Source: Prevotella lacticifex
Lineage (GTDB): Bacteria; Bacteroidota; Bacteroidia; Bacteroidales; Bacteroidaceae
Direction of reading: 5' to 3'
Length of the DNA stretch: 64,000 bases
Assembly (NCBI RefSeq): GCF_019973375.1
Contig: NZ_BPTV01000002.1
Location: 419,228 to 483,227 of the forward strand
The translations under genes were made by a program, and so were the position numbers. Each line of letters starts with the position of its first letter. Within the stretch, counting starts at the first letter, position 1. Below, piece after piece: positions 1 through 64,000 of this stretch. The notes beneath the pieces are model-generated. The model made no database searches, was not told the DNA's origin, and saw only the letters and a list, made by a program, of their open reading frames with translations.

Positions 1-1356
1 CATGGTGAACGGATGGTGGGTAGCCATCAGCCGCTGTTCCTCATCGCTCCACTCGAAGAGTGGGAAGTCGATGATCCACAGGCACTTAAAGGTATTCTTG
101 TCGCGCAGTCCGAGACGGTCGCCCATCTCCAGACGCAGCGAGCAGAGCTGCACGCGGGTCTTGTTGGCGTTGTCGCCCGAGAGGATGAGCACGAGGTCGC
201 CGTCGTTGGCGCCCGTCACCTTCTTCACCTCAGCGAGGGTTTCGGCCGAGTAGAACTTGTCGATGGAACTCTTCACGGTGCCATCGGCGTTGTACTTGAT
301 GTACACGAGGCCCTTGGCGCCAATCTGCGGGCGCTTGACGAAGTCGGTGAGCTCGTTGAGCTGCTTACGGCTGTAGCCGGCACAGCCCGGCACGACGATA
401 CCGCCGATATATTTGGCCTCATTGAACACCGAGAAGTCGCCCTTGCCGTCGAAGGTGTCCTTCAGTTCGACGAATTCCATACCGAAGCGCAGGTCTGGCT
501 TGTCGCTGCCGAAACGGCGCATAGCCTCGGCCCATGTCATCTGCTGCAACGGCTTTGGCAGGTCTACACCACGAATCTCCTTGAAGAGCATGCGGCACAT
601 CTCCTCGAAGAGTCCTATGACATCCTCCTGGTCGACGAACGACATCTCGCAGTCGACCTGGGTGAACTCCGGCTGACGGTCGGCACGCAGGTCCTCGTCG
701 CGGAAGCACTTCACAATCTGGAAGTAACGGTCCATGCCGGCCACCATGAGCAACTGCTTCAGGGTCTGCGGACTCTGCGGCAGGGCGTAGAACTGACCCG
801 GATTCATGCGCGAGGGCACAACGAAGTCGCGTGCTCCCTCCGGTGTCGACCCGATGAGCATCGGGGTCTCAATCTCCATAAACTGGCGTGCGTCGAGGAA
901 GTTACGGATGAGGATTGTCATCCGGTGGCGCAGTTCGAGGTTCTTTCTCACGCATGTGCGGCGCAGGTCGAGATAACGGTATTTCATCCTCAGGTCGTCG
1001 CCGCCGTCGGTATTATCCTCGATGGTGAACGGTGGTGTGAGCGACGGGCTGAGCACGTTGAGTTCCTTGGCCACAATCTCAATGTCGCCGGTAGGCATCT
1101 TGTCGTTCTTGCTCTGGCGCTCGCTGACCGTGCCCTTGACCTGAATGCAATATTCACGTCCAAGGGTGTTGGCCTTCTCAAAGAGAGGCTTGTCCACGGC
1201 TTCGTTGAAAGCCAACTGTGTTATTCCGTAACGGTCGCGGAGGTCGACGAAAGTCATTCCTCCCATCTTACGCAGGCGCTGCACCCATCCGGCGAGGGTT
1301 ACCTCCTTGCCGGCATCGCTGAGTCGCAGCTCTCCACAAGTATTAGTACGATACAT
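1..1356 (-). CDS. aspS: Aspartyl-tRNA synthetase (3' end outside window)
   Basis: Charges tRNA-Asp with aspartate in the cytoplasm. The 452 codons present begin [14 protein letters not shown], followed by the OB-fold anticodon-binding region (about residues 15-105), then the class II catalytic core. Motif 2 reads [18 protein letters not shown] near residue 217, which is the bacterial AspRS signature. The part towards position 1 covers the bacterial GAD-type insertion. Bacterial AspRS is about 585 residues, so roughly 130 C-terminal residues with motif 3 lie beyond the window. The ATG at 1356 is chosen because a consensus promoter sits 50 bp upstream and the protein aligns from this Met. A long open frame on the opposite strand here is a shadow. 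Confidence 0.96.
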
Positions 1357-1408
1357 ATTATATATATATAATGTATTATTTTATATTCGAATGCTGTCAG
1401 TACAATTT

Positions 1409-1440
1409 GCAAAGGTAGTGATTATTTTCAAGAGGACAAA
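1409..1440 (-). promoter_or_regulatory. Promoter of aspS
   Basis: On the minus strand TTTG (1437-1440), 19 bp, then TACCTTTGC (1409-1417) matches the Bacteroidota sigma-ABfr consensus. It predicts a leader of about 45 nt before the aspS ATG. Confidence 0.75.
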
Positions 1441-1442
1441 AT

Positions 1443-1489
1443 AAAAAAACGGAAATAACAAAGCTTAATTTTCTTCTCTGTTATTTCCG
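1443..1489 (-). terminator. Intrinsic terminator after the CbpA-like gene
   Basis: An 11-bp perfect inverted repeat (1450-1460 with 1479-1489, CGGAAATAACA) is followed on the minus strand by a run of seven T. It lies just past the stop of the co-chaperone gene and before the aspS promoter. Confidence 0.75.
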
Positions 1490-1506
1490 CTTACTGCTGA
1501 CAGCCG

Positions 1507-2211
1507 TCATCCGGCCGCCTTCATCTGCTCGAGGAGCTCGCGCTGACGGTCGTTGAGCTGTGTGGGCAGGGTGACATTAAACGAGATGATAAGGTCGCCG
1601 TATGTGCCGTCGCCCCTGTCGTAGCCTTTGCCGCGCAGGCGAACCTTAGTGCCGTTCTGGGTGCACGGTTTAACCTTCAGCTTGAACTTATGACCGGTGC
1701 TGAGCTGGATTATTATCTCGCCGCCGAGGAGTGCCGTATAGAGGTCGATGTTCACCTTGGCGTCCATCTGCCCCGTACTGCGCCGCCCGCCACCGAAGTG
1801 GAAGCTGCTGCCATGGGGCGAACCCGCATTGCCGAAGAGGTCCTCAAAGAAACTCGAGAAGCCGCTGCCACCATGTGAGAAACTGCCGAAGTCGAATCCG
1901 CCGAATGGATCGCCTCCGCCACCGGCACCACCGAAGCCGCCAAATCCGCCGCCCTGACCGCCACCGGCCTGCTCGAAGGCCTCGGCGTCGCGCCAGCGCT
2001 CACCATACTTGTCATATTTAGCTCGCTTGTCGGGGTCGCCGATGACGGCATAGGCCTCGTTGAGAGCCTGGAATTTCGCCTTGGCCTTCGGGTCGTTAGG
2101 ATGAAGGTCGGGGTGAAACTGTTTCGCACGTTTCCTGTACGCCGCCTTGACATCCTTCTGCGGAATATCGCGGCTGACGCCCAAAATCTTGTAATAATCA
2201 ATGAATGCCAT
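1507..2211 (-). CDS. CbpA-like J-domain co-chaperone
   Basis: A type II Hsp40 that would stimulate DnaK ATPase and deliver substrates in the cytoplasm. The 234-residue protein has a J domain (about 4-70) with the HPD motif at 33-35, a Gly/Phe-rich linker (about 83-140), and one substrate-binding C-terminal domain (about 150-230, ending NDRQRELLEQMKAAG). There is no zinc-finger CxxCxGxG block, so it is not DnaJ. It is shorter than E. coli CbpA (about 300 residues) and seems to carry only part of the double C-terminal beta-domain. The start at 2211 (MAFIDYYK) is preferred over the ATG two codons upstream because AGGAGG lies 7 nt before it. A terminator follows; no clear promoter is visible upstream. 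Confidence 0.88.
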   Translation of the reverse strand: MAFIDYYKILGVSRDIPQKDVKAAYRKRAKQFHPDLHPNDPKAKAKFQALNEAYAVIGDPDKRAKYDKYGERWRDAEAFEQAGGGQGGGFGGFGGAGGGGDPFGGFDFGSFSHGGSGFSSFFEDLFGNAGSPHGSSFHFGGGRRSTGQMDAKVNIDLYTALLGGEIIIQLSTGHKFKLKVKPCTQNGTKVRLRGKGYDRGDGTYGDLIISFNVTLPTQLNDRQRELLEQMKAAG

Positions 2212-2484
2212 AATCAATCCTCCTTGTCATTTTTTTATTCATCCCACAACAAAAAGTGTGCCGAGCAAGGCCCGTGGCAGAAATATATGCAATTATCTCG
2301 ACGAGGCAAGCTGATGCAGATCGCGCAAGAGCTACATCGTGACCGCCAACCCGCCACGGATTGAATCCTAATGAGATAGATTCAGCATGGGGAGAGCCCT
2401 AACAAACATGTAAAAATAATTCAGAACAGAATTCGTTTCCATCCCCGACTCTTATCCACTGATATTCAACGACTTACCAATAAG
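2212..2484. other. Intergenic region without gene
   Basis: Gap between the divergent-facing ends of the co-chaperone start and the CDF stop. Apart from the AGGAGG ribosome site (about 2219-2224) and the repeat that follows from 2485, no gene, RNA or promoter consensus could be supported. Confidence 0.5.
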
Positions 2485-2603
2485 GGCCATTTCGCATTGC
2501 AAAACAGGCCGAATGAGGACGCAAAACGGTCCGTTTCACGCTGCGAAACGGACCGTTTTAGAAGCCCGAATGGTCCATACCAGAATGGTGTAAAAATATT
2601 TCA
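2485..2603 (+). repeat. AAACGG/CCGTTT dispersed repeat, copy 1
   Basis: Successive units of the form GCaAAACGGtCCGTTTC and GCGAAACGGACCGTTTTA, ending in AATGGTGTAAAAATATTTCA. The same arrangement recurs inverted at 19810-19930 and in this orientation at 43737-43856. This copy abuts, and its end overlaps, the stop codon of the CDF gene. Units are internally palindromic, so transcripts could fold. Confidence 0.7.
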
Positions 2604-3227
2604 CTGTTTTGTTATCAGCGCCACAGCCGTCTGGTGGAGGAGTTTCCATGCCCAGCGTATGACGACGCAGGCGGCAATGAGGGCCACGGCGGCATCAATG
2701 AAGGTGATGTCCCAGAGCATGGCACAGACGAGTCCGATGATGACACCGAGCTCAGTGAGCAGGTCGGAGAGGATATGAAGGTAGGCGGCGTGGCTGTTCA
2801 GGTCGGCATGATGATGGTGGAGGGCCGAGGCACAGATGCCGTTGGCCACCAAGCCGACGGCAGCTACGGCGAGGGCCTGACCGGTGGCGATGTCGACATG
2901 CGGACCACGGAGGCGCTCGACGGCCTCACCGATGATGAAGAAAGCCATGAGAAGGAGGAAGATGCCGCTCGTCCACGCACTGAGCGAGAGAATCTTATCA
3001 CCGTCGTAATGGTCGTTGCCCTTCTTCTGCAGGCGGCGGACAAGGACGTAAGCACCCCAGTTAAGACCGAGAACAAGGACGTGGGAACCCATGTGGACAC
3101 CATCGGCGGTGAGAGCCATAGAATGGGAGTAGAGGCCTACACCCAACTCAGCCACCATGACGATGAACGTAAACACGACAACGAATGCCGTGCGCTTCTC
3201 ACTCATTTTCCTCTGATTCATTTCCAT
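2601..3227 (-). CDS. Small cation diffusion facilitator (CDF) metal transporter
   Basis: Predicted inner-membrane metal/proton antiporter that exports divalent cations. The 208-residue protein has about six hydrophobic segments. TM2 carries TADGVHMGSHV and TM5 AAYLHILSDLLTE (HxxxD), the paired metal-site positions of CDF proteins; the TM2 form with His resembles the DmeF/ZitB side of the family. A His run (about residues 139-142, HHHH) precedes TM5, as in many CDF loops. The usual cytoplasmic C-terminal domain (about 80-100 residues) is missing: the protein stops right after TM6. The start at 3227 (MEMNQRK) fits a promoter about 33 bp upstream; starts at 3221 or 3206 are possible. Metal specificity cannot be read from sequence. 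Confidence 0.85.
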   Translation of the reverse strand: MEMNQRKMSEKRTAFVVVFTFIVMVAELGVGLYSHSMALTADGVHMGSHVLVLGLNWGAYVLVRRLQKKGNDHYDGDKILSLSAWTSGIFLLLMAFFIIGEAVERLRGPHVDIATGQALAVAAVGLVANGICASALHHHHADLNSHAAYLHILSDLLTELGVIIGLVCAMLWDITFIDAAVALIAACVVIRWAWKLLHQTAVALITKQ

Positions 3228-3259
3228 GTTATCCGTTGCGATATATTTATAAAAGGAGG

Positions 3260-3291
3260 ACAAAGGTAATAAAAAGTCGTGGAACCACAAA
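3260..3291 (-). promoter_or_regulatory. Promoter of the CDF gene
   Basis: Minus strand TTTG (3288-3291), 19 bp, TACCTTTGT (3260-3268). Predicts a leader of about 25 nt and supports the start at 3227. Confidence 0.65.
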
Positions 3292-3399
3292 GATAATTGC
3301 TTGTAAAATGTTCATTATTGGAATGTTAAACAACCAAAAGGTCGAATAACAAACGTTACACCGACCGTACCAAAGTACAGCCGACGGCAATTTTTTTTG

Positions 3400-3408
3400 T
3401 AATTTTGC
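3400..3408 (+). promoter_or_regulatory. Probable -7 box for the FMN/4Fe-4S gene
   Basis: TAATTTTGC matches TAnnTTTGC; no convincing TTTG is seen 19-21 bp upstream because a T-run occupies that stretch. Leader would be about 70 nt. Confidence 0.45.
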
Positions 3409-3483
3409 ACTCGGGACGACGAAATTACGCCCCCATACAATTACACATTATTATATATAGGATAACAACAGGAACGAACGACA

Positions 3484-4545
3484 ATGAAGAAACTCCAACA
3501 GATACTCATCATCCTCACCGCCTTCGCCGTGATGGCCGTGGCAGCATACAACCGCAACGGAAAGGTGTGGGGACACGATTTCAATACTGCCGACACGGCC
3601 ACGAAAGCTGCCGCCGCCGACACCATGCGCACGCTCGCCGACGGCACCATCGTCGTCAACACCACGGGTCTGGCTAAGGACGTCAGCGGATTCGGCGGAC
3701 CGGTGCCCCTCGAGATCTACATCCGGAACGGGAAGGTCAGCAAGGTGGTGGCACTGAAAAACTCGGAGACGCCCGATTTCTTCAGCCATGCATCGTCGCT
3801 GCTCACCCGGTGGAACGGCAAGAGCATCGACGAGGCCGCGAAGATGAAGGTCGACGGGGTCAGCGGGGCCACTTTCTCATCGCGTGGCATCATCGGTAAC
3901 ATGCAGCGCGGACTGCAATATGCTGCGAAGAACGCCAAGGAGCCGTCGCCGTTCGACGCGATGGACCACAGCGCCAAGGGCATCGCAGCCCTGATAGTGG
4001 TTCTCCTCGCTGCCATCGTACCGCTTTTCTACCGCAACAGACGCTGGCGGACGGTGCAGCTCGTGCTCAATGTCGGTATCCTCGGACTGTGGTGCGGAAC
4101 GTTCTTGAGCTGGGCCACATTCCTGAACTTCGCGGCTAACGGCATCGACGTGCTCGCGGCACTTGTGCCCGTGGTCATGCTCATCACGGCTTTCGTCTAT
4201 CCACTCTTTGGGAAACGGCAATTCTACTGCACCCACGTTTGTCCTTTCGGGTCGCTGCAGGAGCTCGCCGGACGGACAAACAGCAGAAAATGGAAGATGA
4301 GTCCGACGCTGATTCGCCGACTGAACTTCTTCCGTGAACTTCTCTTTGCCGTCCTCATGGTCCTCATGGCGACGGGAGTCTTTGCCGAATGGGCTGACTA
4401 TGAACTCTTTACAGCTTTCGCATTCCAGTCGGCAAGCATCGTGGTCATAGTCCTTGCCGTGGTGTTCGTGGTGCTGTCGGTGTTCGTGCCGAGACCCTAC
4501 TGCCGCTTTGTCTGTCCCACGGGATCGCTCTTCAAGCTCTTCTGA
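3484..4545 (+). CDS. Membrane FMN-binding / 4Fe-4S (NosR/NapH-like) protein
   Basis: Likely a membrane electron-transfer protein. The 353 residues begin with a membrane anchor (about 6-22), then a periplasmic FMN-binding domain (about 55-150) with DGVSGATFSS at 123-132, the SGAT motif where FMN is attached covalently through Thr in RnfG/NqrC-type domains. Four to five membrane segments follow (about 160-335). Two CxxxCP motifs (C249-C253 and C340-C344) match the NapH/NosR polyferredoxin-type segments facing the cytoplasm. NosR-type proteins usually continue into a classical ferredoxin domain; here the protein ends seven residues after the second motif, and no frameshifted continuation was found. 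The donor and acceptor are unknown; no nos or nap genes are near. Confidence 0.8.
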   Translation: MKKLQQILIILTAFAVMAVAAYNRNGKVWGHDFNTADTATKAAAADTMRTLADGTIVVNTTGLAKDVSGFGGPVPLEIYIRNGKVSKVVALKNSETPDFFSHASSLLTRWNGKSIDEAAKMKVDGVSGATFSSRGIIGNMQRGLQYAAKNAKEPSPFDAMDHSAKGIAALIVVLLAAIVPLFYRNRRWRTVQLVLNVGILGLWCGTFLSWATFLNFAANGIDVLAALVPVVMLITAFVYPLFGKRQFYCTHVCPFGSLQELAGRTNSRKWKMSPTLIRRLNFFRELLFAVLMVLMATGVFAEWADYELFTAFAFQSASIVVIVLAVVFVVLSVFVPRPYCRFVCPTGSLFKLF

Positions 4546-4917
4546 CGACGGCTTTTCTCTCTGTTTCAGGAAGGATTGCCATTGTCAGAGCCGATCTTCA
4601 AACTCTACAAACGGCATAAGGCACTCTATTTCTTGGTCCCATTTATGAGAGAGTTTGTATCCTTTTGCAGTATTCGGATAGGCTTAGTTTGGAACCGCCG
4701 CGACCAACTAACATAAAACGATGTAGTCGTGGACGGCCACAAGGGCCGCACCCTGCAAGTGGATCATTAACGTACGCCCGCTGTTCAAAATTCAAGCTGC
4801 AACGTTATGAACAATCTTTTAGGCTCATTGAATATTTTCCGTGGGACCAAGTTGAGAGGAAATATAAATCTTTATACTGTCATTATCGCTCTGGCATTTA
4901 CAAACGGAAAAGAGGAA
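4546..4917. other. Intergenic region with weak inverted repeat, no gene
   Basis: No convincing coding sequence. CTTGGTCCCA (4632-4641) recurs inverted as TGGGACCAAG (4842-4851), 200 bp apart, which may mark ends of a decayed small element. The stretch leads into the structured repeat that follows. Confidence 0.4.
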
Positions 4918-5265
4918 AGATAGTTCATAGCGTATAGAGAGTCTGCTATGCTGCTTGTGTTCTGCTGAGCGGTACAATATTTATGCGCCTTGGCGCAATT
5001 GATTTTATGCGCTTAGACGCAATTTTATGCAAGGCAATTTTCGTCATAGGTAGGCTTTAACCCCGTTAGGGGTGGGTGTGGAAGTGATGGGACAGACTGC
5101 GAGCTTGCTCGCAAAGGCTGCCCCATCACTCCCACACCATAGCTCCATCGGGAGCTAAAGTCTGCCTATGACTATTTTCCTTGAGTTTTGGACCTCGCTA
5201 ACCAATTAAAAATCCGTAACCAGAAAGATTACAAATATCGGCCCACGGGAAATATCCAGTGCGGC
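4918..5265 (+). repeat. Structured multi-hairpin repeat, copy A
   Basis: A repeat of about 350 bp shared with inverted copy C (20425-20665) and in its core with copy B (20688-20858). It begins with small hairpins in AT-rich spacers (GCGCcttgGCGC, GCGcttagaCGC, about 4985-5040). Then comes a closing helix of 16 pairs (5043-5058 with 5157-5172, two G-U) around hairpin 1 (5061-5072, CCCCgttaGGGG), long hairpin 2 (5075-5095 with 5118-5138, 19 of 21 paired, apex 5099-5112 GCGAGCTTGCTCGC) and hairpin 3 (5141-5156, AGCTCCatcgGGAGCT). It ends a few bases before the stop of the LysM gene. Function unknown: structured RNA, or a non-autonomous element recognised as hairpin DNA. Confidence 0.75.
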
Positions 5266-5269
5266 GGCA

Positions 5270-6199
5270 TCAGTAAACGCGTATCTCGTCGCCGACATGC
5301 ACTTGATACTGGCTGCGCGCGAGTTGTGGGTTCTTCTTTATCAGACTCTTCAGCCGGACACCGTAGAACTGGGCTATGCCGTAGAGGCTGTCGCCGGGAC
5401 GGACGTAGTGGGGATGGTTTTTATACTGCTTGGGAGCACGCTTGCGCTTCTTCTTCAGCCATATAATCTCGCCCACCTGGAGGTTGTCGCGGTATTTCCG
5501 CTCGTTCCATTTTGCTATCTTCCGACCAGAGATTCCTATCTCCTTGCCGATGGCCTCGAAGGTGTCGCCGCGACGGACCTTGATATAGTAGTTGTCGTTA
5601 TACCTGCTGATGGAGTGGAGAACGCCCTGCGGAGTGGCGGGCCGGTCCTTCTCGGCCCGTTTGACCATGAACTTATCGTAATTATGGGCCTGGTCGTACT
5701 GATAGAGCTTATAGAGCTCAATGATGTCGATGAGCTGCTGGGCATAGCGTGGATTAGTGGCATAGCCGGCAGCCTTCAGGCCGTGGGCCCAAGCGCGATA
5801 GTCGGTGCGATCGAGGGTGAACAGGCTGCTGTAGCGGCGGCCACCACGAAGGAACAGGCAGTGGTCCTCGTAGCTCTGCTGAGCATTGTCGTAGGCACGG
5901 AAACACTCGCCCACGGCATCATCGTTATGATATACCGTGCGCCCCGTCCAGCCGTGACACTTTATGCCGAAGTGGTTGTTGCCCTTGAGGGTCAACTCGC
6001 TGAAGCCCGCGCCACTCTCCAGTACGCCCTGGGCAAGGGTGATACTCGCCGGAACGCCATACTGTAACATCTCCTGAATGGCAAGGTCCTTATACTGGTC
6101 TATATAATTCTGATATCTCGAGTTCCAACGATACTTCGGACCTGCCACAACATGTGTCACGAGCGCAAGCAGAAGAATCACTGAAATTTGTCTTTTCAT
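5270..6199 (-). CDS. Secreted LysM glucosaminidase (peptidoglycan hydrolase)
   Basis: Predicted beta-N-acetylglucosaminidase that cuts the glycan of peptidoglycan in the periplasm. The 309 residues comprise a signal peptide (1-19), a FlgJ/LytG-type glucosaminidase domain (about 30-165) with the catalytic Glu at about 61 in LESGAGFSEL and the GNNHFGIKCH segment, and two C-terminal LysM modules (about 205-250 and 264-308) beginning YIKVRRGDTFEAIG and YVRPGDSLYGIAQ that bind peptidoglycan. Length and layout are typical for Bacteroidales. The ATG at 6199 lies 26 bp from the stop of the IS110 transposase, so the insertion separates this gene from its original upstream region; the promoter at 7899-7930 may once have been its own. 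Confidence 0.92.
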   Translation of the reverse strand: MKRQISVILLLALVTHVVAGPKYRWNSRYQNYIDQYKDLAIQEMLQYGVPASITLAQGVLESGAGFSELTLKGNNHFGIKCHGWTGRTVYHNDDAVGECFRAYDNAQQSYEDHCLFLRGGRRYSSLFTLDRTDYRAWAHGLKAAGYATNPRYAQQLIDIIELYKLYQYDQAHNYDKFMVKRAEKDRPATPQGVLHSISRYNDNYYIKVRRGDTFEAIGKEIGISGRKIAKWNERKYRDNLQVGEIIWLKKKRKRAPKQYKNHPHYVRPGDSLYGIAQFYGVRLKSLIKKNPQLARSQYQVHVGDEIRVY

Positions 6200-6225
6200 C
6201 CAATTTATATTTTTCTTCTATATAA

Positions 6226-7611
6226 CTAATCAGTGCCATCCGTTACCTTGAGCCCAGATTGAGCTTGCTCATTCTGTAGGCGAAGAATCTTTGCTTGAAG
6301 CTTTTTAATTCTTCTTTCAAGAGTTTTCTCCTTGCTTTTGGCATATATTGACACGTCATATTCTTTTTTGTTTTTGACCATCGTATAGAAGATTCCCGCC
6401 ATTTTCTTGCCTGTAGCAACCATTGCCTGTAAATGGCCGCTTCTTGCCTTGATGTGGCGGAAGTAATCTCCCAACGGTTCGTTTGATCTCCATAGCGCAT
6501 TGGCGCACTGTCTGAACACCTGTCCCACAGGATTGTTCTTGTTGGGGACTTTGCTCGAAAGCAGCTTCCCACCGGAGATTTTATTGTTCGGCACCAGATT
6601 CGCCCAACTTTCGAAGTGCCTTGCGTCAGGAAATTTCTCCACGAAGTCCGGCCCAAGTTCCGCAAGCAGCCGAAGTGCGGAGTTCTTACTCATCCCCGGC
6701 ATGCGCATTACATTGACCCCCCAGGCGTTGTAGGCATACTGCTCTATGTCAAAGCTGACATCGTTGTGCAGCTGCTTCTGCTTCTTGCTGCGTTCCATAG
6801 CCGCAGCCTTGTCCGCATCCACGCTTGCAGAGTAACGGTTGACCAATTCCTCTATCTTTGCCTCGGTGTCCTTGATGAGGTTTTTGTAGTAATGGTACAG
6901 GTCATCGCTCTGCTTCATGATGAAGAGGTGGTCCTCGTCCCATGTCGCCTGGAGGGATGCCTTTATCTCCTCCTTGCTCTTCTTGCACCGCCAGTCTGCC
7001 AGCCCCGCAAGCCTCTCGGGGTCACGCTCGCCGTCAAGTATTGCCTTGATGATTGCCTGGCCGGACTTGCCCAGTATGTCGCTGAAGGCGTTGTCCAGCT
7101 TCAGGTTCATCTGCTCCATCTCCTTCTGCAGGTGCAGCACCTCACGGCTGCATGACTGTATCAGGTTGTCCCTGTGCCTTACCAAGTTCCGAATCTCACG
7201 GGTTACATTGTCAGGCTGGAAACAGGCTTTCAACAGACCGTAAGTATGGAGCGTCATCAACCAATGGGCGTCAGCCTCGTCGGTCTTCTTGCCCGCATAG
7301 TTCTTGGCTTCACGGGGATTTACCAGTATCACATCGAACCCGTCACCCTTTAGGACTCGGAACAGGGGAAGCCAGTATACTCCGGTCGACTCCATTACCA
7401 CCGTGTCTATGCCGCACTTCTTCAGCCATGCGGATATTTCATGCAGGTCTTTCGTGTACACACCGAACGTGCGGTTGCACTTCTCGTCGCGGTCGCTTGG
7501 AACACACACCTGCATTTCCTTTGGGGATACATCTACACCTGCAGCGTTAAGATGGACAACTTTGAACTCGCGATCCTTGCCGATTCCATTTTTTCTTCTT
7601 ACCTTTGTCAT
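6226..7611 (-). CDS. IS110-family DEDD transposase
   Basis: RNA-guided recombinase of the IS110 type. The RuvC-like N-terminal domain shows the four acidic positions: D27 in GVDVSPKEM, E near 85 in MESTGVYWLPL, and the pair in KTDEADAHWL near 118-122. A coiled-coil (about 190-300) follows, then the Transposase_20 domain with MRMPGMSKNSALRLLAELG and the catalytic serine region SGGKLLSSKVPNKNN near 350-365. The 461-residue length is normal to slightly long. The start at 7611 (MTKVRRKNG) is the first ATG that keeps the whole RuvC domain; an upstream TTG extension into the hairpin-rich region is unlikely. The final residues are polar and Lys-rich. Intact, so probably active. Confidence 0.9.
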   Translation of the reverse strand: MTKVRRKNGIGKDREFKVVHLNAAGVDVSPKEMQVCVPSDRDEKCNRTFGVYTKDLHEISAWLKKCGIDTVVMESTGVYWLPLFRVLKGDGFDVILVNPREAKNYAGKKTDEADAHWLMTLHTYGLLKACFQPDNVTREIRNLVRHRDNLIQSCSREVLHLQKEMEQMNLKLDNAFSDILGKSGQAIIKAILDGERDPERLAGLADWRCKKSKEEIKASLQATWDEDHLFIMKQSDDLYHYYKNLIKDTEAKIEELVNRYSASVDADKAAAMERSKKQKQLHNDVSFDIEQYAYNAWGVNVMRMPGMSKNSALRLLAELGPDFVEKFPDARHFESWANLVPNNKISGGKLLSSKVPNKNNPVGQVFRQCANALWRSNEPLGDYFRHIKARSGHLQAMVATGKKMAGIFYTMVKNKKEYDVSIYAKSKEKTLERRIKKLQAKILRLQNEQAQSGLKVTDGTD

Positions 7612-7619
7612 CGTGATTG

Positions 7620-7893
7620 GCTTTTGTTGTAAAACATTGCCAGACCCGACTCCTCTGGACAGAAGTATTCTTCTATAAGGCCTCCTACGGCACAATCGTT
7701 TGTCTACTAGGAGACGGAGCCACGCTGCAAATTAGGGTCTGAGCCCTACTAAGAAACTGGCTTTAGCTTGTCTGGCGCAACAAAGCTAATCACTTTTTAG
7801 TGAAAATCGTAATGTTTGAGCGCTTTTTCAAATGCGTTCGAAGAACGCATCCCCCAGTTATATCGTGCCTTTGTTTTAAAGACCTCTAAAAGT
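7620..7893 (-). ncRNA. Predicted IS110 bridge RNA region
   Basis: IS110 enzymes use a structured RNA made from the non-coding end upstream of the transposase. On the minus strand this stretch starts about 6 nt after a consensus promoter and contains three hairpins in order: ATGCGTTCttcGAACGCAT (about 7832-7850), TTAGCTTtGT/AC-AAGCTAA (about 7765-7790) and TAGGGctcagaCCCTA (about 7734-7749), then GTCTcctagtaGAC. This fits a 5' stem plus two guide loops, but target and donor guides were not matched to flanks. Confidence 0.5.
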
Positions 7894-7898
7894 TTGCT

Positions 7899-7930
7899 GC
7901 AAAAATACAGCAATTGATTTAAAATACAAA
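7899..7930 (-). promoter_or_regulatory. Promoter driving the IS110 non-coding region
   Basis: Minus strand TTTG (7927-7930), 19 bp, TATTTTTGC (7899-7907): a full consensus match. It either belongs to the IS110 left end or is the original promoter of the LysM gene, now separated from it by the insertion. Confidence 0.65.
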
Positions 7931-7999
7931 ATAATATCATGATTTTTAATACAATATATTCAATGGTGAAATATTGTGAAAATAAAAGCACAAAATACC

Positions 8000-8031
8000 T
8001 TTGTGATGTCTTATTTTTCTACTAACTTTGC
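8000..8031 (+). promoter_or_regulatory. Promoter of the folK-like gene
   Basis: TTTG (8000-8003), 19 bp, TAACTTTGC (8023-8031). The ATG at 8036 is only 4 nt downstream, so the transcript is probably leaderless or starts at the ATG. Confidence 0.7.
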
Positions 8032-8035
8032 AACC

Positions 8036-8377
8036 ATGAAAGTAATAATATCCCTCGGTTCAAACTTGAATCAAGAGGCGAACATACAACGTGCACGAGA
8101 AATATTAAGTCATCTGATTCCGGATGCTGTATTCACCGATCCTGAATGGACCGACCCCATAGCTGAGAAAGACCGTCCCGCGGGAACGGAGAAATATCTC
8201 AACTGCCTCGTCGAGGGTCACGTCCACCTCACGGAGCGCCGCATCATCGCCAAACTCAAACAGCTCGAGATGTCGATGGGCGACAACCACGAAAACCATG
8301 TCAAGGGACTGGTGAGCATCGACCTCGACCTCATACAGTATGGCGACCACAAGGTAAGGGAACTTATCTGGAAATAA
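8036..8377 (+). CDS. HPPK-like (FolK family) folate-pathway protein, short form
   Basis: Resembles 6-hydroxymethyl-7,8-dihydropterin pyrophosphokinase, which transfers pyrophosphate from ATP in folate synthesis. The protein starts MKVIISLGSNLNQEANIQRA, matching the family's N-terminal LGSN motif, and has SIDLDLIQYGD near residue 98, corresponding to the DIDLLLYG metal/ATP motif. At 113 residues it is about 40 short of usual HPPK and lacks the C-terminal segment with the RxFVLxPL motif, and the normally Arg-rich stretch before DIDL reads HVKGLVS. It may be a clade-specific short form or no longer catalytic. The start at 8036 is set by the family N-terminus; the promoter overlaps the longer open frame. 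It joins the next gene directly (stop TAA, then ATG). Confidence 0.72.
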   Translation: MKVIISLGSNLNQEANIQRAREILSHLIPDAVFTDPEWTDPIAEKDRPAGTEKYLNCLVEGHVHLTERRIIAKLKQLEMSMGDNHENHVKGLVSIDLDLIQYGDHKVRELIWK

Positions 8378-9091
8378 ATGCGCCGGCGGAATGTCTTGCA
8401 TTTCCTCGTTTTATCACTGACAGTGGCAGTGCTGATGGCACTTTGCCCGTCGCAGGCAGCGGCACAGCAGAAAGCTACCGATGCCGACAGGCTCGGTATG
8501 GCTCTCGAATACTTCCAAAGTGCTAAGTATCACGAGGCTTTGCTGATTTTCCAGAAACTTGACAAACAGTATAAACTGAACCCACGGTTCAAGGCGTATA
8601 TGGCCTTGTGCTACTATTATGAGTGGGATTATAAGAAGGCGGTGGGCTATTTCGAAAAGGTGCTCCCACTGCTCGGGGGGCTCTCGCCGCAAGAGCTCAG
8701 CGTCTACCACTACGCTGCCGGCGAAAGCTATTTCCAGCTCCACATCTACGATAAAGCCTTGGCTTATTTCTCCCGCGACCTCAAACTCTGCTATGACCGT
8801 GAGAAAGGCGATATTTACTACCGCATCGGCCTTTGCCACATGTTTCGCGAGGAATGGCAGGAAGCCTACGACAGCTATTCCCTCGCCGAGGATTATTACC
8901 TCCGCTACCGCGACACCACCACCCTCAAGGCCCGCCTCGCGCAGATAGCTAACATGAAGCGGGGCTGTCAGCCGGGGATAGCACGTGATATCGACAAGAT
9001 TCGCAGCGGCATCCTCAAGCAGCACCCATCCACCACCGCTCCCGTCGTGTCGCCCTGGCCCGCAACAGTCGACGACAGCCTCTGGCAGTAA
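8378..9091 (+). CDS. Secreted TPR-repeat protein
   Basis: Exported protein of 237 residues with a signal peptide (1-29, ending SQAAAQQ) and about four to five tetratricopeptide-like helical repeats between 40 and 190, such as ALEYFQSAKYHEALLIFQKL, YEWDYKKAVGYFEKVLPLL and GLCHMFREEWQEAYDSYSLA. TPRs make protein-binding solenoids, so a periplasmic scaffold role is likely, but the partner is unknown. The ATG follows the stop of the folK-like gene without a gap, so the two are probably translated from one mRNA. The start is confirmed by the signal peptide. Codon use resembles neighbours. Confidence 0.8.
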   Translation: MRRRNVLHFLVLSLTVAVLMALCPSQAAAQQKATDADRLGMALEYFQSAKYHEALLIFQKLDKQYKLNPRFKAYMALCYYYEWDYKKAVGYFEKVLPLLGGLSPQELSVYHYAAGESYFQLHIYDKALAYFSRDLKLCYDREKGDIYYRIGLCHMFREEWQEAYDSYSLAEDYYLRYRDTTTLKARLAQIANMKRGCQPGIARDIDKIRSGILKQHPSTTAPVVSPWPATVDDSLWQ

Positions 9092-9104
9092 GAAGCTTCC
9101 CTGT

Positions 9105-9262
9105 AGCTTTATAGTTCTCATATAACCCCCTATAGTTTCTATAGCCTGACAGCCACCCACCTACCTAATATTCTCCCTATAGTTTGTATAGCTACTATAG
9201 CCCCTATAGTTTCCTATAGCCCCTATAGTCCCCTATAATTGCCTATAGCCACAACCACAACA
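9105..9262 (+). repeat. CTATAG-rich tract
   Basis: About ten copies of CTATAG or TATAG spaced 9-17 bp in a pyrimidine-rich, otherwise featureless stretch after the TPR gene. Similar tracts occur at 43873-43905 and 56938-56990. No coding content. Confidence 0.6.
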
Positions 9263-9275
9263 GATGCCCCCTCAA

Positions 9276-9353
9276 TGGAAAAATGTGATTATTTAGCCAA
9301 AAACATTTGGAAAAATGTGATAAAAGTACTATTTTTGCATGGAAAAATGTGAT
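9276..9353 (+). promoter_or_regulatory. Three direct repeats over the DUF4143 ATPase promoter
   Basis: TGGAAAAATGTGAT occurs perfectly at 9276-9289, 9308-9321 and 9340-9353, each exactly 32 bp apart (about three helical turns). The -7 box TATTTTTGC (9330-9338) lies between the second and third copy, so the copies cover the upstream, -33 and start-site positions. This is the layout of an operator bound cooperatively on one face of the DNA. Confidence 0.6.
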
Positions 9354-9359
9354 GCAACT

Positions 9360-10709
9360 ATGAAATTACTCAGACGAAAGATAGACAGATTTCTTGAACA
9401 ATGGAAGGCTGATGCGAACCATAAACCTCTGATAGTTAGAGGTGCACGGCAAATTGGCAAGACCGAATCCATCCGACAGTTTGCCCGCACTCACTATGCT
9501 AATGTCGTTGAAATCAACTTTGTATTTCAAAAACAATATAAGCAGATCTTCAGCGACGGCTATGAAGTGGACCAAATTATCAAGAATATATCACTGATAG
9601 ACCCTTCGATTACTTTTCCCGACGGCACGCTATTTTTCTTCGACGAGATCCAAGACTGCCCCGACTGCGCCACAGCTTTGAAATCGTTCCGGTTGGACGG
9701 ACGCTATGATGTCATCTGCTCAGGTTCGCTTATGGGACTGTATTACAAGCAGATAGAATCAAATAGCGTAGGCTACAAGCAGGACTATGAAATGCATTCT
9801 ATGGATTTCGAGGAGTTTCTTTGGGCCAAAGGGTACAATGAGACGCTGACAGCCGATTTGTTACAGCACATGATAGAGGTGAAGCCTCTTTCCGAGACGC
9901 AGATGAAAGTACTGATGGACATCTTCAAGGACTATATGATCGTAGGAGGCATGCCCGAAGTCGTCAGCACTTACATCCGCCAGGGCAATTTCAGCGGTAC
10001 ACTTGAGCTCCAACGCCAGCTGCTCTTGGACTATGAAGAGGACATCACAAAATATGCGAAGGAAGGTATAGAACGCGCCCGGATTCTGAGCGTTTTCAGA
10101 CACATATCCGTATTCTTGGCCAAAAACAACAAAAAATTTCAAGTTTCAAAGATTGCTACAGGAGCACGGAATAGAGAATATATCGGCAGCGTGGAGTGGC
10201 TGGCAAATGCCGGAATCATAAATCCCTGCTACTGCATGGAAATACCGGAATTGCCGCTAAAGGGCAACTACAATCCCGCACAATACAAAATTTACTTCAA
10301 GGACACTGGCTTGCTGATTGCCTCGCTCGACGAGGAATCGCAGGAGGACCTTCGTGGGAACCGCAACTTCGGCACATACAAAGGTGCAATCTATGAGAAC
10401 ATTGTCGGCGATATGCTGGTTAAAGCCGGATACGGCTTGTATTATTACCGCAATGAGAAAAGTACTTTAGAGATGGACTTCTTCATCAGGGATGCCCGCA
10501 CGCTCATACCCGTGGAGGTAAAATCGCAAGACAGCAGCACTAAGTCGCTCGTAAAACTCATTGAGAGCGAGCGTTATCCGGATATCCACTACGGCATAAA
10601 ACTGGGCTATCGTAATATTGGATTCAACGGTCAGTTCTATACTTTTCCCTACTTCCTCACTTTCCTGTTCAAACCTTTCCTGCGAGAAAGAGGGAACGCA
10701 AACCAATAG
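9360..10709 (+). CDS. AAA-type ATPase with DUF4143 C-terminal domain
   Basis: A predicted P-loop ATPase of the AAA_14/DUF4143 group common in gut Bacteroidota; its cellular role is not established. The 449-residue protein has Walker A GARQIGKT (28-35), Walker B LFFFDEIQDCP (about 94-104), a sensor-like ICSGSLMG segment (about 121-128), and a C-terminal restriction-endonuclease-like part with MDFFIRD and PVEVKSQDSS (about 372-395), carrying the D...ExK pattern. An in-frame ATG at 9339 falls on the first base after the -7 box, so translation more likely starts at 9360 (MKLLRRKIDRF), as most relatives do. It stands alone, with repeated operator-like sites upstream suggesting autoregulation. Confidence 0.87.
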   Translation: MKLLRRKIDRFLEQWKADANHKPLIVRGARQIGKTESIRQFARTHYANVVEINFVFQKQYKQIFSDGYEVDQIIKNISLIDPSITFPDGTLFFFDEIQDCPDCATALKSFRLDGRYDVICSGSLMGLYYKQIESNSVGYKQDYEMHSMDFEEFLWAKGYNETLTADLLQHMIEVKPLSETQMKVLMDIFKDYMIVGGMPEVVSTYIRQGNFSGTLELQRQLLLDYEEDITKYAKEGIERARILSVFRHISVFLAKNNKKFQVSKIATGARNREYIGSVEWLANAGIINPCYCMEIPELPLKGNYNPAQYKIYFKDTGLLIASLDEESQEDLRGNRNFGTYKGAIYENIVGDMLVKAGYGLYYYRNEKSTLEMDFFIRDARTLIPVEVKSQDSSTKSLVKLIESERYPDIHYGIKLGYRNIGFNGQFYTFPYFLTFLFKPFLRERGNANQ

Positions 10710-10820
10710 CCAGACATCCGGAGCAGATCAATTTTTTTAGTGTTTACAAAAGAGGGGGATAGTTACAAGGCACATGGATAATCTCAATAATCGTTAAAAG
10801 AAAAAACAGAGAAGAAAGTC

Positions 10821-11459
10821 ATGAGTACGGCAAAGGAATCAAGGAACGAGAAACTTGCGGCAACACTCATCCGCAACCTGAGACAAAGACATTATAAGGC
10901 TTGCTACTGCCGGGACACGAAGGAACTACTTGACACAGTAGCAACGATAATACCAGAAGGTAGTACCATCACATGGGGAGGTTCGGATTCTATCCGAACC
11001 TCAGGAGTGACGACAATGCTCAAGAATGGCAACTACAAGGTTTATGACCGCGACGATGCGAAAACGGAAGAGGAGAAGATTGCCATCTACAGAAAAGCAT
11101 TTGAGTGTGACTACTACCTTGCCAGCGTGAATGCCATAAGTGAAGAGGGGGTCATCGTGAATGTCGACGGCAACGGAAATCGCGTGGCGGCAATCACGTG
11201 GGGACCAAAACACGTAGTCCTGGTTGTCGGACTGAACAAGGTGTGCAGGGACGTGGAGTCAGCAATAAAACGGGCACGATGCATGGCAGCACCGACAAAC
11301 ATGGCACGCTTCAACCTCAATACACCTTGTACGAGGGACGGTGTCTGCCATGACTGCAAGTCCACCGACAGTATCTGCAATTATGTCTCCATACAACGTA
11401 TGAGTCATCCTGCCGAACGGCATATAATAATACTCGTCGGTGAAGAGCTCGGCTACTAA
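10821..11459 (+). CDS. LUD-domain (LutC/DUF162-type) protein
   Basis: A 212-residue LUD-domain protein. LUD proteins such as LutC and the C-terminal part of LutB act in L-lactate oxidation, but stand-alone copies are widespread and of unknown role. The fold signatures are ITWGGSDSIRTSGVTTML (about 53-70), YYLASVNAISEEGVIVNVDGNG (the acidic loop, about 96-115; residues differ slightly by count) and AITWGPKHVVLVVGLNKV (about 120-140). Near the end there is a Cys cluster, CTRDGVCHDCKSTDSIC, which could bind metal or an Fe-S cluster. No lutA or lutB lies nearby, so a lactate role is only an inference. A GAGAAGAAAG stretch precedes the ATG. Confidence 0.82.
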   Translation: MSTAKESRNEKLAATLIRNLRQRHYKACYCRDTKELLDTVATIIPEGSTITWGGSDSIRTSGVTTMLKNGNYKVYDRDDAKTEEEKIAIYRKAFECDYYLASVNAISEEGVIVNVDGNGNRVAAITWGPKHVVLVVGLNKVCRDVESAIKRARCMAAPTNMARFNLNTPCTRDGVCHDCKSTDSICNYVSIQRMSHPAERHIIILVGEELGY

Positions 11460-11521
11460 ACGCATTAAAACTCGCAGATGAACAGCGTGGACTGCAATCG
11501 AATACAAGGAATTTCGGAATG

Positions 11522-12550
11522 CTATTGTTCCGTGTTTTTCTCGGCAATGCACTCCATTTCTACCAACCATTGCGAACGGCACACTTTAGCGTGTAGCAGT
11601 ACGTAGGGAATGCCGGGATAGTGGCTGTCGAGATAGCGTCCCACTGTCGCGCGGTCGGCGAAGTCGCGCAGGTAAACGATGAAGTAGCGGATATCGCTCA
11701 TCAGTGCTCCACCATCGGCAAGCAACGCACGGATGTTGTCTAACAGTCGCACGGTCTGCCGCTCCACATCGCCGAGGTATAGCACCTGCCCCAGCTTGTC
11801 AATGCTGGCAGTACCCGATATGTAGTATTTCTTACTGTCGGGCAGAGTCAGACGCGTGCCGCGCTCAAAGGCTACACCGTACTCACGGGTGGGATTGAGA
11901 TGGTCGAGAGCCTGGAGATACTTCAGCTGGTCGGACTTCACGCCTGGCAGCGAGAGAAAGTCGATGGCTACGGTGGCATGACGCGTATTGGAATAACCGC
12001 CGATGCCCGTACTGGCAACATAATGGGTGTCGGCAGTGAGACCATAGCGGCGGAATACATCGTTGCGCGCACGCACTACACCATTGTAGTTCACGTCGAT
12101 GTCGGCAACGTAAATCCACGTGCGTACAAGGTTGTCACGAATGGTCATCGCACTGTCTTGCAGACTGTTGATGTATTGCTCGAAGAGAGTGAGCGTCTGC
12201 AGATAACTGCTCTGACCCTTAGCTTCATCATCGCTGAGGCGCAGACTTTGAAACAGAAATCCGTGGTCGGCAGACCCTGCTTCAACAAGCAGTGCAATCT
12301 TACTGCCATCGGCAGGTGCCTGTCCTATAATGGTGCAAGGGTGCTGGGCGAGACAGTCGCGATAGAGAGAGGAGGTCTTCAGCGTGTCGTACTGGTTGAG
12401 GATATCGCTGAGAAAGACTTTGCAATAGCGAAGTTCGCCGACGGTCAGCTGGTTGTCGTGCAGCCAACAGTCGAGTTGTTGCTTTATGTCGGCTGTCTGT
12501 TGTTCAAAACGGCCTTGTTGTTTTACCTTAAAGATTTTGTATTGATTCAT
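11522..12550 (-). CDS. Tandem YjgF/RidA-like protein
   Basis: A 342-residue cytoplasmic protein whose C-terminal half (about 220-335) shows the YjgF/RidA fold: YYISGTASIDKLGQVLYLGD, TVRLLDNIRALLADGG and RYFIVYLRDFADRATVGRYL, close to the RidA pattern. The first half (about 20-210) is related at lower similarity (LRYCKVFLSDI, RTWIYVADIDVNYNGV). This layout resembles FkbO/Hyg5-type chorismatases and uncharacterised Bacteroidetes proteins; the RidA arginine cannot be assigned with certainty, so the reaction is unknown. It lies 23 bp downstream of the CcsBA stop on the same strand and is likely the last gene of the iron/cytochrome operon. Confidence 0.62.
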   Translation of the reverse strand: MNQYKIFKVKQQGRFEQQTADIKQQLDCWLHDNQLTVGELRYCKVFLSDILNQYDTLKTSSLYRDCLAQHPCTIIGQAPADGSKIALLVEAGSADHGFLFQSLRLSDDEAKGQSSYLQTLTLFEQYINSLQDSAMTIRDNLVRTWIYVADIDVNYNGVVRARNDVFRRYGLTADTHYVASTGIGGYSNTRHATVAIDFLSLPGVKSDQLKYLQALDHLNPTREYGVAFERGTRLTLPDSKKYYISGTASIDKLGQVLYLGDVERQTVRLLDNIRALLADGGALMSDIRYFIVYLRDFADRATVGRYLDSHYPGIPYVLLHAKVCRSQWLVEMECIAEKNTEQ

Positions 12551-12573
12551 AATTCTAAGATTTTCTTATTGCT

Positions 12574-14844
12574 TTATGCATAGCTGTGCATGCCGCTGAG
12601 CAGATAGTTCACACCGAAATATGTCATCAGAATGCTCAGGAAGCACAGCACCATATATATATGGTAGGCACGCGGTCGGGACAGCCACGGCAGACTCTGT
12701 GTGTGCAGGGCGATGGCGTAGAGCATGAAGGTGATGAGAGCCCACGTCTCTTTCGGATCCCAGCTCCAGTAGCTGCCCCAGCTGACATTAGCCCAGATGG
12801 CTCCGAGGAAGATGCCGATGCCTAAGGTGACGATGGCTGGATAGAGGAACACGCGGCTGACCACCTGCAAAGTCCCGGCCATGCGGGGATGTACCAGTGC
12901 CGCAAGTCCGCAGAAGAAGGTGATGGCGAGAAAAGCATAGCTCATCATCATGAAACTCACGTGGATGCTAAGAAGCGGGGAGTTGAGAACGGGCATCAGA
13001 GGTCCGATGGCAGGATCCATGAGACTAATATTGCTCACGAGAAGAAAGAAGCCTGAGATGAGGAAGCCGAAGGCGCACATGAGTTGGATGAGATTACTGG
13101 CATTGGCGTGGCGGGCAGAATGCACGGATGCAAAGACGAGCACAAAGAGCTGGGCCATCCAGGCCACGGCGAGCGTCGTCTCGTAGCCATTGCCCAAGGG
13201 AATGGTGCCGGATATGATCCAACGGAGAGCAAGGACAAAGGTCAAGAGCAGTAAAGAGAGCGACAGCAGGATATGAAGAGGGCGAGTAGCCTTTGCGAAT
13301 CGCAGCGTCATACATACCAGGGTCACCAGTCCCAGTATGAGGTTGAAAATAAAGAGAATAGTGGTATAAGGCAGATAGTTGTATATCTTCTCTGCTGTGA
13401 GTTTTCCCTTTGACGGCAGACTGTTGCCACCGTTGTGCTGCTGATACTCAGCAATGGTGTCGAGAATGCTGTTGGCTGTTTCGAAGTCGCCGCGACGAGC
13501 CGCCACAAAGAGCGAAGCAAAGGACCTTCCGATGTAATCGGCATCCTCCTTGGGCATCTCTTTGGGGAACCGTTCAAAAGGTGAGAACCACAGTGTGCGC
13601 TGATGAGGGAATGTGTAGGGATAGAGCGTGAAGGGCGTGCCCTGGCGCAGAGTCATCATCATCTGCAGCTTTCCGTCTATGTCGGCGCAGGCCTTATGAA
13701 AGGCATCTTTGTTAGTACCTTGGGCATAGTCGTAGGCAGGCTGCCCCAAAATGTATTCGCCGTCGCGGAAGAAAGCGTTCACACTGGCATACTTTCCTAT
13801 CCCTAACTGCTGACGCATCTCACTGCTTTTGATTCGAATGAACGGCTCGCCCGACCAATCCTCGGGGAAGAGGGTCCAGCCAAGGAGTACCTGCTCGGCG
13901 GTATAGTCCCCATAACTACGACTGCCGTAAATCTTCTGCACGAAGTCGAGGGCATAGGTCTCTACTGGACAGATGCGGTCGTTATACTCCATGAGCAACT
14001 TACCAAAGCGGTCGGCAGTCTCACGCGGCACAGTGGTCTGGGCACGAGAAGAAGAGGGAATAAGTATGAGCAGAAACAGTATTATCCTGACGAGAACCGT
14101 TTTGCGACTTCTCTTCGATGCGCCCTTTTCCAATTTATTATCTGCATCATCAAGATGCGACAACTGTCGCAGACAGTGGCGGAAGGTGCCTTTGGAATCA
14201 ATGAGCAGACAAAACAAGGAGAAGAACAGCAGGGCATAGCCCGTATAGGTCACGGGGATACCCCATCGGTCGCTGCTGACGCTGAGAATAGAGCCGAGGT
14301 TGTCGGAGTCGTAACTGGCTTGGTAGAAGCGGACACCACAGTAGACGAATATTTTGTTCATTGACACTTGGGCTTTGATGACGGCATTGCCATCGATGAT
14401 GGAGAAACGGGTGATGTAGTCAGAGGCGGCTGTGGTGCCGGGGTTATTGACGACATCGAAGCGGTCGAGTCGAACGACGAAAGGTAGCGATTCGTTCTTG
14501 GATTCGGTCATAGACACCATCTCACTGTAGCTGTTCACGGATTCACCCTGCCGTAGGTGAATGGTGCCACTGAACGAGGTTAGATGGGTGAGAAGGGCTC
14601 CTGATAATATAACAAGGAGTGAGAGATGGAGCAGTACGGTGTTCCATTTCCTCATGTGCCGCCTGACAATATAGATGATGCCCATTGCGGCCAGCGAAGC
14701 CCACAGAAGAGTGAACCACCATGCGCCATAGATATGCTCACTGACAAACGGTGTACTGGTACAATGCTCTACAATGGTGGCAACCGCCATCACACCGATA
14801 AGAAAAACGTAAATAAAAAAAAGGGCTTTCTTGAAAAACATCAT
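12574..14844 (-). CDS. Fused cytochrome c synthase CcsBA (ResB-ResC type)
   Basis: System II cytochrome c biogenesis: carries heme across the inner membrane and joins it to CxxCH motifs of exported apocytochromes. The N-terminal half has ResB/CcsB-like segments (TMs at about 7-25, 40-57 and 68-86, a periplasmic domain with RLDRFDVV, then a TM near 198-215). A large periplasmic part leads to the CcsA half (TMs from about 480 on) with the Trp-rich heme motif WGSYWSWDPKETWAL near 685-699 and conserved His residues around it. The 756-residue length is usual for Bacteroidetes fusions. Its obvious client is the di-heme protein encoded upstream; the promoter of the porin probably drives it. Confidence 0.92.
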   Translation of the reverse strand: MMFFKKALFFIYVFLIGVMAVATIVEHCTSTPFVSEHIYGAWWFTLLWASLAAMGIIYIVRRHMRKWNTVLLHLSLLVILSGALLTHLTSFSGTIHLRQGESVNSYSEMVSMTESKNESLPFVVRLDRFDVVNNPGTTAASDYITRFSIIDGNAVIKAQVSMNKIFVYCGVRFYQASYDSDNLGSILSVSSDRWGIPVTYTGYALLFFSLFCLLIDSKGTFRHCLRQLSHLDDADNKLEKGASKRSRKTVLVRIILFLLILIPSSSRAQTTVPRETADRFGKLLMEYNDRICPVETYALDFVQKIYGSRSYGDYTAEQVLLGWTLFPEDWSGEPFIRIKSSEMRQQLGIGKYASVNAFFRDGEYILGQPAYDYAQGTNKDAFHKACADIDGKLQMMMTLRQGTPFTLYPYTFPHQRTLWFSPFERFPKEMPKEDADYIGRSFASLFVAARRGDFETANSILDTIAEYQQHNGGNSLPSKGKLTAEKIYNYLPYTTILFIFNLILGLVTLVCMTLRFAKATRPLHILLSLSLLLLTFVLALRWIISGTIPLGNGYETTLAVAWMAQLFVLVFASVHSARHANASNLIQLMCAFGFLISGFFLLVSNISLMDPAIGPLMPVLNSPLLSIHVSFMMMSYAFLAITFFCGLAALVHPRMAGTLQVVSRVFLYPAIVTLGIGIFLGAIWANVSWGSYWSWDPKETWALITFMLYAIALHTQSLPWLSRPRAYHIYMVLCFLSILMTYFGVNYLLSGMHSYA

Positions 14845-14983
14845 GTTCTATTGAGAAAAGTTAAAACGAAGATAATTATATTGGGATTGTGATGCGCATC
14901 ATGTATTGTAAAAAGAGAAGTCATGCAGCATGGCTCAGGATCTCACGACTCTGGGTCATGACCGCATGACAATAAACATGATG

Positions 14984-16696
14984 TTATATGGCTCGCAAGA
15001 ATTTCACGACACAGTCGCGGTCCTTCTTACTGAGTTGATAGAACTTCGAGGCAGCGTAGTAAGCCTGACTGTTCTTACTGTAGGCATGCCACATGATAGC
15101 CTCAACCTCGTTGCGTGCCCGACAGTCGTGCAATCGGTCTTCAGCGCCGGTGTTGGCCAGCGACAGCCCGCGTCCCCATAATGGTGTGGTGCGGCACCAG
15201 CTGCCGTGGATATCATTCTTCATGCACAGTTTATGCTGCACGAAGTCGGAGTAAGGATATATCTTCTGATGAGGATATTTTGGCAGCGGCTTCAGATTGA
15301 TATTGTTCGGACTCCAGTAGTTGTCGTCACCTGTAGTCCACTGAGGACGGTGACAGTGAGCACAGCCCATGCTGACGAAGAGTTCCTTGCCACGCTGCAC
15401 GTCGGCATCGTTGAGGTCACGTGCACGCGGAATAGAGAGTCCGCGGTGCCACACCATGAAGTTATAGAACTGGTCGTCGCTCATCTCAGCCTGAGACTTA
15501 TGCCAGGGATTGTCAAACTGGTTGGTGCCCGGACGCAGAAGGTTGTAGACCATATTCTGCACGCTGTCGCGAGAACCGTCACCATAGTAAGGCGATGTCG
15601 GGTCGGACATAATCGCCTTCAGCACGTTCTCGTTCTCCGACATAGCCTTTGCCCATGCATTGGTGGTGTAGAGATAAGGACGGTCGGAGCGCGTTACATT
15701 GGTGATATTCCATACGGCATTGGCACCTGGGCCATCCTGCAGTGATGCACGGGTGAGGGCATAGGTGAAACGCTTGAGCATCTTCTCGACAGGCTGGCCT
15801 TCAGAGTCGGTGCCGGGCACAGTGAACTTATACCAGGCAGTAGATGCCATGTCGTTGGCACCCTTGTCCCAAAAGTTAGGGTTCAGCTCCACACCGGCAG
15901 CAGCTTCTTTCTTATATTGTGCAATGATAGAATCTTGCGGGATGGCATCGATGAGGCCGGTACCAATGACACCGATAGTCGACTCCAGTCTGACGGCATA
16001 GTTGGTAGGCTTCGGGTCGGTATTGAAGGCACTCTCCGGGATTGTCACCTCAGGATAGATAAGATCGTAGGTCTCGCCGTCAGGGAACTTCATAGGCAGT
16101 CCCGACTCCATGGCCGTGACGTGCTTCCACTCTATCTTTATCTGACTTCCGTCGACAGGTGGCAGGAAGGGAGAACTGGCAAGTGTCTGCGGCATGCCCG
16201 TGACCTCAGAGATATAGGCTCCATCGTTGCTGCCATCAGATAAAGGATGGTAGATAGCCAACAAATAGCCGTTGCCATAGGTCGAGGGATAAGAGGTCTG
16301 TCGCTTGCCGTGACCGTAGCCAGGGTGACAGTCGATGCACGACGAGCGCAGATAGGCAGGTCCAAGACCTTTGAAAGGAGCAGTATTGTCAGTGAAGTTG
16401 CGCTCAAAGACAGCCTCACCGAGTTTGAATGCGAGCTCCAGCTTCTCATTGTTCACTACGACAGGTGTCTCGTCTTCATAGCAACCAGCAGTAACATTGT
16501 CGGTGGTTCCGAGTTTACCGCCCGGGTACCACTCATCGGCTGAGAAGTTGCCCACGGCCTTTCCAACAAATTCAGCGTCTTCCACATTGGTCTGACTGCT
16601 GACATCAAGGTCATCATCCTTACAGGAAGACAGTCCCAGGGTCATCAGTCCTGCAAGGAAAAAGAGAAATTTATTCGTACTTTTGTTCATTGTCAT
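14984..16696 (-). CDS. Di-heme oxidoreductase-like lipoprotein (DUF1111)
   Basis: A 570-residue exported lipoprotein (lipobox LGLSSC, Cys at about 24) of the DHOR/DUF1111 group, distant relatives of MauG and cytochrome c peroxidases. Two c-heme sites are visible: SSCIDCH near 117-122 and GCAHCH near 442-447; SSCIDCHPGYGHGK and FNDPKP-type segments match the family. The usual partner imelysin gene is directly upstream and the cytochrome c synthase directly downstream, which supports a periplasmic redox role tied to iron or heme uptake. That role is inferred from gene context; the substrate is not known. ATGs at 16696 and 16690 are both possible. Confidence 0.88.
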   Translation of the reverse strand: MTMNKSTNKFLFFLAGLMTLGLSSCKDDDLDVSSQTNVEDAEFVGKAVGNFSADEWYPGGKLGTTDNVTAGCYEDETPVVVNNEKLELAFKLGEAVFERNFTDNTAPFKGLGPAYLRSSCIDCHPGYGHGKRQTSYPSTYGNGYLLAIYHPLSDGSNDGAYISEVTGMPQTLASSPFLPPVDGSQIKIEWKHVTAMESGLPMKFPDGETYDLIYPEVTIPESAFNTDPKPTNYAVRLESTIGVIGTGLIDAIPQDSIIAQYKKEAAAGVELNPNFWDKGANDMASTAWYKFTVPGTDSEGQPVEKMLKRFTYALTRASLQDGPGANAVWNITNVTRSDRPYLYTTNAWAKAMSENENVLKAIMSDPTSPYYGDGSRDSVQNMVYNLLRPGTNQFDNPWHKSQAEMSDDQFYNFMVWHRGLSIPRARDLNDADVQRGKELFVSMGCAHCHRPQWTTGDDNYWSPNNINLKPLPKYPHQKIYPYSDFVQHKLCMKNDIHGSWCRTTPLWGRGLSLANTGAEDRLHDCRARNEVEAIMWHAYSKNSQAYYAASKFYQLSKKDRDCVVKFLRAI

Positions 16697-16744
16697 GAGA
16701 TTAATTCTTTCCTCTCGCTTTTTGGAGAGGAAAGAGAATACACT

Positions 16745-17989
16745 TTATTGTTTCGACATCCATTCACCGGCCTTGGTGAGGTCGGCATCGAGAGCCTGTA
16801 TAGCTTTCTGTGCTACGCCCACCTTGGGGTCGTGGATATTGTTGACGAATCCGCCTTTCAGCGTCTTGCAATCGTCTAAAGCTGCAATAGAGGCCTGCAG
16901 GTCGCTTTCGAGTTGTGCAAGTCCCTCATAGTTGTGGTTCTTCATAAACTGGATGAGCGACTTGCTGGTGTCGCGGCTGTTATCATCGGCACGTCCGCCG
17001 TAGAGGCTGTTCTCTATAGAGCGGATATTGTCCTGGAAGTCATAGAACGAGCGCTCACTGTAAGGCGACTCGATATAGTTTTCATCCTCACCTGAATATG
17101 GATTACCGATTTTCGTATTGGCTACCTCGTCGCAAATATTCTCACAACCAGCGATGAGGATAGCGTTCATGGCTGCCTGCCATGTGCGGTAGGTACTGCC
17201 GGCGTTGCCTGCTGCCAGGAAATTCTGACCATACGAATATTCACCGCCGTTGACGGTTGTAGCATATTCGAGTTCCTCCATACGGGCCTTGTGTCCCTGG
17301 GGAGCATTCTCGTTCCAGGCCACTTCCATCTGCCAGCATTTGTCGCGAAGGTCAAGAGCTACGACCTTGGCGAAGACAAGTTCCTCCTCACCGGTGACAT
17401 TGGCATTGATCTTTGTGAATTCATTGTCAGTCTCGTTGGCCTTCAGGGCGTCGAGTGTACGGTTGGCACCATTGCGGAAGAGCACGAATTCGATGCCATG
17501 AAAACCTAACTGGGTCTCACCGAGCACAGTGACGTCGTTATCCTCTTCCATCTGCTTCACCTGTTCCTTGTTCTTCAGTGTCGTGGCGAGTTTGCTCACG
17601 TTGAGCGGCCAAGTGTCGATATGCGGATCGATACCAAAATCTGTAGCTGCACCGAAGAGGAAGGCCTCGCTACTCTCGTAGTACGAACGGGCTTTCTTGA
17701 AGGTCTCACAAGTCTGGTCGATATCGCTCTGCGTGAGTGTACCGGCGCGGAACTTATTCAGGTCGTTGTCGAGTTGGGTATAAAGGTTAGCCGTCTCCTC
17801 GGCGAGATACTTGTAGGTGCTGTTCACAGTGTTGGCGACATACTGCTCGCCAATGGCTTTCATCTCTTTCTGCGTGTTGGTGAGTCCGGCGGTTACGCCA
17901 TCGTTGTTGTCGTCACTGCACGAGGACAGTCCAGACGTGATAAGGAGAGCTGCCGAAAAGAGCAGCGCATACTTAGTAAATTTACTCAT
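16745..17989 (-). CDS. Imelysin-family (M75/IrpA-like) lipoprotein
   Basis: A 414-residue surface or periplasmic lipoprotein (lipobox ITSGLSSC, Cys about 24). It has the imelysin GxHxxE motif as GFHGIEFVLF near 161-170, and the all-helical fold is evident from long amphipathic stretches (about 35-110 and 175-400). Imelysins act in iron acquisition and are no longer thought to be peptidases; EfeO is a relative. It lies between the outer-membrane porin and the di-heme protein on one strand with short gaps (35 and 48 bp), which is the usual partnership for this family in Bacteroidetes. Iron control is likely but no Fur site was confidently seen. Confidence 0.9.
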   Translation of the reverse strand: MSKFTKYALLFSAALLITSGLSSCSDDNNDGVTAGLTNTQKEMKAIGEQYVANTVNSTYKYLAEETANLYTQLDNDLNKFRAGTLTQSDIDQTCETFKKARSYYESSEAFLFGAATDFGIDPHIDTWPLNVSKLATTLKNKEQVKQMEEDNDVTVLGETQLGFHGIEFVLFRNGANRTLDALKANETDNEFTKINANVTGEEELVFAKVVALDLRDKCWQMEVAWNENAPQGHKARMEELEYATTVNGGEYSYGQNFLAAGNAGSTYRTWQAAMNAILIAGCENICDEVANTKIGNPYSGEDENYIESPYSERSFYDFQDNIRSIENSLYGGRADDNSRDTSKSLIQFMKNHNYEGLAQLESDLQASIAALDDCKTLKGGFVNNIHDPKVGVAQKAIQALDADLTKAGEWMSKQ

Positions 17990-18024
17990 TGTTGTGTATT
18001 TGTTAGTTACGTAAATATAATTCT

Positions 18025-19371
18025 TTAAAGGAAGAAAGCCTCGTAGGCGATACCTATGTTCAGGCTCGGCTCGTTGTTGTACTGACTTTTAAGAAAGCGG
18101 TAAGAATAGTCGGCCTTAACGGCAATCTGCTTGATGGGGTAATAGTTGAATCCAAAGGTCACTGCCTGCTTCTTCGTATAGTCATAGGTCGGTTCACCCT
18201 TGGCCGGGATGTACGAGTTGTAGTAGTCGTAACGGCCGAAAAGATAGAACTTCTGCTGGTCGGCATGCAACTTCTGAATCTGTGAGAAAATGTCATAGCC
18301 GACTTCCACACCTATGGCTACGGCATTCTTTCCGACATAGCTCTTGTCATAGGGGGCATTGTTCGAAGTGCGGTTGATCTTCACAGTGCTCAATGTCCTG
18401 GCATCGCTTAGATAACCGTAATCAGCCTGACCGCGTACAATCCAGTTATATTTATTAAAGGTAAAATCGAATGAGCCGATATATACACTGCCCTTGATGT
18501 TATCGTAGGTCTTCGTGCCAATCTTCTCGCCCTGGGTGTTATAGTTGTCGCCCTCCATGTCGTGTGGGAAGGTATTGTGCATCGAGCGTCCGTAGTATCC
18601 ACTCAGTCCCAAACGCAAACCGTCTGTAACGTAGTAGTCGAGGCGTGTGGCAAAGCCATATTTGTTGGCAACCTTATATTCAAAGGGACTTCCGGCCCCC
18701 GCATTTATCCATCCGTCACGGCTAAACTTAAATCCGTCGAGTCCGGCTAACATCTGTAATTCGTAGCGGAACTTTCCAGAGTGTCCCCAGAAGCTTATAC
18801 CAGTATCATGCCATGTAGAAGGCAGAATGGTGTATTCGCCTTGAGGACGATAGACGGTGAAGAAATTGAGTGGCTCGTGGTGGGCGTTGAGAAGGCCCAC
18901 AGGCACAACGATATGACCGGCGCGGATGTTAGCCCATCGTGCAAAGCTCTTTTGCAACCAGAACTGTTCTAATTCTACCTCACCGCCCTTTTCTGTCTCG
19001 GTCTCCCATTCTCCGCTCTCTTCATATTCCTGCTCTACCGACGAACCGGTGCCGGTATGCTCAAACTCTATCTCAGAGCCCATCGTCCATCCCTTGCCGA
19101 AGTCATAACCTAAATAGATGACTGCGTGGGGAATGTCGAAGCGACCATGACTCGGGTCTTTCTTGTACTGACTTGCACGCGAATAACGGTAGACGTTGTC
19201 GCTGTAAAAATTGCGGCTGTAAGCAGCCTCACCATATCCGCCTATGCTCAGGCGGTGACCGCCGGCGTGAGACATCACCGAGTCAGCGGCATTGATTTGA
19301 GCCTGGACAGGCATGGCAGCAAAAGCCAATGCCAAAGAAAACAGGCTTGTAGACATCTTTTTTTTCATCAT
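18025..19371 (-). CDS. Outer-membrane beta-barrel porin
   Basis: A 448-residue outer-membrane protein with a signal peptide (1-25, ending MPVQAQ) and alternating hydrophobic/polar strands throughout (for example YGEAAYSRNFY, KGWTMGSEIEFEHTG, AVTFGFNYYPIKQIAVKADYSYRF), ending in a hydrophobic strand IGIAYEAFFL with terminal Leu, as in OprP/OprO-type barrels. An acidic insert EQEYEESGEWETETEK (about 112-127) would lie in a loop and might attract cations. First gene of the operon with imelysin, di-heme protein and CcsBA, so the channel probably admits an iron or heme substrate; no TonB box or plug domain is present. Start: either of two near Met codons. Confidence 0.85.
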   Translation of the reverse strand: MMKKKMSTSLFSLALAFAAMPVQAQINAADSVMSHAGGHRLSIGGYGEAAYSRNFYSDNVYRYSRASQYKKDPSHGRFDIPHAVIYLGYDFGKGWTMGSEIEFEHTGTGSSVEQEYEESGEWETETEKGGEVELEQFWLQKSFARWANIRAGHIVVPVGLLNAHHEPLNFFTVYRPQGEYTILPSTWHDTGISFWGHSGKFRYELQMLAGLDGFKFSRDGWINAGAGSPFEYKVANKYGFATRLDYYVTDGLRLGLSGYYGRSMHNTFPHDMEGDNYNTQGEKIGTKTYDNIKGSVYIGSFDFTFNKYNWIVRGQADYGYLSDARTLSTVKINRTSNNAPYDKSYVGKNAVAIGVEVGYDIFSQIQKLHADQQKFYLFGRYDYYNSYIPAKGEPTYDYTKKQAVTFGFNYYPIKQIAVKADYSYRFLKSQYNNEPSLNIGIAYEAFFL

Positions 19372-19450
19372 CTTATTATATTTATCTTTGTTGATAATTG
19401 GTTATTTGACACTAATTTGTACTTGGAACGATGTTCTTTGCTTTCCGGGT

Positions 19451-19483
19451 GCAAAGTTAAAAAACATGTAAAATATTGGCAAT
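19451..19483 (-). promoter_or_regulatory. Promoter of the porin-imelysin-cytochrome operon
   Basis: Minus strand ATTG (19480-19483), 20 bp, TAACTTTGC (19451-19459). Leader about 75 nt. Confidence 0.65.
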
Positions 19484-19603
19484 ACCTAAAAATTATGAAA
19501 TAAAAACATAACTTTAATATACTTATTATTGGGGATACACATAGTGCCGCACTGTTAAAACACTTTGGCTATCAGTGGATTATCAAAGTGATTACAGCAC
19601 TCG

Positions 19604-19652
19604 GCCAGTAGGGGTGGGGTTATCCCCGCCCTCGCTGCTGCGGGGCATTTGC
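19604..19652 (-). repeat. 49-bp GC-rich dispersed repeat, copy 1
   Basis: Read on the minus strand this matches 50574-50622 at about 44 of 50 positions: GCAAATgCCCCGCAGC, then GGGcGGGGATAA and CCCCACCCCTAC, the last two forming a hairpin. It lies in the gene-poor stretch beyond the porin promoter. Confidence 0.65.
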
Positions 19653-19809
19653 TTTTTCCTGACTTCGTCACTTTTTTATTGAGACCAAATACTTTCCTTG
19701 ATAATCATACATTGATCGCATTTACCCACTGCAGGGATAAATCAATAGTAGAGAGTTTTCGCTATCATACTTGCAGACAGTAAAATCCAATGCTACAACA
19801 AAGCAATAC

Positions 19810-19930
19810 TGAAATATCTTTACACCATTCCCAAACATACCATTTCGGCTTCCCAAACGGTCCGTTTCAGCGTGCGAAATGGACCGTTTTGCGTCCTAAA
19901 ACGGACCGTTTTAGAACGCGAAATGGCATG
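19810..19930 (-). repeat. AAACGG/CCGTTT dispersed repeat, copy 2
   Basis: Inverted relative to copies at 2485 and 43737: GAAATATCTTTACACCATT at one end, then CAAACGGTCCGTTTCAG, GCGAAATGGACCGTTTTGC and AAAACGGACCGTTTTAG units. Confidence 0.7.
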
Positions 19931-20106
19931 TATTATTAACCCATTGAAAATCAATGTTGTACAGAGGCGGCGCAATAGACGGAATAATATGAATTATCTT
20001 AACAACTTGTTATCGGCGAACTCTCTCCATGACCCTACTAAATGAAAAGAACTATAGCATCTACACCATGGCATGCAATGATCATCTGTCAGAGGCAACC
20101 AATGCA
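19931..20106. other. Intergenic region, nothing recognised
   Basis: Part of the 1.85-kb gap from 19372 to 21225. No gene, promoter or hairpin of note between the AAACGG repeat and the IS end remnant. Confidence 0.4.
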
Positions 20107-20148
20107 GCAATTATGCCATGTCAGTCAGAATTTAAATGAAGGAGCCGT
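20107..20148 (+). mobile_element. Solo end of an ISAs1-type element
   Basis: ATTATGCCATGTCAGTC, then AATTTAAATGAAGGAGCCGT, matches the right end of the intact ISAs1-type element (41202-41243) at about 36 of 42 positions. No transposase sequence adjoins it, so it is a decayed copy or a deletion scar. Confidence 0.6.
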
Positions 20149-20355
20149 ATGAACAAGCAGATAGTAGCCATCAGCACAGCCAGTCTGAGCAACGGAGAAA
20201 AGATTGCAGTAAGAAAATGCAGCGGGCCGGAAGATGATTTACTACAGATATACGACACGCCGAAGGTCGGCCATATTCCGATAAAGGCAAGAAAATTTGT
20301 GTGGACCCAAAATACGGATATCAGGAAAAACGAATCCTGGAAATCAGAGGGTTAG
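20149..20355 (+). CDS. Small hypothetical protein or gene fragment
   Basis: A 68-residue frame, MNKQIVAISTASLSNGEK..., Lys-rich and without signal or membrane segment. Its ATG is the base after the solo IS end, whose GGAG motif happens to sit 7 nt upstream, so it may be a native gene truncated at its 5' end or a chance frame. No family recognised. Confidence 0.3.
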   Translation: MNKQIVAISTASLSNGEKIAVRKCSGPEDDLLQIYDTPKVGHIPIKARKFVWTQNTDIRKNESWKSEG

Positions 20356-20424
20356 CTGAAATATAGCTGCAATGTGGGATAAAATATGTAGCGTGGGTAA
20401 ATGGAAATAATTACTGGCATGGGT

Positions 20425-20665
20425 GTTAGGGTGGGGATAATCGGCGCATTGGATATTTCCCGTGGCGATATGTTCATAATTGGTTAGAGAGGTCCATAAC
20501 TCAAGGAAAATAGTCATAGGCAGGCTTAAGCTCCCTATAGAGTACCCCCTGACGGGGTTAAAGCCAGCCTATGACGAAAATTGCCTTGGCATAAAATTGT
20601 GCATAAGCGCATAAAATATTATGCCGCACAACAGAACACAAGCAGCATAGCAGACTTTCAAGACG
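20425..20665 (-). repeat. Structured multi-hairpin repeat, copy C (long hairpin deleted)
   Basis: Inverted partner of copy A: on the minus strand it runs from CATAGCGTcttGAAAGTCTG through ATGCCaagGCAATTTTCG, a 15-bp closing helix (20513-20527 with 20561-20575, 14 paired), hairpin 1 (CCCCgtcaGGGG) and half of hairpin 3, then the shared tail TATTTTCCTTGAGTT and CACGGGAAATATCCA. The long central hairpin is missing. It lies head-to-head with copy B. Confidence 0.72.
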
Positions 20666-20687
20666 CTATGGACTATCTTTCGGCCGC

Positions 20688-20858
20688 AGGATTTTATGCC
20701 CAAGGGGCAATTTTACGCGTTAGCGATTTTCGTCATGGGCAGGCTTGACACCAAAGGTGTGGGGCTAAAGCTATGGGGTAGGCGGCGAACTTGCTCGCAA
20801 GACTACCCCATAGCTTTAGACCCATTGCTCCTTGGGGAGCATAAGCATGACCATGATT
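20688..20858 (+). repeat. Structured multi-hairpin repeat, copy B
   Basis: Same architecture as copy A with different bases. After GCCCaagGGGC and CGCgttaGCG come the closing helix (20732-20746 with 20843-20857, 13 of 15 paired), hairpin 1 (20748-20760, ACACCaaaGGTGT), long hairpin 2 (20760-20781 with 20803-20824, 21 of 22 paired, apex 20785-20798 GCGAACTTGCTCGC) and hairpin 3 (20826-20841, TGCTCCttggGGAGCA). Both arms of hairpin 2 differ from copy A yet still pair. Confidence 0.75.
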
Positions 20859-20896
20859 TTCTTTGCTCTTTTCCGTTTGAAAATGCCAAAGCGATA

Positions 20897-20923
20897 GGAA
20901 GTCTGATGAAGGCTTCCTTTTTT
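20897..20923 (+). terminator. Possible intrinsic terminator
   Basis: GGAAG, an 11-nt loop, CTTCC and six T. It follows copy B of the structured repeat, so it could end a transcript of that repeat. The next 230 bp to the tRNA promoter hold nothing recognised. Confidence 0.4.
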
Positions 20924-21152
20924 CGTTTATACTCTGCTTATATTCGTATAGTTGGCACTAATTCTAAGCCGCCGCCATCGTGTCATGTATTTGTCACGAT
21001 CGTGCCTTGTATGTGGGGTCATGCTCTACATCTGTGAAACGGGTGACGAAAAGCAGTCTATGAGAAATCCATAGGAAAAGACGATCATTTGGTCTTTATC
21101 GGAGCAAATGGCAGTCGCCAAAAGATAAAAAATCATAAATAATACCCAAAAA

Positions 21153-21185
21153 TTTGGATTTGGCTGAAAATTTTTATATCTTTGC
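21153..21185 (+). promoter_or_regulatory. Promoter of tRNA-Arg
   Basis: TTTG (21153-21156), 20 bp, TATCTTTGC (21177-21185), about 40 bp before the tRNA 5' end. Confidence 0.7.
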
Positions 21186-21225
21186 AGTCCGAAAATCACG
21201 GGCACGTATTTGCACAACGATTTTT

Positions 21226-21300
21226 GGTTCCGTAGCTCAGTTGGATTAGAGCAACGGCCTTCTAAGCCGTGGGTCAAGGGTTCGAACCCCTTCGGAATCA
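21226..21300 (+). tRNA. tRNA-Arg (anticodon TCT)
   Basis: Full cloverleaf of 75 nt: acceptor GGTTCCG with CGGAATC, D arm GCTCAGTTGGATTAGAGC, anticodon stem ACGGC/GCCGT with loop CTTCTAA (TCT, reads AGA), T arm with GGTTCGAACCCC. Discriminator A; the following bases are CCG, so CCA is added after transcription. Confidence 0.95.
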
Positions 21301-21304
21301 CCGA

Positions 21305-21334
21305 AGAAGCACTACGCACGAGCGCAGTGCTTCT
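21305..21334 (+). terminator. Hairpin after tRNA-Arg
   Basis: 13-nt arms (AGAAGCACTACGC with GCGCAGTGCTTCT, one mismatch) 4 nt after the tRNA; no T-run. Beyond it lie two imperfect copies of a GCCGC-CGGAGCG hairpin unit (about 21368-21382 and 21415-21435); the second could also end the peroxidase transcript from the other strand. Confidence 0.55.
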
Positions 21335-21439
21335 ATCATATAAGTCCTATATCTTGCAGTTTAGCCGCACGGAGCGACCGAGCCATTATTCAAACAAACC
21401 CTGTGTTTTGCAAGTCAGCCGCTCGGAGCGGCTGAGTCT

Positions 21440-22066
21440 TTATTCAGCGAGGGCAGCCTCGACCTGTTTCTTCACTTCCTTCATATCGACGGTAGGCTCG
21501 AAACGGGCGATGACCTCACCATTGCGGTTGATGAGGAACTTTGTGAAATTCCACTGAATATCGTCTTTCTTGCGCGGCTCAGGATTGGCCTCGTTGTAGA
21601 GTTTCTCCATGACGGCGGCGAGTTTAGCGTCGTAACCACCGAGACATGGCTTCTGACTCTTCAGCCAAGTGTAGAGAGGGAGCTCGTTGGCACCGTTGAC
21701 ATCACTCTTCTTGAACTGTGGGAAGTCAGCGCCAAACTTTAGGGTGCAGAACTCCTTGATCTCGGTGTCGGTACCGGGAGCCTGATGACCGAACTGGTTG
21801 CATGGAACATCGAGAATCTCCAGACCCTTGTCCTTGAGACTGTGATACATAGCTTCGAGATCCTCATACTGAGGTGTGAAACCGCAACCTGTAGCGGTGT
21901 TGACGATGAGCAGTACCTTGCCCTTATACTGTGAAAGACTTAACTCGTTGCCACTCTTGTCATTGAGACTGAAATCATAAACTGTCTTCATATCTTTTGT
22001 ATTGTTTTGCGCCATGCCTACGAATGTCAGCATCAGCAGCACGGCTATTGTTAATGTTCTCTTCAT
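21440..22066 (-). CDS. Exported glutathione peroxidase-family protein
   Basis: Reduces hydroperoxides, in bacteria usually with thioredoxin as reductant. The 208-residue protein has a signal peptide (1-19, VGMAQ), the redox motif NTATGCGFT with the peroxidatic Cys at 61 (a normal TGC codon, not selenocysteine), the Gln region VPCNQFGHQ (about 90-98) and the Trp motif IQWNFTKFLIN (about 173-183). Length fits the family plus a leader, so it acts in the periplasm or is surface-bound. It has its own promoter and is monocistronic, converging on the tRNA gene. Confidence 0.93.
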   Translation of the reverse strand: MKRTLTIAVLLMLTFVGMAQNNTKDMKTVYDFSLNDKSGNELSLSQYKGKVLLIVNTATGCGFTPQYEDLEAMYHSLKDKGLEILDVPCNQFGHQAPGTDTEIKEFCTLKFGADFPQFKKSDVNGANELPLYTWLKSQKPCLGGYDAKLAAVMEKLYNEANPEPRKKDDIQWNFTKFLINRNGEVIARFEPTVDMKEVKKQVEAALAE

Positions 22067-22092
22067 ATTGACATTCGTTATTTGTAAACATT

Positions 22093-22124
22093 ACAAAGAT
22101 ATACTATTTATCTCGGACGACAAG
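22093..22124 (-). promoter_or_regulatory. Promoter of the glutathione peroxidase gene
   Basis: Minus strand CTTG (22121-22124), 19 bp, TATCTTTGT (22093-22101). Confidence 0.55.
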
Positions 22125-22269
22125 CGATAGCGTCTCATATTTATAATGTCTTAACCTTTGGCACATCCAAGGACGAGTACATTTTAAATACGTTAACGCT
22201 ACAGGCACGAGCAGCATTGAGTAAGGAGCTATCCGCCGCCAAGTGGTGTCAGCGGTTTTCAAGGTTTTC

Positions 22270-22390
22270 TTGCCGTGATGCAAGCCTGAGCGACGAAAGC
22301 TCTTTCTTCCCGGGGCCGCTTGCCGAAGCTTGCTTCGGGGCAAAGCGACACCAGGAAGAGACATAGGGCGCAGCCCCTGCATCACGGCAA
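22270..22390. repeat. Structured hairpin cluster, possible copy D
   Basis: A perfect 13-bp closing repeat (22270-22282 with 22378-22390, TTGCCGTGATGCA) encloses GAGC/GCTC (22288-22302), a longer hairpin with apex GAAGCTTGCTTC (about 22317-22347) and GGGCgcaGCCC (22366-22376). The order matches copies A and B though the bases do not. It lies just past the stop of the giant adhesin gene and could end its transcript. Confidence 0.5.
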
Positions 22391-22413
22391 AGGTGTTACT
22401 TATTTTTGTCAGG

Positions 22414-25400
22414 CTACCTACCAAGTCGGAGGGAAACTTTCTTGCTGCTGCCGTTGACGCGGACGATGTAGACACCCTGGTCGAGGGCACGCGACGTATA
22501 GGTTGCGCCTGAGGCACTACCCCGCTCCACCATTGCTCCGCCGACGGAATAGATGGTCACGGCATCGCCGTCGCTGATACCTCTGACGACAAGATGTCCG
22601 TCATCAGCACTGACCGTCCACGAAGAGCCGCTGTCGCTACTGCTGTCGGATGAGCCGTAGGGCCGCACACCACCGATGGTGAGTGTGAGACGGTTGTCGT
22701 TATATCCCGGTGCCACATTCAGCGAATAGGATGCTTGTGTCAGGTCGGTGACCTCACCGGTAGCCTTGTCCTTCAGCCATACACTCTTTCCGTCGAAGGC
22801 AGCGACATCGGGGAGAGCCACCGTCAGCCGACCGCCCACAGAGCGGTAGCCCATGGCCATCTCAACACCGACGGGAGCCTTTCCGGCCAACGACAGTGCC
22901 ACGCCATTGCCGTCGAGGAGGTAGACCTGCGGCACACTGTCGTTGAAGCTCTGCCACTTCACACCATCGGAACCGATATTGAAGGCGAGACCCTTAGCCT
23001 CATCGTCGACATCAACCTCCACGTTATCCGTCCGCCCGTCCTCATCGGAGAGAGCTACAAACGGTTTGGCTGGTGCCACAAAATTGTCTGATGCCACCGG
23101 AATGGCAAAGGTCACTGTCTCCTTATCCCCGATGATTGCCGTCTGGGTGAAGAAGGCCGAACCAAAGTCGAGCGTAGAGCCGTCGGTCCAACTCTGTTGC
23201 GTATTGAAATTATTGCCGTCAGCAGAGACAGTATACAGTACGTGTGGCACGTTCATATCGCATGTACCATTAGTGACCCGATACGTCTTATACCCACTGA
23301 CCAGCCACGGCATGCCTTTGAGGTTCCAGCCCATATTCTCGAGTTTCGTGAAGTGGGCCGAACCGTCGGTGGTCTTGGTAGTATTATACTGTGTCAGCGT
23401 CACCGTCTTGGCGTTTTGGTCCTCAGAGTAGACATATTCGCCGTTCTGACTGCCGAAGCCTGTAAAGCGCACGGTAGTCTCAGCGGCGAGTGGCTGGTCG
23501 AAGTGCAGCAGCCAGCCCTCGCAGGCCTTCATAGCCTTCGACGGCAGTTCCTCCCAACACTCCGAGTTGGCATCGTGGAAACTGTAGTCCCATGCCGAGC
23601 GTTTCTCGCCGTTGTAGGTCTTGCCAAGAGGAATGTCGTATTTCGTCTCCGTGAGTGATCCGTCTGCATTGGGTGTCGTCGTCAGCGCATTGGAGTAGTC
23701 GTAGGGGAACGGCATCGACATCAGCGTGTACTGCATATCCTTGGGGAACGAGCGCTCGGCGGCGACATAGGACGCATGGATCACGTTGCCGTTGCCATAG
23801 AGCGAGGCTCCCGGCTTCAGCAGCAAGTAGCCCGGCATGAAGGCGTTCTCACTCGTGAAGATCTGGGTGCCGCCCTTCGTACTGCCCAACGACAGCGACG
23901 CATCCTTGCCAATGTACACCACACTGCCCTCGTGCGGATAGCGGTTGCCGTCGGCCGTGGCATAGCGTGAGTCGCCGTCGGCGATGCTCCACGTCTCGAA
24001 ACAGCCCATATCGACAGTGCCACCGAGAGTGCGCGGGTTGCCGAGGATGTCGCGGTCATTCGCCAAGTCGACGAAAGATGCCAACTCCGTCGACAGCGTG
24101 AACTCCTTCGTTCCCGCATTGATGGCCTTACTGTTCTCATGCAACTGATAGTAATACGGCACGTGACTCGTGAGATAATCCGGCAGCGTGTAGACATTGT
24201 CTGCCCGCAGATAGGGCGCGAAGGGATTACCCGTAGCGGCGTAACAAGAGGTATAGCTGCCACTGCCATTCTCGTCAGCGGCCTTGTCAGCACTGTTATA
24301 GTCGAGGCAGTTAATGACCTTTCCGGCGTTGCTGACCGTTCTCTGCCCAGCAGCATCAGCCACCACGGTGCAGTTAAGCATCGTACCATTACTGCCCACA
24401 CTAACGATGGGCTGGCCGCCAGCCACCTTGTTGCCATAGACGAGAGCATTATACAGCAGGCCGTGCTCAAGGTTCACAACGGGATGTCCCTTACCTTGGT
24501 CGTCGGCATTCACCGTGTTGCCGTCGATCATCATATTGCGGAGAACGAGATTACTGATATCGTCGGTGATGTCAATGGCCGGTGCCGTGAGCTCTTTGTC
24601 GCTGCGCACCTCCACACCGTCGACGAGGGCACCGAAACCATAGCCCGTCTTCATGGTGATGGTGCTGATGCCCGCGACGCGTGTGCGGTTCGTCGTCTTT
24701 GCCGCCAAACCCGGACGGCCGGCCTTCACCTTATCTATATATTCTGTGATTGCTTTATTCTCAAATGAACGCGCGCCATTATTGTACTGCACTTCACCGG
24801 TGTTCGAGTCCTTTACAGCGTCCGGCTCAGCGGTATAGCCCGGGGCGATACTGCCATAGACGCTCACGCCGTTGCGCAGGGTGATAGCCTCCGGCGTGGT
24901 ATTACCCTCGGAGCCCTTGATAAAGACATACGACTTGGCAACTGTCGGATCATCAGCGTTCCTATTAAAATAGGTATACACCGCCGCGGCATCGATGGCA
25001 CGCTGCACCATACCACTGCCGTAGGCATTCTCCCACGACAGACCCGACATCGTGCCCGCCACCTTGCTCGGGTTGACGAAGAGCACACGCTGCATGGCCG
25101 ACGAGCACTCGTAGGCACCGCGCTCCATGCTGCCGTCGTAGAGACGCACCTTGTTGGCGAGGTCCTTGGTGTAGACAGTATCAGCGAGAAGCTCCTTGAT
25201 TTTATCATCAGTAAGCGTAATCTCGTTGCCGTCCTTATCTTTTATGGTCTTGCCATCAACCCATCCGAGCACATTGCGTGCATAGAGCAGATAGTTGGCG
25301 CGGGTCAGCGTGCGCACACCCGGATTGATATGGTAGTCACGCTTGCTGATGTCGCTGCCGTCGCCATTGACGAAGTTCGGACCCTCCATGGCATTGTAGT

Positions 25401-28400
25401 TGCGGTCGTCGAGGCCCACGTTATGATAGTTGTTCTCTTCTTCCGTGTTCTCAATGCCCGTTATGGCGTTATACTGCATGGAGTCGCCAATAGCGATACC
25501 CTCGTACTGCGTCGTCATGCTGTTGTTCTGGTCATCCTTCCAGATGAGGGAGTTGTAGAGGCTCGACGTGCCCGTGGCAGCGTCGCTAAGCTTGATATGT
25601 CCGCCGTTCATGGCGAAGGTGCAGTTGACGATGCTCACCTGGTCGGTGCACTCGAGCGGATTGCCCGACCCGGAGTGGAAGACACTATTATATATAAGTG
25701 TGCGTCCGCCACCCTGCTCTATGCGTACCGCCGGAACAGATGTAGCAGTGTTCTCGCCGTTCTGCTGGAAGATACAGTTCTTGATGGTCAGTTTCGGCAC
25801 ACCGATAGCGTCCAGATGTGTTTCCGTCTTCTTCTTGGTATTCTCATCCGACTTGAACTGTTCCTTATAATATATGGCCGCACCGCCGATGGCAGTGCCC
25901 TTCGACTCTGTATGGGCATTGGAAGCATAATTGTTTATGAATGTCAGACCATCGAAGGTTATCGGCATCACCTGTCCTGTTGTTGTCGACGACTTATTGA
26001 TGCCGCCTGTTGTCACATCAATAGTCTCGCCTATTGTTCCGCCGCTACCTCTGTTGCCTTGCGTTTTCCACTGTTCGGCATCGGAGATAAGGAAAAGATG
26101 AGCCATATTGTCGGGTGTCGACGTCGACTTCTTCGCCATCTCCAAGACGGTAGGATACTGTTCTATGTCGCGTGCCCCTTCGATGTCCTTACTGTATCCG
26201 CCCTCTATGGTCAGGCTCTCTGCCATATAATCATGACCGGAGATAATCTTCTTCTTCAGCGCTACCATACCGTTATTCTCGCCGGTATGTATCTGGAAGC
26301 CGTTGTTGTTCTCGTCGAGGGTATATGTCGGCGAGTAGGTACCGCCCATAATCTTGACCACCTTCGGGCGGTCGTTACGGCTGAGGAGCAGTGTCTCGAT
26401 GGCTCGCTGAAGGTCGCTCGTCGGAGTGTCCCACGAGCGTCCGTCGGCGGCACCGGTAGTCTCCTCATTCGACACCCACATCACGTCGATGCTGTCGCCG
26501 TCGGCCACGGTGAGCTGCGAGTGCTGATACTCGTACACGCCGATGTCGATATAATCCTTAGTAACGTTGCCGAGCGGGTCGGCAGAGATACGGTTCATAT
26601 TCTCCGTGCTCTCCTCGTTCTTGTCGTTGGCATAGCTCATATACTTTTCGTCGCCTAAGGGCAGGAGGGTGAGCTTGAAACCATTCTTATAGAACTTCGA
26701 CAACAGGGGATAGATACCATGCGCCTTGAATTCGCCCGAAGCATCATCCTTCTCGAATTTTCCAGCCGTAGTCTGTTCTATCTCACCCCATCCAGCATCG
26801 ACGAGTTGGTTGACGCGCGACAGCAGCCAGTCGGCGCTCGACATATATCCGTCGATGCCGGCCTTTGTCGACGGTTGGATGAAGTTCGGTCCGTCGACGG
26901 CATCGTTATTACCGTTAATGATGACGTTGTTATTCTTGTTACCAAGGAAAGCATAAAGATTCGTCAGATCGCCATACGTAACGTCCTTCGCTCTAAGGTC
27001 CTCACTTGAGGTCTTCACCGTCTGACCATGCCCATCCTCATAAGCGCAGAAGAACAGAGCCTCATCATTGTCGCTACCGAAGTTGGCAAGTCGTTTATCG
27101 CCGTCCGTATCGACCTCATTACCCCAGAAGATGCTGTTCACGGCGATGTGTATGTGGTTCGACTTTGAGTTTGGCAGCGTGTTATAGATAGACGGATAGC
27201 TGTGAGCCTTGTTGCGCACTGAGTTGCAGTTGACAAGCGCTATCGACGAGTTGTCGCCGGCCCAGAGCACACCACCATAGCCCAACGTCTCGTTGTTTGT
27301 CTTGCCATTACTGTCGGTATAGGTTTTGTTCAATGTGCCCGTACCCTTGATGGCCTCGTTGTTGGCGAAGATACTGTTGACGATGGTCACCTCATCGTTA
27401 GTGGCTATAGCTCCGCCACCCGACCACGTAACAAAGTCGCGGTCGTAGTCATCGGCTGTAACGTCATCCGGGCTCTTCGTATAGTTCTGCACAAAGGAAC
27501 ATCCCACGACATCGAGCTGTCCGTTGGTGAAGATGGCTCCGCCAAGGCGTGCCCTGTTGTTCTGGAACAGCGTGTTGGCCACCACCATAGGTATGCTTCG
27601 CTTCGGTGCTCCCACGCCGTCCTCGTATTTATCATCAGAAACCTCCGTACCGTCGACCATGATTCCACCACCGCGGAAATACCAGAGCTTATTCTGTACC
27701 GAAGTCTCATAGCCCATTGCCGAACCGTCGCGGATAACGAGTCCGTCGAGGAGGATAGTCCGGTTCAGGCGTGATGTCGTCGTTTCCTTAGCAGCGTCTG
27801 TCGTTACCGTGGTCAGATTGTTATCGCTGAAATATTCCGGGAGCTTACCCACCGACTTCTCGTCGGCGTTACAGTTGATGACATGGTAGACATTCTTCAC
27901 CTGCAGGTCGCTGCCCACAGAGAGCCCGGAGAGTATGGTCTGGTTCTCCATCTCCCACGGCTCGACGACAGAGTTCTTGTTAATATCGTAGCGCACACGC
28001 TCAGCACGGATGTCGTCGGTACTCTTGCCATAGAGTGTTACACCGTTGACAGTCACCGTTCCTGACGTAGCCTGACAATACATGTGGTCGCCCTTGCTGA
28101 CGTCGATACCGCCGATGACGGCCACGCCCTCCGGGATATTAAAGGTATTGGTACGCACGGCACCCTGCTCACCATACATATTAGTATAAGGATAATACGT
28201 GCCTCCGGCGACGAAGACCTCAAAGCGGTGGTTGCGCGGTTTGTCCTTTTCCGGGGTCGTGTCGCCAGACGACTCTTCGCGCTGCCGCACGTGCATGATA
28301 TAGTCGAAGGCATCGCCGAGGCGTTGGAACGGGTTGGCAAACGATGATCCCACCTGCTTGTAAATCTCATCATCGCTGTCGAGGAGCTTGTTTGCCTTGT

Positions 28401-31400
28401 CGTTCGACACACTCGACGGATGTACAACAAAGAGGCGGTAGAATACCTTTGCCACCGCAACATCATAGCTGGCGTTGATGGCACGGGCACCGATATCAGT
28501 AGAGACGTTATCCTTCACGACGAGACTTGTACCGTCATAAGCTGTTTCATCGTTGGCAGTCTGCGACATACGTTTCACGCCCGCGATATCCACTGAGTCG
28601 ATACCTGGGAAGAACCGTATCATACTGCGCATCGTCTGATAAGGCAGTGCCGCACGAGCTAAAACCGACGACTTCTGCATAGCATAGTACTGGTACACTC
28701 TCTCTTCAGTCTTCAGCTTATCGTCGGCTTGCCAGCGCAAGCCCTGATCCGACATACCGCTGACGCTGATGTTGTTCACTCCGGCCTCACGGACATTGGT
28801 AACGGCGGTGTAGTTGACCGGGAAGTTCCACACGTCCTGCACGGCATCGACATTGACGACACCGGCGATATCGCTCTGGTCACTGCTCTTGTTCATCCAC
28901 ACCACGTTACCAATGGAGCGCAGATTGGTGTTGAAGAAGATGCCGCCCCCGTTCTTCGTTGAGGTCTCATTACCATTATATACGATGGTGTTATAAGCGA
29001 GAATGGACCATGTTGAGAGTCCGGACGTATCCGGTTCCTCAATGGCTATGCCGGCACCATAGGCCGCATTATTGTCCTGGATGATACATCCCGAGACAAT
29101 TCCCGACGACTGCACATAGAGTCCGCCGCCGTATCCAGAGGCACTGTTGTTCTGTATCACGCAGTTGGAAATATCGGCAAAGTCCGTCACCACTGCAGCA
29201 CCGCCGCGCTGGTTCTCCTCCAACACGCCGTCGGCCTCGCCTCCCTCAATGAAACAGCCGTTGAGCAGAGAACGCGAGAAGAGGTTATCGCCAGGTGTCT
29301 GCTCCCACGTCGCCTTATAGGTAGTAATAACGTCGCTGAGCTTCTCGTATATCGGCAGACCGTCGTCGCCGGTCTTTCCCGTGGCTATACGGTTGCCGTT
29401 CTCATCGAAGACATAATCGGTGAACGTCACCACATGGTAAGCTGTAGAGGTACCTTCATCGTAGTTGAAGCCACCTTTCAGCAGTGTCTTTTTGTTCAGC
29501 GGGTCGCGCTCTTTGAATTCGTCGTTCCAACCACCCTGCACCTCCACGCCGTGAGGAATCTGTATGCTGTACTGTCGCGGGTTCACGTCGAGGTTGGTGT
29601 TGTAGTCGGTGGTCCGCGACGGCTCATAACCGCCACCCGGGACGGCGGCGAGCTTCACTATGACATGCGCCTTAGGGTTAGCATACTTATATCGTCCGGC
29701 AGCATCGAGCACCTGCTGCAGCTTTCCGTTACAAGCAGCGTTAGCGGCGTTGCTGGCATTGGCCACACCGCCACCGTTTTGCGAAACATAATAGGTAGCA
29801 ACATTAAAATCCTTTTCCGTTCCCGTCAAATCATCCACAGTACTGTACACCCGATGCTTCTCCGTACCCGTCTCCGGCTTAATCTCATTGGAGCCGTTAT
29901 ACTCGTAAGCGCCCTTGTCGATACGGCAGTCCTGGATGCGGTCGGCACCGGCGATGTCCTCAGTCACATTCAGCGTCTGCGTAAGCTCCGTGCCATATAC
30001 CTCCGAGCCCATATTGATGCAGAACTTGGCAAGGTCAGAAGCCGGGTTGATGCTGTAGGGGTTGTCGGTGAAGAAATACCGCTTGCCATCATAAGAAGAG
30101 ACAGACGTTCCATCTTTCAACTTATATTTGCTTTCGCTGAAAAGATCTTTTGAAGCACACTGATCAATATATCTTGTTGGGTATGGATCCTTATTATATG
30201 CGCTACCACTCCCAGGAATGACATCATTATTATCGAAGATATTAAAATTATATAGATATTGCTGGTACTTATAAACTGTAGGATTCGTACTGACGACAGT
30301 CTTGTCGAGCGTATGGGTTCCCTTTACTACGCCTTCATTCGCAAATTTTGGACAAGGAATAGAATGATAACAGTCATAAAGTATTCCAGGCAGCCCAATT
30401 TTATCAGTCCAATAATGACGGCAAACCGTATTATAGTTCTCACCGGTGTTGCCATATCCTGTGTTTCCCCAGAAAATGCAGTTATAGAATCTTGCCATTC
30501 CCTTAGCTGTTTCATCTGTGGTATAATCATTAAAATCCCAGATACTCGGAGAAATGGCACCACTGGACTTTGTCCATCCTATATTGTATGCAAAGGTACA
30601 ATTATAGAGTTTATTGTATTTTGTATTATCTGCCTTGATTGCCAAAGCCAACCCCAATATGTTACTTGAATTATTTCTGTTTGCATAATCAGAGGCATTC
30701 TCTACTATCATCGTATTAATGACAGTGCCTCCGTACATATAGATACCGGCACTTGATCCTTTTGGGTTGGCATAAATAATGTTGTTTCGAACAATACAAT
30801 CAATTACTTTACCACCACTTAAATAGATGCCTGCTCCTCCATGCTCAAAAACAGATGTAGTGAGATAATTGTTACGGACTAAGCAGTTCTTCAGTGTAAT
30901 GCCAGTTCCTCCAAGATAAGCACCTACACCGCCAGCATTCGTGGTTGTATTATTAGCTGTAAATTTTCCATTTTGCATCGTCAGGCCTTCCCACATGGTG
31001 GCCGTAGTGATGCCTGATCCATACACCACCCGCTTGTTCCCACTACCGTCCAGTATCGTCTGATAGGTGGCATCAAGGTTGGAGATATCTCGTTCACCCT
31101 CACGCTTTCCCGGATTACCGTAAGCCTTGAAGCCGCCATAGACGTTGACACCTGCCACCATATTGACAGTTTGTCCTTCCTTGTAGGTACCTGCCGCAAT
31201 CCAGATATTCTTTACTCCATTGTTTTTTGCCTGCTGCAAGGCATAGGTCAGCGTCTTGAACGCCTTCGACCATGATAAGCCATTATTACTGTTGCTACCG
31301 TTTGTCCGCACATAGTATGTCGAGCCGTTCTCTGGCTGGCGCGTGTTCTCGATGGCACCGATGTCCGGTGCACCACCATAGGCACGGTAATGCAGGGCAA

Positions 31401-34400
31401 AGTCAGTCTCCTTCGACGGGTCCTCGCTGGTCGCCACCGTTGCGGCGTTGACCATCGGGTTCATATCCATCGGGGTATAATCGACGAGACCGCCGTAGAG
31501 CGTCGGGTCGTCGGCGTTCTGCTGCACGAAGATCGTACGCACGGGGTTGGCAAAGCGCGGATAGGTATGGTCGTCGGTGCGTGAGTTGCCAAAGGTAGGC
31601 ACATAGTCGCTGGTACTAACAGTGCCCATACCCTTATCAGAATAGAGCAGGTCCACCTGATTACCCCTTCCAGCGACAGCGACGCCACTGCTGCCACTAT
31701 AGTACAGCGACGCGAGGTTCGAGCCGTCGGCCTTCAGTTCCGAACGGTCACCAAGCGAGTCAGTGGCATTGGCGTAGATGGCCGAGTTTGTCACCGTGAT
31801 GGTCGGCGTAACATTACCATTATGCTTTACTGCCGCGAACACATTACCTACATTATTCACCACGGTGCAGTGGTTCAGCGTTATCGAGGCGTTGCTAACG
31901 GCCTGGATGATACCCGCCGAGGCGCGCCATTGGTTCACCGTGTTCTTGTCCTGCTTGTTGCGTACGGCATTGTTATGGATAACACAGTTCTCCATTGTCA
32001 ACGCAGCTTTCTGCAACTGAGTTGGGTTGTCCGACATGTAGTTGTCACCACTGACGAAGACAGCGGCACCACCCATCGGTGCCCAGCAGTTGGAGATGAC
32101 ACAGTTGCGCACGATATTCCCCGTCATATCCTGCGTTCGCTCAGCACGTGAGCGTGCACCGATAAAGATACCTGAGCCATAGCCATAGGCCTGACGGTAG
32201 GTATAGGAGTCCTCGGCATCGTTACCATTGTAGGTAGGGTCGTCCGGTTTCTCGGCGTTACCATAGGAGATATAGAATCCGTCAAGGACCGCATCGTGGA
32301 CGTTCGGGAAGATGACACAGTGGACACTGTTGTACTTATAGTCGTCAACGATGTTACCCGTGATACGCGTAACATTCTCCTTCGGGTTGCGGGCGACAAT
32401 TTTCTCACCAGTTCCTTCCACGGTATAATCGGTAACTTGCGTGCCGGTCAGCTTCGAGGAGTATCCGCCATACATCAGCATATTGCTGAGCAGATGGAGA
32501 GCCGCACTCTGCAGGTCGGCCTCACCGGACTGAAGGTCATAGAGGTACGAGCTCGGTCCGGCTGCGGTTACGAGTCCCTGCTTGACGAGGATCTGCGTCT
32601 TACCGGTCCAGCTTTTATTGCTACTTAAATATTTCTCCATGTCATAGACGGCCTCACTGACATTATCCAACGGTGTGTCCCAACTGTTACCGGTCTTTCC
32701 TTCAAGACTATTGATGACACGGTTCGGGTCGACGAAGAGTGTTGGGATATTTGTTGACGGATCAGAACCGTCGACAGCCGGCAGCATGGCAATCTCGTAA
32801 TCCTCCTCATCAGCCGCGACGGCACCGAGAGCCGACACGGGGTTGAAGACAGCCCCGAAGATGTCGCGGGCGGAATGGCTCTTGGTAATCATATTACCGA
32901 AGGCCGTCAGCTGCGACACCTGTACACCCTTCATCTCCAGATAGCTCTTTGAGTTGAGTTTCCATTGCGTAGGACTGTACAGAAGAGCATCGTTGACACC
33001 GGCCGTTTTCGACGGTACCTCGAAGATAGGATAGTTACCGGCCTTGCTCGCAGTGAAATTGCTTTTATCGAGTTGGAAGACATTACTGCGCAAGGAGTTT
33101 CCCCAGTCGGTGATATCGTAATTGCTGAAGGCCATATAGCTCAGTCGCGGCCGCTGTGCCGTGGCCAGTTTGAAGATGTTCGAGGCATTGTTGTATCCGA
33201 ACTGTATATCGTTGTTGGCGGCACAGGTGTTACCCCACACCACGCTGTTGAACGCCGAACCGGCACCGTAGACATAGAGTCCGCCGGTACGGCCGTAGCG
33301 GATGTTGTTGATGGTAATATCGGTACCCGTACACTCGTTATTGGTGATGGTACAGTGGTTCAGTACACCACCTTTATATAATGCCACGCCACCGCCTTCG
33401 GTATTGGCGTTGTTATTGTTAATGATACATGTCGAGGCATAGGGGTCGAAGCCATCCTTGGTGTATTTGCTTGTGGAATAAGGATGCTCCTCCGGTGTAT
33501 AGACAATCATCAGTCCACCACCGACACGCGCCATGTTATTCGTGATAACGCTCTTGCGCAAGGCTCCGTTATTCTCCATGCACACACCACCGCCGTATCC
33601 GTCGGTGACACCGATGCCAAGGGTCTGACACTGATAGATATAGCAATGCTTGACCGTTCCGCCACGGTCCATATATATGCCGCCGCCACGCCGTGATGCC
33701 GAGCAACGGCGTACGACGCAATTACTTAGCGTGGCATGCTGCACCATATACGCGCCACCGCCAAAGGCCGTCAGGTCGCGTTCAGTCGTTGTACGTCCTG
33801 AGGCGTTGCCGTCCTCGATGACGCAGCCGTCGACGCTGGCACCGTATACAAGGGAGTCGGCAAAGAGCGTCTCCTTGCCGGCGTCGTCCTTACAGAAACC
33901 GTTGGTAGCGAACCACAGCACATGGTAGGAGTTGCCTGGGAAACGGGTATCATACTGCTTTTTATTGTTGTTCCAGTCGAACTTTCCCATGACCGTAGAG
34001 TGGTTGCCCGAAAGGATGGTGGCATACTTGAAGTCATAGGACATGATGGTGTCATTGGCCGCCATGCCGATGGGCCTGTCTGTCTCAGAGCCAGTGGGTT
34101 TGTTCTTCGCTTTGGGGTCGTCAGCCTTCCATTGGGGAGCTGAAGATAGTTTACGCTGGTCAGGTGTAGCCTCCGGATTCTTGGGGTTGAACCCGCCATA
34201 GAGGTGTATGCCGTCGTAGATTTTGAATGATGTCGACAGGACCGACGATCCGCTGCCGGTGCTCTCCGACGGATAATATTTACCCGCTGCCACATACACG
34301 CTGCCGGAGTGGAGGTTGTTGCGCTGCATGTAGTCGTAGAGGTCGTTGATGGCGTCCTGAACGTTATCCTTGGCCTTGTCCCACGATTTGCCGTCGTTGG

Positions 34401-34575
34401 CATATTTGCCGGTCTGGGCATTGACGTAGCGGATGGTGTCGGTCTGGGCAGAGGCAGAAAACGGCAGGAGAAAGAAGAGGAAGAGCAATATAAAGACCAG
34501 ACCCTCTCCAAGTCCCTCTAAGAGAGAGACGAAGGGGCTACTAAACTTGGCTCGTTTTGTTTTATCCTCTTTCAT
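22414..34575 (-). CDS. Giant beta-helix surface adhesin with T9SS-like sorting tail
   Basis: A protein of about 4053 residues, the last gene of the fimbrial operon. After a signal peptide (ending FSASAQT, about residue 45) it is built of seven modules of 450-600 residues. Each opens with a strand-rich motif such as YYVRTNGSNSNNGLSWSKAF or VMWVSNEETTGAADGRSWDT, runs through Asn/Gly-rich right-handed beta-helix turns (NNxAxxGGGxxxxxG), and closes with DIGA(Y)E-like motifs, as in polymorphic outer-membrane and choice-of-anchor Q proteins. Modules begin near residues 45, 630, 1090, 1590, 2050, 2710 and 3180. The last 65 residues (TIYSVGGAMVERG, GVYIVRV, KVSLRLGR) resemble a type 9 secretion sorting domain. 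Likely tip adhesin; ligand unknown. The ATG at 34575 (MKEDKTKRA) is chosen over 34602 because the leader then has usual size. Confidence 0.88.
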   Translation of the reverse strand: MKEDKTKRAKFSSPFVSLLEGLGEGLVFILLFLFFLLPFSASAQTDTIRYVNAQTGKYANDGKSWDKAKDNVQDAINDLYDYMQRNNLHSGSVYVAAGKYYPSESTGSGSSVLSTSFKIYDGIHLYGGFNPKNPEATPDQRKLSSAPQWKADDPKAKNKPTGSETDRPIGMAANDTIMSYDFKYATILSGNHSTVMGKFDWNNNKKQYDTRFPGNSYHVLWFATNGFCKDDAGKETLFADSLVYGASVDGCVIEDGNASGRTTTERDLTAFGGGAYMVQHATLSNCVVRRCSASRRGGGIYMDRGGTVKHCYIYQCQTLGIGVTDGYGGGVCMENNGALRKSVITNNMARVGGGLMIVYTPEEHPYSTSKYTKDGFDPYASTCIINNNNANTEGGGVALYKGGVLNHCTITNNECTGTDITINNIRYGRTGGLYVYGAGSAFNSVVWGNTCAANNDIQFGYNNASNIFKLATAQRPRLSYMAFSNYDITDWGNSLRSNVFQLDKSNFTASKAGNYPIFEVPSKTAGVNDALLYSPTQWKLNSKSYLEMKGVQVSQLTAFGNMITKSHSARDIFGAVFNPVSALGAVAADEEDYEIAMLPAVDGSDPSTNIPTLFVDPNRVINSLEGKTGNSWDTPLDNVSEAVYDMEKYLSSNKSWTGKTQILVKQGLVTAAGPSSYLYDLQSGEADLQSAALHLLSNMLMYGGYSSKLTGTQVTDYTVEGTGEKIVARNPKENVTRITGNIVDDYKYNSVHCVIFPNVHDAVLDGFYISYGNAEKPDDPTYNGNDAEDSYTYRQAYGYGSGIFIGARSRAERTQDMTGNIVRNCVISNCWAPMGGAAVFVSGDNYMSDNPTQLQKAALTMENCVIHNNAVRNKQDKNTVNQWRASAGIIQAVSNASITLNHCTVVNNVGNVFAAVKHNGNVTPTITVTNSAIYANATDSLGDRSELKADGSNLASLYYSGSSGVAVAGRGNQVDLLYSDKGMGTVSTSDYVPTFGNSRTDDHTYPRFANPVRTIFVQQNADDPTLYGGLVDYTPMDMNPMVNAATVATSEDPSKETDFALHYRAYGGAPDIGAIENTRQPENGSTYYVRTNGSNSNNGLSWSKAFKTLTYALQQAKNNGVKNIWIAAGTYKEGQTVNMVAGVNVYGGFKAYGNPGKREGERDISNLDATYQTILDGSGNKRVVYGSGITTATMWEGLTMQNGKFTANNTTTNAGGVGAYLGGTGITLKNCLVRNNYLTTSVFEHGGAGIYLSGGKVIDCIVRNNIIYANPKGSSAGIYMYGGTVINTMIVENASDYANRNNSSNILGLALAIKADNTKYNKLYNCTFAYNIGWTKSSGAISPSIWDFNDYTTDETAKGMARFYNCIFWGNTGYGNTGENYNTVCRHYWTDKIGLPGILYDCYHSIPCPKFANEGVVKGTHTLDKTVVSTNPTVYKYQQYLYNFNIFDNNDVIPGSGSAYNKDPYPTRYIDQCASKDLFSESKYKLKDGTSVSSYDGKRYFFTDNPYSINPASDLAKFCINMGSEVYGTELTQTLNVTEDIAGADRIQDCRIDKGAYEYNGSNEIKPETGTEKHRVYSTVDDLTGTEKDFNVATYYVSQNGGGVANASNAANAACNGKLQQVLDAAGRYKYANPKAHVIVKLAAVPGGGYEPSRTTDYNTNLDVNPRQYSIQIPHGVEVQGGWNDEFKERDPLNKKTLLKGGFNYDEGTSTAYHVVTFTDYVFDENGNRIATGKTGDDGLPIYEKLSDVITTYKATWEQTPGDNLFSRSLLNGCFIEGGEADGVLEENQRGGAAVVTDFADISNCVIQNNSASGYGGGLYVQSSGIVSGCIIQDNNAAYGAGIAIEEPDTSGLSTWSILAYNTIVYNGNETSTKNGGGIFFNTNLRSIGNVVWMNKSSDQSDIAGVVNVDAVQDVWNFPVNYTAVTNVREAGVNNISVSGMSDQGLRWQADDKLKTEERVYQYYAMQKSSVLARAALPYQTMRSMIRFFPGIDSVDIAGVKRMSQTANDETAYDGTSLVVKDNVSTDIGARAINASYDVAVAKVFYRLFVVHPSSVSNDKANKLLDSDDEIYKQVGSSFANPFQRLGDAFDYIMHVRQREESSGDTTPEKDKPRNHRFEVFVAGGTYYPYTNMYGEQGAVRTNTFNIPEGVAVIGGIDVSKGDHMYCQATSGTVTVNGVTLYGKSTDDIRAERVRYDINKNSVVEPWEMENQTILSGLSVGSDLQVKNVYHVINCNADEKSVGKLPEYFSDNNLTTVTTDAAKETTTSRLNRTILLDGLVIRDGSAMGYETSVQNKLWYFRGGGIMVDGTEVSDDKYEDGVGAPKRSIPMVVANTLFQNNRARLGGAIFTNGQLDVVGCSFVQNYTKSPDDVTADDYDRDFVTWSGGGAIATNDEVTIVNSIFANNEAIKGTGTLNKTYTDSNGKTNNETLGYGGVLWAGDNSSIALVNCNSVRNKAHSYPSIYNTLPNSKSNHIHIAVNSIFWGNEVDTDGDKRLANFGSDNDEALFFCAYEDGHGQTVKTSSEDLRAKDVTYGDLTNLYAFLGNKNNNVIINGNNDAVDGPNFIQPSTKAGIDGYMSSADWLLSRVNQLVDAGWGEIEQTTAGKFEKDDASGEFKAHGIYPLLSKFYKNGFKLTLLPLGDEKYMSYANDKNEESTENMNRISADPLGNVTKDYIDIGVYEYQHSQLTVADGDSIDVMWVSNEETTGAADGRSWDTPTSDLQRAIETLLLSRNDRPKVVKIMGGTYSPTYTLDENNNGFQIHTGENNGMVALKKKIISGHDYMAESLTIEGGYSKDIEGARDIEQYPTVLEMAKKSTSTPDNMAHLFLISDAEQWKTQGNRGSGGTIGETIDVTTGGINKSSTTTGQVMPITFDGLTFINNYASNAHTESKGTAIGGAAIYYKEQFKSDENTKKKTETHLDAIGVPKLTIKNCIFQQNGENTATSVPAVRIEQGGGRTLIYNSVFHSGSGNPLECTDQVSIVNCTFAMNGGHIKLSDAATGTSSLYNSLIWKDDQNNSMTTQYEGIAIGDSMQYNAITGIENTEEENNYHNVGLDDRNYNAMEGPNFVNGDGSDISKRDYHINPGVRTLTRANYLLYARNVLGWVDGKTIKDKDGNEITLTDDKIKELLADTVYTKDLANKVRLYDGSMERGAYECSSAMQRVLFVNPSKVAGTMSGLSWENAYGSGMVQRAIDAAAVYTYFNRNADDPTVAKSYVFIKGSEGNTTPEAITLRNGVSVYGSIAPGYTAEPDAVKDSNTGEVQYNNGARSFENKAITEYIDKVKAGRPGLAAKTTNRTRVAGISTITMKTGYGFGALVDGVEVRSDKELTAPAIDITDDISNLVLRNMMIDGNTVNADDQGKGHPVVNLEHGLLYNALVYGNKVAGGQPIVSVGSNGTMLNCTVVADAAGQRTVSNAGKVINCLDYNSADKAADENGSGSYTSCYAATGNPFAPYLRADNVYTLPDYLTSHVPYYYQLHENSKAINAGTKEFTLSTELASFVDLANDRDILGNPRTLGGTVDMGCFETWSIADGDSRYATADGNRYPHEGSVVYIGKDASLSLGSTKGGTQIFTSENAFMPGYLLLKPGASLYGNGNVIHASYVAAERSFPKDMQYTLMSMPFPYDYSNALTTTPNADGSLTETKYDIPLGKTYNGEKRSAWDYSFHDANSECWEELPSKAMKACEGWLLHFDQPLAAETTVRFTGFGSQNGEYVYSEDQNAKTVTLTQYNTTKTTDGSAHFTKLENMGWNLKGMPWLVSGYKTYRVTNGTCDMNVPHVLYTVSADGNNFNTQQSWTDGSTLDFGSAFFTQTAIIGDKETVTFAIPVASDNFVAPAKPFVALSDEDGRTDNVEVDVDDEAKGLAFNIGSDGVKWQSFNDSVPQVYLLDGNGVALSLAGKAPVGVEMAMGYRSVGGRLTVALPDVAAFDGKSVWLKDKATGEVTDLTQASYSLNVAPGYNDNRLTLTIGGVRPYGSSDSSSDSGSSWTVSADDGHLVVRGISDGDAVTIYSVGGAMVERGSASGATYTSRALDQGVYIVRVNGSSKKVSLRLGR

Positions 34576-34626
34576 TCTATGTATCTTATTGCATATGAGC
34601 ATACTTACATATATTTTTTACCATTA

Positions 34627-35688
34627 TCACCACGACGTTTTCACCGTCACCGTCCCGAGCATCCATGGAACGAATGGCTGACTTTTATCGATGCTGCCGG
34701 CATCAATGTCATTCGTTTTTGTGGACTCATTATTCGACATTGTCAGCGAGAACTTGTAATGACTGTTATCGTCTGTCACCGGAATCACATATCTATAGTC
34801 GCGTCCGTACCATTGGCTGCCAGCATCGAGTTGTATACTTTCAGAGTGAGTATCTGTAGCCGTATTCTCTAATGGCTTGAAAATAAAGCACTTCTGCGGC
34901 TGCGGTGTTTTCAGTGTGATATTTGTCAGCTTCACCGACGACTGGATGTCGGTTGCTACATTCCACTGAATGTCGAGTTTCGAGGCGATATGATAGAGCA
35001 CGATGTTTATCGACGGGTTCACCGTGTTCATATTGTTCAACGTACCATAATAGGTGCTGTTTATTTTATAGTTATATGGTGTGGAATAAATATTTTGTAT
35101 TTCCTTCTGAATATCATCGCTCATGGTGAACTGCTGATCCACTATGTCGGCCGTCTTGAGGGCGTTGACGGTACTCTCGTTGCCCTTGGTCAGACCTGGC
35201 AGTTCCACGGCCGACAGGGCCGCATAGACGGCACCTACCGGCTGACGGTAGTCGGGCAGATAGACGTCGATGTATCCCTCATAGCGGTATACAGAGTCGT
35301 TAGCAGTAGCGAGGGCACCCTGATAGCGTTCTTTCTTCCATGTTCCCTTTAGTTGTGTGGAAGAAAGCGTAACATAATCATTTCCGTTTTTGTCTTTCGT
35401 AATGATATAGATATACGACCAGGTTGGCAATTTGAATTTCTCATACGTTCCCGGATCACCGTAAGTTCTTGTAGCCCTTGCATCCGTTGTCGTACTGACG
35501 AGGCTGGCATCGGTAGCCGGAATATAAAGGTTTACCGGCATACGGGTGGTGGCTACGTCATCGGTGTCGGACGATGAGCAGGAAGAGAAGAAGAGTACCG
35601 TTAATAGAAGTACCGCTCCTGTCCCCCATAAAAAGGTAAGAGAGAGGCCACTGACAGTAATCCGATGTATGATGTGCCTTATTTTCAT
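34627..35688 (-). CDS. Fimbrial accessory lipoprotein (FimB/Mfa2-like)
   Basis: A 353-residue lipoprotein: long N-terminal hydrophobic stretch (about 12-36) ending LFFSSC with an SSSDTDD tail, then a beta-rich region of fimbrillin type (RMPVNLYIPATD, ASKLDIQWNVAT near 231-243, YVIPVTDDNSHYKFSL). The DIQW strand and the C-terminal KTSW match minor or anchoring subunits of Bacteroidales fimbriae. It lies between the second FimB/Mfa2-like gene and the giant adhesin (51 bp gap), where tip or adaptor subunits are usually encoded. Exact class not settled: it could be an adaptor joining the adhesin to the shaft. Confidence 0.75.
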   Translation of the reverse strand: MKIRHIIHRITVSGLSLTFLWGTGAVLLLTVLFFSSCSSSDTDDVATTRMPVNLYIPATDASLVSTTTDARATRTYGDPGTYEKFKLPTWSYIYIITKDKNGNDYVTLSSTQLKGTWKKERYQGALATANDSVYRYEGYIDVYLPDYRQPVGAVYAALSAVELPGLTKGNESTVNALKTADIVDQQFTMSDDIQKEIQNIYSTPYNYKINSTYYGTLNNMNTVNPSINIVLYHIASKLDIQWNVATDIQSSVKLTNITLKTPQPQKCFIFKPLENTATDTHSESIQLDAGSQWYGRDYRYVIPVTDDNSHYKFSLTMSNNESTKTNDIDAGSIDKSQPFVPWMLGTVTVKTSW

Positions 35689-35751
35689 GTCTGTAAAAAG
35701 TATTCGATAATATTAAGACCTCAGAGTTTCCCCTTTATCGGAGAGCCCCTT

Positions 35752-36762
35752 CTACAGTTCCGGATTATACTCACCGCCCTTTTTCCAGTCAAGGGTGACG
35801 CTGGCGCCGACATTGCTGTCGGTGGTGGAGATGCCACCGTTGTCGTTGACACGTACGCGGATGACGCGTATGTCACCGGCGCGGAGGGCATCGGAGAGCG
35901 AGAGGACGGTGCGTGTGACGGTACCGTCGGGCATATCGGCGAGGATGACGACATGCCATAGGGCGTTGTCGTCAGCACGGGTAGCGGCGGGGACGAGGGC
36001 CTTGGCGGCTGTCGTAGCGGCATGCGACGGGAAGGCCACCCCGCAGTAGGCTGTCGAGTCGGTACCGCTGACGTCGACGGGCACGGTCCTCACCAGTGAT
36101 GCGTGGTCCCAGTGCCATGTGCTGTCGTCGGGAGTGAAACTCGTGGCGAGGTCGGCGAGGAATACGCGCAGCCGCTGTACCTTCGCGTTGCGTTTCATCA
36201 CCACGGCGACCCCGGCATCGGCAGGATAGAGGTCTACCTGCCAGCTCTGGTTCTGATTGCCGAGGACATTCATATCGAGTGTTCCGGCCATCACCGCCTG
36301 GACATGGCTGTCGACGGTATCACGGAGGAACTGTGTCAGTCGGACTGTCGAGGCCTTGGCAGAGTCGGTGAGGAATATCGACGGGTCGCTCTGTCCTATC
36401 ACCGCGATATGGCGATAGTTGTTGGCTGGAATGGCGATGGAGAAAGCCGTACGCTGTCCCTCGATGTCACGGTTGAAGAATATCGGATTACCACCGATGG
36501 GATAGAATCCGAGTCGTGCCTCCGTTGTCGTGGGCTGGAGAACCGACTGGAAGTATTTGTCGAGCGTCTTCAAGGTCATGGACCCAGCATCCACTTTCAG
36601 CTGTTCACTGAGTTGCATGTTGATATTGCTGACCACCTCCAGCTGATAGGTCAGCGAGTAAGTGTTCTCGCAGTCTGAGCGGTCGTCATCAATATAAGAG
36701 CAGCTCTGCATCGTGAGCAGAAGGAGCAGGGCCGTGGCCCAGAACTTGAATTGTCGTGTCAT
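35752..36762 (-). CDS. FimB/Mfa2-family fimbrial anchor lipoprotein
   Basis: Predicted anchoring subunit that holds the shaft to the outer membrane and limits its length. The 336 residues have a lipobox LLTMQSC (Cys about 21) followed by SYIDDDRSDC, the DDRSDC motif after the lipid Cys being typical of Mfa2/FimB. Two beta-sandwich halves follow (NTYSLTYQLEVVSNIN, then RTVLSLSDALRAGDIRVIRVRVNDNG and TLDWKKGGEYNPEL). The ATG at 36762 (MTRQFKFWAT) sits directly before the signal peptide; the 18 upstream codons to 36816 read through an inverted repeat and are not likely used. It is placed right after the major subunit, as in mfa and fim operons. Confidence 0.86.
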   Translation of the reverse strand: MTRQFKFWATALLLLLTMQSCSYIDDDRSDCENTYSLTYQLEVVSNINMQLSEQLKVDAGSMTLKTLDKYFQSVLQPTTTEARLGFYPIGGNPIFFNRDIEGQRTAFSIAIPANNYRHIAVIGQSDPSIFLTDSAKASTVRLTQFLRDTVDSHVQAVMAGTLDMNVLGNQNQSWQVDLYPADAGVAVVMKRNAKVQRLRVFLADLATSFTPDDSTWHWDHASLVRTVPVDVSGTDSTAYCGVAFPSHAATTAAKALVPAATRADDNALWHVVILADMPDGTVTRTVLSLSDALRAGDIRVIRVRVNDNGGISTTDSNVGASVTLDWKKGGEYNPEL

Positions 36763-36784
36763 AATAAAAAATTGATAAAGAGAG

Positions 36785-36849
36785 AATTTTGATGTAGGGG
36801 CATCCTTTTTATTCATGTTGGATAAGCCGATTACCCCTACATCAAAATT
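36785..36849 (-). promoter_or_regulatory. Intercistronic inverted repeat
   Basis: A perfect 16-bp inverted repeat (36785-36800 with 36834-36849, AATTTTGATGTAGGGG), 33-nt loop, no T-run. It starts 7 bp after the major-subunit stop and could stabilise that mRNA or damp read-through, giving more shaft than anchor. Confidence 0.6.
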
Positions 36850-36856
36850 TTATTTA

Positions 36857-38716
36857 TTATTTGAATTCCTCTTCGAATGTCATACCTGTCTGCCAGTTAA
36901 GGTCAACGCTCATACCGAGCGAGAGCTTCGGGGTACGCAGGTCAGGAAGAACATTGTAAGCATTGGCAAGACCCTTGTCATAGACGGTAGAGCCACCTGA
37001 TGTAGTGCCCGTATTGGTATTGATGGTCAACTTAGCCGTTGTAGTGAAGTCCTGCTTAAATACCTGAGAACCAGTTTTTGCCTTTTCTGTTTCCGTTGCT
37101 GATGACGGGTCGAGGGTAGCGAGGAGATAGAACTTGGCACCTTTACCGATGATACCATCCTTACCCACGAACTCAGTGCCAGAGTTGTTTGTGAACTCAA
37201 CAGCGATGTTCACAGAGGTGCTTGCTGCATTGGCGAGAACGAGCGTGTGGTTAACAGTAGAAGGATCAGTAGCTACACCGGTAGTGCCCCATGCTGCAGG
37301 TACGGCATTGTCGTAAATGGTATATTCCTTAGCATCAGTAGTTGTTGTCGGAGTGAAGTCATAGACCACCTGCTTCTGTCCACCCACGAGAACGGCGCTG
37401 ATTGGGAAGCTCGGTTTAGAGCCATTAGTAAGGCTGATAGCCTTGCCCTCACGATCGTTGAGTGTAGATGCACCAGCCTTCACGGTCACGTCGAGACGGC
37501 CCACGGCATACTGAATCTGATCTTTCAGAGCGACACTGCGTGTGGTAGGACCGACAGCAGTACCGGTGGTGTACTTTTCAAGAATCCGTGTCCATGTGTT
37601 GGAGCCATCATAAGCGCTGCTCTGATCTGTATCCGATGTCTTCAGTGTCGTATTGGCATAGTACTGCAGGTTTGCAGGATAAACCAGGTCGGCAGGCCTC
37701 TGCGTCATCTGTCCGCTTGTGGATGTTCCGCTGAGGTTAGCCTCAAACTTATTATTTGTGGTATTCCACTTCACGAGAGCGCAACCGTCAGGGATAGGAG
37801 TAGAGAGGTTGCCCGGGAAACCCTGAAGAGCTTCATTCAGTGTAACGACGCCATCATCAGATACAGAAGCCTTAGCTTTAATTGAAGTAATGACAGCCTT
37901 CGACATAGCGTCGGTGTTATTCTTCAAGCTCTCGTAGATGGTCTGAAGGGCAGCACGCACGCTGGCACTTGAACCTGTCTCAATCTTTATAAACTGCTGA
38001 TAGAGAGGATAGATAGTGTTGTTAGCGTTATCGGTAGCACTCCAAGCGACATCAGCACCATCGACTGTAATCTTTGTGCTTGCAATCGATGTCAGATAAT
38101 CGGCCAAAGTGGTAGCCTTATCATCGGCTTTTCCGGCAGTGTAGATCTGAACCGGCGAGAACTTGATAGCTGCGGGCTCGCCGGTAAGGCCTTCTGAAGT
38201 CAGCGTACCGAACTTATGCTTGTCAGCATCTGATGTGATTGCCGTAGCAGCTGTGTTGTCGATAGCCTTACCATAGAAGAGGAATGAAGCAGTACCTACT
38301 GGAACGCTGACGTTGGCATAGACGGTAGCATGGTCGGTACCCTTAGCGGCAGAGCTCTCATAAACGTTGTTTTGACCATTAGTAGCCGATGAAGGCAATG
38401 TGATGTTACTACCGAGACGAACATCTGTACTGGCAATTGCCGATGTCTTGGCAAACGGAATGAGGTTGATGTTGTCGATACCGCGGAAGTTACCCGTACT
38501 CTGCACCTCTGTATCGCTCATTCTCGTCGACGGCTTGGCATTGGAGCTTGAACCGCCGGGTAGGCCGACGGATAAGGTGAAGGACGTCTTGACAGCCTCG
38601 CCGGTAGTATTGCCGGGATTATCAGCGATATCATCCGACGACGAGCAAGAGGAAAGGAAGAGCGGGGTTGCGAGCACCATGGCTCCCATCCCAATAAAAA
38701 ATAGATTTCTCTTCAT
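36857..38716 (-). CDS. Major fimbrial subunit (Mfa1/FimA-like fimbrillin lipoprotein)
   Basis: Main shaft subunit. The 619-residue prepilin has a lipoprotein signal (MKRNLFFIGMGAM, lipobox LFLSSC at about 19-24), then TGEAVKTSFTLSVGLPG, the usual first strand of the P. gingivalis FimA/Mfa1 fold, and FRGIDNINLIPFA near 78-90. The protein is Ser/Thr/Ala-rich and ends DLNWQTGMTFEEEFK, the C-terminal strand pattern of these subunits. Mfa1-type prepilins are exported as lipoproteins and cut after a conserved Arg by an Arg protease; RMSDTEV near 64 is a candidate region but not proven. First complete gene of the operon; a hairpin (38767-38790) lies in the 87-bp gap before it. Confidence 0.87.
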   Translation of the reverse strand: MKRNLFFIGMGAMVLATPLFLSSCSSSDDIADNPGNTTGEAVKTSFTLSVGLPGGSSSNAKPSTRMSDTEVQSTGNFRGIDNINLIPFAKTSAIASTDVRLGSNITLPSSATNGQNNVYESSAAKGTDHATVYANVSVPVGTASFLFYGKAIDNTAATAITSDADKHKFGTLTSEGLTGEPAAIKFSPVQIYTAGKADDKATTLADYLTSIASTKITVDGADVAWSATDNANNTIYPLYQQFIKIETGSSASVRAALQTIYESLKNNTDAMSKAVITSIKAKASVSDDGVVTLNEALQGFPGNLSTPIPDGCALVKWNTTNNKFEANLSGTSTSGQMTQRPADLVYPANLQYYANTTLKTSDTDQSSAYDGSNTWTRILEKYTTGTAVGPTTRSVALKDQIQYAVGRLDVTVKAGASTLNDREGKAISLTNGSKPSFPISAVLVGGQKQVVYDFTPTTTTDAKEYTIYDNAVPAAWGTTGVATDPSTVNHTLVLANAASTSVNIAVEFTNNSGTEFVGKDGIIGKGAKFYLLATLDPSSATETEKAKTGSQVFKQDFTTTAKLTINTNTGTTSGGSTVYDKGLANAYNVLPDLRTPKLSLGMSVDLNWQTGMTFEEEFK

Positions 38717-38766
38717 AACTTAAAGATTTAAATGTTGAAATAATATATTCTCGACTATTATGCTTT

Positions 38767-38790
38767 CTTCCGCCTTATTGCCGGCGGAAG
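38767..38790 (-). promoter_or_regulatory. Hairpin between DUF3575 and major fimbrillin genes
   Basis: CTTCCGCC, 8-nt loop, GGCGGAAG. No T-run; may tune transcription into the fimbrillin gene or stabilise its mRNA. Confidence 0.4.
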
Positions 38791-38803
38791 GTTTGTGTTG
38801 TTA

Positions 38804-39382
38804 TCAGAACCGCCAGCTGACGTCGACGGCAACCTTTGGCAGGAGGTAGACGCGGTTCTTTCGCGCCACGGGACTGCCGCAGTGTACGCAGTCGTACATC
38901 CGGTAGTGGGTCCACGCGAGGTCGGCACCTCCCTGCACGTCAATGCCGAATCCGCTGCCGAGGTCCCAGGCATATCCGCCGAAGGATCCCACGCCGATGA
39001 CGTTGCCCTGGATGCGGTGGTGGCGAGCGTCGCCGAACATTCCAAAGTATCTCATCTTGAGGTTGGAGAGGTTATAGTGCACCCACAGTGCATCGTAACC
39101 GTAGTACCATCCTCGCCACGGTGTTCCTTCCGTCCACTTGCGGCCATAGAGGTCGACGCTGAAGTGGCGGTACTTGCGCTGTGCCGTGTCGTCGGTGGGC
39201 CATGGACGGAAACCGCCGGCGATACCGAGAGTCCACGAACTGTCGAGGCGTGTCTCAAGACTGAGATTGGGTGTCATTGTGGCGGAATAGACAAGATTAT
39301 TCCCCACGGCGAACTGCTGCGCCCTCATGGCGACCTGAAACATGAGAGCCACAAAGCAGAGCACTGCTATGCGATGTTTTAT
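38804..39382 (-). pseudogene. DUF3575 outer-membrane protein gene, 5' end cut off by ISL3
   Basis: The part of a DUF3575 gene left after insertion. DUF3575 proteins are predicted outer-membrane barrels that commonly head Bacteroidales fimbrial operons. Remaining: IKHRIAVLCFVALMF (signal peptide), NNLVYSATMTPNLSLETRL, RHFSVDLYGRKW and the final strand VYLLPKVAVDVSWRF. The insertion is after codon 4. Joining the 5' piece (42413-42432) through the shared TGTTTTAT gives MNTIIKHRIAVL without frame change, 196 residues in all. The present frame can be entered from the IS at 39436 (MYLGPTKIG...), giving 210 residues with a spoilt leader, so function is doubtful but not excluded. Confidence 0.82.
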
Positions 39383-39457
39383 GGTTCTTCCGCTTTTCTC
39401 GTTGGTAGGACCGATTTTTGTAGGTCCTAAATACAAAAAGAAGCCTAATTCCGTTTA

Positions 39458-39466
39458 TATATTTGT
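39458..39466 (+). promoter_or_regulatory. Probable -7 box of the ISL3 transposase
   Basis: TATATTTGT, 28 bp before the ATG at 39494, fits TAnnTTTG. Confidence 0.4.
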
Positions 39467-39493
39467 ATTCACCACAAATCAAATATATAGCAC

Positions 39494-39588
39494 ATGGAAC
39501 TAAGCTTCTTATATCATGGTTTCGGTATAGACCGCAGTTATCATTACCACGCTACTGAGTACAAAGATAACTCAATTATTCTAAAACT
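39494..39588 (+). pseudogene. ISL3 transposase, N-terminal piece
   Basis: Codons 1-31 plus two bases: MELSFLYHGFGIDRSYHYH, then TEYKDNSIILK, the usual ISL3 N-terminus ahead of the zinc finger. It continues in the same frame at 41254 once the inner IS is removed. Confidence 0.85.
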
Positions 39589-39796
39589 AAGGGCTCTTTC
39601 ATTTAAGCCGACATAGAAGACAATATGTCACAATGTAATCCGTTTAAATGAATGTGACGATAGGCACAAACGCCCGAAGGCGGTTTCTCAACCGCCAGGC
39701 TCTTAATACCTTTTGTCATATATTTTTATTTTTGAAGAGGGGGTTTATGGTATTTGTGCGATTAGTGCACTTTGTGCCCCCTCTTCTTTTTACACT

Positions 39797-39829
39797 GCAA
39801 AGATACAAAATAATTAGCTAATAACCAAA
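39797..39829 (-). promoter_or_regulatory. Outward-facing promoter in the ISAs1 left end
   Basis: Minus strand TTTG (39826-39829), 20 bp, TATCTTTGC (39797-39805): a perfect Bacteroidota promoter pointing out of the IS towards the fimbrial operon. A hairpin-forming repeat just downstream might limit its output. Confidence 0.6.
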
Positions 39830-39889
39830 CAATTACGCACTTTTATCATCTCGGATGCAACTTTTTCTTCCCTATAAGGGATTAAGAGT

Positions 39890-41071
39890 TTGGCGGTTGA
39901 AAAACCGCATTTGCTGAGCCGAGATTTGTTAAATTTTATCCACTCAGTACCAGATTATCGTAGGATGAACAAAGGCAACTGTAAACACAAGTTGTCCGAC
40001 ATGCTTCTGCTGGTTATTTTGGCCAGGGCATGCGGCTGCGAGACTCGCAAGGACATTGTGGCCTTTGGAACGATCCATTTGAGCTACTTGCAAGACCACC
40101 TCGGCATTCTTGCTAAGGGATGTCCGTCCGAGCCCACACTTTGCAGGATGGAAGGTGGAATCGACGACATTACTTTGGCCTCTTTGGTTTCGACATTATC
40201 ACGAAAATACGTGTCGGAGCATGATGGAGCAAACAGACGGCACATTGCAATTGACGGCAAGTTCATGCTGGGTACGAAAATTGGCGACGGACGCTCTCCT
40301 GATGTTGTGACTGCTTTCAGCGTGACCGACCGGTTGCCGCTTGACACTGAAATGTGTGAGGTGAAAAGCAATGAGATAAAGGCTGTGCCCAAAATCATAG
40401 AGCGGGCTGACTACATGAATGGATGCGTTATAACTGCGGATGCCATGTCGTGCCAAAGTTCTATCATCAAAGGCATCGTCGGGAAGGGAGCTGACTATCT
40501 TATTGCGCTGAAAGCCAACCAGAAAGCAGCAAGATGGTCGGTAGAGGACGCTGTGCCTACGCTGCATCCTAACGACGAATGGAAGACGGAGTGGGAACTT
40601 GCCCACGGGAGGCTGTACCAACGCCGATGCCGTGTATATTCAGACATATCCGGTATCAAGGCGCTTGAAAAATTCCTCAATGTCAAGGCTGTGATTGCCA
40701 TAGACACGCATACGATTGAAAAGAAAAGCGGAACGGAACAAAAACAGACGAGGTACTATATAACCAGTTTGGAAGAAAGGGCACAGACTTTGGATCGAAT
40801 CAGCCGCATGCACTGGGGAATCGAGAACAATCTCCATTGGACGCTGGATGCAAGAATGCGCCAGGACCGCACAAAGAGAAAAGAAACAAAGTCGGCCAGA
40901 AACTTGGACTCGATCCAGAAGCTTGTTTATATCATCTACACCATAGCCTCCAAAAAGCACCTGCCAGAGACCATCAGAAAGAGGAAAGAACTCTTTAAAG
41001 TCAAGTTCTCAGCCATTGCATCTTACGCCAAGAACAGCTTGGCCTATGCTATTTCTCTTCTCAGTCTGTAG
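39890..41071 (+). CDS. ISAs1-family DDE transposase
   Basis: Cut-and-paste transposase of the IS4 superfamily. The 393-residue protein shows HSVPDYRRMNKGNCKHKLSD near 18-37 (the family's DxR...H entry), DDE residues in RRHIAIDGKFMLG (D at about 121), VITADAMSCQ (about 184) and MHWGIENNLHW (E about 305), with the Y-helix and K preserved downstream (LDARMRQDRTK). It is intact. No ATG lies in a sensible position: the frame opens after a stop at 39875 and TTG at 39890 (MAVEKPHLL) is the likely start; the first ATG (39965) would remove conserved residues. Confidence 0.88.
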   Translation: MAVEKPHLLSRDLLNFIHSVPDYRRMNKGNCKHKLSDMLLLVILARACGCETRKDIVAFGTIHLSYLQDHLGILAKGCPSEPTLCRMEGGIDDITLASLVSTLSRKYVSEHDGANRRHIAIDGKFMLGTKIGDGRSPDVVTAFSVTDRLPLDTEMCEVKSNEIKAVPKIIERADYMNGCVITADAMSCQSSIIKGIVGKGADYLIALKANQKAARWSVEDAVPTLHPNDEWKTEWELAHGRLYQRRCRVYSDISGIKALEKFLNVKAVIAIDTHTIEKKSGTEQKQTRYYITSLEERAQTLDRISRMHWGIENNLHWTLDARMRQDRTKRKETKSARNLDSIQKLVYIIYTIASKKHLPETIRKRKELFKVKFSAIASYAKNSLAYAISLLSL

Positions 41072-41253
41072 AGGTCGTTAATTTTGAGGGATATATAATA
41101 AGCCCTAAGCTACATCCAGCTTGGGTAGGGGATACTTTATCCATTGGTCATCAGACCTTTACTACAAATAGCATTTCTGCGGTAAAGCGGAGACTGAGCA
41201 ACAATCATGCCATGTCAGTCTAAATTTAAATGAAAGAACCGTATTCTAAAACT

Positions 41254-42376
41254 CAAAAGTATTCCAATAAAAAAAGTGACTTGCCCTCATTGTGGTTGTA
41301 CTGAAGTTATACGGTATGGTGTTATTCACCGCATGATACACAACCTTCCTATAGGCAGCAAGAGGACGTTCCTTTATCTTACAGTCCAGAGATACCAGTG
41401 TAAGGCGTGTGGAAAGGTTCATCAGTCAGACATACCTTTCACCCGCGGAAATGTCAGTTATACATACAGATTTCAGCGTTATGTATTGGACTTGCTAAGG
41501 CTTGGTGGCACCATTACAGACGTTGCGAAGCATCTTGGCGTTGGCTGGGATATGGTAAAGGACATACACAAGGATTATCTCAAAAAGAAATATTCCCATC
41601 CTGACATATCAAAAGTAACGAAGATTGGAATAGATGAGTTTGCCGTCAGGAAGGGTCATGTATATAAGACCATCGTCGTAGACCTTGATACAGGACGGAT
41701 AATACATGTGGGTGACGGCAAAGGAAGTGACTCTCTTACAGCGTTTTGGAAAAAGGTTAAGCGCAATAATATCAAGATAGAACTCGTTACCTCTGACATG
41801 TCTGCCGCCTACATTTCATCTGTGGCACAGAATGCTCCTCAGGCCAAGCATGTATATGACAAGTTCCATGTCGTAGAACTCGTCAACGACGCTGTTGACA
41901 AAGTTCGCCGCAGCGTATGGAATCAGGAAAATGACATAGAGAAGAGAAAGCTAATAAAGGGCACGAGATGGATGCTGCTGTCAAAGTCATTGGACAAGTT
42001 CGATGAGGAGTCAAGAAAACGTTTTGACAATATTCTGAATACGAACAAGCCTCTCTTTGAGGCATACTATCTGAAGGAGGACTTATGCCAAATATGGATG
42101 CAGAAAAGCAAGGCTGAAGGAGAAGAGCAACTTGAGTACTGGTGCGCCAGAGCAAGAGAAAGCAAACTGACGGCTATGATTAAAGTGGCTAATACGCTAC
42201 TGGCGAAAAGAACTGGAATACTCGCATGGTATGACTGCAAAATGACCAATGCGGTTCTTGAGGGGACAAACAACAAGGTGAAAGTGTTGAAGAGGAAAGC
42301 GTTTGGTTACAGAGATGACGAATACTTCAAATTACTATTACTTGGCATGAAAGACGAGACAGTCAAAACTGAATAG
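41254..42376 (+). pseudogene. ISL3 transposase, C-terminal piece
   Basis: Continues the frame from 39588: KSIPIKKVTCPHCGCTEVIRYG carries the N-terminal zinc finger (CPHC ... CKAC). The DDE domain follows (KIGIDEFAVRKGH, VTSDMSAAY, NAVLEGTNNKVKVLKRKAFGYRD). The joined protein would be 405 residues, normal for ISL3. The GTG at 41276 could start a 366-residue product without the first 39 residues, which is unlikely to be fully active, so the outer element is probably stranded unless the inner one leaves precisely. Confidence 0.88.
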
Positions 42377-42412
42377 ACAGGCATACCTACCAACGGGAAA
42401 AGCGGAAGAACC

Positions 42413-42432
42413 TGTTTTATGATGGTATTCAT
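42413..42432 (-). pseudogene. Severed 5' end of the DUF3575 gene
   Basis: ATG at 42432 followed by AATACCATC and the duplicated TGTTTTAT (minus strand ATAAAACA) encodes MNTII and joins the rest at 39382. An upstream in-frame ATG at 42441 adds three residues. Confidence 0.8.
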
Positions 42433-42590
42433 TGTAATCATAACCTGTATTTTATATAATGTATATATTCGACTCAAACTCTCTAACCTGTCGGGATTAC
42501 GGAGACCGCTACTTTCCCCCCAGAAAAGAACTTAACTACATAAACTTCAAAGGATTCCGAAATCCCTTGTTTTGCCAAAGTTTTACTACT

Positions 42591-42623
42591 GCAAAGATAT
42601 GAAGTTTCTTTATTGAACACAAA
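42591..42623 (-). promoter_or_regulatory. Native promoter of the fimbrial operon
   Basis: Minus strand TTTG (42620-42623), 20 bp, TATCTTTGC (42591-42599). It would give a leader of about 150 nt before the DUF3575 ATG, with a hairpin AGGGATTtcggAATCCTT (about 42552-42568). It now points into the right end of the ISL3 element. The rest of 42433-42877 holds no gene. Confidence 0.65.
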
Positions 42624-42771
42624 GGAGGGGTGGTAATTTTAAATAACTTTAACCAAAGATGTTTCAAATGCGTTAAGGATAGAGCAAAAATGAACACAAG
42701 CCCGCAGTAAAAGGACACACGCGGTGGTGCACTTAGAGCGGGCTGCCGGAACCGGGGGGGATGGTGGGGAC

Positions 42772-42789
42772 GGCGAATTGTAATTCGCC
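42772..42789. repeat. GGCGAATT palindrome, copy 1
   Basis: GGCGAATTGTAATTCGCC, 8-bp arms; recurs at 47648-47665 with the same following pattern (AGAGAGAGG 30 bp on). It sits past the stop of the hypothetical gene and may be a terminator-like hairpin. Confidence 0.5.
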
Positions 42790-42877
42790 GAACTCGACGG
42801 CGCAGACGAGAGAGAGGCTGCGGGCAAGACGAGAAAGAGGCTGCGGGCAAGCTGAGAGCGGGGCTGCGGGGTGCCAC

Positions 42878-43384
42878 CTACTCCTTCATATCGAGGGCCA
42901 TGGGGTTTCGTATGCCGGCGTTGACGGCGAGGGCGAGGTAGCGGTTGATGACGGAGGTGCCTGTGATGCCCTTCCTGTTGGCTGCGCGCCGCACAAAGTT
43001 GTATGGATTGGCGACGGGATGGCAGTGGAGGACGATGAACACATGTCGCACCATGTCGATGAACCGCATCGCATGCCCGCGCCGGTCGGTGTAGCGTTGC
43101 GACATCCATACGATATGGACGAGTTCTATGAGGTCAATCATCGTTCCCGACCACGCCCTTGCCGATGGCCCGTCGGCGGTCATGATGCGGTCGAAGACGG
43201 AGTAGATACCATGCAGGACCTTCTCGCGCTCGGCCGCCAACTCCTTAGCGGTGAGGTCGGCAACGTTGCGATAGTGATTCTCAGAGGAAAAGTACCGGGA
43301 GGTTTCACTCCCGGCACACGCTGAAACCTCGAACCCGGAATCCAGCGATTTTGTTGTGTCTTTCCTGATATTAATTGAATTCAT
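42878..43384 (-). CDS. Hypothetical protein, 168 residues
   Basis: Not assigned to a family. The N-terminal 50 residues are polar (MNSINIRKDTTKSLDSGFEV) and low in hydrophobics; from residue 40 on it is mostly helical with Leu/Ile/Val patterns (LTAKELAAEREKVLHGIYSV, MIDLIELVHIVWMSQRYTDR, FIDMVRHVFIVLHCHPVANP, SVINRYLALAVNAGIRNPMAL). No signal peptide, membrane helix or metal site. Two Cys. It has its own promoter and faces away from the helicase gene. Good codon use and an isolated promoter argue that it is real. Confidence 0.65.
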   Translation of the reverse strand: MNSINIRKDTTKSLDSGFEVSACAGSETSRYFSSENHYRNVADLTAKELAAEREKVLHGIYSVFDRIMTADGPSARAWSGTMIDLIELVHIVWMSQRYTDRRGHAMRFIDMVRHVFIVLHCHPVANPYNFVRRAANRKGITGTSVINRYLALAVNAGIRNPMALDMKE

Positions 43385-43436
43385 AATTTAATAGAGTTTC
43401 GTTTTCAGTCTCCGATGACTTTCATCAGATTACGAA

Positions 43437-43470
43437 TGCAAAGATAATAAATTTCATAGGGCAAATGCAA
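43437..43470 (-). promoter_or_regulatory. Promoter of the 168-residue hypothetical gene
   Basis: Minus strand CTTG (43467-43470), 21 bp, TATCTTTGC (43437-43445). Confidence 0.5.
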
Positions 43471-43736
43471 GTTTTACGTGGGGTATTTTAACAGTTACCC
43501 CTCGGTTTTACGAACTATTAACACTGTTGTGAAAAGATAGTGCACAGAAAAGAATAAAACTTTACAAATTAAGCGGCGATTAGGTAAGATTATTGAGTGA
43601 GGAGAGGGCGGAGCGCAGATACGGCGGAGGAGCACAACGATAGCGAACGGACGAAAGCTGTAAAAATTTTTCAGAGGACGGCTATGGAGGAAACTGCTAT
43701 CGCACCGCACTGATTATCAACGTGATAGCGAGGTAT

Positions 43737-43856
43737 GCCGTTTTGCGTTGCGAAACGAGCCGTTTCAAGATCCAAAACAGGCCGAATGAGATTACGAAAC
43801 GGGCCGTTTCGGAGGACGAAATGGGAAGGATGGGGAGGATGTAAAGAAATTTACAG
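43737..43856 (+). repeat. AAACGG/CCGTTT dispersed repeat, copy 3
   Basis: GCGAAACGAGCCGTTTCAAG, then AAAACAGGCCGAATGAG (identical to copy 1), ACGAAACGGGCCGTTTCGG, ending GGATGTAAAGAAATTTAC. The rest of the gap 43471-43736 holds nothing recognised. Confidence 0.7.
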
Positions 43857-43872
43857 CTCGGAAGAAAGGAGC

Positions 43873-43905
43873 ATAAGGAGCTATAGAAGCTATAGAGGCT
43901 ATAGC
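43873..43905 (+). repeat. CTATAG-rich tract
   Basis: GCTATAGAAGCTATAGAGG and one more copy, 10 bp apart; see 9105-9262. Confidence 0.5.
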
Positions 43906-43946
43906 GGCTGCAGCCCCCGGGGAAAAATAAAAAACCTGGCGCGGCT

Positions 43947-43979
43947 ATTGCGAGAGCGAAGAAAAAGCAGTACCTTTGG
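43947..43979 (+). promoter_or_regulatory. Promoter of the Dna2-like gene
   Basis: ATTG (43947-43950), 20 bp, TACCTTTGG (43971-43979), 23 bp before the ATG. Confidence 0.5.
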
Positions 43980-44002
43980 GGGAAAATAGACTATAGAAAC
44001 GA

Positions 44003-47000
44003 ATGGAAAAGAATAACGAAGAGGAGGGAAACCGCAGCAGCCACGTGGACAACGGCACCCGCTTCACGGCCGATGCCAACCGCTACGCCCCGGAAGATGC
44101 GGCGTCGTTCTTCGATGAGCTGATAATGACGATGGCCGACACGAGCGACATCAGGCGCGTGTACCGTCGCTACGGCCATGTGCTGTGGCGCTTTCTCGAT
44201 GCCCGCACGGCGCTGACGGAGATAACCTTCGCAGGTCCGTTCGCAAAGATGGACTACCTCCTGAAGGAGCACGGTGCCAAATGGTGGCTGCGGCGTGCCG
44301 CCAACGACGCCCGTGTGAGGATAAGGAAGAGCTACGACGAGAGCGAGAGCCGTCTGCGTGCCACCGCCGGCCACGACCTCAAAGCACTGTGCCAGTTTAT
44401 TGCCTTCGTCGACGACACCACAATCCCCGAGGTACTCATCAGTCTGTTTCCCGCCGACGACGGCACGGTGGCTCCCGCGCGCGCCCTCACGGCGAGCATG
44501 CGGATGATTGTGGCGGCATGGGACGACGATTACGTCTACGGCGTCATCGACGGCTACAGCACCGACGGCTACAGTAAGGTTGCCTACACCGCCACCCACC
44601 CCACCTTTCCCACCGACTGGGGCTACCTCCGCGACCTCTTCCGCCGTGGGTCGCAGCTGAACCTCATCCGTCCTCATGCCGACAGCGACGGCATCCTCCG
44701 GCCAGAAATGATAATCTTCGAGCCCGACTATCTCGTCAATGTCACGACGATAGCCCGCTGTATGACCCATTATGCCGACGCGCCGGAGGTGGAACTGATA
44801 AACAAGATTGAGCCCTCGCCCGACAACTGGCCGATAATCCTCGGAAACTTCGCCGGACAGCTCCTCGACGAGGAACTGGCGGGGAAGAGCTGCATCCGCG
44901 ACGGCCACCTCGACCGCCGGCGCTATGCGGCGAGCGTGCGGAAGTTCTTCAGTGCCAACGCGTTAAGCATGCTCACGGCGAAGGCTAAACCCGGTTGGAA
45001 CTTCCACGACGAGGCGGCGTGGCAGGCCGCACATATCCATAAAGCCGTCAGCGAGACACTGCCACGCGTGGTCGGCGACTTCAACGCCTGGGAGGGTATC
45101 GTCGAGCCGTCGTTCTTCTCGCCGATGCTCGGTATCCAGGGACGTATGGACTTCCTGCAGATGGACTACCACTTCCTCGTGGAGCAGAAATCGGGCAACG
45201 GCGCGTTTCCCTACGACCACTTCGTCTTCCCCCGTATGACCGACAGCCACTTTGCGCAGCTGCTGCTGTATATGCTTCTCTTCCGTTTCAACTACCGGCA
45301 ACGGGGCTCCGACGCGTCGCTGACGCCAATGCTGATGTACTCGAAATACGAGCAGAGCATGCTGCGCGTGACGATGGTTCCCGAGCGTGCCTTCGAGGCC
45401 ATGCGAATCCGCAACGGCATCGTGGCCCGCGAGCTCGCCCTCGCCCGTCACGGCGGCTACCGCGTCTACGATGAGCTGTCGGCCGAGAAACTGAATATGA
45501 AAGGTGTCGGCGACAGGCTGTGGAACGACTGGGAACGTCCCCGCATCGACGGCATCCTCGATGTCATCCACAACGCGAGCGCCTTGGAGCGCAGCTATTT
45601 CTTCCGGTTCATGGAGTTTATCAGCAACGAGCACGTCATGGCCAAGCTCGGCAACAAGACAAAGGAGTGTTCGGGATTCGCCTCAACATGGTATGACTCG
45701 CTCGACGCCAAGCGGTTAGCGGGAAACATCTACGACAATCTGACGCTCGTGAAACCCGACAGCACTACGGAGGGCGAGATTGACGAGGTAACGCTGGCCT
45801 ACGGCGACGACATCGACTGCGATATGTCGAACTTCCGGCAGGGCGACATCGTCATCCTCTACCCTTACGACCGTGACCGCGAGCCCGATGCCACCGCCGG
45901 TCCTGTGGTGCGCTGCAAGATTCGCGACATCACTAAGGACAACCGTCTCGTGCTCACCCTCCGCCACCCGCAGGCCGACCGCCGCCTCTTCGACTACAAC
46001 CGCGGCCGCGTGTGGGCCATCGAGCACGACTTCATGGAGGCATCGTTCAGCGGACTCTATCAGGGCATGTTCTCCCTCCTCACAGCCCCTAAGGAGCGAC
46101 GCGACCTGCTGCTCTTCGAGCGTGAGCCAAAAGTCGACGTAAGTCGCAAGCTGAAAGGCGATTACGGCAGTTTCAACACTATGATGCTGAAGGTGAAGAG
46201 GGCCCGCGACTTCTTCCTTATCATCGGTCCGCCGGGAACTGGAAAGACATCGTTCGGACTGCTGAACACGCTGAAGGAGGAGCTCTGCGAGGACGGCAGC
46301 ACCGTACTGCTGATGTCGTACACCAACCGTGCCGTCGACGAGATATGCAGTAAGCTGAAAGGCGCCGGCATCGACTTCATACGCATCGGGGGTGAGACAA
46401 CAGCACAGGAAGCCTACGCCAACAACCTCATCAGCAGGAAGATAGAGCAGACGGCAAACATCGCCGAGGCACGGCAGATGATTGTCAGCAGCCGCGTGTT
46501 CGTGGGAACGACGACGGCCATAAGCTCACACCTCAACCTCTTCGAAATAAAGCAGTTCGACCTGGCCATCATCGACGAGGCGTCGCAGATTCTCGAGCCC
46601 CATCTGATGGGCATCCTCAGCGCGCAACACGAGGGTCGGGCGGCGATACGAAAGTTCGTGATGATTGGCGACGAGAAACAGCTGCCAGCGGTCGTCCAGC
46701 AGTCGGCGGCAACATCGGCGGTGGAGGAGCCTGAGCTGCGCGCCATCATGCTCACCGACTGCCGTAACTCGCTGTTCGAAAGGCTCTTACGCCGCTACCA
46801 TGACAACGGTGACGTGGTGGCGATGCTCGACCATCAGGGACGCATGCACCCGGCGATAGCGGAGTTCCCGAATATCGCCTTCTACCACGGACAGCTGAAG
46901 GCGGTGCCGTTGGCGCATCAGGAGGCTACGCTGCCCGAACACGGCAACAGCGGCGACCTGCTCACCGACATGCTGCTGACACGGCGTGTGGCGTTCATCG

Positions 47001-47488
47001 ATGCCGCCAAACCGGCGACGACGACCTCCGACAAGGTGAACATCATCGAAGCCGAGATTATCGCTGGTCTCGTCCGCCGCATCTACGACATCGAGAAAGC
47101 CACCTTCGACGCCGACGAGACAGTGGGTGTCATCGTGCCGTACCGCAACCAGACGGCAACGGTGCGAAAACTCATCGACCGCTACGGCATCGACATCCTC
47201 CACAATATCACTATCGACACGGTGGAGCGTTTCCAGGGCAGTCAGCGAAAGTATATCATCTATGGGTTCACCGTCCAGGAGTACTATCAGCTCAACTTCC
47301 TGACCAGCAACGTATACGAGGAGTCCGACGGCACCGTCATCGACCGCAAGCTCAACGTGGCCATGACGCGCGCCGAGGAGCATCTTGTGATGGTCGGCCA
47401 TGCCCCGCTGTTGGAGAAGAACCCAACCTTCCGCCGCCTCATCGACTTCGTGAAGGAGAGGGAGGGGTATATAAAGATGGAGGGCTGA
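44003..47488 (+). CDS. Dna2-like nuclease-helicase (PD-(D/E)XK plus SF1B helicase)
   Basis: A 1161-residue protein that probably processes DNA ends or flaps. The N-terminal third is unassigned. Residues about 370-400 read EPSFFSPMLGIQGRMDFLQM and HFLVEQKSGN, matching the Dna2/RecB-type nuclease order E...SP..G..G.xD...xExKxG. The Cys set that holds the Fe-S cluster of eukaryotic Dna2 is not seen. The C-terminal half is an SF1B Upf1/Dna2-like helicase: Walker A GPPGTGKTS (about 745), FDLAIIDEASQ with motif II DEAS (about 855-865), GDEKQLPAVV (motif III), QGRMHPAIAEF (motif IV), and RFQGSQRKYIIYGF with NVAMTRAEEHLVMVGH (motifs V and VI). It precedes radA on the same strand, which fits a recombination/repair role. 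Confidence 0.85.
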   Translation: MEKNNEEEGNRSSHVDNGTRFTADANRYAPEDAASFFDELIMTMADTSDIRRVYRRYGHVLWRFLDARTALTEITFAGPFAKMDYLLKEHGAKWWLRRAANDARVRIRKSYDESESRLRATAGHDLKALCQFIAFVDDTTIPEVLISLFPADDGTVAPARALTASMRMIVAAWDDDYVYGVIDGYSTDGYSKVAYTATHPTFPTDWGYLRDLFRRGSQLNLIRPHADSDGILRPEMIIFEPDYLVNVTTIARCMTHYADAPEVELINKIEPSPDNWPIILGNFAGQLLDEELAGKSCIRDGHLDRRRYAASVRKFFSANALSMLTAKAKPGWNFHDEAAWQAAHIHKAVSETLPRVVGDFNAWEGIVEPSFFSPMLGIQGRMDFLQMDYHFLVEQKSGNGAFPYDHFVFPRMTDSHFAQLLLYMLLFRFNYRQRGSDASLTPMLMYSKYEQSMLRVTMVPERAFEAMRIRNGIVARELALARHGGYRVYDELSAEKLNMKGVGDRLWNDWERPRIDGILDVIHNASALERSYFFRFMEFISNEHVMAKLGNKTKECSGFASTWYDSLDAKRLAGNIYDNLTLVKPDSTTEGEIDEVTLAYGDDIDCDMSNFRQGDIVILYPYDRDREPDATAGPVVRCKIRDITKDNRLVLTLRHPQADRRLFDYNRGRVWAIEHDFMEASFSGLYQGMFSLLTAPKERRDLLLFEREPKVDVSRKLKGDYGSFNTMMLKVKRARDFFLIIGPPGTGKTSFGLLNTLKEELCEDGSTVLLMSYTNRAVDEICSKLKGAGIDFIRIGGETTAQEAYANNLISRKIEQTANIAEARQMIVSSRVFVGTTTAISSHLNLFEIKQFDLAIIDEASQILEPHLMGILSAQHEGRAAIRKFVMIGDEKQLPAVVQQSAATSAVEEPELRAIMLTDCRNSLFERLLRRYHDNGDVVAMLDHQGRMHPAIAEFPNIAFYHGQLKAVPLAHQEATLPEHGNSGDLLTDMLLTRRVAFIDAAKPATTTSDKVNIIEAEIIAGLVRRIYDIEKATFDADETVGVIVPYRNQTATVRKLIDRYGIDILHNITIDTVERFQGSQRKYIIYGFTVQEYYQLNFLTSNVYEESDGTVIDRKLNVAMTRAEEHLVMVGHAPLLEKNPTFRRLIDFVKEREGYIKMEG

Positions 47489-47504
47489 GGAGCCGGGGCT
47501 GCTG

Positions 47505-47640
47505 AGGCCCGGCTTTGGCTGCCCGTGGGCTCTTCTCTGCGCTGCCCAGCGCTCGGCTCTGGCTGTCCGTGGGCCCGGCTTTAGGCTGCCCGTGGGCCTT
47601 GCTCTGGGCTGCCCGTTGGCCCGTCTCTGGGCTCTGTTGT
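47505..47640 (+). repeat. Degenerate tandem repeat
   Basis: Four to five copies of about 30 bp around GGCTGCCCGTGGGC with CTCTGGGCT spacers, directly after the helicase stop. GC-rich, no coding frame in keeping with neighbours. Confidence 0.55.
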
Positions 47641-47647
47641 CGGGTTC

Positions 47648-47665
47648 GGCGAATTATAATTCGCC
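47648..47665. repeat. GGCGAATT palindrome, copy 2
   Basis: GGCGAATTATAATTCGCC; like 42772-42789 it is followed by GCACTTAACAGCACAG and AGAGAGAGG. May act as the helicase terminator. Confidence 0.5.
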
Positions 47666-47752
47666 GCACTTAACAGCACAGCCAAGAGAGAGGAGAAACG
47701 AGGCAGCGAAGCGCGGAGAGGGCTGGCTACATTGAAAAAAGGGGGCGGAAAA

Positions 47753-47785
47753 TTTGGAAAAGGAAGGAGATTTTATTAACTTTGC
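47753..47785 (+). promoter_or_regulatory. Promoter of radA
   Basis: TTTG (47753-47756), 20 bp, TAACTTTGC (47777-47785). The leader of about 100 nt is nearly all purine, with repeated AGGAGGAAACA/AAAGGAGGA units that could recruit ribosomes. Confidence 0.65.
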
Positions 47786-47891
47786 GATAGAGAAAAGGAG
47801 GAAACAAGCTAAAAGGGAGGAAGCAAAAAAGGAGGAAACAGAAGAAAGGAAAGATAGGACATAAAAAAGGAGGACAAAACCAGACAACGAA

Positions 47892-49352
47892 ATGGCAAAA
47901 GACAAGATAGCATACGTTTGTGAGAACTGCGGGTACGACTCGCCGAAATGGATTGGGAAATGCCCTAACTGCGGTCAGTGGAACACTTTTAAGGAGATTC
48001 GCGTGGCTGCTAACCAGCCCGTGGGCCTCAGCAGCAGGAGGGACGCCGCGCTGACGGCAGCAGCGTCGTTCACGAGTGTCGGCGGCCGTCAGGCTAACCG
48101 TCCGTACCGTCTCAGTGAGATTCCCGCAGCCGACGAGCCCCGTATCGACATGCTCGACGGTGAGCTGAACCGTGTCCTCGGTGGCGGTCTCGTCCCAGGG
48201 AGCATCGTCCTCCTCGGGGGTGAACCCGGCATCGGCAAGAGCACGCTTATCCTCCAGACCGTCCTCCGCCTCCGCGAGCGCGTCCTCTACGTTAGCGGCG
48301 AGGAGAGTCCCCATCAGATAAAGATGCGCGCCGAGCGCCTCGCCGACGGTCAGGGCACACAGCCGCCGACAGCCCAGGGCCCTACTGCCGCCGCCCCTCA
48401 ATCGGCCGGTGACCACATGCTCCTGCTCAGCGAGACCTCCCTTGAGACTATCTTCGAGAATATCAAGAAGATAGAGCCGCAGATTGTCGTCATCGACTCC
48501 ATCCAGACCATTGCCACGAGCAGCGTGGAGTCGTCGCCGGGCAGCATCAGTCAGGTGCGCGAGTGTGCCTCCGCCCTACTCCGTTTTGCCAAGACGAGCG
48601 GTGTGCCGGTAATCCTCATCGGACATATCAATAAGGAGGGTACCCTCGCCGGACCGAAGATTCTCGAGCATATCGTCGATACCGTCATCCAGTTTGAGGG
48701 CGACCAGCACTATATGTACCGCATCCTGCGATGCATAAAAAACCGCTTCGGGTCGACGAGCGAACTCGGCATCTACGAGATGCAGTCGGGGGGGCTGCGG
48801 CAGGTCAGTAATCCGTCGGAACTCCTTCTCACTCAGGACCATGAGGGCTTGTCGGGGATAGCCATCTCGAGTGCCATCGAGGGTATCCGTCCGTTCCTCG
48901 TCGAGACGCAGGCCCTGGTGTCGTCGGCGGCTTACGGCACCCCCCAGCGGTCGGCTACGGGTTTCGACCAGCGGCGGCTGAACATGCTTTTGGCTGTCCT
49001 CGAGAAGCGCGTCGGCTTTAAGCTCATGCAGAAAGACGTATTCCTGAATATCGCCGGCGGCCTGCGTGTCACCGATATGGCCATGGACCTCAGCGTCATC
49101 GCCGCCGTCCTGTCGAGCAATGTCGACACCCCCATAGAAAGCGGGTGGTGCATGTGCGGTGAGGTGGGCCTCAGCGGTGAGGTGCGCCCCGTCGACCGCA
49201 TCGTGCAACGCATCGCCGAGGCGTCGAAGCTCGGTTTCAGTCATATTATCATCCCGAAATACAATATGCAGGGTCTCGACGCGTCGAAATTCGATATCAC
49301 CATCCATCCCGTCAGAAAAGTCGAGGAGGCCCTGCGAGCCCTCTTCGGATAA
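47892..49352 (+). CDS. radA: DNA repair protein RadA (Sms)
   Basis: Branch-migrating helicase that works with RecA in recombination. The 486 residues show the C4 zinc finger (C10, C13, C24, C27), a RecA-like ATPase with Walker A GGEPGIGKST near 109-118 and LSETSLETIFENIKKIEPQIVVIDSIQT (Walker B near 185-200), the RadA-specific KNRFG motif near 283-287 and a C-terminal Lon-protease-like domain (about 310-486) without a catalytic Ser-Lys pair needed for protease. A Pro/Gln/Ala-rich insert (about 158-176) precedes HMLLLSETS and is longer than in most relatives. Directly upstream of the acyltransferase (20 bp). Confidence 0.95.
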   Translation: MAKDKIAYVCENCGYDSPKWIGKCPNCGQWNTFKEIRVAANQPVGLSSRRDAALTAAASFTSVGGRQANRPYRLSEIPAADEPRIDMLDGELNRVLGGGLVPGSIVLLGGEPGIGKSTLILQTVLRLRERVLYVSGEESPHQIKMRAERLADGQGTQPPTAQGPTAAAPQSAGDHMLLLSETSLETIFENIKKIEPQIVVIDSIQTIATSSVESSPGSISQVRECASALLRFAKTSGVPVILIGHINKEGTLAGPKILEHIVDTVIQFEGDQHYMYRILRCIKNRFGSTSELGIYEMQSGGLRQVSNPSELLLTQDHEGLSGIAISSAIEGIRPFLVETQALVSSAAYGTPQRSATGFDQRRLNMLLAVLEKRVGFKLMQKDVFLNIAGGLRVTDMAMDLSVIAAVLSSNVDTPIESGWCMCGEVGLSGEVRPVDRIVQRIAEASKLGFSHIIIPKYNMQGLDASKFDITIHPVRKVEEALRALFG

Positions 49353-49372
49353 GCCACGAAACGAAAGAACCC

Positions 49373-50560
49373 ATGCGTCGCGACAACCGAATAACCATAG
49401 CCAAAGCCATTGGCATCATCCTCGTGGTGGTGGCCCACACCGACGGCCACGGACTGCTGAACAGCTTCATCTTCGAGTTTCACATGCCCCTGTTCTTCAT
49501 CTGCGCCGGTTACTTCTTCTCCCTGCGCTACCTTCACGACGAGGGCACATTCGTCGGCCGCCGTCTGAAAGGTCTCTACGTACCGTTCGTGAAGTGGTCG
49601 GTGCTCTTTCTCGTCCTCCACAACGTGATGTTCGATGTCGGTCTCCTCAGCGAGCACTACGGCAATGTGGCAGGTGGTGTCACCCATCCCTACCAGTGGC
49701 ACGAGGCCGAGCAGCGGCTGTGGAATATCATCTTCGCCATGGGCGGCTACGACGAGTTCCTCGCCGGTGCGTTCTGGTTCTTCCGCGCCCTCTTCGTCGC
49801 CTCCATCCTATACCTATTATTATATAAGACCGTGATGGCCGCCGCTGCCCAGCTGACGCACAGGCCGTTGGTGGCAATGGCGCGCCACGACCGCCTGCTG
49901 CGGCGCACGCGTCCGGCCACTATCGTCGGAGCCGTTGTCTGCGGTCTGCTCTTCGCCCTTTGTCTGTGGAAAGATGCTGACCATCTGAAGATTCCGACCC
50001 TCGTGCAGGGTGGTTCCCGCGACCTCATGGGCTGTTTCTTCTTCGGGGTGGGATTCCTCCTGCGCCCCGTTCTCAACAGTGCCCGCGATGCCGTATGCCG
50101 ACGGCCGTGGCTCGCGGTCATGGCCGATGTGGCGATGGCTGTGGCGGTGCTCCTCTTTGCCATCTACGATCCGGCGGCGATGAGCATCAGTCCTACGGCA
50201 GCAAAGGTGGCGGCACTGCCCCTGCCAGCACTCTGCGGGTTTCTCCTGACCTACGACATCAGCTGTAGACTCGATGCTCTCAAAGCCAGAAACGTCGTCC
50301 GCCGTTTCCTCATCTACTGCGGCAATAACACGCTGATAGTCTTTGTCTTACACATCGTGGCCTACAAGGTGGTGAGCGTGGTGAAGATACTCTACTACGA
50401 CATGCCGTGGGAGCGTTTAGCCGGTCACATGACCATACACGAACACGCCGACGACCTGTTCTGGATAGCATATACCATTGCAGGTGTCGGCGTGCCACTG
50501 CTCCTCCAGTACGGTTACGACCGCATGAAGGCAGCCATTAGCGCGAGGCGCGGCGAGTAA
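49373..50560 (+). CDS. Membrane acyltransferase, family 3
   Basis: Likely O-acetylates or acylates a surface sugar or lipid. The 395-residue protein has about ten membrane segments. It begins RRDNRITIAKAIGIILVVVAHTDG, with the conserved RxxxxDxxKAxGIxLVVxxH motif (His at about 22, the proposed catalytic residue), then FEFHMPLFFICAGYFFS and the F-x-R motif (about 35-60). The end VLHIVAYKVVSVVKI is usual for the family. Closely follows radA on the same strand, but the pairing has no evident functional link. Acceptor not known. Confidence 0.85.
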   Translation: MRRDNRITIAKAIGIILVVVAHTDGHGLLNSFIFEFHMPLFFICAGYFFSLRYLHDEGTFVGRRLKGLYVPFVKWSVLFLVLHNVMFDVGLLSEHYGNVAGGVTHPYQWHEAEQRLWNIIFAMGGYDEFLAGAFWFFRALFVASILYLLLYKTVMAAAAQLTHRPLVAMARHDRLLRRTRPATIVGAVVCGLLFALCLWKDADHLKIPTLVQGGSRDLMGCFFFGVGFLLRPVLNSARDAVCRRPWLAVMADVAMAVAVLLFAIYDPAAMSISPTAAKVAALPLPALCGFLLTYDISCRLDALKARNVVRRFLIYCGNNTLIVFVLHIVAYKVVSVVKILYYDMPWERLAGHMTIHEHADDLFWIAYTIAGVGVPLLLQYGYDRMKAAISARRGE

Positions 50561-50573
50561 CCAAGAAATTAAA

Positions 50574-50622
50574 GCAAATACCCCGCAGCTGCGAGGGTGG
50601 GGATAAACCCCACCCCTACGGC
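50574..50622 (+). repeat. 49-bp GC-rich dispersed repeat, copy 2
   Basis: GCAAATACCCCGCAGC, then GGGTGGGGATAAACCCCACCC (a hairpin) and CTACGGC; inverted partner at 19604-19652. It lies just after the acyltransferase stop and could work as a terminator. Confidence 0.65.
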
Positions 50623-50695
50623 GGACGGATGCAGCAACACGCTAATTATCAAGGCGTTACATTCATTCGATTGCAAAACAGGCGCGGCAGATCAA

Positions 50696-51301
50696 CTATC
50701 TGAACATCAGCCAGTAGGACGGATTAAGCTGTACCACCTGAGAGCCGAGCTTATAAGCTGCATAGCAGAGGTAGAACGACAACTTGCCGCTATCGTCGAG
50801 CGATACGCCCTGGTTGGAGATGGCGAAGAGCGGCGTAAAGTCCTGAGTCTTACCACTATAGGGAATGCTGAAGGCGCTGCCCTCAGGGCTGAGGACGATA
50901 TACGGTGTGCCCTCCTGCATGAAATACGTGAGATGGCCCGTGACGGTCGTCAACGACGGTGAGCCCGCATTGACGGCATAGCGCAACTCGTTGGCGCTCA
51001 TCGGCGAGAAGACGCGTCCGAAGATGCTGTCGGCGACATTCTCGAAGACCACTGTGGTATCGTTGGTGAAATGCCAGTCGACATGCGCCTTGAGGGTGTC
51101 GATATCGTAGTAGAACTGGGTGTAGACCTGTGCCGTGCCCGATGTACCGTTTTTCGTGAGGTTAGCAAAGGCGGCGGCGCGCTCCGCCGGTGTGGCTACA
51201 GTGAACTGCACCTTGTCTTTGTCGTCGTCGCTGCACGATGCCATGGCCAAAGCCAGCGAAGCTACGGCCACAACAGAGATGATAAAATTTTTTAATCGCA
51301 T
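50696..51301 (-). CDS. Exported lipoprotein, DUF4840-like
   Basis: A 201-residue lipoprotein: signal MRLKNFIISVVAVASLALAM with lipobox AMASC (Cys about 23) followed by SDDDKDK. The mature part is beta-rich (STVTGHLTYFMQEGTPY-like and FSIPYSGKTQDFTPLF) and shows no catalytic motif. It resembles small Bacteroidales lipoproteins of the DUF4840 kind; that family call rests on memory of the pattern only. The ATG at 51301 is preferred over 51370, which overlaps the promoter. Divergent from dapA with overlapping promoters. Confidence 0.72.
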   Translation of the reverse strand: MRLKNFIISVVAVASLALAMASCSDDDKDKVQFTVATPAERAAAFANLTKNGTSGTAQVYTQFYYDIDTLKAHVDWHFTNDTTVVFENVADSIFGRVFSPMSANELRYAVNAGSPSLTTVTGHLTYFMQEGTPYIVLSPEGSAFSIPYSGKTQDFTPLFAISNQGVSLDDSGKLSFYLCYAAYKLGSQVVQLNPSYWLMFR

Positions 51302-51339
51302 TGTTTTTTCCTTTTTTAATTTTTTGTTGTTAAACTCTT

Positions 51340-51371
51340 GCAAATTTAATGCATTTGTTTTAATCCGCAAA
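51340..51371 (-). promoter_or_regulatory. Promoter of the DUF4840-like lipoprotein
   Basis: Minus strand TTTG (51368-51371), 19 bp, TAAATTTGC (51340-51348). Confidence 0.65.
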
Positions 51372-51389
51372 ATTTTTATGCTCCAATAT

Positions 51390-51421
51390 TTTGATTATTG
51401 AATTAATAATATTATTTTTGC
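51390..51421 (+). promoter_or_regulatory. Promoter of dapA
   Basis: TTTG (51390-51393), 19 bp, TATTTTTGC (51413-51421). Only 18 bp separate it from the divergent promoter, so one regulator could affect both. Confidence 0.7.
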
Positions 51422-51473
51422 AACGGCTATTATATACAACAAATAAGATAAGGAACAATAACAGAGGGAACAA

Positions 51474-52358
51474 ATGGAAAATATTTTTCACGGGTTGGGC
51501 ATAGCCCTTATCACCCCAATGAGAGGTGACGGCGAGGTAGACTACGAAGCCTTGGAGCGTCTTGTCGAGTACCAGATAGAGAATGGTGCCGACTTCCTGT
51601 GCATCCTTGCGACGACGGGTGAGGCCCCATGCCTGACGAAGGAAGAGAAGGACAGGATAACAGATGTAATCATCAGTGTGAACCACGGCCGCGTGCCAAT
51701 ACTTAAATATTGTGGCGGCAACAATACGCGTGCCGTTGTGGAGGAGATCGAGAGCACCGACTGGGTGGGTGTCGACGGCATCCTCAGTATCTGTCCATAC
51801 TACAACAAGCCCTCTCAGGAAGGTCTGTATCAGCACTTTAAGGCCATCGCCCAGGCCAGTAAGCTGCCGGTGGTGATGTATAATGTGCCGGGGCGGACGG
51901 GCGTAAACATGAAAGCCCAGACCACCGTTCGCATCGCCAACGACTTCCAGAATGTCGTAGCCATAAAGGAGGCATCGGGATCGCTGGAACAGGTCGACGA
52001 GATTATCAAGAACAAACCCCGCCATTTCGAGGTTATCAGCGGCGACGACGCACTGACGTTCCCGATGATTGCCAGCGGTGCCGTAGGTGTCATCTCGGTC
52101 ATCGGCAACGCCCTGCCAAAAGCTTTCTCGCGCATGATCCGTCTGGAATTCAACAACGAGTATGCCGCAGCACTGAAAATCCACCATCAGTTCACCGAGC
52201 TCTATAAGCTCCTCTTCGTCGACGGCAACCCCGCCGGTGTGAAGGCTCTGCTCAACGATATGGGCATGATAGAGAACGTGTTACGGCTGCCCCTCGTGCC
52301 TACGCGCATCGAGACGAAGCAGAAGATGGACGAGATCATCAAGAAGCTGAAATTCTGA
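51474..52358 (+). CDS. dapA: 4-hydroxy-tetrahydrodipicolinate synthase
   Basis: Joins pyruvate and aspartate semialdehyde, the first committed step of lysine and diaminopimelate synthesis, in the cytoplasm. The 294-residue TIM barrel has the Schiff-base Lys at about 165 in VAIKEASGS, the catalytic Tyr at about 136 in VVMYNVPGRTG with the GRTG loop, and the TTGE motif ATTGEAPCL near 43-51 (Thr pair of the catalytic triad). Length is typical. It has its own promoter; a DUF3298 gene follows at 58 bp. Confidence 0.96.
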   Translation: MENIFHGLGIALITPMRGDGEVDYEALERLVEYQIENGADFLCILATTGEAPCLTKEEKDRITDVIISVNHGRVPILKYCGGNNTRAVVEEIESTDWVGVDGILSICPYYNKPSQEGLYQHFKAIAQASKLPVVMYNVPGRTGVNMKAQTTVRIANDFQNVVAIKEASGSLEQVDEIIKNKPRHFEVISGDDALTFPMIASGAVGVISVIGNALPKAFSRMIRLEFNNEYAAALKIHHQFTELYKLLFVDGNPAGVKALLNDMGMIENVLRLPLVPTRIETKQKMDEIIKKLKF

Positions 52359-52416
52359 CCCTGCGGGCCTGCACCCCGGTCTGCTGCGAAATAACCATTA
52401 ACAAATACCATAGAAT

Positions 52417-53211
52417 ATGATTGCTGAAATCCTTTGCAGCATGATGCTGCTCACGAACGGCGACACGCTCGTCACCGACTCCATCAGCCGCGCCCCGAGC
52501 GACGCGAAATGCAGTGTGGAACTGACCGTCGACTACCCGACGGCGGGTCCTGAGGCCCTTGTCGACAGTGTGCGCGCTTATATCGCCACGGAGGTGAAGT
52601 CGTTCTATATGGCCCGCCTCGACGGCGACGGCAGTCCGCGGCCCGCCGAGTACAGCGGCGACCTGAAGGACGGCAAGGCCCTTGTCGACTTCCACTCGGA
52701 GCATATCCTCGCCGATATGCAGGACATCTACCGGTCGCTGACAAAGGATTACGGAGGGACGGAAATGTATATGACCGACCAGGGCCATATACGCCGTACG
52801 AGCGAGAACGACTCGATAGTGAGCTACGAGGCCGGCTGCTACCAGTATGAGGGCGGTGCCCACGGACTCTACTGGATAGAGGGCACGACGTTCCGCAAGA
52901 GCGACGGCAAGCGCATCGTCATCAACCTCGACCTCTCGAAAGTCGACGCCATGCAGCCGTTGCTCCGCGAGGGTCTGGCAACATACCTCCGCGACAACGG
53001 GGCCGAGACGACCATCGACGACCTGCTAAAGAGCGACACGTTCATCAGCGACGGTCAGATACCGCTGCCATCTACGAATCCGTACCTCACCGCCGACGGC
53101 GTGAAATTTGTCTATCAGGAATACGAAATCGGGCCGTATGCCATTGGTACACCGACATTTACGATTCCGCTGAAGGACATACAGCCGTTCATCGACAACA
53201 GCGAGGAATAA
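52417..53211 (+). CDS. DUF3298-domain exported protein
   Basis: A 264-residue protein. The first about 20 residues are weakly hydrophobic (MIAEILCSMMLLTNGDTLVT) and may be a poor export signal. It has the DUF4163-like segment (about 28-115) and DUF3298 (about 165-260), with the marker YQYEGGAHGLYWIEGTTF near 143-160 (the GGAHG motif). RsiV of B. subtilis has this pair of domains and binds lysozyme; the protein here has no anti-sigma part, so that role does not carry over. It probably belongs to the cell envelope. Likely cotranscribed with dapA. Confidence 0.75.
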   Translation: MIAEILCSMMLLTNGDTLVTDSISRAPSDAKCSVELTVDYPTAGPEALVDSVRAYIATEVKSFYMARLDGDGSPRPAEYSGDLKDGKALVDFHSEHILADMQDIYRSLTKDYGGTEMYMTDQGHIRRTSENDSIVSYEAGCYQYEGGAHGLYWIEGTTFRKSDGKRIVINLDLSKVDAMQPLLREGLATYLRDNGAETTIDDLLKSDTFISDGQIPLPSTNPYLTADGVKFVYQEYEIGPYAIGTPTFTIPLKDIQPFIDNSEE

Positions 53212-53239
53212 AAAAAATAAAAAAATAGTTGCCGAAAAA

Positions 53240-53272
53240 TTTGCTTTTCCGGAAAAAATGTTGTATCTTTGC
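53240..53272 (+). promoter_or_regulatory. Promoter of rpoD
   Basis: TTTG (53240-53243), 20 bp, TATCTTTGC (53264-53272). A palindrome ATGCTTTCGAAAGCAT (53275-53290) lies at the start of the 120-nt leader and would form a 5' stem-loop. Confidence 0.7.
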
Positions 53273-53399
53273 AGATGCTTTCGAAAGCATATACATTTTT
53301 ATACGTACGCATCAACACGATATTAACAGCATTGCGGAGTCGTCTGTGCCTCAGCAAAAGGGCACTGACGGCCTATGTTTGCTAATTTAAAGGAGAAGA

Positions 53400-54272
53400 A
53401 TGAGACAGCTAAAAATTCAGAAGAGCATCACCAACCGTTCCAGTGAGGCACTGGATAAATACCTTGTAGAAATAGGCCGCGAGCCGATGGTCAGCCTCGA
53501 GGAGGAGATAGAGCTCGCCCAGACTATCCACAAGGGAGGTGCCAAAGGAGAGCGTGCCAAGGAGAAACTCATCAAGGCCAACCTGCGTTTCGTTGTCAGT
53601 GTTGCCAAGCAGTACCAGCACCAGGGTCTCTCGCTCACCGACCTTATCGACGAGGGAAACATAGGACTGGTGAAGGCAGCCGAGAAATTCGACGAGACAC
53701 GTGGTTTCAAGTTCATCTCTTACGCCGTGTGGTGGATACGCCAGAGCATCCTGCAGGCCATTGCCGAGCAGAGCCGCATCGTGCGTCTGCCACTGAACCA
53801 GGTGGGTGCCATGAGCCAGATAAATAAGGTGACAGCGGAGTTCGTACAGAAGAACGGCCGTCGCCCGTCAATCCATGAGCTCAGCGAGATTACCGGTATC
53901 GACGAACTGAAGATACGGCAGAGTCAGAACGCCGACGGTCATCACATGAGTATCGATGCCCCATTCTCCGACGACGACACAAACTCGATGAGCGACATGC
54001 TCGCATCGGGTGAGGACAGCCGTACCGACAAGACGGTGGAATACGAGTCGATGGCCTCCGACCTCGACGACGTGCTGAAGAAGGTGCTCAAGGACCGCGA
54101 GCTGAAGATTGTCAAGCAGTGCTTCGGCATCGGATGCCACGAGAAAGGTCTCGAGGAGATAGGTGCCGAGGTGGGTCTGACCCGCGAGCGCGTCAGACAG
54201 ATAAGGGAAAAGAGCATCGAGAAGATACGCCAGAGCGGCAACGCACGGATTCTCATGAAATACCTCGGATAA
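53400..54272 (+). CDS. rpoD: Primary sigma factor (RpoD/sigma-ABfr type)
   Basis: The housekeeping sigma factor of Bacteroidota, which reads the TTTG/TAnnTTTG promoters seen across this window. The 290-residue protein has region 1.2 ([21 protein letters not shown]), regions 2.1-2.4 ([52 protein letters not shown]), region 3, and region 4.2 ([20 protein letters not shown]). It lacks region 1.1 and the non-conserved region, which is usual for this phylum. Downstream gap to the first deoxynucleoside kinase is 4 bp, so they are cotranscribed. Confidence 0.93.
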
Positions 54273-54276
54273 CACG

Positions 54277-54912
54277 ATGCATATAGCAATAGCAGGAAAC
54301 ATCGGAAGCGGGAAGACCACCCTGACACGTCTCTTGGCGAGACACTACGGATGGGAGCCCCGCTACGAGACGGTGACCGACAACCCGTATCTCGCCGACT
54401 ACTACAGCGACATCAACCGGTGGGCGTTCCCCATGGAGGTGTTCTACCTCAAGGAGCGGTTCCGCGACATGCTCGAGATAAAGCAGTCGGCAAAGGACAT
54501 CGTACAGGACCGTACGATATTCGAGGGCGTATACGTCTTCGCACGAAACAATCACATAATGGGGAATCTCGACGACAGAGATTTCGACACATACATGGAA
54601 CTCTATGAGTCGATGATGCTAAGGGTCGACTACCCGCGGCTGCTCGTTTATCTGCGCACACCGCTGAAGAGTCTCGTGGCAAACATCGACAAGCGGGGCC
54701 GCGACTACGAGCGGAAGATGCCCATCGACTACTTGGAGAGTCTGAACAAGCTCTACGACGACTTTGTGCTCAACGAGTATCCTGCACAGAAGCTCATCAT
54801 CGACAACAGCGGACTCGACTTTGAGCATAACGCCAAGGACTTGGGAAAGATTATCGACCAGATAGATGCCGAGCTCTTCGGACTGTTCACCAATAATACT
54901 TTAAAACCGTAA
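54277..54912 (+). CDS. Deoxynucleoside kinase, first of a tandem pair
   Basis: Phosphorylates deoxynucleosides with ATP for salvage in the cytoplasm. The 211-residue protein belongs to the dCK/dGK family: P-loop GNIGSGKTT (7-15), the base-binding Trp/Tyr segment WAFPMEVFYLKERF, the DRTIFE motif (about 78-83, matching the catalytic D/E-R pair), and the lid RGRDYERKMPIDYL. It is about 50% identical in appearance to the next gene, and both begin HIAIAGNIGSGKTTLT, so they arose by duplication. In lactobacilli such pairs form dAK/dGK heterodimers. Base preference unknown. Confidence 0.88.
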   Translation: MHIAIAGNIGSGKTTLTRLLARHYGWEPRYETVTDNPYLADYYSDINRWAFPMEVFYLKERFRDMLEIKQSAKDIVQDRTIFEGVYVFARNNHIMGNLDDRDFDTYMELYESMMLRVDYPRLLVYLRTPLKSLVANIDKRGRDYERKMPIDYLESLNKLYDDFVLNEYPAQKLIIDNSGLDFEHNAKDLGKIIDQIDAELFGLFTNNTLKP

Positions 54913-54969
54913 AGAAAACATCGGTCAAGCCTTCCGGATTTTTCATAAAAGGCGAAAGACACCAACATT

Positions 54970-55590
54970 ATGCACATAGCAATAGCAGGAAACATTGGAA
55001 GCGGCAAGACAACACTGACAAACATGCTTGCCAAGAGGTATGGATGGAAGGCACACTATGAGCCTGTGGACAATAACCCGTACCTCGAGGACTACTATCA
55101 CGACATGAAGCGGTGGGCGTTCAACTTGCAGATTTTCTTCCTCAACAAACGGTTCAAGGACGTTGTGGAAATATCGAAATCGAAGGATACCATCGTCCAG
55201 GACCGCACGATATTCGAGGATGCACGCATCTTCGCACCTAATCTCCACGATATGGGTCTGATGTCGGACCGCGACTTCGCTAACTACAGCGACCTCTTCG
55301 ACCTGATGGTGTCGCTCGTGAAGCTCCCCGACCTGATGATTTATATCCGCTCGTCGGTGCCACGCCTCATCGACAATATCCAGAAACGGGGCCGCAGCTA
55401 CGAGCAGACGATACGCATCGACTACCTGCGAGGCCTCAACGACCGCTACGAGGAGTGGATAAAGGACTACAAGGGAAAGCTTATCATCGTCGAGGGCGAC
55501 AGCTGCGACTTTCTCAACAGCTCACGCGACTTCGGGCGCATAGCCGACCAGATAGACGCTGAGCTCTTCGGTCTCTTCTCGAAAGACTGA
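54970..55590 (+). CDS. Deoxynucleoside kinase, second of a tandem pair
   Basis: Paralogue of the preceding kinase, 206 residues: P-loop GNIGSGKTT (7-15), VDNNPYLEDYYHDMKRWAF, DRTIFEDARIFAPN (about 78-91) and RGRSYEQTIRIDYL lid. The first gene has EGVYVFARN at the position of EDARIFAPN here, so the substrate pocket has changed, in line with different base preferences. 57-bp gap after the first gene, then 49 bp to serB; the run rpoD-kinase-kinase-serB has no terminator inside. Confidence 0.88.
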   Translation: MHIAIAGNIGSGKTTLTNMLAKRYGWKAHYEPVDNNPYLEDYYHDMKRWAFNLQIFFLNKRFKDVVEISKSKDTIVQDRTIFEDARIFAPNLHDMGLMSDRDFANYSDLFDLMVSLVKLPDLMIYIRSSVPRLIDNIQKRGRSYEQTIRIDYLRGLNDRYEEWIKDYKGKLIIVEGDSCDFLNSSRDFGRIADQIDAELFGLFSKD

Positions 55591-55639
55591 GAAGGGATTT
55601 TTCTACAGACTATAATCAACTATATATCACTCATTTAGA

Positions 55640-56887
55640 ATGGAACAGGTTAACGAACACAAAGAGGAGCAGATCCTCATCAGCATTGCCGGTATCGACC
55701 GTCCGGGTCTGACCGCCGATGTCATGAAAGTGCTGGCAAAATACAATGCCACAGTACTCGATATTGGACAGTCGAACATTCACTCTACCCTCTCCCTGGG
55801 TGTCCTCATCCGCGCCGATGTGATGAAGTCGGGACAGATTATGCGCGAGCTGCTCTTCGAGGCCAACGACCTCCACGTGAACATCACCTTCCAGCCCATC
55901 AGTGACGACGACTACGAGTCATGGGTGGGACGCCAGGGCAAGCACCGGTTCATCCTCACCATCATGGGACGCGAGTTGTCTGCCGAGCAGATTTTCGCCG
56001 CCGCGGACGTCATCAAGGAGCAGAAGCTGAACATCGATGCCATACGCCGTCTGACAGGTCGTGTGAGCATCATGCATCCGTCGAAGAACAACCGCTCGTG
56101 CATAGAGTTCTCACTCCGCGGCGATCCCCAGGACCGCCAGCAGATGCAGTCGGAGCTCATGAAGCTGTCGGCGGATATGGGTTTTGACTTCTCACTGCAG
56201 AAGGATGATATGTACCGCCGCATGCGCCGACTGATATGTTTCGATATGGACTCGACACTGATTCAGACCGAGTGCATCGACGAACTGGCAAAGCGCGCCG
56301 GTGTCGGCGACCAGGTGAGTGCCATCACAGCATCGGCAATGCGCGGAGAGATAGACTTCAAGGAGAGTTTCACACGCCGTGTGGCTCTGCTCAAGGGCCT
56401 CGATGCCAGCGTGATGAAAGACATCGCCGACCACCTGCCCATCACGGAAGGTGTCGACAAGGTGATGAAGGTGCTCAAGACCAGCGGATATAAGATTGCC
56501 ATCCTCTCGGGAGGATTCACATATTTCGGACAGTTCATGCAGCGCAAGTACGGCATCGACTACGTCTACGCCAATGAACTTGAGGTCGGTGAGGACGGCA
56601 AGCTCACGGGACGCTATCTCGGTGAGATTGTAGACGGTCACCGTAAGGCCGAGCTGCTGAAGCTCATCGCACAGGTGGAGAAGATAAACATCGCCCAGAC
56701 AATAGCTGTCGGCGACGGTGCCAACGACCTGCCGATGATCAACGAGGCCGGTCTCGGTATCGCCTTCCACGCAAAGCCAAAGGTGAAGGCCACTGCCCAT
56801 CAGAGCATCTCGACGATAGGTCTCGACGGTGTGCTCTACTTCCTCGGATTCAAGGACAGCTATCTCGGCGAGTTAGCACAGGAATAA
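55640..56887 (+). CDS. serB: Phosphoserine phosphatase with tandem ACT domains
   Basis: Last step of serine synthesis: hydrolyses O-phosphoserine. The 415-residue protein has two N-terminal ACT domains (about 11-80, ISIAGIDRPGLTADVMKVL, and about 97-175) and a C-terminal HAD phosphatase with motif I DMDSTLIQTE (nucleophile D202), motif II SGGFTYFG (about 293-300), and motif III/IV GDGANDLPMINEAG (about 355-368). The ACT domains suggest control by an amino acid, probably serine, though this is inferred. A strong hairpin terminator follows at once. Confidence 0.94.
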   Translation: MEQVNEHKEEQILISIAGIDRPGLTADVMKVLAKYNATVLDIGQSNIHSTLSLGVLIRADVMKSGQIMRELLFEANDLHVNITFQPISDDDYESWVGRQGKHRFILTIMGRELSAEQIFAAADVIKEQKLNIDAIRRLTGRVSIMHPSKNNRSCIEFSLRGDPQDRQQMQSELMKLSADMGFDFSLQKDDMYRRMRRLICFDMDSTLIQTECIDELAKRAGVGDQVSAITASAMRGEIDFKESFTRRVALLKGLDASVMKDIADHLPITEGVDKVMKVLKTSGYKIAILSGGFTYFGQFMQRKYGIDYVYANELEVGEDGKLTGRYLGEIVDGHRKAELLKLIAQVEKINIAQTIAVGDGANDLPMINEAGLGIAFHAKPKVKATAHQSISTIGLDGVLYFLGFKDSYLGELAQE

Positions 56888-56905
56888 AAACGATATACAT
56901 AATAT

Positions 56906-56929
56906 AGGGCGGGGAACTATCCCCGCCCT
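56906..56929. terminator. Bidirectional terminator hairpin
   Basis: AGGGCGGGG, 6-nt loop, CCCCGCCCT followed by TATTATAAT; lies between the converging serB and Dcu genes. Confidence 0.75.
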
Positions 56930-56937
56930 TATTATAA

Positions 56938-56990
56938 TAGAAACTATAGAGACTATAGAGTCTATAGAAATCTATAAAGAGCTATAACCG
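56938..56990 (+). repeat. CTATAG-rich tract
   Basis: Five CTATAG or CTATAA units about 10-11 bp apart (ACTATAGAGACTATAGAGTC...). Same type as 9105-9262 and 43873-43905. Confidence 0.55.
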
Positions 56991-57039
56991 CCCCACCCGA
57001 AAAACACATTTTCCGAAGAGGGGCAGAGCCTTAATACCA

Positions 57040-58689
57040 TCAATACAATCCCAGCCAGAAATGATAGACATAGCTGATGGCGAGACCGGAGGCCGTAGCG
57101 CAGACGACATGGATTAGTCCCGGAGCCATGAACGAGTGGTTGAGAAGGTACTTGCCTATGACCGTCGTTCCGGACCGGTCGAAGTTGACCGTAGCAATGT
57201 CGGAAGGATAGTTCGGGATAAAGAAATAACCATATACCGACGGCATCACGCCAAGGAGTATCCATCCCGGAATGCCAAGCGAATAGGCTAACGGGAGCAT
57301 TGATACGACAACAGCACCCTGAGAGTTGATGAGTACCGAGACTGCAAAGAAGGCAAAGGCTATCGACCATGGATAGTCCTTGACGATACCGCCGAGGAGT
57401 GTCTGCATCTCTGTCTGGTAGTTATCGAAATAGGTGTTCGACATCCACGCGATACCATATATTGCCACGACGGCCACCATACCATTCTGCCATACAGGTC
57501 CGGAGACAGCATCCTTAGGTTTGGCCTTACAGAAGATTATCATCAGGGCGCAGGCCACAAGCATGAGAATCTGGATGACGATATTCATCGACAGTGCCTT
57601 GTCGGTGGACTTTGTCAGACCACTGACGACGATGCCGCCCTTGGCAAGCTTCTTAGCGTCCATCGTTGCTGAAGTTCCCGTTCCAGCCGCATTCTCGGTA
57701 GATGCAGGGACGGTGACGGTGTCGGAGACATGCTCGACGGAGAGTCCTTTCTGCTCGGCATTGGCTATATCGCTCTCAGAAAGCAGCCAAAGGGTATCCT
57801 TACCGTTCATGGTGTACGACTTCACACGCACGGTGTCGACACTGATCTCGGTGAACCGTGCCGACTCGACATGGCTGACGGCGGAGATATTCTTGTACGA
57901 CGGAAGGATGTTCAGACCGAACATCTGAGTAATGGATATGACCACGATAACAGCGAGAGTGCCAAGGAAGATGTAAACGGCGTTCTTCGAGCTCTGCGGA
58001 ATCTTCTTGTTCAGCGTTGTGGCGTTGGAGCCATAGATATAAGCGTACTGCTGAGGGTCGCGGAGCTTAGCCTGAAACTTCGGGTCCTTGTCGAGGTCGA
58101 GACCACGGTTCCAACTGTAGGCCACAGCGGCGAGGATACCGATAATACAGGCTGGGATGGTGACCATGATTATCTGAACATTGCTCACGGGGAATCCGTT
58201 GTCGATAGAGATGGCTGAGAAAGCCACAACGGCAGCGGCTATCGGTGAGCAGGTGATACCTATCTGCGCTGATATCGACGCTATACCGCAGGGACGTTCC
58301 GGACGTATGCCTTTCTGAATGGCGATATCGCAGATGATTGGCATGAGGGTATAGACAACATGACCCGTTCCCACAAGGACGGTAAGAAGGAAGGTGGTGA
58401 GCGGTGCGAGGAGGGTGATACGGTTAGGATGCCGTCGGAGCAGTCGCTCAGCAATCTGAATCATCCAGTCCATACCGCCCGATGCCTGGAGAATTCCGGC
58501 ACAGGTCACGGCGGCGATGATGATATAAATGACATCGGTAGGTGGGTCACCGGGCTTCAGATGGAATCCGAAGACGAGAATGGCCAGACCGATACCGGAG
58601 ATTGCGCCGAGAGCCAAAGAGCCATAGCGGGCGCCTATCCATAGTGCCACGAGGACAACGAGGAGTTCAACAACCATTAATACAGTCAT
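57040..58689 (-). CDS. Anaerobic C4-dicarboxylate carrier (DcuB-like)
   Basis: Exchanges fumarate, malate or aspartate for succinate across the inner membrane in fumarate respiration, the main fermentation end route in this group. The 549-residue protein begins MTVLMVVELLVVLVALWIGAR with about ten to eleven membrane segments; conserved DcuA/B signatures include GLAILVFGFHLKPGDPPTDV and GTGHVVYTLMPIICDIA (about 107-123). It is about 100 residues longer than E. coli DcuB because of an insert at about 265-370 in a non-membrane loop (SHVESARFTEISVDTVRVKS, then an Ala/Thr/Gly-rich stretch). Ends GLAISYVYHFWLGLY. Own promoter. Confidence 0.9.
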   Translation of the reverse strand: MTVLMVVELLVVLVALWIGARYGSLALGAISGIGLAILVFGFHLKPGDPPTDVIYIIIAAVTCAGILQASGGMDWMIQIAERLLRRHPNRITLLAPLTTFLLTVLVGTGHVVYTLMPIICDIAIQKGIRPERPCGIASISAQIGITCSPIAAAVVAFSAISIDNGFPVSNVQIIMVTIPACIIGILAAVAYSWNRGLDLDKDPKFQAKLRDPQQYAYIYGSNATTLNKKIPQSSKNAVYIFLGTLAVIVVISITQMFGLNILPSYKNISAVSHVESARFTEISVDTVRVKSYTMNGKDTLWLLSESDIANAEQKGLSVEHVSDTVTVPASTENAAGTGTSATMDAKKLAKGGIVVSGLTKSTDKALSMNIVIQILMLVACALMIIFCKAKPKDAVSGPVWQNGMVAVVAIYGIAWMSNTYFDNYQTEMQTLLGGIVKDYPWSIAFAFFAVSVLINSQGAVVVSMLPLAYSLGIPGWILLGVMPSVYGYFFIPNYPSDIATVNFDRSGTTVIGKYLLNHSFMAPGLIHVVCATASGLAISYVYHFWLGLY

Positions 58690-58799
58690 ATAATCAGCGG
58701 TTTAAAATTGTTAGTTTCTTGTTCGTCTATTTCGATTAGATTGTCAGTAATAATCCCCGCCTCTGAACTTTATAAAAGTTATAAAACAGGTAAGACACT

Positions 58800-58832
58800 G
58801 CAAATATATTACAAGTTCCGGAAAAAAGCAAA
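58800..58832 (-). promoter_or_regulatory. Promoter of the Dcu carrier
   Basis: Minus strand TTTG (58829-58832), 20 bp, TATATTTGC (58800-58808). Leader about 105 nt. The remaining gap to 59016 holds no recognised feature. Confidence 0.65.
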
Positions 58833-59016
58833 TATTTTTCAGTTTTTCTTCCTTTACAATCAATTTTTCCACCCCACAGACCATCTACACATATTTATAT
58901 ATATGCGTATTAACGGACAGGACAGTGATAACGACGAGAATACGATGCCGACGAGGAGTCTACAAGGGGAAGAATACGTACGGCAGACTGATTGTTGAAA
59001 AGAAAAAGGTGGAATG

Positions 59017-59049
59017 CTTGTTTTTTCCATGAGATTGTAATATCTTTGT
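59017..59049 (+). promoter_or_regulatory. Promoter of the MaoC-like gene
   Basis: CTTG (59017-59020), 20 bp, TATCTTTGT (59041-59049). Confidence 0.5.
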
Positions 59050-59090
59050 AGACAAATTCAAGAACGAAAAAACAAAGCACAGAATACAAA

Positions 59091-59558
59091 ATGGGAAAAC
59101 TGATTGTAAATTCATACGAAGAGTTCGCCGCCCACAAGGGTGAGCAAATAGGTGTGTCGGACTGGGTGACACTGAGTCAGGACATGATAGACAAATTCGC
59201 CGAGGCTACCCTCGACCACCAGTGGATCCACACCGACCCTGAACGCTGCAAGACGGAGAGCCCATACCACCAGACCATTGCCCACGGCTACCTGCAGCTC
59301 TCGCTCCTGCCCTACCTCTGGCAGCAGATTATCCAGGTGAACAACGTGAAGATGCTCGTCAACTACGGCATGGACAAGATGAAATTCGGACAGCCGGTGC
59401 TCTCGGGCAGCAGAGTGCGCCTCGTGGCCAGTCTGCGCGACATTGAGGACCTGCGCGGTATCTGCAAGGCACAGATTGACTTCAAGCTCATGATTGAGAA
59501 CGACAAGAAGTTCGCCTTGAAGGGTATCGCCACCTTCCTATATTACTTCGATAAATAA
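59091..59558 (+). CDS. MaoC-family (NodN-like) hydratase
   Basis: A hot-dog-fold protein of 155 residues, probably an (R)-specific enoyl-CoA hydratase or dehydratase. The hydratase motif reads ATLDHQWIHTDPERCK near 39-54 (catalytic Asp and His in DxxxxH), followed by IAHGYLQLSLLPYLWQQI, as in NodN-type enzymes. Length is normal. A gene for a short sigma factor starts 12 bp downstream on the same strand, so the two are one transcript. Substrate unknown. Confidence 0.85.
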   Translation: MGKLIVNSYEEFAAHKGEQIGVSDWVTLSQDMIDKFAEATLDHQWIHTDPERCKTESPYHQTIAHGYLQLSLLPYLWQQIIQVNNVKMLVNYGMDKMKFGQPVLSGSRVRLVASLRDIEDLRGICKAQIDFKLMIENDKKFALKGIATFLYYFDK

Positions 59559-59570
59559 AAATTTCTGCTT

Positions 59571-60161
59571 ATGTCGAAAGAACAAGACAAACTCGTGACC
59601 GACAATATTGGCTATGTGGTCACGATGGCAAAACAATATGCCGGCCGTGGTGTCCCGATGGACGACCTCATCAGCGAGGGCAATATGGCCATGGTCGACG
59701 CGTCGCGGAAGTTTGAGGCCGACAAGGGCAAGCGTTTCGTGAGCTATGCCGCCCCGTTCATCCGCCACGCCATGGAGGAGGCCATTGAACGTCAGGCGGG
59801 TCTCTACCGCGTGCCACGGTCGGAGGCTACACGCGAGACCAAACGCCGGAAGATGCCGGTATCCGTCGACGAGCCCATACCCATCGGGTCGGCTACGGGG
59901 TTCAGCCTGCTGAGTCTGTTGGTGAACAAGAACGTCAAACAGGCCGACCTGAGCATCGAGGACGAGCAGACTGCGCAGAAGATAAATAATGCCATCGCCA
60001 AACTCGATGACCGCGAACGCGAAGTGGTGAAGCGCTACTTCGGCATCGGTGCTGAGACAAACACGATGGCAGAGATTGGCGAGGCTATGGGACTCAAGCG
60101 CGAAAGGGTACGCCAAATCCGCAACAAAGCCATACGCAAACTGCGCAAGGCCTTGCTGTAA
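59571..60161 (+). CDS. Short sigma-70 family factor (RpoD-like)
   Basis: A 196-residue alternative sigma factor. Region 2 is present (NIGYVVTMAKQYAGRGVPMDDLISEGNMAMVDASRKFEADKGKR) with FVSYAAPFIRHAMEEAIERQ as 2.3-2.4, and region 4 ends [24 protein letters not shown]. Region 1 is missing and region 3 is reduced. The 2.4 helix reads FIRHAMEEAIERQ against [13 protein letters not shown] in the primary factor at 53400, so it should recognise a different -7 element. No anti-sigma gene is adjacent. It is larger than ECF factors and more like group 2/3 factors. Confidence 0.85.
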   Translation: MSKEQDKLVTDNIGYVVTMAKQYAGRGVPMDDLISEGNMAMVDASRKFEADKGKRFVSYAAPFIRHAMEEAIERQAGLYRVPRSEATRETKRRKMPVSVDEPIPIGSATGFSLLSLLVNKNVKQADLSIEDEQTAQKINNAIAKLDDREREVVKRYFGIGAETNTMAEIGEAMGLKRERVRQIRNKAIRKLRKALL

Positions 60162-60189
60162 AAGCATAAAGAGGCACAGACAATAACGA

Positions 60190-60230
60190 CGTATGCGACA
60201 TCATCCCATATCGTGATGATGCCGCATACG
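60190..60230. terminator. Bidirectional hairpin terminator
   Basis: CGTATGCGaCATCATC (60190-60205) pairs with GATGATGcCGCATACG (60215-60230), one mismatch; between converging genes. Confidence 0.65.
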
Positions 60231-60245
60231 GTGAGCAATACTGCC

Positions 60246-60464
60246 TTAGACAGCCTTGTAGCCCTTAGTGCTGTTACGGGCGAGAAGGTCGTGGAGGTTA
60301 AGCTCCTTCTCACCATTCTCCTCGTAAGCCTCCTTCATCTCGTCCCATCCGTGCTGCTCATCCTTAGAGTGGGTGAAATGGAACGAATGGTTGCGGAGCT
60401 CGATGAAACCCCAGCCGAGAAGTGCTACTGCTACGAAAACTGCGAAAGCGATTAATGGTGTCAT
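60246..60464 (-). CDS. Small single-span membrane protein
   Basis: A 72-residue protein with one membrane helix (MTPLIAFAVFVAVALLGWGF) and a charged soluble tail (SFHFTHSKDEQHGWDEMKEA, ending LLARNSTKGYKAV). A promoter 38 bp upstream and a terminator downstream mark it as a real, separately expressed gene. The ATG at 60464 is chosen because the longer frame reads through the promoter leader. Family unknown. Confidence 0.7.
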   Translation of the reverse strand: MTPLIAFAVFVAVALLGWGFIELRNHSFHFTHSKDEQHGWDEMKEAYEENGEKELNLHDLLARNSTKGYKAV

Positions 60465-60501
60465 AATATTATTATAATATGTTATAGCTATAATTGTGGA
60501 C

Positions 60502-60533
60502 GCAAAGGTACTGCTATTCGCCGACAATACAAA
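60502..60533 (-). promoter_or_regulatory. Promoter of the small membrane protein
   Basis: Minus strand TTTG (60530-60533), 19 bp, TACCTTTGC (60502-60510). Confidence 0.65.
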
Positions 60534-60588
60534 ACAAAATCATATTTTTCTTTCCAAGCATCTACTGTTCATAAAGTAAATATTACCA

Positions 60589-61146
60589 ATGAGATACCTT
60601 ATCATCAGCGATATCCACGGCAGTCTGCCACGGTTGCGTCGTGCCTTGGACTACTACCGCCGCGGACATTTCGACATGCTCCTCATCCTCGGCGACATCC
60701 TCAACTACGGTCCACGCAACAGCATTCCCGAAGGTATTGATGCCAAAGGGATTGTGGAAGTGCTGAACCCGATGGCAAAGGACATCGTGGCCGTACGCGG
60801 CAACTGCGACGCGGAGGTCGACCAGATGCTCCTCGATTTTCCCGTTATGGCCGATTACGCACTTATCGTCGACGAAGGACGGAAACTCTTCCTCACCCAC
60901 GGCCACGTCTACGACCCCGACCACCTGCCTCCCGGGAATTTCGATGCCGTCTTCTACGGTCACACCCATCTGTGGCATCTCGACGAGGGAACACCTGCCG
61001 TCTGCAATACTGGCAGCATAACATTCCCGAAAGGCGGCAACGAACCGACGGTGGTAACATACGAGAACGGCGTGATAACAGTCAGAACACTGCCCGACGA
61101 GACAATGCCAGAGGGAAAAGTCCTAAAAACCATTACTCTGCCATGA
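60589..61146 (+). CDS. YfcE-type metallophosphodiesterase
   Basis: A 185-residue calcineurin-like phosphoesterase, similar to E. coli YfcE/Saccharolobus MJ0936-type enzymes that need Mn2+ in vitro. Metal ligands: D8 and H10 (ISDIHGS), LGDILNYGPRN (about 35-45), VRGNCDAEVD (about 69-78), THGHVYD (about 104-110) and YGHTHLWHL (about 125-133). Natural substrate not known. It converges on the FHS permease gene with a 31-bp gap. No clear promoter. Confidence 0.87.
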   Translation: MRYLIISDIHGSLPRLRRALDYYRRGHFDMLLILGDILNYGPRNSIPEGIDAKGIVEVLNPMAKDIVAVRGNCDAEVDQMLLDFPVMADYALIVDEGRKLFLTHGHVYDPDHLPPGNFDAVFYGHTHLWHLDEGTPAVCNTGSITFPKGGNEPTVVTYENGVITVRTLPDETMPEGKVLKTITLP

Positions 61147-61177
61147 CCTCACTCTACGGAAAAGTCCTGAAAGTCAA

Positions 61178-62413
61178 TCACGCTGCAGTGACCGAGGAGT
61201 GGCGGCACGGCCGCGACAGTTCGGACGCGAAGAGGAGAACGATGAAATAGCCGAGGAACGGGATAATGAACGGCATGGAGAGCATACCCGTCGAGTCGGC
61301 GATGAGCCCCATGAGAAGGAACCCGCAACCGCCTATCGGTGTCATCATCAACAGCGACGAGGCACTCTTTGTAAGGTTTCCGAGACCACGGAGGGCAAGG
61401 GAGAAAATCGTCGGGAACATGATGGCCTCGAAGACATAGTTGGCTACAAGGGCAATCATCGAGACGGATCCGAGATTGAGCATCACGACACCGATACACA
61501 CCACACTGCCCACAGCGCAGGCGAAAAGCATGCGCTCGGCACGGACACTGCGCATAATCCAGCTGCCGCCGAAGCGTCCAATCATAAAGAAAGCCAGACA
61601 GCACGTGAGGACGATGGAGGCCGTATTGTCGGTCATCCAGTGCTTGCCGGTGACGTAGTTGATGAAATAAGAGTTGATGCTAATCTCCGCGACCTCATAA
61701 GCGAGGAGGGCGAAGAGACCAAAAACGAACATCGGATGGTGGCGGAAAAGCTGGACGATGCGCGTCTCACCGGCATTCTGCCGTTCATCATCGGTGACGG
61801 CATGCTTTATCTCCGGCAGGTCGACACGCGAGAATACTACGGCAATGAGCAGGACGATGATGCCGAGGACGGTATACGGCACTACGATATTGCCTCCGTC
61901 GTCGGTACCGTCGAAGAGGAACTGTCCCACAAGGAAAGTCGCCGACAGTGAGCCTAACCCATTGAACGACTGCGAGAAGTTAAGCCGCGAGGTGGCTGTG
62001 GCGGGGTCGCCAAGCTCGGTGACGTACGGATTGGCTGAGGTCTCGAGGAACACGAGACCGCAGCCGATGATGAACAGGGCACCGAGATAAGCATAGAATG
62101 TGCCGGCCTCAGCACCGGGAATGAAGAGCAGTGCACCGGTACCAAAGAGCGACAGTCCGAAGATGACACCGTGACGGTAGCCGTGGCGGTTGATATACCA
62201 TCCGGCAGGGATGGCCATAAGGAAATAGCCGAGGTAGGTTGTCACCTGGACGAGCGCCGACTGTGTGATGCTTATGTCGAGGGCGTTCTGGAAATGCTTG
62301 TTCAGCACATCGAGGATGGCACGGGCGAATCCCCAAAGGAAGAACAGCGAGGTGACGAGGATGAACGGCAGGAGATACTTTTTTGTCGTCAGTTTCGGTC
62401 GATTATTTTTCAT
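61178..62413 (-). CDS. FHS-family sugar:H+ symporter (FucP-like)
   Basis: A 411-residue major facilitator of the fucose-glucose/galactose permease group. About twelve membrane helices; signature SLFFLWGFARAILDVLNKHFQ near 18-38 (the LWGF/NxxLNKHFQ motif), GWYINRHGYRHGVIFGLSLF and ETSANPYVTELGDP near 127-140, which matches FucP-type transporters. Its start overlaps the end of the PfkB-type kinase by 11 bp, so translation is coupled and the imported sugar is probably the kinase substrate. The sugar is not identified: fructose, mannose, fucose or a nucleoside-derived pentose are all possible. Confidence 0.9.
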   Translation of the reverse strand: MKNNRPKLTTKKYLLPFILVTSLFFLWGFARAILDVLNKHFQNALDISITQSALVQVTTYLGYFLMAIPAGWYINRHGYRHGVIFGLSLFGTGALLFIPGAEAGTFYAYLGALFIIGCGLVFLETSANPYVTELGDPATATSRLNFSQSFNGLGSLSATFLVGQFLFDGTDDGGNIVVPYTVLGIIVLLIAVVFSRVDLPEIKHAVTDDERQNAGETRIVQLFRHHPMFVFGLFALLAYEVAEISINSYFINYVTGKHWMTDNTASIVLTCCLAFFMIGRFGGSWIMRSVRAERMLFACAVGSVVCIGVVMLNLGSVSMIALVANYVFEAIMFPTIFSLALRGLGNLTKSASSLLMMTPIGGCGFLLMGLIADSTGMLSMPFIIPFLGYFIVLLFASELSRPCRHSSVTAA

Positions 62414-63281
62414 TTTTCAGTATTTCTTTTATATCTTCCTCCGTTCCGTCGAACGGTCCGGAGTGTTCAAGTTTCAAGGTGCACATGGCCGCAGCATAGC
62501 GTCCGGCCTCATCGGGGGAAGCACCTAACGACCGACAATACAGGTAACCGGTGGAGAAGGTATCACCGCAGCCGGTGGTGTCGACAACACGACGTGGCCG
62601 GTATGCTGGAATGTCGTAGAAACTGCCACCGGCGTAGATCACCGACCCGTAGCTGCCAAGGGTGATAACGACCTCACTGACACCGCGGGCAGCAATATCA
62701 CGGGCCACCGTACGGGCATCGTCGGAATCGGCAATGACCCGCATCTCATGCTCATTGAGTTTCAGTATCCCCGTACAGGCAAGGATACGGTCGCGGTCGC
62801 GGAACGCCGTGGCCCGTACATCCTGCCCTACCACCTCACGCAGATAGCCCTGCACGTCGATTGATACCGTGCCCTTTTCGGCAAGACACTCAACGACTTC
62901 CGGTGAAAAATCATCGGCGAGGAGGCTGCCAAGGTGGAAAATTTTGGCATTGAGGCTACTGACATCATCGACGGTGAAGGCATCGGCCTTGGCAAGGACA
63001 CGCTGGGTGCGGTTGTTGGAGTCGGCACCATAGCTGTTCTCGAAGTACACCGTATGGCGGCTCGGCAGACAGATGGTGTCGATGCCCAAGGCCTTTATCT
63101 TCGCCACCTCACCGCGATGGCCCTCACCGACCTTCGTGACAAGCTGATAGGACACGCGCCGCGGCAGACGGCTGATGCCACGCGACATATAGAAAGAGGT
63201 GCCTCCGGCCATGAAGACGGTCTTCTCTGGGGTGATAATCTTATCACGCGTGATGTGACCAATACTGCATATATCGTACAT
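62403..63281 (-). CDS. PfkB-family carbohydrate kinase
   Basis: A 292-residue ribokinase-like kinase. N-terminal SIGHITRDKIITPEKTVFMAGGTSFYMSRG carries the first PfkB signature, GG (about 25-30), and VVDTTGCGDTFSTGYLY near 227-243 is the second, with the catalytic Asp in the DTxGCGD motif. The acceptor (a sugar, nucleoside or adenosine-like) cannot be fixed from sequence. First gene of a two-gene operon with the FHS permease, overlapping by 11 bp. Confidence 0.86.
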   Translation of the reverse strand: MYDICSIGHITRDKIITPEKTVFMAGGTSFYMSRGISRLPRRVSYQLVTKVGEGHRGEVAKIKALGIDTICLPSRHTVYFENSYGADSNNRTQRVLAKADAFTVDDVSSLNAKIFHLGSLLADDFSPEVVECLAEKGTVSIDVQGYLREVVGQDVRATAFRDRDRILACTGILKLNEHEMRVIADSDDARTVARDIAARGVSEVVITLGSYGSVIYAGGSFYDIPAYRPRRVVDTTGCGDTFSTGYLYCRSLGASPDEAGRYAAAMCTLKLEHSGPFDGTEEDIKEILKNEK

Positions 63282-63366
63282 ATAATATTTCTCCGTTTAC
63301 ATTATTATTTATGACTACACCGTGGGAGGCCACTATGAAATAATCCCCCTCCGACAGACAGCCAAT

Positions 63367-63375
63367 GCAAAGGTA
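63367..63375 (-). promoter_or_regulatory. Probable -7 box for the kinase-permease operon
   Basis: Minus strand TACCTTTGC, 86 bp before the kinase ATG; no good TTTG at the usual distance. Confidence 0.4.
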
Positions 63376-63500
63376 CAACTTTTTTCTTACACCGATTTTA
63401 GCATAAGCCAAAAAAAGCCATAATAAGAAACCAACGGGCTATCAGAACAATATTAGAGAGATATTGACCACAAAAAAATATGCCTTATTGCAGACAAAAA

Positions 63501-63546
63501 AGTTTCGTGAGATAAAAACCTCACCGAGATTTTTATCTACGAAACT
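63501..63546. terminator. Long inverted repeat
   Basis: AGTTTCGT(g)AGATAAAAA (63501-63518) pairs with TTTTTATCTACGAAACT (63530-63546): 17 pairs with one bulge, 11-nt loop. A shorter hairpin CGGTACCggcaGGTACCG follows (about 63581-63598). These lie past the stop of the transporter gene and may end its transcript. The rest of 63376-63612 has nothing recognised. Confidence 0.5.
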
Positions 63547-63612
63547 ACGTAATACAAAATTACCAATCCTATATATAGCGGTACCGGCAGGTACCGTCCA
63601 CCAATCTATCAA

Positions 63613-64000
63613 TTATGCTGAAGCAAGCTCGCGGGGAGCGTCCTCCATGAACTTCTTTGCCGAACGCAGCTGATGGCGCATGACGCTGAGGAACTGCTGT
63701 GTCTCCTGAAGGATGTTGAGGTAGACCATATCGACCTGCATATTCTTGTTGTCCTGAGCTGTCTGCATACGTGTGATATGCTTCTTGCGGACTACGGAGA
63801 GCTGATCCTTGCAGACATCGGCCTCGGCGAGGATGCTGCGGTACTGGTCGTAGCGGCCCGATTCAATCTCCTCACACGACATCTTCATAAGGTCGTTGAC
63901 GGTGCGCATGACTGGCTCATACTCTTTAATATATGCCTCGGGCACCGGATTGAAGTTGTTGTCGACATGCTCCTTCACCGGGTTGAGCATACGGCGCAGG
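63613..64000 (-). CDS. C-terminal end of a phosphate-transporter-type protein
   Basis: Only the last 129 residues are inside the window (LRRMLNPVKEHVDNNFN... to ...FMEDAPRELASA); the gene continues past 64000. The region is helical and resembles the PhoU-like C-terminal domain attached to Na/Pi cotransporters or PiT-type permeases in Bacteroidetes: VNDLMKMSCEEIESGRYDQY, RKKHITRMQTAQDN and YLNILQETQQFLSVMRHQLR. The membrane part is not visible, so a free PhoU-like protein is possible. Confidence 0.55.
   Translation of the reverse strand, partial: LRRMLNPVKEHVDNNFNPVPEAYIKEYEPVMRTVNDLMKMSCEEIESGRYDQYRSILAEADVCKDQLSVVRKKHITRMQTAQDNKNMQVDMVYLNILQETQQFLSVMRHQLRSAKKFMEDAPRELASA

Follow-up and report, generated by a model that had tools for sequence, protein, structure and literature searches.

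Branched hairpin repeats of Prevotella lacticifex belong to gene-less, non-autonomous derivatives of a dispersed element

Hairpin modules and elements in the window

The window, that is, the whole 64,000-nucleotide stretch of the Prevotella lacticifex genome analysed here, carries three copies of a branched hairpin module. Module A (5043-5172, plus strand) consists of a closing helix, a short hairpin, a long hairpin with a CTTG apex and a further short hairpin, followed by TATTTTCC. Its predicted fold has an energy of -84.2 kcal/mol (z -10.4), and none of 200 shuffles folded as well. Module B (20732-20857, plus strand) has the same architecture, as the original prediction from the sequence had described it, with a fold of -70.7 kcal/mol (z -8.9; 0 of 200 shuffles as good), and in both modules the long hairpin ends in the apex CGA(G/A)CTTGCTCG. 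The strings of small hairpins that the same prediction placed upstream of the copies are present as well; the one preceding module A (GCGC-CTTG-GCGC and similar hairpins, then AATTTT) occupies 4980-5042 on the plus strand, between a spacer and the module. Copy C had been named as a partner of A and B, and is described more exactly here: it lies on the opposite strand (20513-20575, minus), and it is the other arm of the element in which B is the second arm. Module C retains a closing helix and short hairpins of the same kind as those of A and B, read on the other strand, and has lost the long hairpin by deletion. According to our analysis, the three copies are not independent RNA loci: all are branched-hairpin modules that belong to one dispersed element.

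Two such elements lie in the window. Element 1 (4822-5265, corresponding to positions 1503-1946 of locus L001) is a shortened, non-autonomous copy with a single module, A, and with both ends kept. The left terminal inverted repeat (4822-4844, plus strand) is the ISAon1-like GGCTCATTGAATATTTTCCGTGG, and the right one (5243-5265, minus strand) reads GCCGCACTGGATATTTCCCGTGG on the minus strand; the target duplication is gone, only 2 of 8 flanking bases matching. Element 2 (20443-20896) has both arms, C and B, has lost its gene and is truncated at the right end, its extent being set by comparison with L004, a nearly complete element copy of 583 bp. It begins with the left terminal inverted repeat GGCGCATTGGATATTTCCCGTGG (20443-20465, plus strand), and its inner part (20576-20731) consists of small hairpins flanking a spacer, which is where some relatives hold a GxxExxY gene or its remains. 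Across the copies the plan is an outer end, a flank, an inverted arm, small hairpins, a spacer, small hairpins, the other arm, a flank and an outer end, and both elements of the window are gene-less, non-autonomous derivatives. Another dispersed repeat, GGACGGCCAC(A/G)AGGGCCGCACCCTGCA, adjoins element 1 at 4731-4757 and also occurs in L066 and L268, and palindromes of the AAACGG(C/T)CCGTTT type stand several in a row near element copies in L002, L004, L032 and L147.

The two modules had been proposed to differ by changes that keep pairing, in a structure that is conserved. Starting from 28 candidates drawn from two genomes, we left six truncated or partial ones unaligned and dropped four of the 22 aligned (the A/B chimaeras L024, L008 and L027 and the deletion L016), which gave an alignment of 18 modules. 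In it, 26 of 52 pairs carried changes in both partners (shuffles, 16.1±2.0), two-sided changes occupied 103 cells (shuffles, 33.9±4.6), and 92.6% of cells paired; all five measures beat all 500 shuffles. When the structures were slid by 1-3 columns as a control, 3-9 two-sided pairs and at most 16 cells were obtained. Local pairing of the arms is maintained, and strong covariation relative to shuffles, on which the proposal depended, is present in the larger alignment. Variation is greatest midway along the long hairpin, while the apex CGAGCTTGCTCG and the feet of the stem hardly change. In the modules of L008 and L027 the 5' half is of B type and the 3' half of A type, and that of L024 is mixed near its foot; the first two suggest that the arms of one element recombined with each other or were joined by a deletion.

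The modules are repeated within the genome and sparsely distributed outside it. A blastn search with element 1 against its own genome (4.19 Mb) returned 59 alignments, some of which are the two strands of one palindromic place. The covariance search that had been put forward together with the original prediction, carried out here with model R1, found matches at E ≤ 0.001 in 8 of 200 genomes of the genus, the window's genome included (six strong, E ≤ 2.1e-19, and two weak), so that copies exist beyond this strain. The apex pattern was found in at least 80 stretches of named genomes and in one virus contig. Seventy-five of the named stretches come from ten assemblies labelled Prevotella or Hallella (Hallella mizrahii, RUG753, RUG541, RUG430, RUG318, RUG212, RUG759, hRUG908, SUG549 and ERR1855550_bin.24), and R1 matches 73 of these 75 among the matches listed. 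Eight of 81 stretches with the apex pattern have no R1 match, namely L162 and L173 (Lachnospiraceae), L169 and L225 (Nevskia), L204 (Deltaproteobacteria), the virus contig L228, and L197 and the 111-base L205 (Prevotella).

A GxxExxY gene between the arms

Inverted arms enclose 27 spacers, most of which (24) measure 138-268 bp; the remaining three, all in Hallella mizrahii, measure 604-618 bp. Two of the long spacers (L156 and L179) hold an intact open reading frame (ORF) of 149 amino acids between the two inverted modules, and in the third the same ORF is interrupted by one internal stop. The product matches TIGR04256 at 91.0 bits (cut-off 35; E 6.6e-26) and PF13366 (PDDEXK_3) at 90.2 bits (cut-off 22; E 1.5e-25), so that by profile similarity the gene is assigned to the GxxExxY family (PDDEXK_3, PD-(D/E)XK superfamily). 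The fullest copies, those of H. mizrahii, therefore read outer end, arm, GxxExxY gene, arm and outer end.

Remains of the gene are found at a fixed place beside the arms. A tblastn search (E ≤ 1e-3) with the protein over 80 named loci gave 19 matches in 17 loci, all of them 51-125 bp from an arm, and the 15 matches that reach the C terminus all lie 76-79 bp from it; the loci had been chosen for having an arm, and the result is a test of position only, 13.3% of their bases lying within 400 bp of an arm. In the window's own genome, L327 retains residues 1-46 of the GxxExxY gene between two modules. The enclosed gene, the fragments at fixed distance and this remnant together indicate that the arms belong to a GxxExxY element whose gene has been lost or has decayed in most of the copies seen. 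The earlier interpretation, a structured RNA or a non-autonomous mobile element, is supported in part; it had missed the unity of C and B as one element, the nature of the modules as inverted arms and the GxxExxY gene that these enclose in relatives.

Ends, target duplications and mobility

The elements carry one of two kinds of end. Among 28 end-to-end pairs with the first kind, from which IS copies and pairs mixing in the IS of L079 were set aside, 7 are bordered by perfect 8-bp duplications and 3 more by duplications matching at 7 of 8 positions (chance, 0.0004 per pair). The 16-base core of this end, GCACTGGATATTTTCC, occurs 28 times with at most 2 mismatches in the window's own genome and not once in the reversed control, and a few of the occurrences lie inside genes without an element. 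One of the 7 perfect duplications borders L275, which has the same ends and no module.

These ends resemble those of insertion sequences of the ISAon1 type. The own genome has three ISAon1 groups, two with ends starting GGCGCA and one with ends starting GGCCCA, all with TCCGTG further in; the element ends likewise start GGCGCA with TCCGTG further in, and the 8-bp duplications are shared. More closely, the element end GGCGCACTGGATATTTTCCGTGG resembles GGCGCAGGGGGATTTTTCCGTGG, the end of ISAon1 group d of the own genome, and the end GGCGCACTGGATA seen in L290. Of the 12 rows of the group with ends GGCGCAGGGGGATTTTTCCGTGG, 10 have a perfect 8-bp duplication, and in L079 of the own genome an ISAon1-type IS with these ends and an 8-bp duplication interrupts an element. 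The locus L290 (192-2022, genome G054) combines an element left end and an ISAon1-type IS, complete with both reading frames and both ends, into one unit, which was inserted into a TauE-family gene and has the perfect duplication GCCCTTTC on both sides. The first 13 bases of the IS ends, GGCGCACTGGATA, are common to the usual element end, and 12 of the 13 agree with the end of this particular copy. We regard this composite as the best evidence that an ISAon1-type transposase may accept the element's end. Among eight genomes searched, the exact IS of L290 was found only in G054, and in the window's genome 24 relatives were found at 46-61% identity.

A second kind of end, CCTGACTTCGTCAATGCGTCACCC paired with CCTGACTTCATCACATCTTTGGTT (CCTGACTTCRTCA), belongs to many module-bearing and some module-free elements (L124-L147 in the own genome; L148-L217), and two of the three gene-bearing copies have it at either end. 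A clear duplication, of 10 bp, was found in only 1 of 20 pairs with this kind of end, and in the loci read no transposase could be tied to it. Hybrids of the two kinds of end occur in L003 and L018. The window itself contains an ORF (41276-42376) of the DDE_Tnp_ISL3 family (profile match at 41624-42334, one of 43 matches in the genome), which belongs to an ISL3 group distinct from those with element-like ends.

The elements differ from ISL3/ISAon1 insertion sequences in that they contain no transposase, and the IS copies that were read have neither branched arms nor GxxExxY remains. In the window's genome and in relatives, arms without a gene sit in elements that have terminal repeats of the ISL3/ISAon1 type and 8-bp duplications, and where an element carries those ends it is an ISL3/ISAon1-like miniature element in its behaviour. 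The proposal of a non-autonomous mobile element is accordingly borne out by the dispersed copies, the terminal inverted repeats and the 8-bp duplications, while the suggestion attached to it, that the hairpins are recognised as single-stranded DNA, finds no support because ends and duplications are of the double-strand DDE (ISL3/ISAon1) type. Within Bacteroidales, BrickBuilt and other miniature elements of Porphyromonas gingivalis offer a parallel, being described in the relevant parts of PMC4596501 as multi-copy and intergenic with IS-like ends. According to the same parts of that source, they differ from the present elements in having ends like those of ISPg1 (IS5 family), a 23-nt tandem repeat in place of branched hairpins and duplications of irregular length.

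Action of the arms and GxxExxY genes in other genomes

In the explanation that we favour, with a probability of roughly 0.7 for the whole of it, the repeats are paired, inverted arms of a small insertion element, every one of them a branched hairpin module, and these arms would act in RNA. Miniature elements with ISL3/ISAon1-type ends would be moved in trans by an ISAon1-type transposase, as the likeness of the ends suggests, and the GxxExxY protein would have a putative role in helping the intact element to move or persist. The element would be transcribed as part of, or beside, host transcripts, and its arms may then form stable stems at which the transcript ends or a double-strand RNase cuts, which would limit the damage to the host. 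The model for the last steps is the intervening sequences (IVS) of 23S rRNA, which the portions of PMC4990558 concerned with them describe as a small ORF between stem-forming terminal inverted repeats, sporadic in occurrence, called selfish and cut at their terminal stems by RNase III. The elements share with them the plan of an ORF between terminal inverted arms, and ORFs for four-helix-bundle proteins occupy the same kduI-kduD junction as a GxxExxY gene (see below). In contrast to the IVS, the ORF encodes a GxxExxY protein and not an S23/four-helix-bundle protein, the four-helix-bundle ORFs at kduI-kduD belonging to other elements; each arm folds alone into a branched module; and the elements lie between ORFs, with 1 of 42 inside a short ORF and none seen in rRNA by a classing that considered ORF contexts only.

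The evidence for action in RNA is mixed. Changes were counted by parsimony over 105 places (101 distinct rows) in the best 150 of 211 covariance-search rows from 81 loci, in an alignment that was fitted to the structure and whose counts therefore lean towards it, related copies moreover not being independent. Changes to G-T exceeded changes to A-C overall (71 vs 46), in the closing helix (22 vs 11) and in the closing helix, short hairpins and apex taken together (41 vs 18), which is a hint, not proof, of tolerance at the RNA level; in the long hairpin the two are equal (30 vs 28), as expected for DNA and against a role in RNA. Just 3' of the module, T content is 0.67 on the module's own strand and 0.21 on the other (n = 103), so that, on the strand that leads outward from the element centre, a T-rich tail comes after each arm, as in an intrinsic terminator. 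The contexts of 42 classed elements (22 between tandem genes, 11 convergent, 8 divergent and 1 within a short ORF; the other 34 of 76, lying at contig edges, were left unclassed) show no preference for convergent genes, which led us to reject a preference for terminator sites and gives no indication of a simple terminator role. A terminator consensus scan of the L179 element returned a single terminator-like site, about the level of shuffles. Since the arms are inverted, a single transcript would read one of them in antisense, which again speaks against a role in RNA. By analogy with the rRNA IVS, we nevertheless infer, more weakly than mobility, that the arms may work in RNA.

The equal counts in the long hairpin would be natural if the elements were plain ISL3/ISAon1 miniatures and the arms functionless passenger palindromes, kept matched by template-switch correction during replication. 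The ISAon1-like ends with their 8-bp duplications agree with such an origin, as do the chimaeras with broken arms (L008, L024, L027) and the module-free L275 with the same ends. Mere passengers would not be expected, however, to recur in elements with other ends, to stand beside the ORF at a fixed 76-79 bp, to keep apex and stem feet nearly constant around a variable middle, or to have counterparts of the same architecture and different sequence around a GxxExxY gene in another genome (L321), and we consider this explanation unlikely, though it deserves to be taken seriously.

The strong covariation would also be accounted for if the modules were a trans-acting or cis-regulatory family of structured RNA that is repeated by chance. 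The original prediction knew of no named family that fitted with confidence, and only a tRNA (21226-21300) reached its Rfam gathering score in the whole window; microRNA families, which appeared at permissive scores, were taken as artefacts of the long hairpin. The permissive scan also gave Clostridiales-1 RNA (RF01699), with five modules in 4 of 16 loci scoring 33.6-38.4 bits, below the gathering score of 48, and on these scores the element does not belong to that family. The partial likeness lies in a long hairpin with a GCUUGC (CTTG) apex, a further hairpin after it and repetition within the genome; the order of the hairpins and the closing helix appear to differ: the alignment covers the long hairpin and one following hairpin and leaves the closing helix out of register. 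The terminal repeats and target duplications, the patchy presence (two of the eight genus genomes matching weakly) and a position relative to neighbouring genes that looks random all count against a family of this kind, which we deem improbable. As to Clostridiales-1 RNA, L173 and L162, which have no R1 match, overlap weak matches to it, and it has 11 matches in G462, a genome labelled Lachnospiraceae (L406-L417; 8 over the cut-off), and one below the cut-off in another genome so labelled. Several of the G462 copies have AATAAAC/GTTTATT, or a helix like it, at their borders, and this RNA may itself be a mobile repeat.

The many imperfect palindromes, and the CGTC that 77 of 104 modules have at their inner foot, a tetranucleotide that tags one foot of one REP class (PMC3733652, in the part dealing with that class), would fit single-stranded DNA hairpins recognised by a tyrosine (HUH, RAYT-like) transposase, as in REP or IS200/IS605, but this reading is highly improbable given the 8-bp duplications, the DDE-type terminal repeats, the placement of three of the CGTC letters inside the closing helix, the commonest outer feet being AATC and AGTC, and the description of CGTC REPs, in the same part of that source, as having stems of 8-9 bp, loops of 4-5 bases and no dedicated transposase found. 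Identity with the CGTC REPs, themselves short palindromes, is ruled out by stem length, the 15-pair helix here enclosing three hairpins within a larger element.

Homologues of the GxxExxY gene occur in 63 of 120 genomes of the genus (E ≤ 1e-8), and scores above the family cut-off were obtained in 73 of 148 sampled genomes of the phylum with completeness of at least 90%. The flanks (250 bp) of the best-scoring 30 loci of each search were compared for inverted repeats of at least 30 bits. In the genus such repeats border 17 of 30 loci; for comparison, they were found around 1 of 273 control ORFs and in 28 of 870 mismatched flank pairs. Two of the 30 loci, L316 and L327, hold decayed copies of the kind found in H. 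mizrahii. In the phylum, the control with neighbouring ORFs was a small sample (3 of 24, against 8 of 30 GxxExxY loci), and since, in addition, the gene row of L374 had wrong bounds, mismatched flanks were used over 29 rows, giving 8 of 29 loci against 18 of 812 mismatched pairs. Against a general claim, 13 of 30 loci in the genus and 21 of 29 in the phylum fall below 30 bits. The inverted repeats are sometimes tandem low-complexity units (GTTGTCC-type or AAAACAAGAAAA-type) and not hairpin modules, as seen around GxxExxY in L322, L323, L325 and L333.

At L321, both flanks of a GxxExxY gene fold as a closing helix with three hairpins of other sequence (z -6.5 and -7.3), and R1 scores these arms at 52.8 and 28.7 bits, their orientation being inverted, as expected. 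Similar arms at L318 (z -4.3 and -4.1) are direct and not inverted repeats. In the flank test both loci stay below 30 bits (25.6 for L321, 27.4 for L318). In 18 of 27 GxxExxY loci with two neighbours, the flanking genes share one direction, and in 16 of the 18 the GxxExxY gene is on the same strand as they are, according to crude ORF calls. At the kduI-kduD junction, readable in 19 of 30 loci, 14 of the 19 spacers measure 19-92 bp and five measure 517-678 bp; of these five, one contains a GxxExxY gene and four contain four-helix-bundle genes according to profile matches, and the inverted repeats flanking the five genes score 68.9, 50.0, 56.3, 29.2 and 68.9 bits. The four-helix-bundle genes lying between inverted repeats at this junction (TIGR02436) are those of L382, L389, L394 and L395.

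That intact relatives carry a gene of this little-known nuclease family between their arms suggests that many GxxExxY genes are part of an overlooked type of insertion with inverted repeats at its borders. In the open-licence full-text literature, outside which most subscription journals and preprints lie, GxxExxY genes were nowhere described as elements with such borders, and the name turned up in only two papers, with one passing mention in each. Tentatively, and with somewhat less than even confidence, we propose that GxxExxY genes across Bacteroidota may be the protein part of selfish insertions with inverted-repeat or branched arms, which would enter operon spacers as IVS enter rRNA and whose arms would act in RNA; the repeats of the window would then be relics without a gene, left by the most elaborate branch and taken up afterwards by ISAon1-type transposases.

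The elements described here explain one source of intergenic structure in some Prevotella genomes. If the wider proposal is true, it would join the ends of ISL3-type DNA transposition with structurally constrained arms resembling rRNA intervening sequences, and a large family of unknown proteins would gain a context and a testable role.
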